Shown in pieces: positions 1-64,000 of a DNA stretch of 64,000 bases. The stretch's first letter is position 1. Each line of letters starts with the position of its first letter. Position numbers and translations under genes: made by a program. The stretch comes from Arabidopsis thaliana (taxonomy: Eukaryota > Streptophyta > Magnoliopsida > Brassicales > Brassicaceae), in the NCBI RefSeq assembly GCF_000001735.4, contig NC_003074.8, positions 11,904,101 through 11,968,100 of the forward strand. Direction: 5' to 3'. The notes under the pieces were generated by a model that was not told the DNA's origin, made no database searches, and saw only the letters and a program-made list of their open reading frames with translations.

Positions 1-677
1 ATTGGTATGCACTTGCATTGATTTTTTTCTGCCAGGAATTTTCACTTTGAATGATGGTTGTTTTCCATTAATATTTACTCTTGAGACCATTTATATTTAA
101 AAGTCTATAATACCAAAACAGGGATGCCAAATATGGTATATATATAATACTTTTTCTTGCTACACAAATAAGGTTTTCCAAAACTTCGAAAATAATCAAG
201 GGTTTCAACACTGGGAAAACTCTAGTGTTCCAAAACTGTAAATTCTGCGTTAAATTTTTGAAACAATCATAGATTTTAATAAGAAGAATATATAAGATTG
301 GTTTCTTAACTTATACCCGTAGTCGTTATTCGATCCAGAGGTTGATGCATTGGTTTATGTTTTATATAAACCACTGTTAGTTTGCCAATGGTTTCAATAG
401 TTTCTTTTTGTTGTCGTCCTACCCCACTTAGATATAATAACCAAAAGAGGATGCAATTTATAATTATTGTGATGGATGCTCAAAAGGAAAAAAAGTTGAA
501 AAAGGGTTGATGGTGCAAATTGGAGCATGCAAGAATGGTGCCCAATTATATGCATAGCATCTTCCCTAATCCTCAACTATGTATTTTTCAATTGAGTATA
601 CGAATATTTTATGCTTTAATGTTTTAATTAATATTATATTGTTTTTTTTAAAAAATATATGTTATTAAAGAAGTTCT

Positions 678-959
678 CAAATCACATTTGTTTGGGAAGT
701 CTGTCAGTTGGGCTTTTGCCTAATTGGTTTACCTGATAGTCAGAAATGCAGGCGGCCTGACTACCCCCTGGCATTAGTCGGAAAGCATTTCAAACTCCGG
801 ACAGACAGTGTGGTGGTCCTTCAGGGAGAAGTCCACTCTAAAGTACTTCGGTGCGTTTCTACCGAAACTGACCGGATCAGTCGATAATGTTTATCAAAAG
901 AAAAAAAAAAAAAAGAAGTTTTGCTTTTGTATGAAAAAATGGAAAAAAAAAAAAGGAAA
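678..959 (+). mobile_element. tRNA-derived SINE with A-rich tail
   Basis: The body contains an A-box-like stretch (TTGCCTAATTGGTTTACCTG near 715-735). It is followed by the CAGTCGG...CTCCGG...GAGAAGTCCACTCT layout and ends in GATCAGTCGATAATGTTTATC plus an A-rich tail, which I recognise from Brassicaceae SINEs. An 11-bp direct repeat AAAGAAGTTCT flanks it (667-677 and 960-970), consistent with LINE-mediated insertion. The tail is long and interrupted by other bases. The B box is degenerate, so Pol III activity is doubtful. No protein is encoded; the short reading frame over the tail is meaningless. Confidence 0.82.
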
Positions 960-1097
960 AAAGAAGTTCTGTTTCTTTGAACTTTTTTTTATCCAATGAT
1001 CTTAAAATACAATAGTTAACCCATAATAAATTATGCAAATAGCTAGCTCGAGTATATATTTTCGCACATATTTGGCTAGGGTTTACACAAGTTAATC

Positions 1098-1129
<32 letters not shown>

Positions 1130-4100
1130 CATACTGATAATTGTTGCTATTGGCCAACATTAATAGAGACGGCAGTGCTAATTATTACTTCAAATATATT
1201 TGTTGGATCCTTATATCTAAATCGAACCCTTAATTATATCACAAATATTGAGAATAGTAGTAAACATTACATATTTTGTGGTGTGGACGGTTCCTTACCC
1301 TTAGAAATAAACAACTTGTATGTATATGTATAGAAATTAGAGAGCGTTGGGAATTAAAAAAAAAAAGGCATGTCCCTAAATCTCATCAAAGGGTCAAGTG
1401 CAAACACACAAACTTGTCCTAGGAATTGCGACATCGTGTAAGAGTTCCCCTTTGGCCTACATTTGTGGTACCACATCTACTTGATTCTTCAAATATATAT
1501 ATCTATACCCACTAGATGTTCCCAAGGAGCAAGTCATCCATCATCCTAGTAACCCATGTCTTATAATCCCATTAATGAAAAAAGTGTATATCGTAATTTT
1601 CTGATAGATCTTTTTTTACTTTTCTTTGTCTGGCTAAAATTATATTATCTTTTAAATTTTTTCATACAAAAATCTATTATCTTTTTTAATATTTTATAAT
1701 CGCGACCGCGAAATCGGATGGTCCCCAACCTTTGAAAGCTCAGCGTGAGATTTGAATATTAGGGTTTAGTACAATTTGGAAGCCTAATTTAAGCATAATG
1801 GTCCCCATAATCTTCATTATATAAGTTGGTAATAGTACACTAAATATATGAATTTAAAATAAAAACAAAGTGACTAACTATTAATATATGTTAGTGCAGC
1901 GGACCACATTTGAATGTGAACCCATGAAAGGTCTATAGCGATCATGTTTTTATTACTAATCTAGTACTAAATCGCATTAACCCAAATTAAGTTACTTTTT
2001 AATTTGCATTGGACCACCACTTTAGGAACGTATATACATACAACTAAATGTACATTTTGCATAATACATGTAAACGTATATATATAATCTCATGCATTAG
2101 TATACATTATATATACGCCTCTAAATGTACATTTTGCTATCTCAGTTACCAATTCACCACCCTATAGTTTGACCTTCTATGCGAAACTCAATCCTCGTAG
2201 ATGTCTTATGCCCAAATTTATTTTAACAATGTTAAATAGCGTCTAGATTTATGAAGAAAAAAAAAACTTTTTAATCAACCAAATATCTTTTATCAAACGT
2301 AGACAAAAACTCATTTAGAGTAGAGGATGTTGACTCTTTGTTCCTAAGCTCATTTTCTTATGGAAATATATAGTTTTGTCTTTAAAAATTTTATCAAACG
2401 TTATTCACGATCAAGAAAAAAATATAGGGTGAAGACAGTAAACATTTTTGTCGTAAATCTCTATATATATATCCTCAGTTTATATATATGATCAAGAATA
2501 GCATGTGTTTATTTATACTCATGTTCATTTTTGCCTCAACAATAATTTGTTCTTTCTAAATAAAACTGAAATTAAAGATCAAATTTGTTTGTTTGATTTT
2601 TGTTCTTTTTGTTTTGTTGCTAGAGTTAGAGGTAGACCCCTAGCTCATTTTGAATTCTCATGAAGATGCAAATCCATCGGTACCAATCTCGAATCATATT
2701 CATAAAATTAGGTCTTCATAAATTATGAAGTTCAAATCAGAAACTCAAGATATCAAATGACATTGGCTGGTTTTCTAACTTATGGATGCTAATTTTTGGC
2801 TCTGCAAAACCTCATATGATGCAATGGACGGTCAAGTTTTAAGAAACTAATATGAAATTGGGATTTTGTTTTCTTTTATGAATTAAGGTTCAATTTGAGA
2901 TATATATGATTGTTATAGTTTGAAGAAGTTGAAAGTTTTTTAATCTGTTTTAAAGAATATCACTTGGAGAGTGGAAGATATTCTTAAACTAACACTAACG
3001 TAAGATATAATTTGTTCAATAGAAAAAAGTGGTTATCCAAGCTACACAAACTTTTTAGACTTATTTCTCTCATTCTTCTAGAGATTTTTAATGAAATTTG
3101 TATATACTTGAAATGCATATAAAATAAATAAGAAAACAATATCTACTTAATGTCCTGTTCAAGAATTATTAAGAAATTTCACTACGTTGTTAAGTCCATT
3201 TTACTCCACCTTCTCCACTGGAGTTAGACTCTACTAAGTCGCGTTATCCTGCAGAGTAAAGATTGACTATGCATTGGACCTTGTCGATGTGAAAATGTTA
3301 AAAAGATAATTATTATGAAATCTCTACTATAACATATTTGGTTTCCTCAATTTTAAAATACCTATTTTTTTCTCAGTTTACCATTAACCAATCTATTCCG
3401 TGATATTTAATGTTTAAACCCTTCTTCAATTCTATTTAACCTACATTCTAAACAAGGTGTCCTCATTTTCAAAATCCTAAACTCATCTTCATCTATATTT
3501 CTATTTTCTGCCAAAATCATACCACAAAAAACATATACGAAAAATGACCACGGAAATTGTCTTTTATTGTTTATTTCCAAAGTCAACCAAGTTGACTGTT
3601 CTTTATATAATGATTTTTTTTTAAAAAATTATATATTGAGCTAAGAAAATATTAAGTGTAATTTTCAAAAAGAGAAAATATATTTATTATAAAAATCTAT
3701 AGTGGTGGATCAAAATTCTGGTTTAAATTATTGTATCAATTTTGAGGTTCAAATTTTAGGATGGAAGAGAAACGTAGAATGCACTTAAAGTTCTGTCGAT
3801 TTTTGTTAGTACATAATCCCTCATATAACCATACATATACTTATTGCAATAACCATACGTTAAGAATAGGGACCAACTTCATCGGTGCTTCTGTTAGACA
3901 TTTCAAGAATGATATATCACATTCATGTATCTCCGTATATGTATTAAGACCAATGACTAAACTCAGCCATTGTAGATATAGTTCAGGTAAAACTGTCAAT
4001 TGTGGATCAGTATGTTGAAAATTGTTAACTATGGTTCGCTTGTAACAGAATATAAATATAATAATAATATATAATACTAATAGTAATATATATAATAATA

Positions 4101-4308
4101 ATAAAAAGCAAGCACTAATTATTTTATAGAAACACTTTAAAAAGTATTAAAATCTCATTTAAAACAACTCTCCAAGTTGGTAGTCCATTGATCTACAAGA
4201 CAGCTCCACCTGAACCACATCCACAATGTAAAATTTAACCGTACACATAAACCATGATCATAAGATGCAACATGGTAAAATCTCTGGTGAAGTTTTCGTA
4301 ATCGATGA

Positions 4309-4311
<3 letters not shown>

Positions 4312-4376
<65 letters not shown>
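4312..4376. repeat. (AT)n microsatellite
   Basis: An almost uninterrupted AT dinucleotide run of about 65 bases. The Tyr-Ile polypeptides it would encode in several frames are artefacts. Likely length-polymorphic between accessions. Confidence 0.97.
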
Positions 4377-4380
<4 letters not shown>

Positions 4381-4438
4381 ATATTTTTATTTTCAATCTA
4401 TTTAGTAAGTACATATTTGTTATGAAAGTACAAAAATA

Positions 4439-4496
4439 ACATTGTAATAGGTCAAGCTCTTTGTGGTGGTTTACATTGTAATAGGTCAAGCTCTTT
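4439..4496. repeat. 24-bp direct duplication, two copies
   Basis: A 24-base unit beginning ACATTGTAATAGG and ending CAAGCTCTTT occurs identically at 4439-4462 and 4473-4496, separated by ten bases. It lies about 0.55 kb upstream of the AGL79 start codon and just downstream of the AT microsatellite. A recent local duplication is the simplest reading. Confidence 0.9.
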
Positions 4497-4806
4497 ATTA
4501 TTATTTTACTATATGTATCTTCTTATCCATTCTTATATTTTATATCATATATGGTCAAAAGAACCAATCGTATCACAGCAGCATTTGTTAATAGAACTTT
4601 GATCTTGGTAATTACAGGTTCTATATTGAAATCGCAGGAGCCAAACCAGCAACTTGGGTTAATTATTAACTTCATTCACCAATAATAATAATTGATCGTC
4701 AAGACTATTTCGGACACAAAGACATAAATACTTGTTTTCTGCTCTCCCTTTCCCTAAATGTATCATTTGATACTTTCTCTTTTTCCCTCCATATGCCTTT
4801 TGTGTG

Positions 4807-4814
4807 TATAAATA
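4807..4814 (+). promoter_or_regulatory. TATA box of AGL79
   Basis: TATAAATA lies about 210 bases before the AGL79 ATG, followed by a pyrimidine-rich leader rich in TTCTTC, a typical Arabidopsis 5' UTR. It is the best core-promoter candidate in front of this gene. No transcript data are available here to fix the start site. Confidence 0.55.
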
Positions 4815-5018
4815 TATGTATATGAATAAGTTCACAAAAATAGAAAATTAAATCAAATCTTCGCGTAATTTCTCATCAAACTCCACTTTTCTTCTTTTTA
4901 AGAGAATCTAGGGTTTCTTCTACTACTTCTTCTTTCTTCTTTAGGTGGTCAAATTTCCAAGTTCTTCTTTTAGCTCTCTCTTTTGTTTCCAAGAAACCTG
5001 AGAAGAATTTTTGTAGAT

Positions 5019-8000
5019 ATGGGAAGAGGAAGGGTTCAGCTACGGCGGATCGAGAATAAGATAAGGAGACAAGTGACATTTTCAAAGCGAAGGACCGGTT
5101 TGGTAAAGAAAGCTCAAGAGATCTCAGTGTTATGTGATGCTGAAGTTGCTTTGATTGTTTTCTCCCCCAAAGGCAAACTCTTTGAGTACTCTGCTGGTTC
5201 CAGGTTTGAATCTTTCCTAAGCTAATTAATTTACCAACTTATTTTAAGATCGCATATTTATCTACATAAATATTAGCCTATATTTCATGTTTGACATATT
5301 GGGAAAAGTGGTATATATAGGTTTCACATAGAGGAGATTGATTTGAAATTGGCTGAGATTGTTTAATTAATTAAATCAGTTTATAGCCAATTTTGTTTAG
5401 TTCTTCCATCTCTAACTTAGAGAAGATCATAAAAAATGAATGATTGTACAATACTATATATTAAATCAAAAGAAGTGATTAATAGAGATGATCGCATCAA
5501 AAAATAATTGTGAGACATAACAGTTCCACAGATTATATATTATCCAAAAAATATGATGGAAGAATGTGCTAATTGGGCAAACATGATTACGAAATAATAT
5601 ACGTATTAATATAATTTGATTCTTGAGGACATATGTATATATGTTGAACATATCATGAATAAAGAGAGATCTTTCATTTCATTGTTGTGTAAGTTTGTTC
5701 TTCAACGTTCTGGAGATAATTAAAACATGATCTACATAAGTTTAAAGAGATATTTAATACAAAGTGTACAAAAAAACTTTAGAATTAACACCTGCAGGCT
5801 TAGGATCAAACAAGTAGATCTAATGCTCAAAGTTAGCTTACTTTGGCACTCATAGGAGACTTCATTTTATTTATTTCAAGGAAAAATATAATAAATTCAA
5901 GGAAAACGAATTTTAAAAAGGGTTCTTGAATCAAAATAATTTTAATGTTCTTCTTTTGGAATAAATCTGCTATTTACATTTTACTTAAAAATAAAATTGA
6001 ATGTTGACTAAAATAAAAATAAAATGTTGACTATAATACAAAATAATTTTGGTGGTTTTAACTAACTGAACATATTCTGGTAATAACAAAACATTATTTA
6101 TCAGAGAATTTAATATAAAAGAAATGAACTGTAAATAATAGCAATTTAATTTTTGAAAAATAAATCCAATTTTAAGATGACGATTTTTTTTTTTTTAGTA
6201 ATTGTCAAAACAGAACAGTAAAATACTAGGAGACATAATTTGTGATGACACCGTCTAAATTATCTCCAAGGTTCATGTAATATCTAATGCGGTATCATTG
6301 GATCAAAATGAACGACACACCAAAAGAAAAACAATTATCTCAATATACACAAACATACTAAAGAGGGACAAGAAATCTACTATAAATAGAAGAGTCAGCT
6401 TTCGATCATGATTGTAGTAACTAATAATAGTAAACATGAAACTTTGATTTGATTATGTTAAAATAAAAATTTAAGATATACAGCTAAAATCTTGTTGGAA
6501 ATTGGAAGCATGACAAGCCTTTGTATAGAGCTTTGTGCATTGCTTTGTCTTTTGGTTGGCGGAACCTAGGACTAACCTCGATCGTCACATGAAAATATAC
6601 AAACCCATGAAGCTACTTTTCTAGCTTGTAGGCTTAACTAGAATGTTCAAAAATGAATTTGCTTGCAAACATATTTTAACAAAATTTGAGTAGACTTGGT
6701 GTATCGATTGCTATAGTCTAATCAATACATTCAATTAATGTATCAAATTGTTTGCAAATGTAGATTAAAGTTCTCGATATAGAGCTTAAATTAATTTAGA
6801 AATGTTTCAACTAAAGTACAAAAATGATTATTCAATATCTTCAATGTATTTGTTGAGTGATGATAGTATATACATCGAGTGTTGATTGTTGTTTGATATA
6901 CTATTTTTTTAGCATGGAGAGAATTCTTGATCGATATGAGAGGTCTGCCTACGCCGGTCAAGATATTCCTACACCAAATTTGGATTCACAGGTTCTTAAG
7001 CACATTTAAGACATATGAGTATATATATATGAATCATTGTTTATGGTATGTTTATGGTAAACTTAACTATCGTGTATCGATCTTTTTATCATTTGTAGGG
7101 AGAGTGCTCAACAGAATGTTCAAAGCTCTTGAGGATGATTGATGTCCTGCAAAGAAGCCTGAGGTAAGGACTTATTACTTACGTATCATCCAAACATAAA
7201 ATACATACCTAAGATATCTAAATATGTACAAGATAAGAAATTGCATCTTTATCAAATTATAAGGCACTTAAGAGGAGAAGAGGTGGATGGTCTAAGTATC
7301 AGAGACCTTCAAGGTGTGGAGATGCAACTTGATACTGCCCTCAAGAAAACTCGCTCTAGAAAGGTTATTTATATGTATACAAAAACATTGTAGTATATTT
7401 TCTATACATGCATGGATCATTTGTATATACAAATGTGTATATCTAATAATGTGCAGTTTGTGTATGCATAAATATACACAGATATATAGATAAACTACAC
7501 CTAATCATGTAGTAATTATTGTTTTGGTTTGGGAGCACAGAACCAGCTCATGGTAGAGTCCATAGCACAGCTTCAGAAAAAGGTAATACACTAATTAAGA
7601 GACTATCGTTGTTATGGTTGTGCCTAGGCCTGGACGTTTGAGTTTACGGGTCCGGTTTTAGTTTGGTTCTATTTTTTGGTTTTTGAGTTTAGGATCCATT
7701 CAAGTAATTGTTTTGGATATTGTTTCCACCTAACTTTTGGTATTTCGAGTATTTTTGGTTATTCGGTCTAAAAATAACTAATTATTTTAGGTGTATAAAA
7801 TGTATTTCGATTCGCTGAATATTTCAGTCTGGTTCCCGTTCTTTCAGTTATGAAGTTATAATCCATTCGGATATTTACGAATTTTGGTTCGTTTTTCTAT
7901 TAAGTTCCTCTCGGTTTGGTTAGAGTTTGGTTATTTTGCCTAGGACTACTTTTGCCATGCAAACTCATGTATCTGCCTGTCTTTTTTTTCTTTTCGGGTT

Positions 8001-8780
8001 TGTACAAAACATTATACTTATAGTAGATCTTCACAATTAGTAGTCTTTGATTTTGAGAAATAAACACAAATACATATACTAGATCTTGAATACTTGACTC
8101 GATATGAGTTAAACTAATAAATATGTGTCTTTTCTTTTGATGGCATAGGAGAAGGAACTAAAAGAACTGAAGAAACAGCTAACAAAGAAGGTGAAAGTGA
8201 TGTTAGAATCTTTGACTATATATATAACCAGTTTCTTATAAAATGTAGAATTCACTTAACTTTTAAGAGAGATTAGTCTAGGCGCTAGTTTGAACTCTCT
8301 CAATCAAGTGTCGATTTTAAATTTATATTTGAATGTTAAGCAATCGGTGACTGGTAAATAGTAACTATAACAAGTATTGAATTTGGCAGGCTGGTGAAAG
8401 GGAAGACTTTCAAACGCAAAACCTCAGCCATGACTTAGCCTCCTTGGCAACACCGCCATTTGAATCACCCCATGAGCTTCGCCGGACAATATCTCCTCCT
8501 CCTCCTCCTTTATCTTCGGGGTACTTTAAAGTTTGATTTCACATAGCTACAAAGATAGTAAAAATATAAATGATAATTTGTTAGTGTTGATCAATGATAG
8601 TAAGGTAACATATTATAGTTTGTATCAATATTTATTTATCGTGTATATGAGATGAATTAATAAACTGCTTATAGGGATACATCACAAAGGGATGGAGTTG
8701 GAGAAGTAGCTGCCGGAACCCTAATTCGAAGGACGAATGCAACGTTGCCTCATTGGATGCCCCAGCTCACCGGAGAATAG
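5019..8780 (+). CDS. AGL79: MADS-box transcription factor AGL79 (AP1/FUL clade)
   Basis: Type II MIKC MADS-domain factor, acting in the nucleus and binding CArG boxes as a dimer. Exons: 5019-5203, 6913-6991, 7099-7163, 7264-7363, 7541-7582, 8149-8190, 8390-8520, 8675-8780; all junctions are GT-AG. Sizes 185/79/65/100/42/42/131/106 follow the canonical MIKC pattern and give 249 residues. The MADS domain occupies residues 1-60 ([14 protein letters not shown]...), followed by the I region, a K domain with heptad leucines around 85-170, and a short C-terminal part with a proline run and LPHWMPQL, a degraded form of the FUL/paleoAP1 LPPWML motif. The start is the ATG before MGRGRVQL; an upstream in-frame ATG at 4983 only adds leader-derived residues. 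Intron 1 is long (1.7 kb), as is common for regulatory first introns in this family. The sequence after the stop (AG|GTCC...) could hold a 3' UTR intron. Confidence 0.95.
7621..7944. mobile_element. Possible non-autonomous hAT-like insertion in AGL79 intron 5
   Basis: A GGTT/TTCGG-rich segment of unusual composition is bounded by identical 8-bp repeats TGCCTAGG (7621-7628 and 7937-7944). Eight base pairs is the hAT target-duplication length, and TTTGGTT/TTCGG-rich non-autonomous elements are common in Brassicaceae. Clear terminal inverted repeats are not visible, so this stays tentative. It lies wholly within the intron and does not touch the splice sites. Confidence 0.5.
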
Positions 8781-10160
8781 AGGTCCGAAACAATCTTGGT
8801 TTTTTAATTTTCTGTACTTAATATATAGTACCGGAATAACTTCTTGAGTTAAGTAGAACCAATCCGAATAAAAGAAAATATCTTCTGGCTTGGCATTCTA
8901 GGAACAGGCTTAAGAGGCCCTCAAGTTTCAAACTTTGAACGAATTTAGAAACATTGTATGTCTAATGTGATTTTGTATATTGTATCTACGATTTTCACTT
9001 TACTGTTTGTGAAAAATGTAATTTCAGTGTAATGAAAAAGAAGAAAAGAACTATAAACTATATTTTTTATGACATATTAATTTCTATAGAAGGTAGGAGA
9101 AAACGTTTAATCTATTTTAGAAGCGTTTTGTAAACAGATTTTGCTAAAACAAAATACTTGACAATGTTTGGTAATTTTCTAAAAGTAATTACGATATTTT
9201 TTTCAAATAGTCTTGACTATTAAATATGCCATTCAAGAGTCGTCCTCACACTAAGCCGTGTGAACCAATTTACGACTCTGCCTCGCCACGCGATTCCTCC
9301 ACGCCTTAGCATCGCCGGAGAAAGAAATATTGATTCTCTGCATTGAATTTCATTTTTTCCGGGAGATAGAAACATTTGTCATATGAAAAAGTGTGACTTA
9401 AAAACTATAGATTAAAGTATTTCATATACATAAGACGATGTCTTGGTTTAATTTAGACCTTTATGTTGCCATTTGTCCATTGTTATCTTTTATTTATCGA
9501 TATATTATAGTTTGTCTTGAATAAATCAAACTTCGATATATTTCATTTTGTGTTTTTCCATTTGTCTAATTTATTTTTCTTTTATATATAAAAACTTTTC
9601 TTTTGGCCATGTAGCAAATATTGTTTTTTTGTTTATAGTGAATCTCATCACAATAAATAGCCATTTGTGAAAAGAAATCATATCTTCGTCTATGGTTTAA
9701 AATTTAAATGATAAACTTCAACAAATGGCCTTGATGTTGTAACTTTTGATACAATGTAATCTAATCAAAATAAATAGGCATTATGAAAAGAAGTCACCTT
9801 GTTTTGTCTTTGCTTCGCAATTTGAATACTGTAGATTATTTCTTGGTGATTCAATTAATTATTAATGATTCATCAATCTTCTTATTACAATATGGACTTT
9901 ACTTCAAAGAAGATCATGACACGCGTTAACTTTTAAACAAGCATTATGTTGAATTTCGGTTGATATATATTAGGTTTTGATTTAATATATTGTTCAAACT
10001 ACATACGAATATTTAACAAAAGAAAATGTCAAAAGAGTAACACACTATGTATATTCTCTAAATCTACTAAAGAAAAAGGCTTTTTCCCAAAAACAAAATA
10101 GAAAGAAAGTAAAAGACTCTTTCCCAAAAGCAAGTGATGATGATTTGGCCGTAGTAAAAT
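8781..10160. other. AGL79 3' flank and intergenic spacer
   Basis: The first ~270 bases are the likely AGL79 3' UTR, ending in AATGAAAAAG-type poly(A) context near 9030-9050. The remainder is AT-rich and carries no frame or RNA gene that I can support. Confidence 0.6.
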
Positions 10161-10167
10161 TTACCTC

Positions 10168-10175
10168 TATAAAAG
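10168..10175 (+). promoter_or_regulatory. TATA box of the BAHD acyltransferase
   Basis: TATAAAAG lies 91-98 bases before the ATG of the acyltransferase, with an A/C-rich leader (AACAACAACA) between them. The position is ideal for a plant Pol II promoter. Confidence 0.7.
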
Positions 10176-10265
10176 GATTACTTCTCAATGTATTAGAGAG
10201 AACCTAATATTTAAAACAACAACAACATTACAACACATTAGTAAAAAAAAAAGAAAAAAAAATCG

Positions 10266-11597
10266 ATGGAGACAATGAAGGTAGAAACAATTGCTAAGGA
10301 AATCATAAAACCATCTTCCACAACTCCAAATGATCTCCAAACTCTCCAACTCTCTATTTATGATCACATCCTCCCTCCTGTTTACACAGTCGCCTTTCTC
10401 TTCTACACAAAAGATGATTTGATCTCTCCTGAACAAAGTTCTCACAAACTCAAGACTTCTCTTGCCGAAACCTTGACAAAATTCTACCCTCTTGCAGGCA
10501 GAATCAAAGGCGTCACCATCGATTGTAACGACGAAGGAGCTGTTTTTGTTGACGCTCGTGTCAATAACTATCCTCTCTCTGATTTCCTGAGATCTCCGGA
10601 TTTTAAAACCCTCCAACAGTTACTTCCTCTGGACGTCATCGATGATCCTTACGAGGCAGCTACTACATGGCCTTTGCTACTCGTGAAGGCGACTTACTTT
10701 CCATGTGGTGGCATGGCCATAGGATTATGCATCACTCACAAAATCGCGGACGCAACCTCCATCTCAACTTTCATTCAGTCTTGGGCTGCTATGGCTCGAG
10801 GAGAGGCTGGCGACATAGTGGCTGATCCCGTGTTTGCGGCAGCAAATTTCTACCCACCAGCAAATGAGTTATTTAAGTTTCCGGTTGACGAAAATGCCAA
10901 CAAGATAAGCCAAATAACGAAGAGATTCGTGTTCAGTGCGTCTAAGTTGGAAGAGCTCAGGACCAAAGCAGCTAGTGAAGACTTTGTAGGCCGGCCTAAG
11001 CGGGTGGAAAGTGTCACTGCGCTTCTTTGGAAAGCCTTTGTTGCAGCTGCATCCTCAAATACAAATGCTTGTGATATGAAGGTATTGATCCAGCCCTCTA
11101 ACTTGCGCCCCAAGATACCTTCTCTTTTGGCAGAAAGCCTGATCGGAAACATAATGTTCTCTTCTGTGGTCTTGGGTATTAGTCAACAAGAGGAAATTAA
11201 AATTGAAAAGGCAGTTCGAGACTTACGAAAACAGGGAGATGACTTGCAAAATGTAATCAAAGAAGAGGGTGGGTCGTCTTCTGCGATGATTGGTTCTAAA
11301 CTAGCAAACCTAATGCTCACTAATTATTCGAAGTTGAGCTATGAGACTCATGAACCCTACACCGTGAGTAGCTGGTGCAAACTACCCCTTTATGAGGCCA
11401 GTTTCGGATGGGGATCACCGGTTTGGATTGCCGGTAATGTTGCTCCCATGTTAGAAAACGTAACTATGTTGATTGATTCCAAGGATGGACAAGGAATTGA
11501 AGCGTTTGTCACATTGCCCGAAGAGAACATGTTGTCTTTAGAGCAGAACACAGAACTCCTAGCCTTTGCTTCCGTGAATCCTAGTGTCTTGGTCTAA
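10266..11597 (+). CDS. BAHD-family acyltransferase (vinorine synthase-like)
   Basis: Single-exon gene of 443 residues, the usual BAHD length. BAHD enzymes are cytosolic and transfer acyl groups from acyl-CoA to hydroxyl or amine groups of specialised metabolites. The catalytic HxxxD is intact (HKIAD, His158 and Asp162). The C-terminal structural motif reads SFGWG at 379-383, where the family normally has DFGWG. The N-terminus (KEIIKPSSTTP...) and the YPLAGR segment also fit the vinorine synthase-like clade. The start is the first ATG after a good TATA box. From memory this is At3g30280; the substrate is unknown. It lies 1.5 kb from, and convergent with, the CYP702A gene. Acyltransferase plus CYP702/CYP705/CYP708 pairs occur in Arabidopsis triterpene clusters, so a role in triterpene decoration is possible but inferred only from the neighbourhood. 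Confidence 0.93.
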   Translation: METMKVETIAKEIIKPSSTTPNDLQTLQLSIYDHILPPVYTVAFLFYTKDDLISPEQSSHKLKTSLAETLTKFYPLAGRIKGVTIDCNDEGAVFVDARVNNYPLSDFLRSPDFKTLQQLLPLDVIDDPYEAATTWPLLLVKATYFPCGGMAIGLCITHKIADATSISTFIQSWAAMARGEAGDIVADPVFAAANFYPPANELFKFPVDENANKISQITKRFVFSASKLEELRTKAASEDFVGRPKRVESVTALLWKAFVAAASSNTNACDMKVLIQPSNLRPKIPSLLAESLIGNIMFSSVVLGISQQEEIKIEKAVRDLRKQGDDLQNVIKEEGGSSSAMIGSKLANLMLTNYSKLSYETHEPYTVSSWCKLPLYEASFGWGSPVWIAGNVAPMLENVTMLIDSKDGQGIEAFVTLPEENMLSLEQNTELLAFASVNPSVLV

Positions 11598-11883
11598 TTA
11601 GGTTCTTATTTTATGTTAGTAATGATCAGGAACAAATCTAGAAAATTTGTTCACTGAGGGCTAAAATATAACAAAAAAAAATATCAAACATCAAATATCA
11701 AATAAGACATACACATTTCATATGAAAACCCTAAAACTTCTTATAAATACCGTATGCTCGATAATTATTTTAAACCTTTTTATTACTACTTCATTTGTAA
11801 TAGATTAAACAACTATTTTATAATATAGCAAACAAGACAATCACTTATAAATTGATCTCCAATTCGATTGCGTGCAACTGTCT

Positions 11884-12366
11884 TCACCAGTTTCTAAGCC
11901 GCGAAACATCTCTAAAGTTTTTTTTTATGTTGTAGCAAATGGTAAAATTAACACTAACTTTAACAGCCTGTAAACCAAAAGGAAATGCAAGATGGTTTTG
12001 AGTTTGACCATCAAATGGGAAAGATCTCCAAGATTTCAGATTCTTAAATCGTTCATCTCTGCGGACATTATTAATGTATATTAAGTTGTTGCTCAAGCGA
12101 CAAATCTCCCCATAGCTGAAGTTATCTACACAAAACTTAACCAACTTCACCAATTTCTCATTGTCAACCTTTTGGAATGAATCAAGAGGACTTAAATAAG
12201 CAATACGTTTAAGTAGATCTGTGGTTACCTTAATAAATCTATCATTGAAGTCTTGAACCATAGAATAGTGCAAAAAATAGTTGACTTTATACTGATGCAT
12301 GTTGGTTATATTGGCTATATTTCTTTGTTTATTTGGATAAACAAAGACATCTTCCATGACAAGCAT
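11884..12366 (-). pseudogene. hAT transposase relic (TTF-zinc-finger type)
   Basis: A 160-codon open stretch whose middle (DFNDRFIKVTTDLLKRIA, SPLDSFQKVDNEKLVKLV, then NNVRRDERFKNL) resembles the region before the dimerisation domain of plant TTF-type hAT transposases (family pattern: LNxRF..xxTELL.CIxxLxPxDSF, then YxxDMRxDxRF..L). Neither the N-terminal zinc finger and catalytic region nor the C-terminal dimerisation domain is present. It is therefore a dead fragment. It lies between the acyltransferase and CYP702A8. The last ~45 residues match nothing I recognise and may be out of frame. Confidence 0.65.
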
Positions 12367-13129
12367 TTCAATATTATGTTTCTAGCAAAAATATGAAGTT
12401 TTATTCGTAAGTGAATCTCATCCATCATCCCTAAGCTCCTTTAGTAGATTATATCAATGACGTGACATTCAAAATGTCTTGATCTTTCGAGTGTATAGAA
12501 ATCAACAAATTCTCAGTTAATCCCAAAATAAGTAGCACCAAATACATATAGAAAACATAATAAAAAATGTTTGAGGGTACTTGAGAAGACTATAATACGC
12601 TTGACGTGTTTTTGAGTCTTCATTGTCTTCGTTTTGGATATATTTAAGCTCTTCAGTGATAGAAGAAAATAAATTTTGACTATAATACAGTGAACAATTG
12701 GTTTTGATCTTTGTCTGGAAAGGAGCTTCGGTTCACCCTAGTTGGAAGTGGCGAAACGAGAGCTCTATATATCATAACTAAGAATTTTCACCAATTAGAT
12801 TTTTTTTTTTGGAAATTCAGCTTAAGGAAATATCATTTGCAATAAATTGATGTCATGTTGTGACCATGGTTTTTCACTGTACTTATGAAGGTGATGATCA
12901 TTTTACTCACTCGTCTGGAAATGACTAAAACATATTCATCATTATTTGGATAGACTTCGGTTAAATTATTTATTCAACAGAAACATATATTGGAACTCAA
13001 CATATATAGAGTATAATTTTTGTATAGTATTCATAATTTCATACAAAGTTCTTTTCTCACTTTATTTATTCAATAAAAAAGACAACCATATTACCACTGC
13101 TTCTTACAACTTTAAATATAACCACTCTA

Positions 13130-15446
<2,317 letters not shown>

Positions 15447-15555
15447 GTCTATATTTATTTACCAACCAATAAAAAAGACAACTTAACCTAAGTAAGTAGT
15501 GATTAAGATATATATCTCTAAACATGCATAAAAAAAAAAAAAAAAAAATGAGGAC

Positions 15556-15756
15556 TCTCTTCTTGATGAATGTTGAAAACTGAAGAGCGTCATGAGGCTT
15601 CATGAACTCAATAGTTTCTCCAATGATCGGATAACCCATTGACCCTGGAGGAAGTTTTCCATTACACTTTGGATTGCTCCATTGATAAATCAAATGAAAT
15701 AGCTTCACCACTATCAATGAAACTATCACTATCCATAGCTTATAAACATCTACCAT
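15556..15756 (-). pseudogene. CYP702A8: Orphaned first exon of CYP702A8: membrane anchor and proline hinge
   Basis: Starts at the ATG at 15756, about 80 bases after a TATA box. It encodes 67 residues: a hydrophobic anchor (LWIVIVSLIVVKLFHL) and the classic P450 hinge GKLPPGSMGYPIIGE. It ends at a possible donor AGA|GTCC. Downstream, the expected RHGPVF-RTSLFGGK stretch is split: RHGPVF is in one frame and RTSLFGGK in another, because a T run (six T on the coding strand, plus-strand position about 15431-15436) holds one base more than an in-frame reading needs. The only acceptor at the right place (TATAG before ACATGG) also does not restore phase with this donor. The exon is well conserved but cannot be joined in frame to the core as read here. 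Confidence 0.8.
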
Positions 15757-15837
15757 ATTAATTTCTCTCTTTCAACTATTTTGTATGTGTTTGTTTTATG
15801 GTTTATCGTTGCATGATTATATGAGGGAGGAACTCTC

Positions 15838-15845
15838 TTTTTATA
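15838..15845 (-). promoter_or_regulatory. TATA box of CYP702A8
   Basis: On the minus strand the sequence reads TATAAAAA, 82-89 bases before the ATG of the anchor exon and nearly 400 bases before the ATG of the shortened core. Its position supports transcription starting ahead of the anchor exon. Confidence 0.65.
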
Positions 15846-15868
15846 CTTGCAGCTGTAATATAATGTAC

Positions 15869-16160
15869 CTTTTTCTGAAACGTGACAATGAACTTTTGTT
15901 ATATAGTCCTCATTTACAAATTCACGATTTTCTTCATAAAGAAAAGTGACAATATTCAACATTCTTAGTAGCACCACTTTTATTTACATTTATTGTTTTT
16001 AGATTTTTTTTAAAGATGTCTTCCCTCGGCTAACCAATCTTGAATGTTGAATCAAATCGTGGAAACATAATTTTTTTTGCTCTTTTTCTGAAACGTGACA
16101 ATGAACTTTTGTTATCTAATCCTCATTTACAGATTCAAGATTTTCTTCATAAAGAAAAGT
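15869..16160. repeat. 79-bp direct duplication in the CYP702A8 promoter
   Basis: Copies at 15869-15947 and 16082-16160 have the same length and differ at four positions (75/79). Both begin CTTTTTCTGAAACGTGAC and end CATAAAGAAAAGT. The copies are 213 bases apart, just upstream of the TATA box. The spacer between them is not duplicated. Confidence 0.9.
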
Positions 16161-16541
16161 TAAAGCAAGTTCTTCGCCGGCCATAACTAGTGTGCTCTTC
16201 TTGGTTTACATTAAAATATGCATGCTGCCAATGGGTTTTGAATCTTAGGTAAGATTGACGAGTGGATTCTCCATAATGCGAATTAGTTTGCTCACAAACG
16301 GTTCAGGGTCAGCTCTATTGAACAACTGTTGATCTCGATGGTTTGCCATCAAATAAGCATAAAGTAGGCATGTTGTTGATGAATCTCGAAGCCAACATGA
16401 AATTGACAAGTGGATTGTGATAAGGATTGTTACAATTCTCCTTTTACACCGTTTATAAAGAGATTGAGCCACCGGCACATCACCAATTCATAACTCTCTC
16501 TCTCACTCTAGTGACACGTCACCGACCATTAGTTTCTTCAC

Positions 16542-16646
16542 GCCTAACCAATGAGAAACTATTATTTTACACGAGTCATTATTCACACAATGCATAAAGC
16601 CTAATCAAATGAGAAACTATTATTATACACGAGTCATTATTCACAC
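16542..16646. repeat. Tandem ~57-bp repeat with ACGT-core motifs
   Basis: A unit running from GCCTAACCAATGAGAAACTA to CATTATTCACAC occurs at 16542-16588 and again at 16599-16646 with three or four differences. Just before it lies TGACACGTCACC, and just after the second copy a palindromic CACGTG (within TCACACGTGCC). Both are ACGT-core, bZIP/bHLH-type motifs. It lies between the CYP702A8 promoter and the 3' end of the O-fucosyltransferase-like gene. Confidence 0.75.
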
Positions 16647-16679
16647 GTGCCAACATTAGCTTCTTCAAGCTTCTTCTTT

Positions 16680-17289
16680 CACACCTGTGGCTTCCTCTGC
16701 TCTATTCTTTCTTGTATACACATATAGTGGCTTATCAGATTGACTGGTGGTTCCATTACCTTGTTCTTGGTACATTATGAATGAGTCTTCACGTTCGTTT
16801 GGTAGATTATATTCCATTGAATTTTTTTACATTGGATGGTTTGGGGTTTTGATTATCTCATTCATTGCTGCTCCTCCGCTAGATATTGATGGTATTCATA
16901 AACCAGTTTCTTGATCTCTTCTTTAAGGAAGCAAATTATCTACAAATATAAGCTTGATACTAATTTGTTACTCAAATAACATGAAGAGTATTCGGCTGAG
17001 CTAAGACATTCATCTACTCTTATTACCTCTACTACAATTTACTAAGCATTAGTAGAAAAAAAAAAAGTTGAGTCATCCAATTGGCCACTGAGATCATGTT
17101 ACAAAAATATATAGTACCATAGAATTATGTTCTTAAAAATCACTAAACTGTTGTAAAATTGATCATCAAAAAAAAAAAGACATATTCTAATACACAACCT
17201 AATAAGTAATAACCAGGCTATAAACTATTTTTGAGAAAAGGTTAGATCTATCTGCGACTTGCTCATTGTTGCATCTTCAACCACAAGCC
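16680..17289. other. Intergenic spacer and 3' UTR of the O-fucosyltransferase-like gene
   Basis: AT-rich with two A homopolymers. The part next to 17290 is the likely 3' UTR of the minus-strand gene. I see nothing else. Confidence 0.55.
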
Positions 17290-20154
17290 TTATCTTTCGC
17301 TGCCTTCAAGTTCTTCTTGATCTTCAAGCTGACCTTCTTCCTTATTGTTAGCTTCGGAATTTACAGTCTCATTGTTACCATTATTATTCCCTCCACTTTC
17401 CTTGTGACCAAAGAACAATCCTGAAGAAGACAAGTCCTCTTCATCAAGATCCTCTTCTTTCTCTGCGTTCTTATACTCCTTTAATCTTTCGCTTACAGCA
17501 CCATCCACCCATTGCGGACAACGGTGTGTCACCCCAAGATTTGTGGCATTTGAAACCGGATGGGTTCGCGTAATGCAAGAACATTCGGGTACAGGATGGG
17601 AAAGAAAACTAAATGCTTTTGATCTTTTGGAAGATTCCATTAGACCCTCGAGTATGCTTCTCTTTAGTAGCTTCCTAACTGATGTTATCCAAGTGTGATT
17701 CGCCTCGTACATATGGTCTCGAATCTCTTCCAAAAGCATTGCAATTTGTTTCCTACAAGTATGAGAAATTTCAAGATTACATAATCTGTTAATATCTTCT
17801 AAATAGAATGATGCATTCATTATATTACCTGTCTGGTCTAAATGTTTTAGCAGAAGCAGACTGATAAAGCCGGTGTCCCATGACCAAACTAGCGAAACTC
17901 GGATGTCCTTTCCCATCGCGATCAAAACCCGAGATAAACACATCTGCTTCCACGCTAACAACGTAATCTATCGCTTCCCACAACAACTTATGGGCATTAG
18001 TTCTCAACTCAATAACCGTGCTTTCGGGCTCGTTGTCACTCTCGGCTACCCAACCCCACCAACCTTCGATGTTGTAGTACTTTGGTCTAGCTGGTGGAGG
18101 TGGAAGCGGTTGAGGTCTTTGTCTTGTGCTTTTCAATGAATCATGTTTCGTTTCTACCTCGATCGAAGGAGGTGTCATTTTCTTGATATCATTATGCTTT
18201 GCCTCACGCCCATACATTTTAGCAAGCTCCCAGCTAGTACTTAGAGAAGTACGGTCAACGACATTCTCAAACATACCATGTAAAGGAATTAACGTTCTCT
18301 GCCCACCAAAAACCTCTCCCCCAGCGACATATATGATTGTATCCCATGAGTATCCATAAGCTCGTAAAAGAATACCAACCTGAGAGACAACCAAGGCATT
18401 TAATGCGGGTTTTCGTTACTTTACCGAGCGAAAACCCGTAAATATTTATACTATTTCTTACTTCTTCTGGCATAAGAGGACATAACCCCGCGAGGCGTTG
18501 CTCGGCTGAGTCTACAGAGAGCTTCCCTTTGACAATACCACGTTTTATCATCCAAGCTCGTTTATGTTGAATCAGCTCGGTATGAACATCCTTTGAGTAG
18601 CTCCAAAATGCAATAAACAAGTAAATCGTAATACACTAAGAAATCATTTCTTTCCAAAACTAGACAATACTATAAACTTTAAAGTACCTGGAACAGTTCA
18701 GCACAACCATGATAGGCCAAAGCTTCTCTTGTCATCCCTGGATCATAAGCTATGAAAGGTCGTCCTAACGGTCTCAGCCTGTACCATAAACACATGAAGA
18801 GTCACAAGACCGTAAAGAAAGAAAACAAACGATAAACACGGGCGGGTCTTAAAGAAACTAGCCTTTGTAATACTTTAGTGGAAAGTTCTTGAACCTCTTT
18901 CCTAAATTGTAAACCGTGGAAAGCAACTCTACACCGTAACCTCTGATATTCTTCAAGATCACTAGGAAGTATAGCCTACATGAAGAAAATCAATCAGTAT
19001 ATACTAAAGAGAAACGAATGTTACGAATACACGAAATTTATCGTTTACTTGTAAGCATCCACCGTGCGGGACAACTAGTTCAACGACCGAGTGTTTAATA
19101 AGAACAGGTAGAACATGATGTAAGTAGTAATAAGGTGAAGATCCGTAAGAGACTTTAAAAGAAGGAATCTGTTTCTTTCTTCTAGCCCATTTGAGATTCT
19201 TGGGAAGAGTTTTAACAACTCTAACATCATTTGCAATTGTAGCCATGAAGTGTTCTTCATTGTACAAATACGCAAAGCTCTTGAACTGTGAACTGTAAGT
19301 AAACAACAACATCAGGAATCTAATCTAACATAGAGACTATAAAAGTTTCAGTGTTAAGTCCAAACCTAATCCCTTTGCTACTAGTTGTTGATTGTATCTC
19401 AGGAATCACCAAAGTGGCGTTAAGAAGCCGAGACACAGCTACAACATCAGGAATCTAAACAAATGACCATAGTTAAAACTTATAACAAGAGTCACACAAC
19501 ATTCAATATACGATGTAATTTTTCGTTCTTACCGAGTTTCTAATCTCATGGAAACCACCTTGTATTCTAACAAAAACAAAACCATTTGTCCTTGCAGGAG
19601 GATCTGTTACACAATTCAAAAACAGAACATCAATCTAAATTCAACTTAAGACAATACAATCTAAAAGATTCAGTAACAGATCCGACAATGTAGGAAAAAA
19701 AACATGAACTGTCCTAACCTGAATGAAAACCTCTAGGATTAGCATCAGGAAGTAATGTCTCTACATGTCTTGTTGGTCCCCAAAGTCTTCTATACAATGG
19801 TGTCTGTAACATAAACCAATTGATAAACTTTTTAGAGTCATCATAAGTAAAACTTTTTGTTTAAGGAAAGAAGAAACGATTCTATATTGGCCCACTTGAT
19901 GAAATAAAATAAAATTTCAAGATCCACTAAACAAAAGAGAAAGGTGAGATTTTTACATGACGGGCAAATCTGGGATTGTCGAAGATAGGTCTCCAAGAGA
20001 AGATAGTGACAGGGATAGAGTAATCGGAGATTGAGTCATCTGTGAATCCAGCGAGAAGAAAATGGACAAGAAGAGAGAAAGCAGAGAGAACAAGACCAAG
20101 AAGACCAATCCATTTCATACGCGACTTCAAGAAGACTTTACCTTCTCCCTTCAT
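17290..20154 (-). CDS. O-fucosyltransferase family protein
   Basis: Plant GDP-fucose O-fucosyltransferase-like (DUF246) protein, expected to be a type II membrane protein of the Golgi. Ten exons: 20154-19957, 19803-19719, 19603-19533, 19454-19366, 19292-19049, 18975-18863, 18778-18688, 18590-18462, 18379-17829, 17752-17290. They keep frame throughout and give 677 residues. Residues 13-37 form one hydrophobic segment (WIGLLGLVLSAFSLLVHFLL) after a basic start, fitting a signal anchor. Family features are the PDANPRGF and GGFHEIRNS region, an RLLNATLVIPE segment, HGGCLQ, RPFIAYDPGM, CPLMPEEV, GGQRTLIPL and, near the C-terminus, FDRDGKGHPSFASLV. The tail is acidic and Asn-rich. Intron 6 appears to use a GC donor (AAAG|GCTAGT); no GT site keeps the frame. 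From memory this is At3g30300; the acceptor substrate is unknown. The usual HLRF-type arginine motif reads FIAYDPG here. Confidence 0.92.
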
Positions 20155-20379
20155 CTCTACTTCAAGATGTGAAAGTGAAGTGAAGTGAAGTGGTTCTTTT
20201 GCTAATGGAGGACATAACAGAGACTAAAGTGAGAGTAGAAGAAAAGTTGAATCGGAAGAGAGAGAGAGAGAGAAGAGACACGTGTGAGAACATGTCTGGA
20301 GAAGTAGATCGGTGTTGATCGGACAATGGGTTGTTTGGTCCCTCTCTCTGAAAATCTGCTTTCATTGAATTTACTTTTT

Positions 20380-21830
20380 TTTTTTTTTTTCTATGTTTCT
20401 CTGACGCGCTTATTCTACGAGTGATTTACAGTTGTTACCTCTAGGATAACTTTTTTTTTTGTTTCCCATTGTAATAATATTGAGAAAAATAAAATATATG
20501 TCTGTTTCAAATTTGAGAAAGGACCTATAATGACTTTTAAAAGATCAAAAATAACTCAAATTGTAATTTTATTATATAATTTTTTAAACTACAATAATTC
20601 AAAAGCGATGCAAAAAAGTTTATATGATTGAGTTTTTTCATTTATTTATAGTAGTATTATCTTCGATTTTAAAAAAAAAAAGACGAAATAAAAACTCTCT
20701 AAATCCAATTCGAAACCAATAAATCAAACTCTTTCTCGTTTCATGTTCTTTTTTTCGGTAGTAATTTCCGACAGCAAGAGAAAAACAAAATCTTCAAATG
20801 GGCCGATTTCCGGTGAAGAAGTGTTTCTAGTAAGGTAGTTAATCTAATTTATTGTCTATTTTTCTTAAATCTAAATGGTCTTATTAAGTTTGTGAAGCAA
20901 AAGAGATCCTAAGGATGTCTCACAGGAAGGTTGGTCCAAATTCAAGGCGGAGCAAAGATTCGATGGAGGACAAAGAGTTAGCAGCACGAAACGACAACTT
21001 TTGTGTGGAGGTAAGAGTTTGAAACAATTTCACAAATATGTTAATGTCGAATTTAAAATGAAGTGTTTTGCTTTTTCCTAATTGTTTTTTTTTCAATTTC
21101 CGATCGATATGAAGTGTAATCGTTGGATTGTGAAGGCATTTCTGGAAGGAAAGAGAAGTTAGAAGTTAGAAAAATTTTAATTTTAATTTGGCGTGGTTGG
21201 TTTGTTTAGATACGGTTATCAATTCATAGAAGGTTTTAAGACAAAATTTTTGAAGTTTTAGTAGACTTATATGGGAATTTAATTGTATGTAAACATAGTT
21301 TAGGCATCATTAGGTGTTGAATAGAGAGATATATGTGAATATTTATCCGAGAAATGAAAAAAAAAAGCTCATGTCTGTGATATAGTTTTAGAGCCGTTAG
21401 AGAAGTTGAGACAAAATGTCTTGACATAAACAATTGATAGAGTAAAATTTATATAGGAATGATTTAACTATATAGGAATGAGTTGTAGCTTTTTAAGAAT
21501 GATATATAGGAATAAGTTGTAGCTTAGCATTAGCAGAGTGATTTAACTAACATAATGTGTTTATTTGATTCATGTGCAAACATGTGATTAGGTAGTGAAA
21601 AGAGGAGGTACCCTCCTACACTCTATTTGGAAGGAAAATCACCTTTAGAGAGGAGGAGCATGCACCATAACTACACTCTTCATAATTTTGGAACTTTGAA
21701 AGATAATAATGGAGATGATATCTACAATGATATCTGTGATAATTCACAAGTTGGAATGATATAAAAGTTAGATGACAGTGGATATGTTTGGCGTGGGCTA
21801 TAAGGTTGTGCATCATCTATTAAATCACTT
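20380..21830. other. Intergenic region with a possible short gene
   Basis: Mostly AT-rich. A small start-stop frame at 20915-21022 is listed separately. The other frames are short and do not look coding. Confidence 0.5.
20915..21022 (+). CDS. Small basic 35-residue frame, uncertain
   Basis: Starts ATG TCT CAC AGG and encodes MSHRKVGPNSRRSKDS followed by an acidic stretch. The GTAAGA at 21011 could be a splice donor after VE, so this may be the first coding exon of a small gene, preceded by a leader-like sequence at 20740-20910. I do not recognise the protein. The codon use is more gene-like than its surroundings, but length alone makes it weak. Confidence 0.25.
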   Translation: MSHRKVGPNSRRSKDSMEDKELAARNDNFCVEVRV

Positions 21831-21831
21831 A

Positions 21832-22297
21832 ACCATTATAATCAGGTTTGATAATGCATGATTATACGTATAGCAGTCATGGCCAGTCCTAAAGCATTTT
21901 TTACGTCTTTCCAAAATATACTAAAAGTAAATGTATAATATTAGTTAATCTACAAAACATGAAAGGAAAAAAAACACTATAACAATTATCTGAACGTGAA
22001 ACAAAACAAACACTATAAAACATGAAAGGAAAAAAAATTGTTAAGAAAAAAGGCAATTTGCAGCAAAAAGAAGAAGGAAAGGGGTAAACTGTAGTTGCGG
22101 TCGTTTGAACACAGGACCAAGGAATTTTCAAAAGTCAACAAAACCATCTTAGCTACCAAAATCTATTAAACATAGTACTCATATATTCGTAATATAAGCG
22201 GTGGCCTAAAGCACATGCTTTAGATGCTTATGGACTGGCCGGGTTGCAAGGTTCTTATCAAGTATAATCATACATTATCAAATCTGATTATAATGCT
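21832..22297. mobile_element. Fold-back / hAT-like non-autonomous element
   Basis: Two inverted arms of 36 bases (21832-21867 and 22262-22297) pair at 33 of 36 positions. Inside them a second inverted pair, GGCCAGTCC (21881-21889) and GGACTGGCC (22232-22240), bounds a ~360-bp core. Next to the inner ends are CTAAAGCA and GCCTAAAGCACATGCTTTA, which resemble subterminal sequence of TTF-type hAT elements with GGCCGGCCC termini. No 8-bp target duplication was found. No credible protein is encoded. Confidence 0.65.
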
Positions 22298-23870
22298 TGT
22301 CTAGTCTAGGGATTTACAATGAGAGGTGGGATCAATACTATTAGGCATAGTTAGTTGATGTGACGAAAGTTAAATGATTATATTATTGTGATTTAAGTTA
22401 TAGAACGGTTCACTTATAATCTTAATTAACTGTCAGAACTATTATTAATATATTTTTTGAGACCTTCCCTAAACCTGACGCTTTAATCCATCTGTTTTAC
22501 AACTGATTTTACTTGCTTTGCTGTTATTTAATTTTCTTGATATTCTGTTAATCTTAATTCGAAATTGTTAGTCTATTGTGAGATCTGAGAAATTTGTGTA
22601 ATTCGATTTTAAAGTGTTACAACGATCTCTTATTTGAGAAAGTGGTCTTTAGGTTAATATGACCCATATCAATATACTAATTGATAAAATTTTAAATCAA
22701 ATAAATAATAATAATTACTTGTTATCAATCTACAACAATTAGAATGAGTTTTTTTAATAATGTGGATGGTGTATGCTCTATTATTAGAGATCCATTTATT
22801 CTAAAAAATATAAACGTTTCATATTTTGTCTACAATTTACGTAATAAAATATCGATTTTGGGAAGATATATGTGGCTATGGTATTGATCATGTTGATGCC
22901 AACCTTTACAAGTTAGTCATTTGCATTTTACTCAGTAAAACTTTCAATGGCATAAGAGTTGTGTAACACCCCGAATTTGAACAAAATGAAGAATCAAATT
23001 TGGGTTGACTTGATCAAAATAAACTGTTTAATTTCAGGGTTTTTATGATCATTTCAAAAGCTTGACGCATAATCTGTAAATAGAGAAAAGTTCATGGACT
23101 AAAGTACAAAACCATAGAAATATGGTGCTGCTCGATTTCATCCTTTCCTATTTCGTAGGGATTATTTTTGTCATAACTTATATATATATATGTGTTTCGA
23201 TGCCCCGGAGATTTAGGAGCCGATGCTCTCAACAAATTGAAGTTCTTAGTGAGTTTTCGAGACCTTTCTTCATCATCTCAGATTGTAGTATTTTTGAGCA
23301 ATTTGTGACCGAATTTTGTTGTGACTTAGGTTGATCGTGCTTCTCCATACTACTGTTTTAGTTCTGGGTAGTGTTCAGCTTTGGTAGAAGAGTTTGGTAA
23401 GACTCATCTTCTTCCTTCTTCAATTTTTCTTCATGGAAGTGAGTTTCAAACTCTTTAATGGTGGATTTCTTTTCAGAAAGAATTAGAGCTTGATTCATAC
23501 CTTGTTAGAAATCTCTATTCAATAAAATCTAACGTCGCTGAGATCTCATCAACTGGAAGTTAGAATTGAACGAAATCTAATTGGTAGATATTTCAATTTT
23601 GTTGATTCATAGTCAAATCGGGATTTAACTACATCGGTTCGTAGAGTTATGAAACCGGTTTTGGAATGGCCATTCTATGTATAATACCCATTACAAATAG
23701 AATTTTTAATTGGTTGAGTTTTGATTTTAAATCGATAGTAATTCGACCAGTTCAGTTAGACCGGTTTTGTAATTTCTGATACATTAATATGATTGCAATT
23801 GAATTTATATTTCGTATGGTATATAGTACATATCCACATATACATTTTTGGTAAAGGTTTTGTCTAAAAA

Positions 23871-26097
23871 TCTCTATACTAAATACTATTAACATTCACG
23901 CCCCTACAGATTTTATCTCAACCAAATATTCTATTTCTAAGAATTTACAAATAATTAATTTGCATTAAATACTTGAATTAACTTTTTTCGCTATTACGAA
24001 TACAGTAACATTCAATATTGAGTCTTTCCTCTATTACATACTCTATTCGTTACACAAACATTACAATATTGAGTCTTTCCTCTATTACACACTCTATTCA
24101 TTACAATTATAGACCAATTACACCTGGATATCTTTTATATATTTTTTTTAGAAACTAATCATAAATTATTTTGACTCGCATTGCTAAATCATAGTCTAAT
24201 ATACCAGTTAGAAGATTCAAGTCTCCTTTTATGCGTTTCTTCTTCTCATCGTTATCCATTTTTGATAATGCAATTAAAGACAATTTTCATAATCAATGAT
24301 CTGCATTCATGTCAATTAAATTTCTCAATTCAACAATATGGTAAATATCAATCTACATATACTACTTTCCCTTTACGAAAGACTTGTAATAATGCAAAAT
24401 CACATTTATAATAGCCAAGATATTTTTCTCTTAAAGTTATGATCCATTGAATCTTTTTTTCGTGTGTAGCTCACGAAATTTTTACCTATTATCTCTATAA
24501 CTACTATTTTCACTACCAGCATTTCTCATCATCACATACTGTTATCCATCACATATTGTTATCTTTTACTAATTCATTACAAAAAAACTCAGTTCAGAAG
24601 AATGGCTTCCACTTTCGCATATCGTAAAGATGTGAGACCCTACAAGACTTCCTGGAGAGTCCAAGTGAAGATCATTCACGTGTGGAAACAGTACACCGTG
24701 AGTATTCGTGAAACATTGGAGTTGGTCATCTTTGATGAGCAAATAAGAAAAAAGTAAACTTACCATTTTAATTCTTTGCAATCGTAAATTATTATGTCTT
24801 GCTAATGCGTCAAATCATTTTTAAAAATGTTGGTAGGAGAAGAAAATACACGCATCTATGTAAAAAGAGTTGGTGTCTAAGTTTGTCAACCAACTTATTG
24901 TTGATGAATGGATCTTCATTGAGACGTTTGTTCTCAATTATGAAGGTGGCCAGTTTCGTGCAACCAACCATCTGTATAAGAAGAGTTTCCAAACTGGAAC
25001 TCAGGTTATGGGTTGTGAATCTAAATCTGATTCTAATTTCTTGACATTGGCAAGCTACAAAAGAATTCATAGTGGAGAGTTGAATCCTCACATCTTCGTT
25101 GGTAAGGGCTATATCTCTGTTTCGTAGCTTTTAATTGTCATGTTATTCCAAATGATTGACTATCACTTGCTCTTTTGTGTAACAAATGTTATAAATCAGA
25201 TTGTTATGATTGGTGACATGGAAGATCTCGAGGCTAATAATAAGCCAACCAAGAAGATTGAATTTGAAATATGAGATGAAATGTAAGTTTCGTATTCTAT
25301 GTTTTTTTGTTGTGTTTGTATTGGTACTCATTTCTTTTTCATTTACTATAAACAGGGATGAGAGATTGATTGTTACTTTGTCGGGTTTGTTCGTTAAACA
25401 AGTTTTTAGGTCTTCTCAGAAATCTGATGGCAAGATTGTGGTCTGCCTCTTACGGTTTGCCAAAAAAGGCTTTTAATGGTACGGAGATGTCCAAATTTGT
25501 TGTAAAAATGTATGTAAATTCATGCCTAGTTTTTAGTGTTTTTCAAATATCAGGTGTTCGAAGTTTATCTAATTTTTTTGACGCTTAATTCATATCTACT
25601 ACACATGCTAAACAAATGATGCTTTTTTATATAAACATTTTTGGAATTATTTTCCAACCAATATGCTATTTCGATTTCTTATTTTTTTCTAATGAAACCA
25701 AATATAACAAATTCAATTTAATTTCCACATAAATAACAAGTACCCTATTTTTTTTACTATCCAAAATCATAACAACTATAATATATATTACACAATACAC
25801 ATTCATTAGATAATACAAGTTTTAAATCTTTACTACCTCTACAAAAAAACTCAAAGCACAAACAAAAAAATACCAAATTTTAATAATAAACTTACATACA
25901 ACAAATATCAGAATATAAAACATAAACTACCCAAGCTTTAATAGATAAAAATTATGTGTCATGAATATATTATTCATATTTATCCAAAAATAAAATAAAA
26001 TATATTATTCATATACAAATAATAATTCTTATAAAAAACTATCTAGAACTCCTCAATCAACATATCCACCCGCGGTATACCGCATGTCAAAATCTAG
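23871..26097 (+). mobile_element. Helitron
   Basis: The 3' end has the canonical layout: a perfect 12-base palindrome GCGGTATACCGC (26072-26083), ten bases, then CTAG (26094-26097) followed by T. The 5' end is TCTCTATACTAAATAC at 23871, preceded by A, giving insertion between A and T. The interior carries an RPA-like pseudogene but no Rep/helicase, so it is non-autonomous. Near the 5' end, a ~40-bp unit (CAATATTGAGTCTTTCCTC...) is tandemly repeated at about 24013 and 24064. Confidence 0.85.
24602..25590 (+). pseudogene. Replication protein A1-like OB-fold pseudogene inside the Helitron
   Basis: Starts with an ATG encoding MASTFAYRKDVRPYKTSW, followed by VQVKIIHVWKQYT. It continues after a possible intron with SKFVNQLIVDEWIFIETFVL and NYEGGQFRATNHLYKK, then a Helitron-type OB-fold (DUF223) segment including QIVMIGDMEDLE and KIEFEI, and ends with RLIVTLSGLFVKQVF. 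These are features of the RPA1-like proteins that plant Helitrons carry. Stops interrupt it (for example a TAA right after HASM near 24860), and the pieces lie in several frames. Host RPA1 binds single-stranded DNA; this copy is non-functional. Confidence 0.75.
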
Positions 26098-27218
26098 TTT
26101 TTATGATCTACGGTTGAATTTATGTGAATTAATTGGTAATTTGGAGCGTGTGTAAAATTGCCCTTAATTACTCATTCTTTTTTTCAGGTGAATTTTAGTT
26201 CCCTTGTTAGTTATTATACATTTGTATAATATTTTAAGAGTATGATAAAAAAGAAAGAATTATTTGTATATTCTGAAAATTGATTTGTTTGATTTCTTAA
26301 TTAATTTGGTTATGATTATGATAATAAGATATATTATTTTGTTAAGACCGATGTACATTTGTATAATATATAGGAATCAAATAAAGAGAAAAATTGAATT
26401 ATTTGAATATGTGAATTCCGAAAATTGATTATTTGTTTTAATGTGATTATTCTGAATATGATTCTGATGATGAAATATATTATTCTGTCAAGACCGGTAT
26501 CATCATACGATTCTGATTTAGCTAGCTCTATTGAGCAATCTGTGACGGCCGGCATAGCCAACATATATATTATGTATTCTGTTAGTGATATTGAGGTTGG
26601 TTAATGTCGTGGACCGTACTTCCTTATCACCTCGTTAGGGACAAGCATCCCTATCTGGTCTATTATGTATATATTCTGTTAGTAAATGGTTTGGGTCAAC
26701 CAATGTTGGGGTTGTACCATTTTGACGTTGCATTGCTGGATACCTGGTCGATCTTTCTATTCTGATATTATTATTCTATTAAGCTAATATTTTTCTATTC
26801 TGATGATTTGATCATATATTTCAATAGTATAAGTTCTGATGTGTTTTATTTTATCTATAATTAATTGAACTGAAATTTATGTCTAGTAAAACCAACACGT
26901 GAACATTATTCTATGTGGGATCAGACCGTGTTGGTACTAGTTGTAGTTGGAGTTGTAGTCTCACTTGGCAATTTTTCGCTCACATAAGTTGTGATTCTGT
27001 TTGACGAGGAGAAAGGTGCAGTTGAGGTTTAGAGTTTGTTTTTCGGTTGTAGAGAGAGACTTGGTAGATTTTCTAAATTTTAATTTATTTTGTTTTTTAA
27101 ATTTTGGAGTTTATATGAGATTTCAAGTTCATACATTATAAAAGTTCTAGTATTTTTATTATATTAGTTTTAGTAATGATTCAAAGATGCTTTTGAAATT
27201 TTGGGGCGTTACAGGAAT

Positions 27219-27994
27219 TGTAACACCCTGCTTTCAAGAATATGGTGGTGCATGCGGAGAGGTTTCAAAGAATGATTTGGACACTTATGTTATCAAAGTG
27301 CACTTATCATTTTGGTCAAACATCTTGGGATGGGTGACCTTCCGAGAAGTGATTGTTGGAACCATGTAAGTGAGGACAAAACATGAAAAAAGAACATGTG
27401 GTGATTTGTAGGGTCGGTTAAAAGTCTTTAAAGCCTCCTCGACATGGTGTACCGACCGTCGGACAGGGGTGGGCCCATGGGCCCAGAAAAGAAGTTGGGG
27501 CCCACTGATAGGGGCGACCGATGCGTTACAAGTGGTTTAGAGTCGAACCTAGATGAGTGTGGAGTCAAGAAAGATCACACCATCGGTGGTGATGGTCTTG
27601 GTGCGCAACGAGGACGTTACGAGCAGTTAGTGGGGGTGAATTGTAACACCATGGTTTCAAGAATATGGTGATGCATGTAGAGAGATTTAAAATAATTGAT
27701 TTGGACACCTATGTCACCTAAGTGCACTTATCTTTTTGGTCAAATGTCCTGAGAGAACTACACAGTTAAGCGTGCTTGAGCTCAAAATGTCTCAGGATGT
27801 GTGACCTTCCGGAAAGTGATTGTCGGACCATGTGATTGAGGACAAAACATGGAGAAAGATAATGTGGTGATTTGTAGGATCGGTAACAAGTCTTTAAAAT
27901 CTCCCTGACGTAGCGTACTGACCGTCGGACAGGTGGGCCCATAGGCCCGAGAGAGGACATGGAGTCGACTAATGGGGGCGGTCGGAGTGTTACA
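27219..27994 (+). mobile_element. Cassandra-like TRIM retroelement with 5S-derived LTRs
   Basis: Two direct repeats, 27219-27530 (312 bp) and 27642-27994 (353 bp), both start TGTAACACC and end GTTACA. Between them lie only 111 bp. The first bases, AGTGGTTTAGAGTCGAACC, resemble a decayed primer-binding site for initiator tRNA-Met (TGGTATCAGAGC). GTGGGGGTGAAT just before the second repeat is a purine-rich tract. There is no coding capacity, as expected for a TRIM. Both LTRs contain 5S rRNA-related sequence, the hallmark of Cassandra elements. The first LTR lacks about 40 bp of it. Flanking 5-mers (GGAAT and AGTTT) differ. Confidence 0.75.
27752..27826 (+). ncRNA. 5S rRNA-derived segment in the TRIM LTR
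   Basis: Reads AGAACTACACAGTTAAGCG, then TGCTTGAG, then AGGATGTGTGACCTTCCGG and AAGTGATTGT. It follows the 3' two thirds of plant 5S rRNA (AGAACTCCGCAGTTAAGCG..., GGATGGGTGACCTCC, GGAAGTCC). The regions of the internal A box and C box are recognisable. It is not a functional 5S gene: several paired positions are changed and the 5' third is not recognisable. In the other LTR only the C-box part (GGGATGGGTGACCTTCCG, near 27327-27344) remains. Confidence 0.75.
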
Positions 27995-28293
27995 AGTTTT
28001 ATGTATTTATATATTTTAGTTCTATCTGTTAGGACTCATATCAGATTTATCGGGGCTTTGTGGGCCTTGTCTTAGGGTTATTGTTAAGCCCATTTTTCTT
28101 TCTATTTCCTTGTATTTAAGTTGCTTGTTTCTCTGTAAACAATCAATCGAAAGATCAATTAAAAATCAACAATCATCTTCTTCCTCAATTTCTTCTGATT
28201 CCTCATCTCTTTCTTCTACTTGTCATCTCTTTTCTGTTAGTTCTTCGATAAGTCCATTTCGTGCTTATCAAATTGGTGCTTTCGTTGAGAGGT

Positions 28294-28608
28294 ATGGCAA
28301 ACACACCGAAGCAATCTGAACTCGAGGCGAGGGTTGGGGCCGACACGCCGTTGGCGCATGAGACGGCGGGGCAGACGGAGGCTCGCCGTGAGCAGGAGAT
28401 AACGGCTCTAAGAGAGAACATACTAAGCATGAACGCCATGGTGCAGCAGATGTATAGTTGCATGTTCGGAGATTGTAGTGTGACTCCACCCATGTGTTTC
28501 TCTAGTTCGGTAGCTGTGGCGAACCAACAAATGACGGGAAGGCCTCAGCGAGCTCAGATCCGACGAGAACGGACCGGGTTCTCACCTTTGCAAACCCTAA
28601 ACCGATAG
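28294..28608 (+). pseudogene. gag-like N-terminal fragment
   Basis: Begins 20 bases after the putative primer-binding region with MANTPKQSELEARVGADTPL. It then has a hydrophilic, helix-prone stretch (ARREQEITALRENILSMNAM) ending MVQQMYSC, an arrangement common in gypsy gag N-termini. It stops after 105 codons. Coding resemblance continues in other frames (28692-29045), so it is frameshifted. Confidence 0.45.
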
Positions 28609-29107
28609 AGTTTTTACTACCTCCTCCACCACTAGCTGAAGAAAAGACGCTAGAGCTTCAACAAACACAAGAATCAAACGTCGATGTTCTTTTGCCGAAG
28701 GAAAACTCAAAAATATCTCTCAGGAATTTCGTCGAACAAGTGGTGGGTGCTCGGTCTCAAAGACTTTCACGTGAATATGGGATTTATAAAGGCTTGAGTG
28801 CAACTCAAAAACTCAGACTAAGACGGAGTCATGTTAGCGAAGTTACCACAAGGCTTGAAAAAAGAAAAATGAAGAAAAACCATCGTTCTCAATCTTTACA
28901 TCTAGCCTTTCGAGTGCGTTCTCCGAGAAATCAATTGTATCTTGGTGAGGATAGATTCAATTCGATGGCAGTAAATCTGGCGAAGGAAAAGCAACACACA
29001 GGGAGTCGCAGAGCTCGTTTCAAGCAACATTTTCACCAATTTTAGAAACGAAGAGAGAAGGATAGGTATCGAGTGGTGATAGCCTCATTCAGATCGAAGC
29101 ATAACAA

Positions 29108-30594
29108 ATGGGTGGTTTCAAAGAAAGTGGAGAAAACAGCTCTCATTCGTTCACGTTCCCACCTCTAAATCAATTGTCAGTGAGTGCTGATAGTGTGCTG
29201 TCTCACGCTGATACAAAATTCACCGTTGATGAAGAATCCTTTGAGTGTTCTCTGGCCAAGCAAGTGTGGAAGCCTGGTGAAGTAATTGGTGAATAGGAAC
29301 ATGAAAACGGTTTAGAAAAGTGTTACAAGCTTGTTAACGTTTCGGTAATTACACAGAGGGTTGGTGAAATGAGTTTACAACAAGGTGCAGGATATTTTAT
29401 TACTTCGATTAAGACACAAAACACCAGGTTGTTTAGGAGTTGATAGAATGTATATGACTGGAAAACGACCCTTTGTTGTTTCTCTCTTTACGCGAGTGTG
29501 GGATCCTGGAGAAATCTTATGTGAATCAGTTCAACTTTGGTGGTTAAATCATTACTTTGGTGAAAATAAGAAGCAGAACAAGAAATTATGAAATAGAAAT
29601 AGCTAAGGTAGTTGGATTTTTATCCCTAGAGCGTCTATGTCATGGTGAAAAAGTTCAGGCTCTAGCATTCCAAGATGGAACTCTACACTTCAGCTTTGGA
29701 CTTGTTAATCACGTTTGGGAACCTGGGGAAAATTTAGATGTTGTCCTGAGGAATCCGATAAATTGTTGTGAAGATTATCTCTTTGAAAAATATGTCACAG
29801 GAGTGTTGCAGACTGTTTATCAAGGCAAAAGGAGACCAATAGGAAGCTGGATTACGGAGCTTGGTGTGATGAGGCTGCTGCAAAGGGTTCCTCTCATGCG
29901 TTTTCAGGAAATAATTAGTATGTTCAAAGAGTTTGGTTTTCCAGTTCAGGGTCAACTTCGTTATTTTGTTAAGGGTCTAACTCTGGCACTGCAAACTGGT
30001 GTCGATGTGAAATTTGTGTTAGATTCTGTTAACTGTAATCATGTGTGGAAGCCTGTAGGGATCTTGGTAAATGGTACTTATATGAGTCATAAATTGCGGG
30101 TTGTTGATGAATTTCTGGAGAGACAAATCCTTTCAAGTGTCATGGACTTACTTGTTGGATCAGAATTATGTGTATATGCTTATTTGGTAAAGGCTAGTTC
30201 GGAGGGAAGCAACATGAATCTTAGAACAACAAAGATGAATCGACAGCTAGAATTATCCACACATGGTCCTGCTGTGGAAGGTGTTAGAAGGTTTAAAGCT
30301 TTATTGTTGAGAATTTTGGTTAAACGACCTCGTGGCGTGAGGCCCAAACAAGATTGGTGGAGATTTTTGCAGAAGTTAATCATACTGAACCATGTACCAG
30401 ATGATGAGGCTAGGACTCGAAAACAAGAATACAAAGTTTCGGCATTTCCACACCAGATTGAACGTTTTCTACCAATTCACCTTGAGGACAAGGTGTATTT
30501 TTCAAGGGCGAGTAGTAATAGGTGTGGATGGTTGGTCTTTGATCGAGGAAAGAAAAATAGAATCTTAGGATATGTTATGAGTATAGTTATATGA
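29108..30594 (+). pseudogene. Retroelement internal region with four VWxPGE repeats
   Basis: Broken frames at 29108-29296 and 29385-29591 and a longer one at 29557-30594 (345 codons) each carry the same motif: KQVWKPGEVIGE, TRVWDPGEILCE, NHVWEPGENLDV and NHVWKPVGILV. They lie at about 29261, 29488, 29707 and 30031. Each is preceded by an alternating hydrophobic stretch (e.g. GKRPFVVSLF, TLHFSFGLV, VDVKFVLDSV). The downstream part (ILVKRPRGVRPKQDWW and PIHLEDKVYF) may be the end of a polyprotein. I do not recognise the family. The host gene content suggests a retroelement product, not a cellular protein. Confidence 0.5.
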
Positions 30595-32522
30595 GACATG
30601 AATAAAACCCAGACCCATAAAAAGTCTCACACCCAGGTGTAACCCTTAAAAATATAAAAACTCAGACACGAGAGTACGAGGAACAAATATGAATGTAATT
30701 GTGAGAAAAATAAGAATGTACGTTGAAGTTTCCTTCTTATACAACTCGTCTTCCGCATAAGAGATCCCCCTCTTTAATTAATACCAAATAACTTTTGATT
30801 CCCACCGGCCATGATGCTCACACCAAATTGTGACATAACGAGTCACATCCTTAATCTGAAGATCCCTTAAACAACTCTGTAATATCCATTTACCAGATCT
30901 CCACCCCCACATAATCGAGATTGCGTACATAAATCAGGGGATCCGAGATATCCTTAACCAAGCACCACAAACAATCCGGAAATCAAATCACTTTGATTCC
31001 CCAAATATATCCATCCAATAGACCCGACACAATAAAACCGCTGGAGAACAGATCTTCCTCCCTATTAAACAAATCTGATTCGGTTCCCCCCAAAAGGTAT
31101 CCACATCTAGACCATAGAGAAAACCCTTTAACAAATCCTCAAATAGTAGATCCGCAATGATCCACATAAAGAGAATCAGGAGATCATACCGAATCGAGAA
31201 ATATAATGAGTCATCTATCCAGATCCACCATAACTTACCAAATCGATATATCTGTGGAACCTTTACTTCAAACCAAAGAAATTAAAATTCAAACTTCCTG
31301 ATTACTGTACCATTGCAAATCCCATAGGGAGATCCACCGCTTGATCCCTCTCACTACACAAAGAAACAACCAGAAGAAGCCGATAGCAAGACCATGTTCG
31401 ATCGAATCTCCTCGTCTCATGACCCGATTTCAAAACCCTACTGTCGCCATTCGAGTCGCCTTCATCTTTTGGTATAAATATTGAAGATGTTTATCTTATT
31501 TTTTTGGCAAAATTCAATACAAGAAAACGGGTCTTTTGTTAGGGAACTGCGACGAAAGCCACTTCCTCGCAAAACGCGCGTCGCAAATTGAAATCGGTAG
31601 TTATTCCCTCGCAACTTTTGCGACGGAAATAATGTCTCGCAAAACACTTGCAATTTGCGAGGGACAATAAACGTTGCAAAGATGTTGCAAATTAGTTGTC
31701 TCGCTAATTCCTTGCAAAAGTTGCGATGGATTTGCGATTCATTTATCTGTAGCAATTTGCGATGGACTTGCGAGTCTACGTTTAGGTTCTAGCAAATCCA
31801 TAACAAACTTTACGATGGATTTGCTATTTAGTTGCGACACTCTTAGTAATTTTATAAACGTGATTACTGTAGTATTTAGCTTAATGAATCAAATCTTAAT
31901 GATTTTTTTAATTTAATCTAATCCTAATTTTATATTTGAAAACAGATAAGAAAACGTAATTGAAAGCTTAAACTCATAATTTAGATTGAAAGTAGGAAGA
32001 TTCAGAAACAGAAACTTAGAAACAAAAAAAATAAACTTAGAAATTTAAAAACAGAAACTCATAATTTGGAATTGTCTATATTTGTGATGAGTGAACTAAC
32101 AACAGAAACCTAGAAAGTGTTAGATGGAGTGGATCAAGTGTTTGCCTCAGCTCCAACTTCTTCAACTCCGATAGCCACATGTGCGATCCCAGAAGATGTA
32201 GCAATTGTGGCATTTGGCACCTCAGATCTCTGATTGGCGCTGACCGGTTAGTCCTAGAGGGTCCGACTCAAAAGAGGACAGCGAAGTCTAGATCTTTCTC
32301 GGCAAGGTAGTCGAAGTACACATCAAAGCTAGTGATCTTCTCCGCTTGGTTTGCAATAAGAACTTCAGCGGCAGCCAGCTTTTGAGATAGTACAACCGGA
32401 TCTTCTCTAGGTAGAGCTGGACTAGTGTGAGCTGATGAGGCTTCTAGCTGCAATGAACCAGCCCCATATATCCTCCCTTTCTTCTTTGGAGCCACCTATA
32501 ATAAACTCAAAACCAGAAACAA

Positions 32523-32995
32523 ATGCCAAGTCACTATTACTTAATGGAAACACAACATACACAAACAAGCTTGAATCACTATTACATAATGCAACCATGA
32601 TAAGCGATCTGTCACAATGCCACAATGCCAAGTCAAATGCAACGACAACAGACAAAGTCAGACAAAACATCGAACACAATGCAAAGTCACAATGCCACAA
32701 TGCCAAGTCACTATTACTTATGTAATCACAACACACAATATCAAATCAAGACAAAACATTTAACACAATGTCAAGTCACTATTACTTATTGGAACCACAA
32801 CACAGAAAAACAAATCAAGACAAAACACGATGCCACAATGCCAAGTCACTATTACTTAATGGAACCACAACAAACAAAAACAATCGATCCAAAACACTTA
32901 ACACAATGCCAAGTCACTATTACTACCTGGAACCACAACACACGAAAACAATCGATCCAAAACACTCAACACAATGCCAAGTCACAATTGGGAAA
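32523..32995. repeat. ~69-bp minisatellite within the TNPA-like gene
   Basis: A unit containing ATGCCAAGTCACTATTACTT and GGAACCACAACAC recurs with starts near 32700, 32768, 32838, 32907 and 32975, a period of 68-70 bases; an older copy lies at 32523. Divergence rises toward the left. It lies between two coding pieces, probably in an intron. Confidence 0.85.
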
Positions 32996-33001
32996 CTATA
33001 T

Positions 33002-33004
<3 letters not shown>

Positions 33005-33056
<52 letters not shown>
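33005..33056. repeat. (GA)n microsatellite
   Basis: About 26 GA units directly after the minisatellite. The Arg-Glu polypeptide it would encode is an artefact. Confidence 0.96.
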
Positions 33057-33058
<2 letters not shown>

Positions 33059-33424
33059 TACTGCATCATAAATCTTGTTCTTCGCCTTAACAGATAAACC
33101 CATGAAGCTGTGCTCTCTGTCGTGTCCCTTCATGACAGCTGAGACTCCTACTCTTGAATCCTAGGTGATAGTTCCTTGTAGATCTTATAATACTCGTCTC
33201 TCTTAACCTTGAGACGGCGTACTTTCATCTTTTCCATTCATTTATTCAACTTTTTCAAATCAAGTCTTGAAATAATATATCATAATTTCGGGAAACTTTC
33301 TTTTATTAAGAATCAAAAAAAAATTGTCTTAAAATAGTAGCATAAATAAACTAAAATCGGTGGATAAAAATGTATAAAGAAATCGTGTTTAGAAATATAA
33401 GAAATAACGATAAATCAAATAAAA

Positions 33425-36075
33425 CCCCAAAGTCCCCGAAATAACAACAAGACAGCTACTCAATGATAACACTGTATTTTACTCATTTTAGGTGTATGTT
33501 TATCATCATTTAGCTGTGCATTTGCTCATTGTATCAGATCATTTTGCACCATTTTAGCTTATTTTGCATACTTAGGCATCTAGGATCATCTTGCATTCGC
33601 ATTTCATGTTTTGGTGTGTTTTCAGGTGCAGAAGGATCTAAAAAGGACTCTACTCGACCTCTTTACTCGATCCAGGATGCTCAGAGGAGGCTGCAGTTTA
33701 CTCGACCCTTTTATTCGATCAAGGCAACCTTAGATGAAGCAGAAGATTGATCTACTCGCCCCTCCTACTCGATCCTCTACTCGACCCATTTACTCGACCA
33801 AGGGTGACCAACTCTACAAGACTTGTTGAGCTATCAAAGCGTCTTGGGATCCTCCTCATTCCCTACTCAACCAGACATCTGAGCATACAGATAGCAGAGG
33901 AAGAAGCATCTACTCGACCAATTGATCACTCGGAGCATAAACACAAAGGCGCAGACTTTGCAGCACCCTCTTTACTCGATCCCCAAGATCAAGTATTCGC
34001 CGAAACCGCCTCAAGTCTCTTGTCTTCTAGTGAATCTAGGGTTTCAACATTTTACTATAAATAGATAACTTTGGGGTTTGTCCAAAGGATCTAGTTTTTA
34101 TCCTTTAGTTTTTCTTTGTGTTTATGAATCTTAAAACCTTAATTACTCTTAATCTATTTCGTTTTTGCATTTGATTGTTTAAATAAAGTTGTTTAGCTTG
34201 TTCAGATCTACATTTTGGTATGATTTCAGTAATTTTTGGGTTTGTGTTCTTGAGAATGTTGCTTGAGTAGTGATTAGGGTTCTTGAGGATGGACTAGATT
34301 AGGGTAATCTCTAAGTTAGTTAGGTGGTTAGTGTTTAGGTTTGAACCTTTCTGGATTCGCTTGGCCCCTATGCGATTTTCGCTGGCTAATGTGGAGATTC
34401 GATCATAGACGTCCGGCGTCCAAAAGACGTTCAAATGGATGTCTGATCTACGAATTCCAGAGATTTGTAGACTCGACCAAGACATTGGCTTGACTGCTTA
34501 TTGGCTTTTGTAAATTGTTTCTTAAAACCTGCTCTGCTATGTTTCATCAACGACAATTGAGATTAGGAAGTTGTAGAGTTATGGGGGTCTCTGTCACGAC
34601 AATGGATTGACCCGGTTTTTGAATCTATCGTCAAGGGTACCTACCTTTCACCTATTAGCCATCTGATGAACCCTAGAGTTTCCCTTATCAATGAATCCAT
34701 CCTTAGGACTTCTATTAGACCTATTTGTATCCCTTGTTGATTGCACTTTTATTTACCTGTTATTTGTATCCCCTATTGATTGCATTTTAGTTCTGCTTGT
34801 TGGTTCTACTCGACCCAATGATCGAGTAGGGCTTTTAAGTTCTCATTTTTACTTGTTTGAATCCTGTCCTAGGATTGTTACTAGAAACCCACCATCATTA
34901 TAATCTGGCTTGACTTAGTTGCTTCTGTACACGTCTTGATTGCTAGCAATAACAGTGGACTAGATTGACACCCCCTATAGCTGCATCGACATGTTAGTGT
35001 TTGTAGGAGAACTGAACTGAATCACACATTCAACATAAGTAGGCTTAAAAAACATGCTTATCACTCAACATTCTCTTCCTCACCTGAGGGAAAAGAAAAG
35101 GGGGTGAGTAATTAATTACTAAGTGAAGACAGTTAAAACTGTCCACCGAATCACAATTACACGATTATACTTTCACACAATATCCATTTCATAAGCATAG
35201 ACTCAAACAACAAGCATATAGCTTAAACTTTCGTAGTAAGCAATAACAGACAAGCTTCCGTCTTGCTCACCGCAAGATCTTTTACTTTTTTCTGAGTTTT
35301 TAACATATGTTAACTTATGGCTCCTCAAGCCAATTTATGGAAAACCAAGGCCCGTAGCTCGATCCTTCCTCTCATTGCTCGTCAGCGATTAATGACCTGT
35401 AATGAACACGTCGGTTCCATTACATTCCAACCTCTTCAATCTTATCCTTTCTTTTCATATTATTATTATTTTTTATTTACTTTTTTCTATTTTTATTTTA
35501 AAATACGTCCTTAAAGACGTCAAGCAAATCAATACGCATATCACGCTAACAACCTAACGCATAATATCACACAACACATATTATAATATTTTATCAATTA
35601 ATTTCTAACATTTAACAATCAGCACCCAATTTCTAATCCTATACAAATGAACTTCAAAAGTACAAAAGTAGAAAAGTGATACTATGTTTCCACATATCCC
35701 GCTCACACCTTAGCAACTCGGTTGGATAACACGGTTTAGGACTAGCAACAACGGAACCGGCTCAATAACGATCTCAATCTTCCTCAATAAGCTTTCTCGT
35801 CGGCTTCACGTGACGGGATGAACAGCGAAGTGGAGGATTCGGTAACACAGATCTCTCCGGTGAAGACGATTCACACGACGACACAAGATGGACACGAACA
35901 CTATCACCAGTGGCTTGAGGGTGGTAGAATTGAGGTCTAGGGTTTCTGTTGAAAGTCTCGGAACTTGCTCCTGCTTCTTATAATCACATGGGAACATTAG
36001 GTTTTTACTTGGGTTTGAATAGTTAGTGGGCTGGACTTGGGCTTCATGGTCTAATTGTAAAATAGGGGTGTTACA
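33425..36075 (-). mobile_element. LTR (minus orientation) inserted in the TNPA-like gene
   Basis: On the minus strand the element starts TGTAACACCCCTATTTTACA at 36075, directly after the GKSKEI codons, and runs into AGACCATGAAGCCCAAGTCC. The other end, near 33425-33445, reads on the minus strand as CTTGTTGTTATTTCGGGGAC, an eroded version of the expected ...TTTCGGGGTGTTACA end. It has no coding sequence, so it is a solo LTR or truncated element. It is split by a second LTR at 33464-35063. The left boundary is approximate. Confidence 0.55.
33464..35063 (+). mobile_element. Solo LTR with perfect 5-bp target duplication
   Basis: 1600 bp starting TGATAACACTGTATTTTACT and ending AACATGCTTATCA, so the ends are inverted (TGATAA/TTATCA). 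CTCAA occurs immediately on both sides (33459-33463 and 35064-35068). There is no internal domain and no polyprotein. It contains repeated CTACTCGACC/ACTCGATCC motifs between about 33650 and 33990, and a leader-like TCTAGGGTTTC. Size and ends resemble the Athila group of Ty3/gypsy elements. It formed by LTR-LTR recombination after insertion. Confidence 0.88.
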
Positions 36076-36939
36076 GATCTCCTTGGATTTTCCATCAATG
36101 AAACCACCATCATGTTTTCTATGTGTCTAATCTAAGAGCACAAGAAAATGTGGAGTAGTTTCTCCGGTCATCTCACACTACAACAGAAACAAATCAGGTT
36201 AGTTGTTTGTGTAACAAAGTTGACTAAGTAAGCGTGTAAAATAACTTACACGTTTTTAGGCACGGGCTTTGTAAGAGGTCTGGCAAGACCTGTGTTTATG
36301 AATCCCAAGGCCATCCGGATCATGATATCTTGAATTCCTACTGTTGATACTCTTCAGTTTTGACTTAGGATCTCGCCAAAAACTAACAAGACCGGCCCAC
36401 ACTTCAGGATCCAACCATCGAGGCATCGCCAAATCACCCTTTTCTCTCCACTTTCCCTTCCACCGAGAAACTTGATCAGACATCCTCTCCTTCAGCTTTG
36501 CATCAAACTCAATCCTAACTCTCTTGTTTATTGCTTTGTCCCAATTATACACTTGCTACAAAACAGACACAAGTGATAACAAAAATTAGTTGGACTAACA
36601 GCAACTAAAAAGCTTCACACAACAAAACACAATTTGAAGGATTTACATCAAAGGTTTCAAACCAGCGATCAACCACTGGTTCAGGTGTCATTGACCAATT
36701 AGCATGAGGCTCCTTGAAATCTCTTTCAAAGATGCTCCGGACAGTGGATACAACTGAAGTGTCCTCGTCAAATCGAGAACAAGCCTGAGAAGAAGAAAGC
36801 GGCGGAGAGGTAGAACGGCGATGGAGAAGAAGAACGGTACCAGAGACGAAAATGAAATCGAGTGAGAATTAGGGTTTGTTTGGGAGGCGGCTGGGTTTGA
36901 GCTTCGCTCAAACTCGATCGCGATGTATATGTAGAAATA

Positions 36940-37165
36940 AAACGCCTCGCAAATCCCTCACAAATTTGCTTGGGCTTTGCGAGGAACCGACAAACCAACC
37001 AATCAAATCGCTCTAGCTTTGCAAGGGACTTGCGAGGGATCCGTAGCAAGTCCCTCGCAATATTTTAGGGTTACACGGTGTCTCGATTAAGGTTTTCAGC
37101 TTACACTGCGAGGGAGTTGCGAGGTCGCAGTGTAGTAAATCCCTCGCAAAATGTTAGGGATTTGC
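36940..37165. repeat. Internal cluster of CACTA subterminal-type repeats
   Basis: At least eight copies of CCTCGCAA / TTGCGAGG or near variants between the TNPA-like and TNP2-like pseudogenes, plus a perfect 10-bp inverted pair TACACTGCGA / TCGCAGTGTA (about 37103-37135). This repeat type otherwise marks the element's two ends. It lies just ahead of the TNPA-like gene and may be its promoter, or the remnant end of a second element. Confidence 0.7.
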
Positions 37166-37358
37166 GTGGAACTGGTTTAAAAATAAAAACAAATTAGAAA
37201 AATTATGATAATAATAACTGAAAAATACAAAATTATAGTTATGAACCTTAAAATTAGATAATTATAACTTTAAAATTATTAAAATCATTTTCTGAATTTA
37301 TTCGTTTATTATATTATATTTCGTAAAAACATCGAAAGTAGACAACATATAGTAACAT

Positions 37359-40300
37359 TTATTCTGATTCATTTTCTGAATCATTACAATCATTTTTGGA
37401 CTCAACGTCTTCATCGGATTCGCCGAATTCGTGTGATTGTTCTTCTTCTTTGGAACAGTTATGAGTGATGTCTTCGAATTCTCTGTTATGTAGGTCAATG
37501 TGGATAATATCTTCTTTTGTTATGTCTGGTATGGAAATATCTCTGACACTTTTTTGTTGCATCACAACATCATCAACTAGGCCAACTATACGACTTCTGG
37601 GATTAACTTTAATAACCGATAACCAAACTTCACGCCTAGGCCTCACACGCGGGTAAGATAGAAAGCTTACTTGCCCTGCTTGTGATGCTAGCATAAATGG
37701 TTCAAACTTTGAATAAGTCTTGTTTGAATTGACATCAACCATGCTTAAGTTATTTACCCGTACCCCTCGACCAATCACAGGATTAAACCAATCACACTTG
37801 AAAAGAACGCATTTCAAATTCAAAAGTCCCGAATATTCGACTTTTAGAATTTGTTGCCGAATCCCATAAAACTCAGTTTCACCTTCGACATGGATTCCAT
37901 AATTTGCAGTTGCTCTTCGACTTCCATATGGATACGTATGAAAGGTATAGCCGCGAGTGAAGTACATAGGTGCGGTTGTGATCTTAGATCTTGGTTATTG
38001 AACGATCTCATGCAACCAAAGTGGTAAAGGTTTATTTCTACATCCGTTAGTAACCTACATAAATTAAATGTTAATTAAGTTTATCATTTCATCTTGTAGT
38101 AATTAAGATATCAAATTTTCCAAATATTATTTACATAGTATTTTAACCATCCAGCAAAATCACGATCTTTGTAAGTTTTATACTTTTTTCTTATAATCCA
38201 GGACATGCTTAACGGATTTGTGAATCAAATAACCTACAAATTAAAACGTTGATGCTTAGCTTCTTTAATTAGTATCACACTAATTATTAAATATTAAAAA
38301 TTATGAATAAAATTTGTGTGGCTTTATACCTTTCAAATTTTTTAATGTAATCAACATTTCGGAGTATATAATTGTGAGCTAGTCGAGAAAGCGCATGGTC
38401 GTCCCACCAAACTTCTTTCAACTTTTCTGCGAGTCTACCTATTTGGGCAAAGGTATCTAGAATATTAAGAAAGTTATATGTAGGTGCAATGCCTCCATCA
38501 TCATATCGTCGAGGACGAGTCTTTTTGGTTCTAACGCTTGGACTAAAGTAATACGATGTGAAGTGGGATGTTTCCTCGGTTAAACTTCCTGCGACTATCG
38601 ACCCCTCAACTCTAGCAAGATTTTTTGCCTTTCCTTTAAGAGATTTCATGAATCGCTCAAAATGATACATCCATCAGAAATGCACTGGCCCACCAAGAGC
38701 AGCTTCATGTGGAAGATGAATCGGCAAATGTTCCATCACGTCAAAAAGGCAGGAGGGAATCATTTCTCCAAGTTACAGAGCAACACTGGGATATTCTTGT
38801 CTAATTGTTCTATGACATCAGTTGTCAATGTTCTTGTACATAGGTCCCTGAAAAATACTCCAATGTCTATCATGTATCGAATTAATGTAAGTTAATAGTC
38901 GTCGATTAATGATTGATTTAAAGAATATAGATAATTATTACCTGCAATTGCTTCATGAATATTTGCCGGTAGCAACTCTAGTAACACAAATGGCAGTAAT
39001 CGTTGCATGAATACATGACAATCATGACTCTTCATACCAGAAAACTTTTGGGCTTACTCTACGCATCTTGAAAATTTTGACATATATCCATCTGGGAACT
39101 TCACTTCAGCAACAACCCACTCGGACAACACCTTCTTTTCATTAGGAGACAAGCGAAATTTCGAAACCGGTAATTTTCCATCTCGTGTAACATGCAACTC
39201 AGGTCTGCTGCATATTTCAGCCAAGTCCTACCTTGATTTCAAACTATCTTTTGTTTTGCCCAGCACATTCAAAAGCGTATTCATGAAATTATCGAAAACG
39301 TTTTTCTTGATGTGCATCACGTCAAGGTTATGCCACAAGAGGAGATCCTTCCAGTATGGGAGTTGCCAAAAGATACTTTGTTTGTACCAATTGTGAGTGC
39401 TTCCATATTCATCAGGCATATTCACCAGGGTGTGTCAGTTACCCCCACGTTTACTGGTTTTCTGAGCATCATAATAATCGATTTGTTCAAACAAATCATT
39501 TATAGAAACAATTTATGGCGGAAGAAGACGGACTACTTTACTCTTCCTAAAATATTTCTTGTTCCTCTGATACGGATGATGTAGGGGAAGAAACCGACGA
39601 TGACAATCAAACCAACATGGTTTTCTACCTTTTTTAGCTGAAACGCATCGGTACGACCCATACAGTAGGGACAAGATAATCTTTCATGCGTTGTCCATGC
39701 CAATAACATTCCATATGCCGGGAAGTCACTAATCGACCACATTAGCACTGCCCGCATATTGAAATTTTGTTTGCTCGAGTAATCAAATGTATGAACATCT
39801 TCATACCACAACTTCTTGAGTTCATGAATCAGCGGCAAGAAGACATCAAGCGCTCGTTTCGGATGCTTTGGCCCAGGCACTAAAATACTTAAGAACAAAA
39901 TTTTGCTTTGCATACACATATCTGGAGGAAGATTGTATGGCGTCAAGATAACAGGCCAAAGAGAATATTGTCGTCTAGACAAACCAAATGGACTAAATCC
40001 ATCTGTGCATAAGCCAAGATACACATTTCTACACTAGTTAGCAAAGTCAGAATATACCGTTTGGAAGTGTTTCCATGCCTTTGCATATGATGGGTGCGTT
40101 ATTTCTCAGTCTGCAGTTGTATGTTGAGCATGCCATCTCATTTTCGCCGCAGTTCTTTCCGATTGATATAAGCGTTTCAATCTATCAATTATTGGCAAGT
40201 ACCACATCTGTTTATATGGCACTCGCGTCCTTCTACTAGTAGTCTAATATTTCGGCTTCCCGCAAAACGGACATTCCTGCAGATTTTCATCATCTCCCCA

Positions 40301-40960
40301 TAGAATCATGCAATAGTCATCAATTATTTATGATGGTAATCCAAGACTCGAAACCAACTTCTGTATTTCATAATAACTCTCTACCGATATATTATCTGGT
40401 GGCAAATATTCCTTAATTAATTCAGCCCATGAATCCATGCAATTTTCACTTAAGTTATTATCAACTTTAATAGTCATCATCCTAGATGCCAAAGATAACT
40501 TAAAATGCCCTTGTCTACATCCCTCGTAGATTGGTTGATTTGCAGCATCTAACATATCGTAAAAGTGTTGTGCATCTACGTTGAGTTCTTCACTAATATT
40601 TTCAGGAAATGCAGCAATAGTTTTATGAAATGCATTCGTAACCATATCATGAAATCTATTTTCCTGGTTATGCCCATAAACAATTTTATCAGGTACTTGC
40701 TGACCATAATTCGCATCATTATTAAAATTACTAGGTTGCTCGACATCATAATTTGTATTACTAGTTCCTGTGCTATCTCTACAATCCTCTTCATGACGTA
40801 ACCATACATAGTAGTTTTGCATAAATCCTCTATTATAAAGATGCTTCTTCACTACATTAAATTCCAAATATTTCCCATTGAGACACTTACGACATGGACA
40901 GAATATTGTACCGTTCTCACGAGCAAATTTTTTTTGTTTGTAAGTAAATGTTGTGATTTG
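37359..40960 (-). pseudogene. TNP2-like CACTA transposase pseudogene
   Basis: Reading down the minus strand: FARENGTIFCPC and KCLNGKYLEFNVVKKHLY (transposase-associated domain, 40950-40800); a spacer to 40328; EITHPSYAKAWKHFQTVYSD ending in a TAG near 40030. Then come the transposase_21 core, TDGFSPFGLSRRQYSLWPV, YNLPPDMCMQSK, ILVPGPKHPKRALDVFLPL and FPAYGMLLAWTTHERLSCPY (40024-39600), and LPYWKDLLLWHNLDVMHI (39425-39228). The DUF4218 part lies in several frames (39220-38300), and DUF4216 (SRRATANYGIHVEGETEFYG to PRVRPRREVWLSVIKVNP) at 37967-37500. An intact enzyme would cut CACTA ends. Frame changes and stops make this copy inactive. Confidence 0.88.
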
Positions 40961-41454
40961 ACTTATGATTCTTACATATTACGTTGGTTATTTATAGATG
41001 CCAAAAAAAAACTATTGCAAGGGAATTGCAAGGCAGCTTGCGAGGGATTTGCTAGAAACTGATCTTTATTTGCGAGGGAAGCCCACCTACCAACCAGATC
41101 AGTAAGATTATTTAAAACGTGCTCACCTAACCCGTATAGACTCGCAATTCTGTCGCAAATATTGTTACAGAATAACAATGCGTCGCAAGTGCATCGCAAT
41201 ATGCGAGGAATTTGCATTACCTGCAACTCCCTCGCAAATTTGCGACGCTTTTGCGAGGAATCCTGCTTTCCATGCAATTTCTTCGCAATATTCTCGCAAC
41301 TTTGTGAGGGAGTTTTCCGTTGCAAAATTTGTGACAGAGTAGCGAGGTTGTCCTCTTCCCTCGCAAACTTCTCGCAAGTCTGTAGCAATGTGCGAGGGAA
41401 ATTTTCGCAAATCGCCTGTTTTCTTGTAGTGTTAGGTCTGTTTTCTTGTAATGC

Positions 41455-43800
41455 TTAATTAAGCATTGGTATTAGGTCAAAACACATGTTTTACAAAGAT
41501 TAAGATTTAAATAAATTTAGAGCTTACAAACTCAAATATAAAGGCATCTAGAGATGCAAAAAAGTTAAAGATAGGATGAACCGACAATGGATCCATGAAA
41601 TTTCGGAGACAAGAGTTGGAACACAAGTTGCCACAAGCGAAGAAATGGTAAGTCGGGATCATATCCACGTACTCTTCGAGGATTGAGGAATTAGTAACAT
41701 TCAAAAGAACTGGTGACGTTGAAAATACTTCCAAAACCTTCGGATTTGAACATTGAATTTGGTTGCAATCAATGAAGTGGTAATCAAATATTCCTTGAAC
41801 GGATATCAACACAAGCCTAGAAAGGAGGCCAATCTTTGTGTGGTATAGACTCAGTAAAAGAAAAGAAATATACAGATTAATATTTGGCCTATTTGATGAA
41901 AAGTATGGGCCGTCACTTTTGAAGTTGGGCCAAGAAATGAACCAAAATGGATCTAAATTGGAAAGGCACAATAGCACAAACCCTAGTTTCTCTTTGTTGG
42001 CTCGGAAAATGATGTTTAGGCTGTGGCGGCTGGGTGGCGGTGATCTAATGATCAAAATTGATTGGGGTATCATTAGAGGTTGTGGCATCATAGCAATCAA
42101 GCTCGACGAGATGCGGTTCCTCTTGGGAAGAGTGACTAAGGGATTAGTGATAGAGGATGCATGATGGATTATGTTAATCCTTTCGTTGTCATTTTAACCA
42201 CTAATTCAAGCAAAGCTGAATTTTGGTGAGGTCGTTGGTTCGAAGCAACTAGCCTTCATGGATCTAGGTGCATGTGAGAGATTAAACTCAGATTGAAGTG
42301 TTAAACCGGGTTTGGAGTTGAGTGATTTTGCCAATCTTAAGGTGGAGCAAGATTCATCGGTATCCAGTTGAAAGGGGGACCGACTGAGAAGAGACTATAA
42401 AAAGTTTCAAGAGTATATCTCTAACCACCATTATTAAAAGAAGATTATAAACAGTAAAACAAAGACGAGAGAGTGAAAGAAGATTTGCTAATGTCTCCGA
42501 CGGTATCGGAAAAAATATTGTGGAGTCTTTTTTGATATTGATGTCCAATTTTTTATTTTATTTTTTATATATATTGTGAATTAGATTTTACATTATACGT
42601 GTGAAAATATTGCAGATGTTTATTGTAATTACCTTTCCTCTGAATATGAAAAAAATAAATTGAGATCAAAGTCGAGTTACTTATATATTAATTAAGGTGT
42701 AATATAAATTATTATTAAATCACGATAATATATTTTGTGAATGAAGGTTAACAAAAGAAAATTAGAAAATCGAATGTTTAATATTAGATCAAGGTATGAA
42801 CTATCTCAACATCCCTTCAAAATGGACTTTAGAAAGAAAAAAATATTAAATTAATATTGAATCGATTAAAGGTCATAAATTTAGTGCATGTAGATCGCAA
42901 TAAACCCATATGAATATTTTTATATGGCAAGGTTAAATGTATGGATACAGTCACAAATAGATGACGATTACTAGGTGTCATGTGTACAGTGGTAAGCCCA
43001 AAGAATAACCTAGATTATGACATTTTGATTGTAAATAATAAATAATGTCTAGAGATTAACTAAATAATTGATGTATCGTTGATTTCTTTTTGGGAAATTT
43101 TAAATATCTCCATTCGATTTGGTTACCGTGAAAGTTTAGCACAATTGTTTTATTAATTTTAGTTGTGTTGAACATATCTAGTGTCTCTCCCAACCTTAAT
43201 TCAATTTCGATACTAAATGGGAAAAATAATTCGGAATGGAGAGACATCTTGATCATAGCACTCCCTTTGATGGCCATGATGTTGTGTTCATGGAAGATTG
43301 TTTTACAATAACAGATTTGAGTATTGCCCTTGATCACAGTAAACTCAAATGATGGGATGCCTGAAATCGTACATACTTTATGTTGATGTAACATTGTCTT
43401 TAGGGTTTTTATGTCCGGTGAGGTGGTTATGAAAAAAAAAAATCAATATTTTGTAGAAGAGTTTTGCCAAGAATGAAAAACTTAAAACAATGGCACATGA
43501 GTATTTGAAAATATCTAATGTTGAATCTAGGTTAAAGATACTATGACTTCCTAGGTCTAGTAATGTATTAGTGTGTCTTGTTCTCATATCACTTTTTGGA
43601 CTATTTCCTCAATTTAAAGTAAGCAATAATTATCATAAGGAGAAATTAGAGTATAAATGAGTTGATAGGGAAACACACTAGATATCACCAACCACAAGAA
43701 GGACCATATAAAAATGCATGTGCCAATTATCACACTTGCCATACCGGTAAAGGTATGACTCTAATTTTGGTTTGTTTTAAGGAAAATTTAGTTTTTGTAC
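41455..43800. other. Non-coding region with long unassigned frames
   Basis: A 197-codon frame at 41507-42100 on the minus strand and a 108-codon frame at 41838-42164 on the plus strand overlap each other. Neither matches a family I know. A minus-strand piece at 42354-42548 (PIPSETLANLLSLS) is faintly F-box-like, but the fit is poor. I see no promoter or splice structure that would turn these into a gene. Confidence 0.45.
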
Positions 43801-43821
43801 TATAGGACATTTGGTGAGTTG

Positions 43822-44160
43822 ATTCGCGTACAACAGCTCATATTATTGTGGCAATTCAAGACTACCTCCATTACCAAAAACCTTATGACGTTGAAATACT
43901 TATTTATGTAGGAGATGGTCATGGGGTTAGAGTGTAAGCAAACAAAATATTTATAATTTTGGTAAAGATCGCAAATTTTATAGATTTGAAAGGTGTTTAT
44001 GTTGTTTTGTGTATTGGACGTAACTTAATATCGGTATCCATGTTTGATAAGCTTAGATACTTTTGTTCCTTTAGAAACAATAAGGTTACCATTTCAGTTC
44101 GTTAGATAATTGGCAGGGGACATTTGGCTTGTCCATATAATCTGTATTTGTAGACTTTGT
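43822..44160 (+). pseudogene. Ty1/copia gag-pol fragment (protease region)
   Basis: One frame gives VDSRTTAHIIVAIQDYLHY then VEILIYVGDGHGVRV, which follows the copia retropepsin pattern (DSGAT.HIT... then VxxGDGxGxxI) with the active-site DSG changed to DSR. After a frame change comes LKGVYVVLCIGRNLISVSMF then DKLRYFC and NNKVTI. This matches the segment downstream of the protease (xVLYVPxIRRNLISVSxLDxxGY). An in-frame stop and two frame changes show it is dead. No LTRs are recognisable around it. Confidence 0.7.
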
Positions 44161-44679
44161 TGCTTTCTACCATAAAATAATACATATTAATACACTTGAA
44201 ATAAAATGAAAGTTTACCAATGAGACTTATATTGTGTTATTATATAGACGTTTGTATCGTGTCTCTCAAAAGAGAACTAATAGTCACATTAGCGAGTCAC
44301 TCTAATTATTCTATAAAATTGAATCCACAATCTACATCAAAACCACTATTCAAATAGATCGGCAATACAAATCTTGACAACTATTTTCATCATCAAAATA
44401 ATGAGCTTGTTGAATTTTACTGGTGCCATAAACAATAAATTGTATCATCGTCAAAACTCATACAGTTCAACCATTTTTTCAAATTGTATTGGTTGAAATC
44501 AACTTTTATCAAAATGGTTTTTATTTTGTTGACTGATTTTAATTTGAGCTCAAAAGAGTTCTTCTTGGAAAATGTTATTTACATATGTGATATGATGTGG
44601 TTTGGCACAAACTTTTCGTGAAAAACTATCTGTTTTACTGTTTACACTACGAGAGATTAAAAGTAAAGAAAAACTTGTG

Positions 44680-44875
44680 AATTCTTGCCACTCTATAATT
44701 CCTCCAAATACACTAAGAAAGCCGGTCATTCGGTTGGAGAAGATACCATATTAACCATGTCTGAACAATCTGTTAAGAAAACTACATCTTGGTTGTCAGC
44801 ACCAATCATACACTTCATCGCCCAAAGAAGAGTTTCCACTTTTGCATCTTCAAAATGGATTTAGATTTGCTGAAA
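44680..44875 (-). pseudogene. LINE-type RNase H-like (RVT_3) fragment
   Basis: On the minus strand, DAKVETLLWAMKCMIGADNQ continues as VVFLTDCSDMVNMVSSPTE, stop, PAFLVYLEEL, stop. This is the RNase H-like domain common at the 3' end of Arabidopsis LINEs (AExxALLWAMxCM...xxFxTDCSxLVKMVSxPxEWPAF). The tryptophan codon of EWPAF is a stop (TGA). Related sequence continues to about 44400. Confidence 0.75.
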
Positions 44876-44954
44876 TTTTATGAAGTTAGTTAATAGTTTT
44901 ATTATTGGTATTATGCTACGAGTAAAATTTACTAATTATAGTTATACTCTTAAT

Positions 44955-46860
44955 ATTCACCGCAAGTGTACAGGATAACACAGTACGTTTTAGGGATCGA
45001 ATTCATAAAGACCAAAGAAACACTCAAAATATATACTTGCAACTACTGAAACTAAGCTATGACAGAAGGGTTACAAGAATTCAAGTAATTTTATAGAAAT
45101 AAAATAAATAATATAATAATGGTCAATAGGTGATTTGGCCTAATTCATATAGGGTTTAAAAAAAATTAATGACGGAGAATAGTTAGAGATCATAACAAAG
45201 AAATACACTTAGATTTAGCATAGAATCGATCTCTTTGGGGATTCCAACTGTTCGATAGAAGTACAGATCGATCAGTGGAGTGCAATACTGATCGGTAAAA
45301 CTTTATGAAGATACTACTTACACATGACGTAGGTGATGTGCTATTTATTTTGCCTCAAGGTTTTACCTTAGAGACCATACATTAACTGCAAATGCACATT
45401 AATTACTAGTCGTATTTAAGGATCTATCCCACAAAGAGACATAGCTATATATATTGAATTTCAAAGAAGAAGATTTAGCTAAGACAAAACTAAACTTGGG
45501 GGTTTTGGTTTTGGTTTTGGGTTTCCTAATGACTAAGCAATGAAATAAGTAATGCAAGAATCTAAACGTCATTTGTAAGCTATCGATTAAAGGCGTTGCA
45601 AGTTCTAGAGTTTCTCAGGGTATCATAGTTCTTGACTAACTAATGTTAGGATCTCTTATCTAATGTTTTTGATCTAGTTCCTAGCTATGAATCACAAATA
45701 AACGATTAACCCTAGGGTATAGACTTAATCGGAAATATCCATATATTGTGTTACTTAACTTAATGTAAGCAACAACACATAGATTAAAGCATTAGGATCG
45801 GGTTCGCTAAGTTCTCTAAGCTCCAAAACTTAAGTTGCGCATGTTACGACATTAAGATTCGGTAACACTAGGTCTGAGGTTAAGTTTACCCAGTTAGAGC
45901 TCCTACCCTCTTGGATCAGTGTTTGGTTATCAGTCCAAACAACTTGTACTAAGTAAACGATGTCTCACAAGAATTTAAGTATGAGGAAAATTAAGATCTT
46001 ACAATCTAACAAGAATTGAACAATGAATACCCTTAAATCAGCCCATAAACCCCAACAAAGAGAACTACTCTCTTATTATGCAAGTAAACGACATAGATAT
46101 CATAAAGTATATCATCATAAACAAAACAACAACAATAAAAAAAGGTTCAAAGGAAACTTCTCTAGATGTCACAAAAGATAACTTTTCTCCCCAAAAGCGG
46201 TACAAGAAAGAATATAAGAGAAGAGAAAAGAAAGCAATGAAGAACAAGAGAGATCTATAAAAGACGACTTCTATAAGATTGGAGGTGGAAGACGAAGAGC
46301 TTGAAGGCTATAGGCGTCAAGCTTGCTGTGAAGAGAGGCGAGAAAAGAAGCTCTAAGAGGTTGTAGGGTTTTCATCTTAAGTTCCAGTATTTATAGGTAC
46401 ATGTGATCATTGTAGAAGAAGGATCAAAAGTTTTCAAGGAAATCTACCAAAGGTTTTGAAATATTAAAGCATAAACAATAAAGAAAGAATATGAAGAAGG
46501 GAAGCACACCTTAAAGCTATAAAATCGTAAAGGTAAAGTGTGCCTTGCGGCTAAAGAATCAAACATGTATCTATCAGGATTAGGACGAAACCCTAGAAAT
46601 AAGAAAAGACGGTTTAACAAAGGTCCAATCGATCTGTGGCCGGCATCTTTCTTAACCGGTCGGTTCAGTGTTTTCACCAATCGAGCCTCCTAATCGGTTA
46701 TTTCTTCTTTTGACTTTTTTGACTATTTCTTCCTTCAAAAGTCCACTTACGGTCCAAAGGCTCAAAATTTTAAAAAACACTTGAATACATCGAAACAACT
46801 TGTTTCCAAATAAAAGACTCGATAAAACATACAAACAAAACCTATAAAATGAGTTATCAC
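44955..46860. mobile_element. Non-coding 3' region of gypsy-like elements (decayed)
   Basis: CCGCAAGTGTACAGG...TTTTAGGGATCGAATTCATAAAG at 44961-45015, and a weaker second copy, AAATGCACATTAATTACTAG...AAGGATCTATCCCACAAAG, at 45387-45440. Both follow a pattern I associate with the untranslated 3' internal part of plant gypsy elements (CGCAAGTGYACGG...GGGATCGATYCCACAGAG). No protein, no clear LTR. The call is by pattern only. Confidence 0.4.
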
Positions 46861-46869
46861 TTAACATAT

Positions 46870-49800
46870 TATGAGATGCATATGTTACCATTTCATAAAT
46901 TATATTCGCAATTGTTTAATTTTCAAAATTGGAAACTAAATACTTTTAAATATCAAAAACTTGTAATATTTCTTTTTGTAAATAATATATTTTCCCATGA
47001 AATTTTTTTATCTTATCACATATTATATTTTTCTAACTATGTACAAATAATTATTTATTTATAGATTTTATTTGTTTTTATGAAGTTTTTGTAGTCGGGG
47101 AGCCGACATGCCAACTGATGGAAAATTTTGCATTCCGACAAAGCTTATTAGTTAGCCTGCTTATAAACGGTGGTATTGATATTTTATGTCCACACATAAC
47201 CCATGGTGGACAAGGTAGAGCTCGACCCGCGGGGTTTGGTCCGTTTTGAGACATATTTTAAACAAATAACATATAATTTATGTTAATCAAAATAAAGAAC
47301 ATCTATTTCAGTTTTCATACTATAAATACATTTTTTATTTACTTTATTTTCATCGTATTTTAAAAATATAAAATTTAATTCCAATCGTCGGCCAATTATC
47401 ATGATGGACCTAACGGGGTAGGTCCGATCAAAAGTGTTTTTCCCATGGTTCTCTCAAGCCAGCCTATTGTGATTCAGAAAAATAATGTTCATCGTGGACC
47501 AATCCAAATATATGTGGACCGGCTTAGATAGACGCGGACCAGCTTAGATGGATGCGGGCCGGTTCATTTGTTATTTAGGATTTTGTCATTCTACCTTGTA
47601 GTTAGGTATAGTGCATTTTGTTTTTCAGTTAAAAGTTATTTAGTGCACATGTTGTATTTTTGATATGATGATATCAATGAATAGTACAAAATATGAGTAA
47701 GTTTCATTTCAACTTGATCTAGAGTGTCAATGGCGGCTTTGAGATTTTAGTTATTTCTCGATTCTATTTTTCCCAAAAAACAATATTTAGATTTATCTTA
47801 AATAATTTATTCATCTTTTTTATTTTGTGAAACTTTTTTTTGTAGTGGATATTTGGTCAAAAAAGGATTTATGAAACGATGGTTATATATCACATTTTAA
47901 AATTCGTACAAAAAAAGAAAGAACTTAAGAATATGAATATGAAAACATTTAAAAGATTAAAAAATGGATATTTTTACGTGGACACAAATCCAACCCCTAA
48001 AAGTGCAAAAAAAGTGTATATACTCTTCTTAGTTCTTAACTATTAAACTAAAACAAACATTTTCACATGTTTTAAATATGTGATACTATATAAGGGGAAA
48101 GCTGATGACTAACCTGTTTTCACCAATCAATATGCTTCACTTTCTCAGATGTTATAGTGAAAGCTTGGATAATGGGATATGGAAAGGTGGCTGTTCGGAC
48201 CCTCCATTGCATCTTGATTGGAAAGTAAACGAATTTGCTCTGATATAAGGGTTTGGCTCAGAAGATTTGAAGCCGTCGATTTTGGGTGGGTTCTATAAGA
48301 TACGCCAATGAAGTCATTGAAACAATATATGATTTTTGATTCTTTGTTTATACCAGTTTGCTTAAATGAGTGTGTCCATTATGACTTTCTACTTTCATCT
48401 AATTAATAAAGACAATTTCAAGTTAAAAAAAAATAAAAGGTTATATAACAAAAGCACCGTTTCATATTTGTAGAACCGATTCGCCTTTACCGAGAAATAA
48501 TGCATACATTGACTTGAATAGTAATCATGTTTTGGTGAAATACTATCGTTAGTATTCAACTAGGTGTCATAACCGGTAGACTTAACGCTTGAAAAAATAT
48601 TGTTTTTTTTTCCAACATTCATCTTCGGATTGCGACTAGACTAGCCATCGGAAAGGAACTACTTTAGAATACTTTTTGGCGCCGAAAACTCCTTTCACTG
48701 AACGTGACAACAACAGTTCGGGATGATGATGTTGGGACTATGTTTGATTAAGGTAACATTGATAAAAACAAGAGATGCATGAAGACAAATATAAAATTTT
48801 ATGCGTCTCAAAAGTATATATTTTCTAGAAAATTCAAACAATCTGTAAAATACTTGGGTTAAGGAATGTGGTGTAGAGGGTGACATAAGCATTTGGTAAG
48901 GGTTCCGGAAATAGATTACATTACGAAATTATAAAAACTTAAAACTATATTTTGCGGGAATTGGTTAACTAGAATGTTTTGAAAGACTAGAAAGATTTCT
49001 AGAGAGGAGCGGAAAAATTTAACTTATATTCGTCATCGTTTGATAAATTTCTATTAATTTATAGAACTATTCTATTAAACTAAAAATAATGGATTTTGTG
49101 CAAAAAAAACCTCTTAAGTCGTTTATTTTTGCAAGTTTATGTTTCACGTCCAAAAAATACAAATTAGTTCTATTAAGAGGTCCACTAAACTAATAAACTA
49201 GTCTTCATTATTGAACCTCTTAATTTATTAAACTAAATATATATACATATGTATAATTTTTATTTTTTTTATTATATTTTTTTTTTTGCTTTTGGGTCCG
49301 ATTGGATTAGTTTGGAAAGATCGTATCTTGATTTTAAGGCGGATGGTACCGGATTCCGATGTGTAACACACTAGAACCGCGTAAAAAAAATTGTTATGAT
49401 GTTTTCCACATATGACATATGTGAGTTTTGGTGAATGTTACCAAGCAAATACAAGATAGGTTGTGTATTGATACATTAAAATAGTTTGATTGACCATGAC
49501 CATGGGTTACTTAAAACTAAACCCTGAAATATATTGGCTAACAAAGGGGAAAACACACAAATTTCGACCTAAATATATATAATCCAACGATGGTGAGAAT
49601 GAGAAAGTATGCTTACGACGGTTTAAAGAACCAAATAACCCGTTATTTACGCTACTTCTCTATTTTTAAGAGGAGATAACAAAACTCAATTACAAAAAAA
49701 AAAATAACAAGAAAAACTTGAGAAGTATAACTAGTTGTTTATATCCATCGGACATAACCGCAAAGGATGCGACCAGTTGTGAGGAGAAAAGTGCTTTACT

Positions 49801-49950
49801 CCCTGCCATCGGACGTCTCACTCAAGACCATTTACGTCAACTTGCCCAAAAGACAATTACTTTCCAATACCACTCAGCAAAAAATTCACAAGCAAATTTT
49901 TCTGATAAGAAAAGTCTTTGTTTGGTTTAGTTTATTTATAAACAAAGAGT
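46870..49950. other. Gene-free AT-rich region
   Basis: Short frames only. A GC-richer block at 47090-47580 with repeated GGACCGGCTTAGATAGACGC-type units (near 47515-47560) looks like old repeat DNA of unknown class. I found no RNA gene. Confidence 0.5.
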
Positions 49951-50159
49951 AACCGTTGACGTTGAGTATTTATCACCCAATTAATCTTTCTATATTGAAC
50001 TAGTCGTGGAGTAGTTCACTCACCTAATTTTTTCTTTTATCATCCACTTTTAGTTAAAAAGTAAAAAAGCCATTAATGTGAAACATTGTTTATACATAAC
50101 TGATGTGATACAGTTTAAAATGAATTTTTGTATCAAATTATCTGTTTTTACATTTGCGT

Positions 50160-50315
50160 ATCGAAAAATTTAAAATAAAGAGAAATTTGTGAACTCATCC
50201 TTATCGCTCTGAAATTTTTCCAAATATTTTGAAAATGCTTGTCATTTAGTTGAAAAACACATAATCTTCACCACATATGAAAAATCTGTAAAAATAATTA
50301 CTAATCATACATTTC
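50160..50315 (-). pseudogene. Second LINE RNase H-like fragment
   Basis: The minus strand gives VVKIMCFSTK, stop, QAFSKYLEKFQSDKDEFTNF. It is the same domain as at 44680-44875 but more decayed and ending further 3' (LExxQSDKxEFxxF). The flanks on the low-coordinate side of both copies are also alike, so both derive from one LINE family. Confidence 0.65.
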
Positions 50316-50319
50316 ACTC

Positions 50320-52520
50320 ACCTAATTTTTTAATAAAAATATAATAAAATACAATTTTGACTAGCAAAATAAAAATGGTTTGATAATAACACGTTCGCAA
50401 AATTTGATCCATGACCTAAAAAAGAGTTTGTTGTTATAGTTTCCACAAAAAAATTGGGATACTATTCATTTTACATGGCAAGAAACGTAAAGGAACCGAA
50501 TCATAATAAACAAATGAAAGATACTTAGAGCTAAGCATTAAGCATCCCATTTTGCGACAGGATTTGACGCATTATGCTTACCTCCATTTTAAAATTTGAT
50601 ATCTCTTGTCAAATCTTTATTTATATATATTATACATGATATGTATAAATATTTCACGAAGAAACAAAGTATAGATGCTTCTTATTGTCTGATCAGATCT
50701 CTACTTTTTATTGAGAATCTTGTATCAAATATGGTTCTTTTTGAGCCAAACACGCCAACTTTCAATAATCTTCACTTTGCTGACTACTACTTCATGTTGA
50801 TTAACATACTTATTCCAAATTACGGCTCTAAAGAAAGTGAAACTAATTAAAACGTGCGTGTTGATACTTGATAGTATATATACTTCTTACGCATCGCCTG
50901 ATTAGATATTTGTTTTTATTAGGATTCCATGAGAGCTATATTGCATGGTTAATTGGATAAATGGTCAGAGAGACGATTAGGATTAAAGTAAATGACAAGG
51001 ACATTTTTGATTATTTCTCGATTATCATGGTGGGTGTAATTTAACATGCTGTTTAATTGAACGAAGATACTGTACTAATATTTTACACGCCCTAAGTAAG
51101 ACTCACTTTATCCCATTTTATATAGATTTTTTTAAGAAATAATAAACATTTTATCATGATAAAAATTCAACCAATAGAAAAAATACGGCAGAATTCAAAT
51201 AGTCATAAAATATCAAATTAATAGTTATGCATAGAAACTATAAAAAAAAAAAACCTTATAACAAACCATCAATATATTGCGACAAAGGCAGTTATAAGTA
51301 ATCTCAAGGTAATATAACATGCTTATACATCCATATTACAAAACTCATGGATAAATTATAATGGGTTTTCTGCAAAAGAACCTTTCAAGTCAATCTCGTT
51401 TGCAAGTTTACCCTCCAAATCCGAGTTATGCAAGTCAACCCCATCATCTCTAAAGTCATCCGCAATACAGCCTTCATGTATATCGATAACGTGGCACTCA
51501 ATAACTCTGTTTAAAAACATAAGGGTTTTATGGAAAAAAAACTCTCAATATAAATTTGTTTTGCAAAATAAACCTTCATGTCAAATAAATACAGATCAAA
51601 CTACAATCTAAAAATCTCATGAAATATACCCCTTTTGTGTATCGATGACATGACAGTCGATACCCATTCAGAGCATGTGCAATAGGTATAGATTTTATGA
51701 GTCGTTTATTTAAGATTTTCTGCTATCACAATTCCATTAATAATAATTTTATATTTTTATCTATTCACTATTCTCGATCCTGGTTTATCTAAACATAGTA
51801 AATAATTTTTCTTATTTTTTATTCATGATAAATCAATTACTTATTTAATTTAACGTTCTATAATTTATATTTCTTTTAATAATTTATTCAATTAATACTT
51901 AAATAATAAAGGGTGTGCTGGTAAATTTCAATATAAAAAGAGTAAGCATAGTTTTTTCAAATTTGCATAAATCATTTGAACTCGTTATTTTCTTAATTAT
52001 ATAAATGGTATGTCTTTCACTTTGTACGGAGTATCCCAATGTGGGGTACATAAATATTAAGAGAAAAAAAGAGATCAAGCTTACTAGTTTAAGCGTTAAT
52101 AATTATACTGACTGACCAATCTACTTGTTCATGTAGCTCTAATGTTATTAATTAATATATAGTCTTAGATTGATCTAATTAATGTCTGTGTATGATGTCA
52201 CTTTGTGATGATGGAAGTCATGAGAGCTTCCATTACTTAACTCTCTCTCTCTCTCTCTATCTATTTTTACGGTCATGTATAGTGTAATCAACAATAACAA
52301 GAAAAAGCCAAGTTCAAAGCACTATACTATTAGTTAAAGACAAATGCGATAATGATACGATTCTGAGCATTACTTGAGTCACAATATATAGTCACACCCT
52401 CATCAAATTCTTTCTATCTTACCAACTTCTGAAAAAAAAGAAAAAAACCAAAAGACAAGTAAATACATATATAAATATACACTCACACACACACACATAT
52501 ATTGATATACTTATAATCAT
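50320..52520. other. Intergenic region upstream of the UMAMIT gene
   Basis: Contains a degenerate ~165-bp direct duplication (51365-51525 and 51527-51670) with units of the form GGGTTTTCTGCAAAAGAACC...GATAACGTGGCACTC. A CT microsatellite lies at 52242-52258. The last ~100 bases, with CACACACACACATATATTG, are the likely 5' UTR of the gene at 52526. Confidence 0.5.
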
Positions 52521-52525
52521 AAATC

Positions 52526-54869
52526 ATGGTAAAGTTTGATACAAAACTATGGAAGGCTGTGCTTATGATGTCCATGATCAACATTGGTTTAAGTGTTGTA
52601 AACGTTATGTTCAAGAAGATGATTGATGAAGGACTTAACCGTATGGTCGCGACCACTTACCGACTTGCTGTAGGAACTCTGTTCTTGATACCATTCGCGA
52701 TTTTCTTGGAAAGGTTTGTGTTTGTTTTTGCTAAACTGCAAATATCATATAGATGAAAAGGTTTGTGTTTGTATATGTATATCTAGTTACTTGTCTTCTT
52801 CGTTTTGAAAGTTTAAGTTATACTTGAATTTTTGGTTTAAATTATAAGTGGATGTCTTGTTTATACAAGTTTCTAGTTGAATGTTGTTTTCAAACTCTTT
52901 TCTCCTGTGAATATGTTATTATATATTCGTATTCCATATGAAAGATTTTGTAAGGAAAATAATTTGTTCTTTTTTTGTTTCTCTCTTTTTGTAGACATAA
53001 CAGGCCAAAACTCACGGGTAGGATCTTGTGTTCACTCTTCTTTAGCGCTCTTCTGGGGTATGTTCATTTTATTAGACTGTTCACTTATAATAAATGTTTA
53101 CAAATAAGTTTTGAGTTGTTTATTTTGATCTTGATCGTTCATATATTTGCAGGACAAGTTTGGTGCAATACTTCTTTCTTATTGGACTAGAGTATACATC
53201 TTCAACTTTTTCCTTAGCGTTTAGCAACATGGTTCCTTCGGTTACATTTGCCTTGGCTCTCGTCTTTAGGTATTGAAAAATCGATCAAACACATTTGGAT
53301 TCTTCATATATATGCTCTAGTATTATCAAAATTATTTATAAACTATACGATTAGGCAAGAGACGCTGAACATCAAGAGCAACGTAGGAAGAGCCAAACTG
53401 CTAGGCACAATGATATGTATTTGTGGAGCTTTAGTGCTTACGCTTTATAAAGGAACCGCTTTAAGTCGAGAACACAGTACTCATATGGAAACACATACAA
53501 GAACTGATTCCACCGGTGCAATGACACAAAAGTGGGCAATGGGTTCGATCATGCTGGTTATATCGATCATAATATGGTCATCTTGGTTCATTGTTCAAGC
53601 TAAAATAAGCCGAGTTTATCCGTGCCAATACACGAGTACCACGATCCTCTCTTTCTTTGGCGTGATTCAATCTGCTTTGTTGAGTTTGATCTCGGAGAGG
53701 AGCACATCTATGTGGGTCGTTAAAGACAAGTTCCAAGTTTTAGCTTTACTTTATTCGGTGAGTAATCCAATATACTATTTAATCAACCTACAAGATCTAT
53801 ATGTCAACATATATAAAATTTTATTTTAGTTGTAATTTGTAAACAAAGAAAAAAAGAAACAAAAAACTATTTATGTTTGCATTTGACATGGATATTTTCT
53901 TTCTTGTCCCCCAATGACTTGAGTTCAACTTTTTTCATGTCCCATATCTATCTTTTTTGCTATCTTTTCTTCTTCGATAAATTTAGTTTCCGAATCCACC
54001 ACTGGTGTAGGGTATCGTTGGATCGGGATTGTGCTACGTGGGAATGTCGTGGTGTCTCCGCCAAAGAGGTGCGGTGTTCACGTCGAGCTTCATACCTTTG
54101 ATTCAAGTCTTTGCTGCCATTTTCAGCTTCTCTTTCCTTCATGAGCAAATATACTGTGGAAGGTAACCTAATGTTTCTTTCTACTTATTTATATCATTTA
54201 CTATGTTTAAAATATCTAACAACTTCAACTAAAACAAATAAATAAACAATTGATGAACAACGTATTACAAACAAACAATTTTAAATTAGATCAAACTCAT
54301 CATAATACAATAATATTGCACAATACATATTCAAATATCTATTGACTAGTAAGTACAAGAGAGTAGAGAATATGCCTATATTAAAGACCCTTTCATCTGC
54401 ATTCAAATGTGTAATTGGAATTTTACGCTTTACACCAAATTGATGCATGCATTGCAATAGACAATTTTAAAAATTGTTAGCTTTATAGAATATCATTGAG
54501 ACCCATAATAGACCTTTAATCTGTGTGTTATATAACTGAATTTGAACCGGATTAAATATGGGATTAGAAATGATTACATAGGAGAAAGCTAATTAGTAGA
54601 TGGGTTTCTTTCACGTAAAGCTAATTAAATGGTTCTTTTTGACTTTTATTGCTAATAATATCTAACAAATGAACTATATATGTGGCATGACAAAAAGTGT
54701 GATAGGATCAATGGTCATTATCGTGGGACTTTATATACTTTTATGGGGAAAAAGCAAGGATAAGTCTGCATCAGTGACCAAACAAGAACCATTAGATCTT
54801 GATATTGAAGGTTGTGGGACAGCACCAAAGGAACTCAATAGTACTGCCCATCAAGTGTCTGCAAAATAA
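52526..54869 (+). CDS. UMAMIT / nodulin MtN21-like EamA transporter
   Basis: Six exons: 52526-52713, 52995-53057, 53153-53269, 53355-53757, 54011-54162, 54698-54869. They stay in frame and give 364 residues. Plant drug/metabolite-type carrier of ten membrane spans built from two EamA repeats; characterised members move amino acids, auxin or related solutes across plasma membrane or tonoplast. Visible spans include VLMMSMINIGLSVVNVMFKK, ILCSLFFSALLG, LLGTMICICGALVLTL, AMGSIMLVISIIIWSSWFIV and IPLIQVFAAIFSFSFL. The family's LEYTSSTFSLAFSNMVPSVT and GMSWCLRQRGAVFTSSFIPL blocks are intact. The C-terminus is short and hydrophilic. The start is the first ATG after a long leader. From memory this is At3g30340 (UMAMIT32); the transported solute is not known to me. 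Confidence 0.92.
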
Positions 54870-55066
54870 TAACTTCAAGATATATCTAACTGTTTCCCAT
54901 ATCGTCAATGAATGATTTCTAACTTGAACTTAATAAAAGTTCATAATAAAGCATATGTTACACTAAATATGGTATTCAGAAATAAAATTATGAAGTCAAG
55001 ATTTGTAGTTCCTGAAAAGGAAACTATAGTTAGGTTTAATAAGAACGACCAAAGATTACTATAACT

Positions 55067-55139
55067 GCCCGTCTAGCTCAGTTGGTAGAGCGCAAGGCTC
55101 TTAACCTTGTGGTCGTGGGTTCGAGCCCCACGGTGGGCG
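55067..55139 (+). tRNA. tRNA-Lys (anticodon CTT)
   Basis: 73 bases with a complete cloverleaf. Acceptor GCCCGTC pairs with GGTGGGC (two G-U pairs). A box TAGCTCAGTTGGTAGAGC, anticodon loop CTCTTAA giving CTT, and B box GGTTCGAGCCC are all present. There is no intron. CCA is not encoded, as in all eukaryotes. A short T run (ACTTTTTG, about 55147-55154) can end Pol III transcription. Likely functional. Confidence 0.97.
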
Positions 55140-55154
55140 CTTGTTTACTTTTTG

Positions 55155-56445
55155 TTTATGTTGTTTCTCCTTAAAAATCAGTGTTAGGCACAATCAAAAG
55201 TATTTGTATCCTTAAATTTTCTTTTATTCCAATTCTTTTCTTGCAATGACTTGAATGATCAATTAGTGAAAATCCTTGTGTATTTCTTCTCTCCTTTAAA
55301 ATTAGATGAATTCCCACGCTACGCATGAGTTTGTTTTGAAAATTGTTTAGATAAAAATATGTTAATTGTTTTTGTCGCTAATTTCTGTTTATTTTTTGTT
55401 TGTTATTTTATAATTAGTAAAATTAGACTCATCTTATGTACTTGCATTTTTTATTGTTAGGTTCATTTTTGACTCTAAATATCAATTTCTATATGTTTTC
55501 ATGTATAATCTGATTATTTTTATATCCAAGATTCTAAAATTTGTTTATTATCATGAATATACACAACAAGAATATAAGATGTTTTTATTTCAAGAGTTTT
55601 CATATGAAAAAAAAAAAGCAAAAATTAAAGAGTTATTTTAGTAACACTTTTTAGATATAAGACAAATGAATTTGTTTTGAATTTCGTGGTATGTTTAACG
55701 TCTCAAAAGTCTATTACGTACTTGAAAATGTTGAATGTCAATGTTACAAACTTACCATAAAATACAAAAATAAAATGACAGAATTTCATATGATAAGATA
55801 TGAACTATAACGTAATAATAATAAAAAATCAAGGTAAAATAATTAAACTAATATTAGGTAGCAAACAACTAAACTACAACACAAATAACTATTTAGTCAT
55901 TATAGAGTGATGACCATTGACCATTAATTTTTTTTAAAAAGTATGAAATAATAAAGTAAAATAAAAGTAGTAATTGATTTATTTAAATAAATAATTTTAT
56001 AAATTTTTTATTTTGAATAAAATCATTTAAGAAATGAATTAATGGAAGATTTAACACAATATGAGACTTTTGATTTTCTCTCAATTAATTTTGCTGATTT
56101 TTAATTTAATCAATGTTAAATGACACATGTCATTTTCTTGTGTGATGATGTGTCACTCATATGGAGAAAGTTGGCCAACTTTCATATATATGATTCTCCC
56201 TATAAGAACTTCGATATCAAAAAGCCTAAATTAAAGAACAAAACTAACTTCAAAACATTGTCACGACTAAGGATGTTACAAACCCAAGAAACTAAAGAGA
56301 GCTCTCATCAATACTAGCTAGAAGCTACTATTACTCTATTAGACAACACAAGAATATACATAGAAACAAAACTGGGACCAACATAATTCATTACCTAACT
56401 ATCAAAATTTATCATCATGCTCAAAATCTTGTTTCACCAATCCGC
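55155..56445. other. AT-rich intergenic spacer
   Basis: No gene seen. The short frame at 56120-56317 has no family resemblance. Sequence next to 56452 is the 3' UTR side of the RGF-type gene. Confidence 0.5.
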
Positions 56446-56451
56446 GACAAT

Positions 56452-57664
56452 TTAAAACTTGTCTGGAGCTCGATTATTGACCGGAGGCTTGCGTCGAGGC
56501 TTACTATAGATCGGATAATCATCACGCAACAACCGAGCCAGTTTCTCCATATCATTGGTTGAAGTAGATGGTTCAAGTGTCGGTAGGCTGGTAAGGTCAT
56601 TGACGATGATCATCATCTTCTTACAAAATGTATTCTGTATATAAATTTTTATATATAAGAAACTTTTTGAACTAGATATATAGATAAGATAACAAAGAGA
56701 CTAAGAGACTAAATCTATATAAGTCTTGAAGAAGGATTACAAGACAAACCTTAGTGGTGTCATGATCTGCCAATATATTGGTCTGCTTATGCTCTCCTGC
56801 AGTAAAGCCAAAACATATCTAGAATGAAGACATGTTCACTACTTTTACCAAACATTTTAGAATCTAAAATAAAGTTCTTTTTTTATAAAGGAGAAAGAAA
56901 GTGTTCTTTGTACAAACAACTAAAGATGATTACCGAAGCTTAAGCATAAAACTAATCAGACGAACTAAAAATAATATTCTACAAAATATTACAAATTATA
57001 TATTGTTGTTGTCGTGATTATAAATTATGTCTAGGAGGATGACGTGCTGGTCCACGATAATCATCATAGAAAGCTACAAATGGACCAGATGATTTTTTCT
57101 TCTTGGGTTTCCTTTTAAATGAAGAACTCTTACTTCTTTTATGAAACCCTAATTTACGTTCCACTATCAAATGTTTTGATGCACCTGAAATCTTGAAGCT
57201 CCAACTATCATTGTTCATCGCGGTAACTTGTTCCTTCTCGGCTCTCGTTGTTCTCCCAAACCTTACTTTCCTCGGTGCATCGAATAGTTCCTGTCATGGT
57301 GTAAAAATTTATAAAATGTATTGGTTTCAGTAAAAAGATATCAAAGTTTGAGAAGGATCTATTGAAAATAAATGTATTACTTTTGGATGCAGCGTCGATG
57401 AATCTTGATCTCCTTGATAGTCAAGACTCTTGTGACCAGCCTCTCCACCTATGAATTCAACATCAATAAAATTAGTAGTAAACTTTGTTATTAAGCTAAT
57501 CTTCAGAGAAAAGAAAGAAAAAATAAAGTAAGGTATGGAAGTAAAGGAAAAATTAGGGATCTTTATGTAAAGGCACCTTCATGAGCATAGACTAGGATAT
57601 GTTCCTCTTCTAGGGATTGAATAATCAAAAGGAAAGCTATGACTATGATTGTGAATCGCATCAT
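56452..57664 (-). CDS. RGF4: RGF/GOLVEN peptide precursor, distal isoform
   Basis: An alternative reading of the gene below. Signal-peptide exon 57664-57577 is joined to exons 56796-56750 and 56634-56452. Phases match exactly (88, 47, 183 bases), giving a 105-residue precursor. The 47-base exon encodes EHKQTNILADHDTTK. The last exon ends RDDYPIYSKPRRKPPVNN plus a short tail RAPDKF. The DDY (sulfation site) and PPVNN fit the RGF/CLEL consensus DY...PPxxN, but with a longer spacer than usual. The exon pair copies the layout of the proximal pair (small phase-1 exon, then terminal exon), and no separate signal-peptide exon is visible at 56797-57017. Whether both isoforms are made, or the distal pair is a relic, needs transcript evidence. 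Confidence 0.7.
57018..57664 (-). CDS. RGF4: RGF4/GLV3-type secreted peptide precursor, proximal isoform
   Basis: Exons 57664-57577, 57448-57381 and 57290-57018 give 142 residues. The first exon is a signal peptide (MRFTIIVIAFLLIIQ). The second and the start of the third are variable and charged. The third has a Lys-rich stretch (KRKPKKKKSSG) and ends YDDYRGPARHPPRHNL. RGF/GOLVEN/CLEL peptides are cut from the C-terminus, tyrosine-sulfated at the DY and hydroxylated at proline; they act outside the cell on RGI receptor kinases to maintain the root meristem and gravitropism. DYRGPARHPPRHN fits the consensus perfectly. From memory this is At3g30350. There are two ATGs in a row; the first is used here. 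All splice sites are GT-AG. A TATATAA-like site lies at about 57942-57948, so the leader may be long. Confidence 0.9.
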
Positions 57665-57669
57665 GATTA

Positions 57670-58760
57670 TCACAGACAGATTCTTCCAAGTTTTCTTTCT
57701 CTCTCTCTCTCTTTAATTTTGAAGAAGATTTACATACATATGAGGGTAAAGAAGCTCAATAAAATATGTTCGTTACAATTTTATATTTCTTTCTGTGGTC
57801 TCATCGATAGGTTAAGAGTAAAGACCCGAGTCAAAAGGGCACGGCTTCTGTCGTCTAGTAATAACAAAAAGAATATTATTACTTCTAGGTGCATCTTTAT
57901 TATCAATGCATGTAATAATATAATATTGGCTGGCCCCTTGATTATATAAAGGAAAATAAAATGGCCTCCACACACAACAAAGTAATTATCTGATCTTTTC
58001 ACATTTTTCTTGAGGGATTTTTTGTTTTGTTTAATATTTAAAATTTTAAGTTCAGAAGTTTTATATCTTTTAAAGTTGGGATTTATACCAAGTTAAATTT
58101 ATACCAAGTTAAATTCATCTTCCATAAATTAAATTCATCTCCCACAAAATTTGTAGATAGCTAGATAAAAAGAAATGTGTAGTTGGAGGAGCATAACACA
58201 AACATTTTTACCTTCGACGTAAGGCAATAGAGAGCAAAATATGAGATTCATTACCTCATAAGTGATTTGTTAAACTATAGTTTATTGTGAAAGTCTTTTA
58301 TCCAAGTGGTAAAAAGTTTAAAGATTTTTACACTAGGTTTGGACTTTCTTTAAAATAACGCATTTATATACAGATTATTGGTGTAATACTAATCATACGT
58401 TTTAGAATATTGCACGCAGAACCGTTCGTCTTGGTCACGAATAGTTTTTTTTTCTTTTTTTTATGAATACAGGAGATTTTGGGTCGAAGCTGGGTCGAAA
58501 CCCGTAATTATTTCAGACCTGAAACCATAACATATAATATTAGTTTCGTCCCAAGCGTCATTTAAACCGGCGATCTCTAAAATTCACCTAGAATATTTAT
58601 CAATTGAGCTAACGACACTTGCTCGTCTTGAATGTTACATATACGAGTGTCTATCCTTAATTATTATGGCACCACACAATTTTCAAAAAGGAGATCCAAG
58701 TGTTATGAAAATAGCTAGGTGCCTATCATGAAATTCTTTTGTAGAGTCGTTCATTATAAT
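57670..58760. other. Upstream region of the RGF4-type gene
   Basis: Includes a CT microsatellite (57690-57712) in the likely leader. Direct repeats TATACCAAGTTAAATT sit at 58086 and 58103. The remainder is AT-rich without a gene. Confidence 0.5.
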
Positions 58761-58766
58761 CACATA

Positions 58767-60000
58767 CTAGGTCAGTACCTGTGCTACACACGGTATCTTT
58801 AATTTAATCAATTATCAAATCTTAGTTCTGTGTATTCCACAGAAACTCTATTATATTTTCATTATCTTTAAACATGTAGTTGTTTATCATGTATTATTGG
58901 TACCAACTAAATATATTTACTCTGGTCAAACCATATTTTGTTTAGTATATATAGTTTCCTCGGTTTGTAGCATGGAAAATATATGTCTATAGTTGGTATG
59001 TACGTTTGGGTACGTAATTGTATATTTTGTATATGTAGTTGTACACATAGAAAATTTGTATATTTTCGTGTATGTCATTAACATGTAAGTGAATTATAAA
59101 ATTTGACAAATAATAATTGGAAAATGTCTTTTTTCGTACTTAAAACTAATAACTAAAAAAAAAAAAAAAAAAAAAGAATAGATTACATAATTCTCCATTG
59201 GTATTAAAAAAGCTTGCATTAAGTAAATGGGAAAATGAAATGCTTTTAATATATTCAATTTCTTCAAAAAAATTTTAACTAAGAATCACTTAACGTAGTC
59301 ATGCTTTAATTAGTTTATCAGTTTCACTTCTGTATATATTACGAATTTAATATATTCGGTTTATCTATAAATAATTATTTGTATAATTTATAAATTTTAA
59401 AAGTTTCTCAATTTATTATTGGTATCATTTAAACATGGATACTATTGAATTTATTACAGAATTGATGTATCCCTTTGAATACATAATTGTATATTTAGTA
59501 TATGTAGTTGTATACATGGTGTGTCGGGGTTTAGTGTATTTTATTAATATATATATTAATTATCAAATTTGATAAATTAATAAGACAAAAATAAATTTTA
59601 TCAAAATCAGAATTATAGAAGAAAAAATTAAAAGAATTATTAATAAAAACTTATATTAAAATTCAATTAATTTAATTAACAATACCAATATATTAAAATC
59701 TAAACTACAGTCAAAAATATTTACACAATCTCAATATATTAGTGAAAGAGAATCTATCGATCAGATTTAAGAAAAAATATTGTATACCTTATAATTTTGT
59801 TGTTCATTGGAAGATAGTAGTCAAATTATAAATCATCATCGTGTTTATGCAAATTAACAGGAAAAAGACCGTAATCCCTATCAAAAAATTCAATCAGAAT
59901 TACTCATCTTATAAATATATAGAGAGGTAAAAAAAGCTTAACTTATTACTTCGCATAAAAGATAAATAATTAGAAAGCAAGACATACTTTAACAAAATCA
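58767..60000 (-). mobile_element. Helitron-like element, 3' end identified
   Basis: On the minus strand the sequence ends ACCGTGTGTAGCACAGGT ... CTGACCTAG followed by T. The ACC.TGTG / CACA.GGT hairpin about ten bases before CTAG (about 58767-58770) matches Helitron 3' ends. The element should extend to higher coordinates. Its 5' TC end was not fixed, so the right boundary is a guess. Inside, a ~42-bp unit (ATAATTGTATATTTWGTATATGTAGTTGTA) occurs at about 59021 and 59483. There is no coding sequence. Confidence 0.5.
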
Positions 60001-60422
60001 TGTGAGCGTCTACATTTTAATCTTCCACATTACCTGCATAAATATTTTTAAAAAAATATATGAGAAAAACCTATTTCCCCACGGGAACTATCGATATCAC
60101 GCCAGATAGAGCCCGTTCTTTCATCTCGGTCTATTTATCCATAATATGGAAGTTAAATGCCTATATCCCCACCAAGTCGAAGTTCTACAGCTTAATGTCC
60201 CCGAGACTGGGTTTTGTCGGTTTGGTGAGTTAACCCTATACCAAACCAATTATTGGTCGTAAGTAAACCGAAAATATATCCAATTCCTTTTAAAGACCCG
60301 ACCCAATATTCATCCCCAAATAATCAAAAGCCATTCTCAATCGATAATTCCCACTCTAAGAACCCTAAAACATCGAAATCTTAATTCCCTTAGTTCGATT
60401 TGAAAACCCAAATTCAATTTCG

Positions 60423-60963
60423 ATGAGCAATCTATCTACTAGTTCGACGGGATCTACAGGTCCTCGTGGAAGAGGAAGAGTCGTCGGAGTGCCTAAAAGA
60501 TGTTGGTGCGGAGAAGGAATCGTGGCTTTAACTTCCAAATCCGATTCGAATCCTTACCGGAGATACTTGCGTTGTGGTTTTGCTGCAGCAAACAAGGTAA
60601 TTTCATATATATTCATCAATGCTTAAGCTGAATTAGAATTTTGGATTTATGATTTTTCTTGTTCATTGATAGCTAAGGAATGATGAACACACATTCAAGT
60701 GGGTTGATGATGCTTTGATCAATGATTTAGACAAGTTGAATGCAAAGATTGAGGAAGTTGAACAACAAGTGAAAGAGCTTAGAACACAGAGTTTGGAGTT
60801 TTAGAAAATGGTGATTGAGAAAGTCCAAATGAAGATTGAGAATGAGTTATTTGAGAAAGTGGACGATGCTTTGGCTGAATCAAAAGAAGGCAATAAGAAG
60901 ATGATGATAGTCGTAGTGATAGGATGTATGATCATGATTGGATTGAGCAAATTAGTCGGATGA
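60423..60963 (+). pseudogene. GRF zinc-finger/coiled-coil protein inside the MULE
   Basis: Exon 1 (60423-60596) encodes a Ser/Thr-rich start and the GRF zinc finger: KRCWCGEGIVAL ... RRYLRCGFAAANK. Exon 2 starts at 60673 with LRNDEHTFKWVDDALI, completing the motif (Cys, Cys, Cys, His and the aromatic W), then a coiled coil (LNAKIEEVEQQVKELRTQ). An in-frame TAG at 60802-60804 ends it at 101 residues. Beyond the stop the same frame continues (KMVIEKVQMKIENELFEK) to a C-terminal hydrophobic segment (MIVVVIGCMIMIGL) and TGA at 60961. Families of such short GRF-coiled-coil-TM proteins are common in Arabidopsis and often lie inside MULEs. The function is unknown. The stop could also be an accession-specific allele. 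Confidence 0.7.
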
Positions 60964-61023
60964 ACAAATTAGTTTGGAGTTTTATGTCTCTGCTTTGTGT
61001 TTGTACTACGTTTGTGTCCACTA

Positions 61024-61189
61024 CGTTTATGAACAAAGTAGTGTTGGATTGTGTTCTTGTTTGTTGTATTTGGTTATGATTAAGAATCGTTTATGAACAA
61101 AGTAGTGTTGGATTGTGGAATACAGCTATGCTTATTTATCATCTCAAACATCTCACACTCGCCATTTGGAATACAACTATGCTTATTTA
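61024..61189. repeat. Short direct repeats at the GRF/MuDR junction
   Basis: A 30-base unit (starting CGTTTATGAACAAAG) is identical at 61024-61053 and 61088-61117. Directly after it a 22-base unit (GGAATACARCTATGCTTATT...) occurs at 61117-61138 and 61168-61189. The first pair joins the GRF 3' region to the MuDR fragment. The second duplicates coding sequence of the latter. Confidence 0.88.
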
Positions 61190-61625
61190 TAAACTTCCTA
61201 ATCCTCCACATTGAATCTGAAGGCAGAATCGCAGCATATACTTGCCAAAAACACTTTACTCCATCTTCCTTACCATCACAACCCACACATTTGAATCCAA
61301 TTTTATCAGAATCGTACCTATACTGCTTCAGATTGCACCCAGTTCGGAGAGCGTAATCGACGACGGCTTCTTTGAAAGCAACACCACTGAAAAATGTTTG
61401 CTTCTCGTACAAATGGCCATCGCCACGCTGGAGATGTGTTTGAAATCTTGCTTCGTCTTCGTCGTTTTCTTCACGGTCGCTCTCCGGATAAACATCATGG
61501 TGGATTTGAGGTTCGTCGGTCCATTCATTCAGCATTTCTTCCATGTGAAATTCATCTCTATCTTCGGCTTCAGGATCGACATCACCAACATTCGTAGGGT
61601 CATGCATCATCATCGCCATCTCCAC
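61080..61625 (-). pseudogene. MuDR transposase N-terminal fragment
   Basis: 181 codons. There is an acidic start (DPTNVGDVDPEAEDRDEF, YPESDREENDEDEA), then the MuDR DNA-binding N-terminal domain: GVAFKEAVVDYALRTGCNLK, FKCVGCDGKEDGVKCFWQVY and RKFINKHSCIPNG with the Cys/His pattern intact. The SWIM/MULE catalytic part is missing. The C-terminus repeats INKHSCIP because of a short tandem duplication at the break with the GRF gene's 3' region. The product could at most bind MULE ends. Confidence 0.8.
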
Positions 61626-62023
61626 GACCTTGAGCAGCAGATCGAAAAGCTTCTGGGTTTCTCACTTTTCTAGGGTTCGTCGGGATTTTAGATTTTTAGG
61701 GTTTTTGATTTGGGGGTAAAGGGTTAATGAATTGTTTTCGGATACTTAATTGGGTTGTATTCGGTTTAGTCTGGGTAAAATTAGGTTTGCTTAGGTTTAA
61801 ACGGTTACTTTATTGGTTAAGTATACAGTAAACCGATTAATACCAGCGTCGTGGGGTTATTGATTTCGAACTTTTGATCTCGGGGACATTAAGCTGTAGA
61901 ACTTCGATTTGGTGGGGATATAGGCATTTAACTTCCATATTATGGATAAATAGACCGAGGTGAAAGAACAGGCTCTATCTGGCGTGATATCGATAGTTCC
62001 CGTGGGGAAATAGACCGTTTTTC

Positions 62024-62094
62024 CAGAAAAACATGAAAAGAATAGAGAAAAACAGAGAGTGTAAGAGGACACCTCGATATATTGCTTTCTCCAT
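62024..62094 (-). pseudogene. Signal-peptide start of a small gene cut by the MULE
   Basis: ATG at 62094 opens MEKAIYRGVLLHSLFFSILF then MFFW. This is a short basic/polar start and a strongly hydrophobic core, like a secretory signal peptide. It is preceded by ~110 bases of leader and a TATA-like TTATAAATA (about 62205-62213). The frame enters the MULE terminal repeat at 62024 and stops about 18 codons into it. On the far side of the MULE (minus strand below 60062) a possible acceptor (TTTATGCAG) and a Cys-rich frame (CGRLKCRRSHDFVKVCLAF) occur, recalling defensin-like genes. They cannot be joined in frame as read here, so the identity is unproven. Confidence 0.45.
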
Positions 62095-62229
62095 GGTCTC
62101 ATCGATCCACAACCTCAGTTTTCTTCTGGTAGAATAAAAAAAAAAGCGGAAGAGTAAAAGAAAATAGGAACTGATGAGTGAGTTCTTGAAATGAGACGTA
62201 CAGTATTTATAAGGTATAAATTTTTAGGT

Positions 62230-64000
62230 AAAAAATATGCATAAAATATTAAATCGTGAAAGTCAAGTTTAATGATTATGATGAATCCCATAATTATAGG
62301 AGAATGTTTAGCAATTATCTTATAAGTTGTTATTTAATTAGGAAAATTGTTCGGAAACTTTATGTTAATTCAAAAATGAATATCCAACTAAATATTTGAT
62401 TACCTATAATTATGGAGAAGTGATATTCAAATTTAAGAAAGGAATATACGCATTGAATATTTTAAATTAATATGATTCAGTTGCTGAAAAAGGAATTCAC
62501 TTAATATAACTAACAAAAATTAATATAAACCAAAAATGTAATTAATCTTATTTTTAAATGTTTAAACATATTTTTTCTATTTTAAATATCAAACATAAAA
62601 AATAATTTAGTTAAAATTATTTTTCCAGTTATTTAAATAAATTTAGAATATTTAACACAATTTCGAATTCAAACATATTAATTCGATATTTATAATGTTA
62701 TATCTATAAATAAAGCAGATTTGATTAGAAAATGTTTTTAAAAAATTAATTGGATTAGTAATATATGGGTATAATTAGTTTTCCAATTTTAAACCCACAT
62801 AATTATGAATAGTATTGAATAAGAGAATATATTAATTGGAAATAAATAAAAATTATCTCTCCAAAAATTTTGCTGTAGGATTTATTGAAAAAAAATCAAT
62901 GGCTACAATTAATTCAATCGAATGGCCAAGATTATAACGTATGACCCAAAAGTTTAAATCCGGGTCAAAAGGATCCGCGTATTTTTTAAGTGAAGGCAAG
63001 AGATCGAACGGACACAAACAATTCAATCGAATGACAAAAATTATAACGTAAATTAAATGATTCTCAGTAAAAGGTAATTTTTTCCATGACATTAACATTT
63101 TAAACATATGATTTTAAAATAAAAAAAATTTTAACTGAGAATCAGTTAACGTATATCTCAAATAATAGTATAGATATTGCATGTAGATATATATGATAGA
63201 TTGATCATCATGCATAATAGGATTTAAAAAATTATATCCTAAATATCCATGATGATAACGTAGCAACGACCAAAACAAAAATAATATTTTTATTAGAAAT
63301 AAGTTAATGTAAGAAAAAAAGTTAAAGTGAACTGTATAAGACAACACATATTTCAAGGCGGAACTTGATTTAAGTTAAATAAATAACGAGATACAAGCTA
63401 AATATTTAACGTTTGATCAATAATATGGACAAAATGATATGAAATTATTATTTTGAAACATTAGCAAAAATTTATGAATACTGTAATTAGAAAAATTATT
63501 ATTTTCCAAAATTATGATATTATTTATGAAATTTTGTTGATAGAACATATGCATCTTACTATATTATTTCGGAAGTACATTTTAAATATAACTTTAATTT
63601 TTGTAATTAATTACATGGTAATGCCATTAGAAAAAATTAATCAAAAACAAAATTCTTTGATAACGTCATTAAGGTTAACAAAATCATTTAACGACAATAT
63701 TCATCTCTTAATTATAAGGCTTATTGGACCTATAGACGGGTCATAAAAGATTTCCTAAACTGAAGCAAAATATACTGAATATTCAAATATCTATCTGTTA
63801 CCAAATTATAAACAAATAAGTTCGTAAAATAATTTAATATTTTACATACAAAATCAATTAAATCTTAATCACATAAAAATTAGCACAAAAAAATATTCAA
63901 CAATTAAAAAATTATCAAATCTCGGTGTTATATAAATTTTGATACTATATTCGAATAAAGTGTAATATACCTTTTCAATTTGTATTCTTTAACTAATTTA
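62230..64000. other. Very AT-rich region without recognisable genes
   Basis: Frames are short and AT-driven. A piece near 63125-63160 (ATTTTAACTGAGAATCAGTTAACGTA) resembles 59268-59298 (ATTTTAACTAAGAATCACTTAACGTA), suggesting one more copy of the repeat family seen in the Helitron-like region. Nothing else stands out. Confidence 0.5.

What the first reader, a model, noticed from the sequence alone, without database searches (positions are those of the whole stretch)
56452..57664. One signal-peptide exon, two exon pairs, two different RGF-like peptides
Proximal exons end in DYRGPARHPPRHN, distal exons in DYPIYSKPRRKPPVNN. Both pairs have the same layout (small exon entered in phase 1, terminal exon in phase 0) and splice in frame to the same first exon. 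This is a mutually exclusive cassette that could switch the hormone released, produced by exon-pair duplication and divergence. It may already be present in reference isoforms; I cannot check.
Basis: partly seen in the sequence, partly recalled or inferred. Interest (0 to 1): 0.8.

Follow-up and report, generated by a model that had tools for sequence, protein, structure and literature searches.

The report
Second root hormone hidden in RGF4
The Arabidopsis root-hormone gene RGF4 (GLV3) carries, inside a stretch that its database versions cut out, a second hormone-like sequence that cabbage-family relatives keep nearly unchanged, and the plant would likely release one or the other depending on where the message is cut.

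Summary
The locus is Arabidopsis thaliana RGF4/GLV3 (AT3G30350). Both peptide ends are real and in frame with one signal-peptide exon. But two A. thaliana database proteins (180 and 163 aa, identical to translations of this window) do not skip the proximal pair: they use exon 2 and part of exon 3, leave exon 3 at one of two internal phase-1 donors, and join the distal exons (R-type DYPIYSKPRRKPPVNN). Kept whole, exon 3 ends in an H-type peptide, DYRGPARHPPRHN, absent from the published Arabidopsis table I read. This is an alternative terminal exon, not a mutually exclusive pair; 0 of 42 returned proteins show the 1-to-4 join. The H end occurs in 12 of the 42, six of them joined to a signal peptide. 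B. napus and B. rapa models are identical over 106 residues, then end in H and in R. A like layout was reported for spruce, whose authors wrote that it was not known in other plants. No RNA or peptide data could be examined: use of the H form in A. thaliana, its sulfation and its activity are inferred, and an identical record could sit unseen in a database cluster.

The parts
57577..57664 (-). Exon 1 (coding part): start codon and signal peptide MMRFTIIVIAFLLIIQSLEEEHILVYAHE, ends in phase 1; donor GAAG|GTGCCT
   Evidence: best 12-residue hydropathy 3.4
57381..57448 (-). Exon 2, shared by the H form and the database R forms; phase 1 in, phase 0 out
   Evidence: present in P0002 and P0009, which equal the window translation
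57018..57290 (-). Exon 3 in full: predicted terminal exon of the H form, ends DYRGPARHPPRHNL*
   Evidence: counterparts in records of A. suecica, Eruca, B. napus, B. carinata, Cochlearia
57134..57290 (-). Exon 3 cut at internal donor B (AAGAA|GTAAGAGT), phase 1: form of the 180-aa RGF4
   Evidence: translation identical to P0002; 15 of 42 returned proteins have this junction
57185..57290 (-). Exon 3 cut at internal donor A (TTCAG|GTGCATCA), phase 1: form of the 163-aa protein
   Evidence: identical to P0009; 7 of 42 returned proteins have this junction
57024..57062 (-). H-type RGF-like 13-mer DYRGPARHPPRHN
   Evidence: three spellings in window + 12 relatives, differing at positions 3 and 7
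56797..57017 (-). Between the exon 3 stop and exon 4: part of the intron in R forms, predicted 3' UTR with poly(A)-like cluster (56978-57004) in the H form
   Evidence: 8 poly(A)-like hexamers against a Markov mean of 1.5, motifs chosen after reading the stretch; inferred function
56750..56796 (-). Exon 4 (EHKQTNILADHDTTK), phase 1 in, phase 0 out; acceptor TTTACTGCAG|GAGA
56452..56634 (-). Exon 5: terminal exon of the R forms
   Evidence: part of P0002 and P0009, both equal to the window translation
56473..56520 (-). Known RGF4/GLV3 peptide DYPIYSKPRRKPPVNN (R type)
   Evidence: (Table 1 of PMC11534595)

Best explanation
This is the Arabidopsis thaliana hormone gene RGF4/GLV3, whose third exon either is cut at an internal donor and joined to two further exons ending in the known R-type peptide DYPIYSKPRRKPPVNN, or, kept whole, would end in a second, H-type peptide DYRGPARHPPRHN, so that RNA processing likely decides which hormone the one signal peptide sends out. 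Shown: the exon anatomy, the phases, the identity of the two R forms to database proteins, and the conservation of the H end in relatives. Inferred: the H form arises when the internal donors are ignored and the message ends in the 221 bases before exon 4 (a composite terminal exon); the H propeptide is cleaved and tyrosine-sulfated like other RGFs; and, as an H-type ligand, it would favour the meristem-type RGF response, whereas the R form acts in gravitropism as published for GLV3/RGF4.
For: Identity of window translations to P0002 (180 aa) and P0009 (163 aa). H end in 12 of 42 returned proteins, six of them starting at the signal-peptide exon (P0001, P0003, P0005, P0006, P0014, P0030). All 16 of the 42 that read on past donor B into YDDY keep YDDY[RH]GPA. 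B. napus P0005 (H) and B. rapa P0033 (R) identical over 106 of 106 residues and parting exactly at donor B; P0034 (H) and P0028 (R) likewise over 44 of 44. On a tree of the shared N-terminal part, H and R endings interleave: at least 4 changes, 3 forced by starred branches. Cochlearia, the most diverged: 9 of 22 linker residues differ against 0 of 16 at the peptide end, Fisher p 0.005, chosen after looking. Neutral simulation at 0.3 changes per site: frame open with at most one change in the 13-mer in 0.08% of runs. [quoted passage not shown]
Against: No RNA reads, ESTs or mass-spectrometry data could be examined. The 142-aa form itself is not among the A. thaliana records listed; the closest, P0001 (98%), is an A. 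suecica gene model standing for 7 sequences of a 90% cluster whose other members are not shown. Six of the 12 H-end proteins come from short contigs without organism name and do not reach the signal-peptide exon. The H peptide varies in fewer columns than the R peptide (2 of 13 against 9 of 16), but over unequal species sets; for Arabidopsis, Eruca and Brassica alone it is 1 of 13 against 4 of 16, Fisher p 0.34. Endings are somewhat clustered on the tree (16 of 500 shuffles as low for H, 25 of 500 for R). Strabala et al. [quoted passage not shown] Four models (P0007, P0021, P0022, P0031) leave exon 3 inside the H peptide codons and destroy it. Pfam scans reported no family for either form.
Confidence: 0.75

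Rival explanations
1. One reading: mutually exclusive exon pairs, with exon 1 spliced either to 57448 or directly to 56796.
For: The 1-4-5 join is in frame and gives 105 aa with signal peptide and R peptide.
Against: 0 of 42 returned proteins show it; the four A. thaliana R-form records returned (P0002, P0008, P0009, P0012) pass through exon 2 and truncated exon 3.
Confidence: 0.05
2. The H form is only an intron-retention by-product: transcribed now and then, not ended by its own poly(A) site, mostly degraded or kept in the nucleus, with little peptide released.
For: The H tail lies in the intron of both database R forms; plant introns are often retained (general knowledge).
Against: The peptide end changes less than its linker in the most diverged relative, which a mere by-product does not explain; a Brassiceae duplicate clade has H-end records (three) and one record cut short, and no R-end record among those returned.
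Confidence: 0.13
3. Dead sequence: the H frame is a leftover that happens to be open.
For: No expression evidence could be tested here.
Against: The frame runs to the H end in 12 returned proteins, and through YDDYRGPA in 4 more whose models then leave the exon; neutral simulation gives 0.08% at 0.3 changes per site, though 11% at 0.1, and the true neutral distances were not measured.
Confidence: 0.04
4. Two overlapping genes: the distal pair has its own promoter and signal-peptide exon.
For: A paper treats AT3G02240 and AT3G02242, both RGF-family genes with neighbouring locus numbers, as a duplicate pair.
Against: Between the exon 3 stop and exon 4 there are four ATGs; only one opens a frame of 12 residues or more, with best hydropathy 1.45 against 3.4 in exon 1; the database R forms identical to this window use exon 1.
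Confidence: 0.03

Closest known systems
Conifer CLEL14/CLEL22, CLEL18/CLEL23/CLEL24, CLEL15/CLEL25 and CLEL20/CLEL26 (spruce; Strabala et al. 2014, PMC4016512, abstract passages, other passages and sections 5 and 6 seen)
   Same: One N-terminal part, two alternative C-terminal peptides of the RGF/CLEL family; [quoted passage not shown] The closest Arabidopsis-conifer relation in their tree was RGF4 with a CLEL16 protein.
   Different: Conifer peptide exons lie about 1 kb apart, here the peptides lie about 0.5 kb apart. [quoted passage not shown] Conifer sequences themselves were not compared here.
Arabidopsis RGF4/GLV3/AT3G30350 as published
   Same: This is the same gene; the R peptide and the 180-aa length agree.
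   Different: The published table lists only DYPIYSKPRRKPPVNN for it; the H end is not in that table.
Arabidopsis RGF1/GLV11 (DYSNPGHHPPRHN)
   Same: 9 of 13 residues shared with the H end, counted by eye from the table, including DY and HPPRHN.
   Different: Separate gene AT5G60810, listed with a single peptide.
Animal calcitonin/CGRP gene (recalled, not looked up)
   Same: Works alike: terminal-exon choice decides which peptide hormone a shared signal peptide releases.
   Different: No kinship; as recalled, that choice is between whole exons, not a donor inside an exon.

Membership tests
RGF/GLV/CLEL peptide family, H end | N-terminal secretion signal | tested here: met
   Exon 1, hydropathy 3.4 over 12 residues; no dedicated signal-peptide predictor was run
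RGF/GLV/CLEL peptide family, H end | C-terminal DY...PPxHN-type 13-mer | tested here: met
   DYRGPARHPPRHN
RGF group H (PMC8329595) | Histidine at position 8, precursor ends with the peptide | tested here: met
   H8 present; one residue (L) before the stop
RGF group R (PMC8329595), distal end | Central R/K, residues after the peptide | tested here: met
   KPRRKPPVNN followed by RAPDKF; 6 residues, where the paper gives 9 to 18 for lycophytes
RGF/GLV/CLEL peptide family, H end | Tyrosine sulfation, proteolytic release, binding to RGF receptors, root effect | not testable with these tools
   needs peptide chemistry and plants
Alternatively spliced two-peptide CLEL gene (conifer kind) | Donor inside the H terminal exon leading to further exons with another CLEL peptide | tested here: met
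   Donors A and B; translations equal P0009 and P0002
Alternatively spliced two-peptide CLEL gene (conifer kind) | Both transcripts made | tested here: inconclusive
   Database proteins for the R form in A. thaliana; the H form only as gene models or frames in relatives
Mutually exclusive exons | Each product contains one of the pairs and not the other | tested here: not met
   Database R forms contain exon 2 and about 35 or 52 residues of exon 3

The most novel reading that the evidence does not exclude
The H/R splice switch is one inherited device of seed plants: RGF4 of Brassicaceae, a Camellia gene and the spruce CLEL14/CLEL22 genes are the same ancestral two-hormone gene, so one locus has chosen between a meristem-type and a gravitropism-type RGF hormone by terminal-exon choice for some 300 million years, and angiosperm studies of GLV3 have looked at half of it.
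Probability: 0.33. Interest if true: 0.85.

Novelty: new member of a known kind. Interest (0 to 1): 0.65.

Why it matters
The Arabidopsis RGF family is listed gene by gene with one peptide each, and GLV3/RGF4 as an R-type hormone. A conserved H-type hormone inside it would mean that glv3 mutants and promoter reporters report on two ligands at once, that H- and R-type signals can be exchanged in one cell by RNA processing, and that a device thought confined to conifers is present in the main plant model, where it can be tested directly. PMC8329595 asks how common such H/R pairs are outside gymnosperms; this is an answer for one family and a lead for another.

Tried and rejected
First guess, from memory: the genes AT3G02240/AT3G02242. 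Rejected: their listed peptides differ, and assigns DYPIYSKPRRKPPVNN to AT3G30350.

Exon-pair duplication: tested by shuffling, supported only marginally for exons 2 and 4, not for the DNA blocks or the linkers.

'The H peptide is under stronger constraint than the R peptide': true in direction, but the pattern used fixed 11 of the 13 H positions, the species sets were unequal, and in matched genera the difference is not significant (1 of 13 against 4 of 16, p 0.34; full sets p 0.052).

Second signal-peptide exon: none found. Pfam: no family reported at E up to 1 for the 142- and 105-aa forms or up to 10 for five relatives; the protein tables give PF27951.1 for many R-form relatives, among them P0007, which the scan did not report, so the held copy seems to lack that model. 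PDB search with a 22-residue piece: nothing. Rfam and tRNA scans of the window: only a tRNA-Lys.

Paralogue search of the whole genome with the Camellia protein: no match, and without a positive control that shows nothing; the 142-aa form matched only its own three exons at E up to 0.001. Whether other Arabidopsis RGF genes hide a second peptide remains open.

Literature: the H peptide string and pieces of it gave 0 papers. Searches for the gene names listed 2 and 18 papers; I opened passages of those that deal with plants' RGF peptides (PMC11534595, PMC3764427, PMC9066070, PMC11939866) and saw no second peptide for this gene; PMC4526922 and PMC8627910 were seen only in the listing. PMC11939866, a Brassica RGF survey, holds no word beginning 'splic' or 'isoform'. 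PMC4526923 counts 'one splice variant' among 11 Arabidopsis GLV proteins without naming it in the passage; it could be one of the two R forms. Other searches gave no report of it, but one search matched 830 papers of which 15 were listed. Whitford 2012, Fernandez 2013 and Meng 2012 are not held under the DOIs I gave, two of them from memory, and supplementary files could not be read, so this is not proof of absence from print or from genome annotation.

Full report
What the sequence shows. The window is G000:C3:11904101-11968100 of a 119.7-Mb, 7-contig genome, and two R-form translations from it are identical to A. thaliana records P0002 and P0009, both listed on a contig of 23,459,830 bases. 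The R peptide DYPIYSKPRRKPPVNN and the length of 180 aa are those given for RGF4/GLV3, AT3G30350, in Table 1 of PMC11534595 (passages seen). The gene lies on the minus strand: exon 1 57664-57577, exon 2 57448-57381, exon 3 57290-57018, exon 4 56796-56750, exon 5 56634-56452. A loose RGF motif occurs twice in the six frames of the window and never in 60 simulated windows.

How the two ends are connected. Joining exons 1-2-3 gives 142 aa ending DYRGPARHPPRHNL. Joining 1-2-3(cut after 57134)-4-5 gives 180 aa, identical to P0002; cutting exon 3 after 57185 gives 163 aa, identical to P0009. Joining 1-4-5 gives 105 aa in frame, but 2-to-4 directly is out of frame. The three protein searches returned 37, 40 and 37 rows, 42 different proteins; all 42 were fetched. 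Of these, 15 show the junction of donor B, 7 that of donor A, 4 leave exon 3 inside the H peptide codons, 12 end in the H peptide, 4 fit none of these classes (P0026, P0035 and the two Camellia proteins) and 0 show a 1-to-4 join. So the gene has an alternative terminal exon with internal donors, not a mutually exclusive exon pair. The database is clustered at 90% identity, so rarer forms may be hidden inside clusters; P0001 alone stands for 7 sequences.

Is the H end real coding sequence? Sixteen of the 42 read through the exon 3 tail into YDDY, and all 16 keep YDDY[RH]GPA; 12 go on to HPPRHN and 4 are led away by their gene models. The 13-mer has three spellings, differing at positions 3 and 7 (with a pattern that fixed the other positions; by eye no other spelling occurs among the 12). 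The R peptide varies at 9 of 16 positions in 25 proteins, but the species sets differ; for Arabidopsis, Eruca and Brassica alone it is 1 of 13 against 4 of 16, p 0.34, so stronger constraint on H is suggested, not shown. In Cochlearia 9 of 22 residues of the linker differ from A. thaliana but 0 of 16 at the peptide end (Fisher p 0.005; the most diverged row, chosen after looking). Under neutral change at 0.1, 0.2, 0.3 and 0.4 per site, an open frame with at most one change in the 13-mer is kept in 11%, 0.75%, 0.08% and 0.005% of 20,000 runs each; the true neutral distances were not measured here. Six of the 12 H-end proteins start at the signal-peptide exon (P0001 A. suecica, P0003 Eruca, P0005 and P0006 B. 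napus, P0014 B. carinata, P0030 Cochlearia); the other six are frames from short contigs. They are gene models or frames, not proof of expression.

One gene or two? B. napus P0005 and B. rapa P0033 agree in 106 of 106 residues and then part at donor B into an H and an R end; P0034 and P0028 do so after 44 of 44. On a tree of the shared part (25 rows: the window and 24 of the 42 proteins) H and R ends interleave, with at least 4 changes, 3 of them forced by starred branches; the labels are still somewhat clustered (16 of 500 shuffles as low for H, 25 of 500 for R). A Brassiceae duplicate clade (P0003, P0006, P0014, with Raphanus P0038; support 94/88, just under the starred level) has three H-end records, and its fourth runs on from exon 4 to an early stop; this looks like a copy that specialised in the H form, but the genomic DNA was not seen. 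No signal-peptide-like start lies between the exon 3 stop and exon 4.

Outside Brassicaceae. The only two hits named from another family, both Camellia sinensis, are weak as whole proteins (E 0.5 and 0.6). P0041 nevertheless carries KISGAS and GSFVAFSADY, matching the exon 3 stretch beyond donor B with score 49 against a shuffled mean of 25 (sd 4, 0 of 2000 as high), and ends in an R peptide DYGGMDNPRRKPPINN. P0042, the second Camellia model, lacks the tail (5.55% of shuffles as high, the match being to its R peptide). This suggests that an H-type exon and an R-type exon share one locus in an asterid too, but the rest of the H peptide is not in the model, and FVAF-DY may be general to H-type precursors, which was not tested.

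Comparison with what is known. Strabala et al. 2014 (PMC4016512; [quoted passage not shown] they stated, data not shown, that Arabidopsis splice events do not change the peptide and that such regulation was not known in other plant species, while in their tree the closest Arabidopsis-conifer relation was RGF4 with a CLEL16 protein. PMC8329595 (passages seen) found H/R pairs with shared N-termini only in gymnosperms and asked how common they are elsewhere; it cites stronger binding to one receptor and the main meristem role for H types. PMC3764427 and PMC9066070 (passages seen) describe GLV3/RGF4 in gravitropism and PIN2 control. None of the passages seen names an H peptide from this gene, and the string search gave 0 papers. 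Whitford 2012, Fernandez 2013 and Meng 2012 are not held.

Mechanism. Most likely exon 3 is a composite terminal exon. When donor A or B is used, the R form is made; when both are ignored and the message ends in the 221 bases before exon 4, the H form would be made. A cluster of poly(A)-like hexamers stands at 57004-56978 (8 in the 221 bases against 1.5 expected, 0.15% of simulations as high, but the motifs were chosen after reading the stretch). The order of events, the poly(A) site, the sulfation and the receptor preference are inferred.

Verdict. Observation confirmed, interpretation partly supported: a known gene with an unlisted, conserved second hormone end, wired by internal donors much as described for spruce. 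Confidence 0.75 in the two-hormone reading (lowered from 0.77 after one search showed that the contrast with the R peptide is not significant in matched genera), interest 0.65.

Noticed in passing
window 55067-55140 (+): A tRNA-Lys (CTT) gene lies about 1.3 kb beyond the end of RGF4.
   Followed up: no
window 61080-61661 (-): A 193-aa frame that, from memory, resembles the N-terminal part of MULE-type transposases; no family search was run.
   Followed up: no
window 53218-53829 (+) and nearby: A long frame that looks like part of a membrane transporter of the nodulin/EamA kind (likeness recalled, not tested).
   Followed up: no
P0003, P0006, P0014, P0038 (Eruca, B. napus, B. carinata, Raphanus): A duplicate RGF4 clade in Brassiceae with three H-end records, one record cut short after exon 4 and no R-end record among those returned: a possible case of the two hormones being shared out between copies.
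   Followed up: partly
P0007, P0021, P0022, P0031 (B. carinata, Raphanus): Gene models that leave exon 3 inside the H peptide codons after GPA; three join exon 4 in its frame, P0022 joins upstream of it. They lose the H peptide and keep the R peptide; perhaps prediction artefacts.
   Followed up: partly
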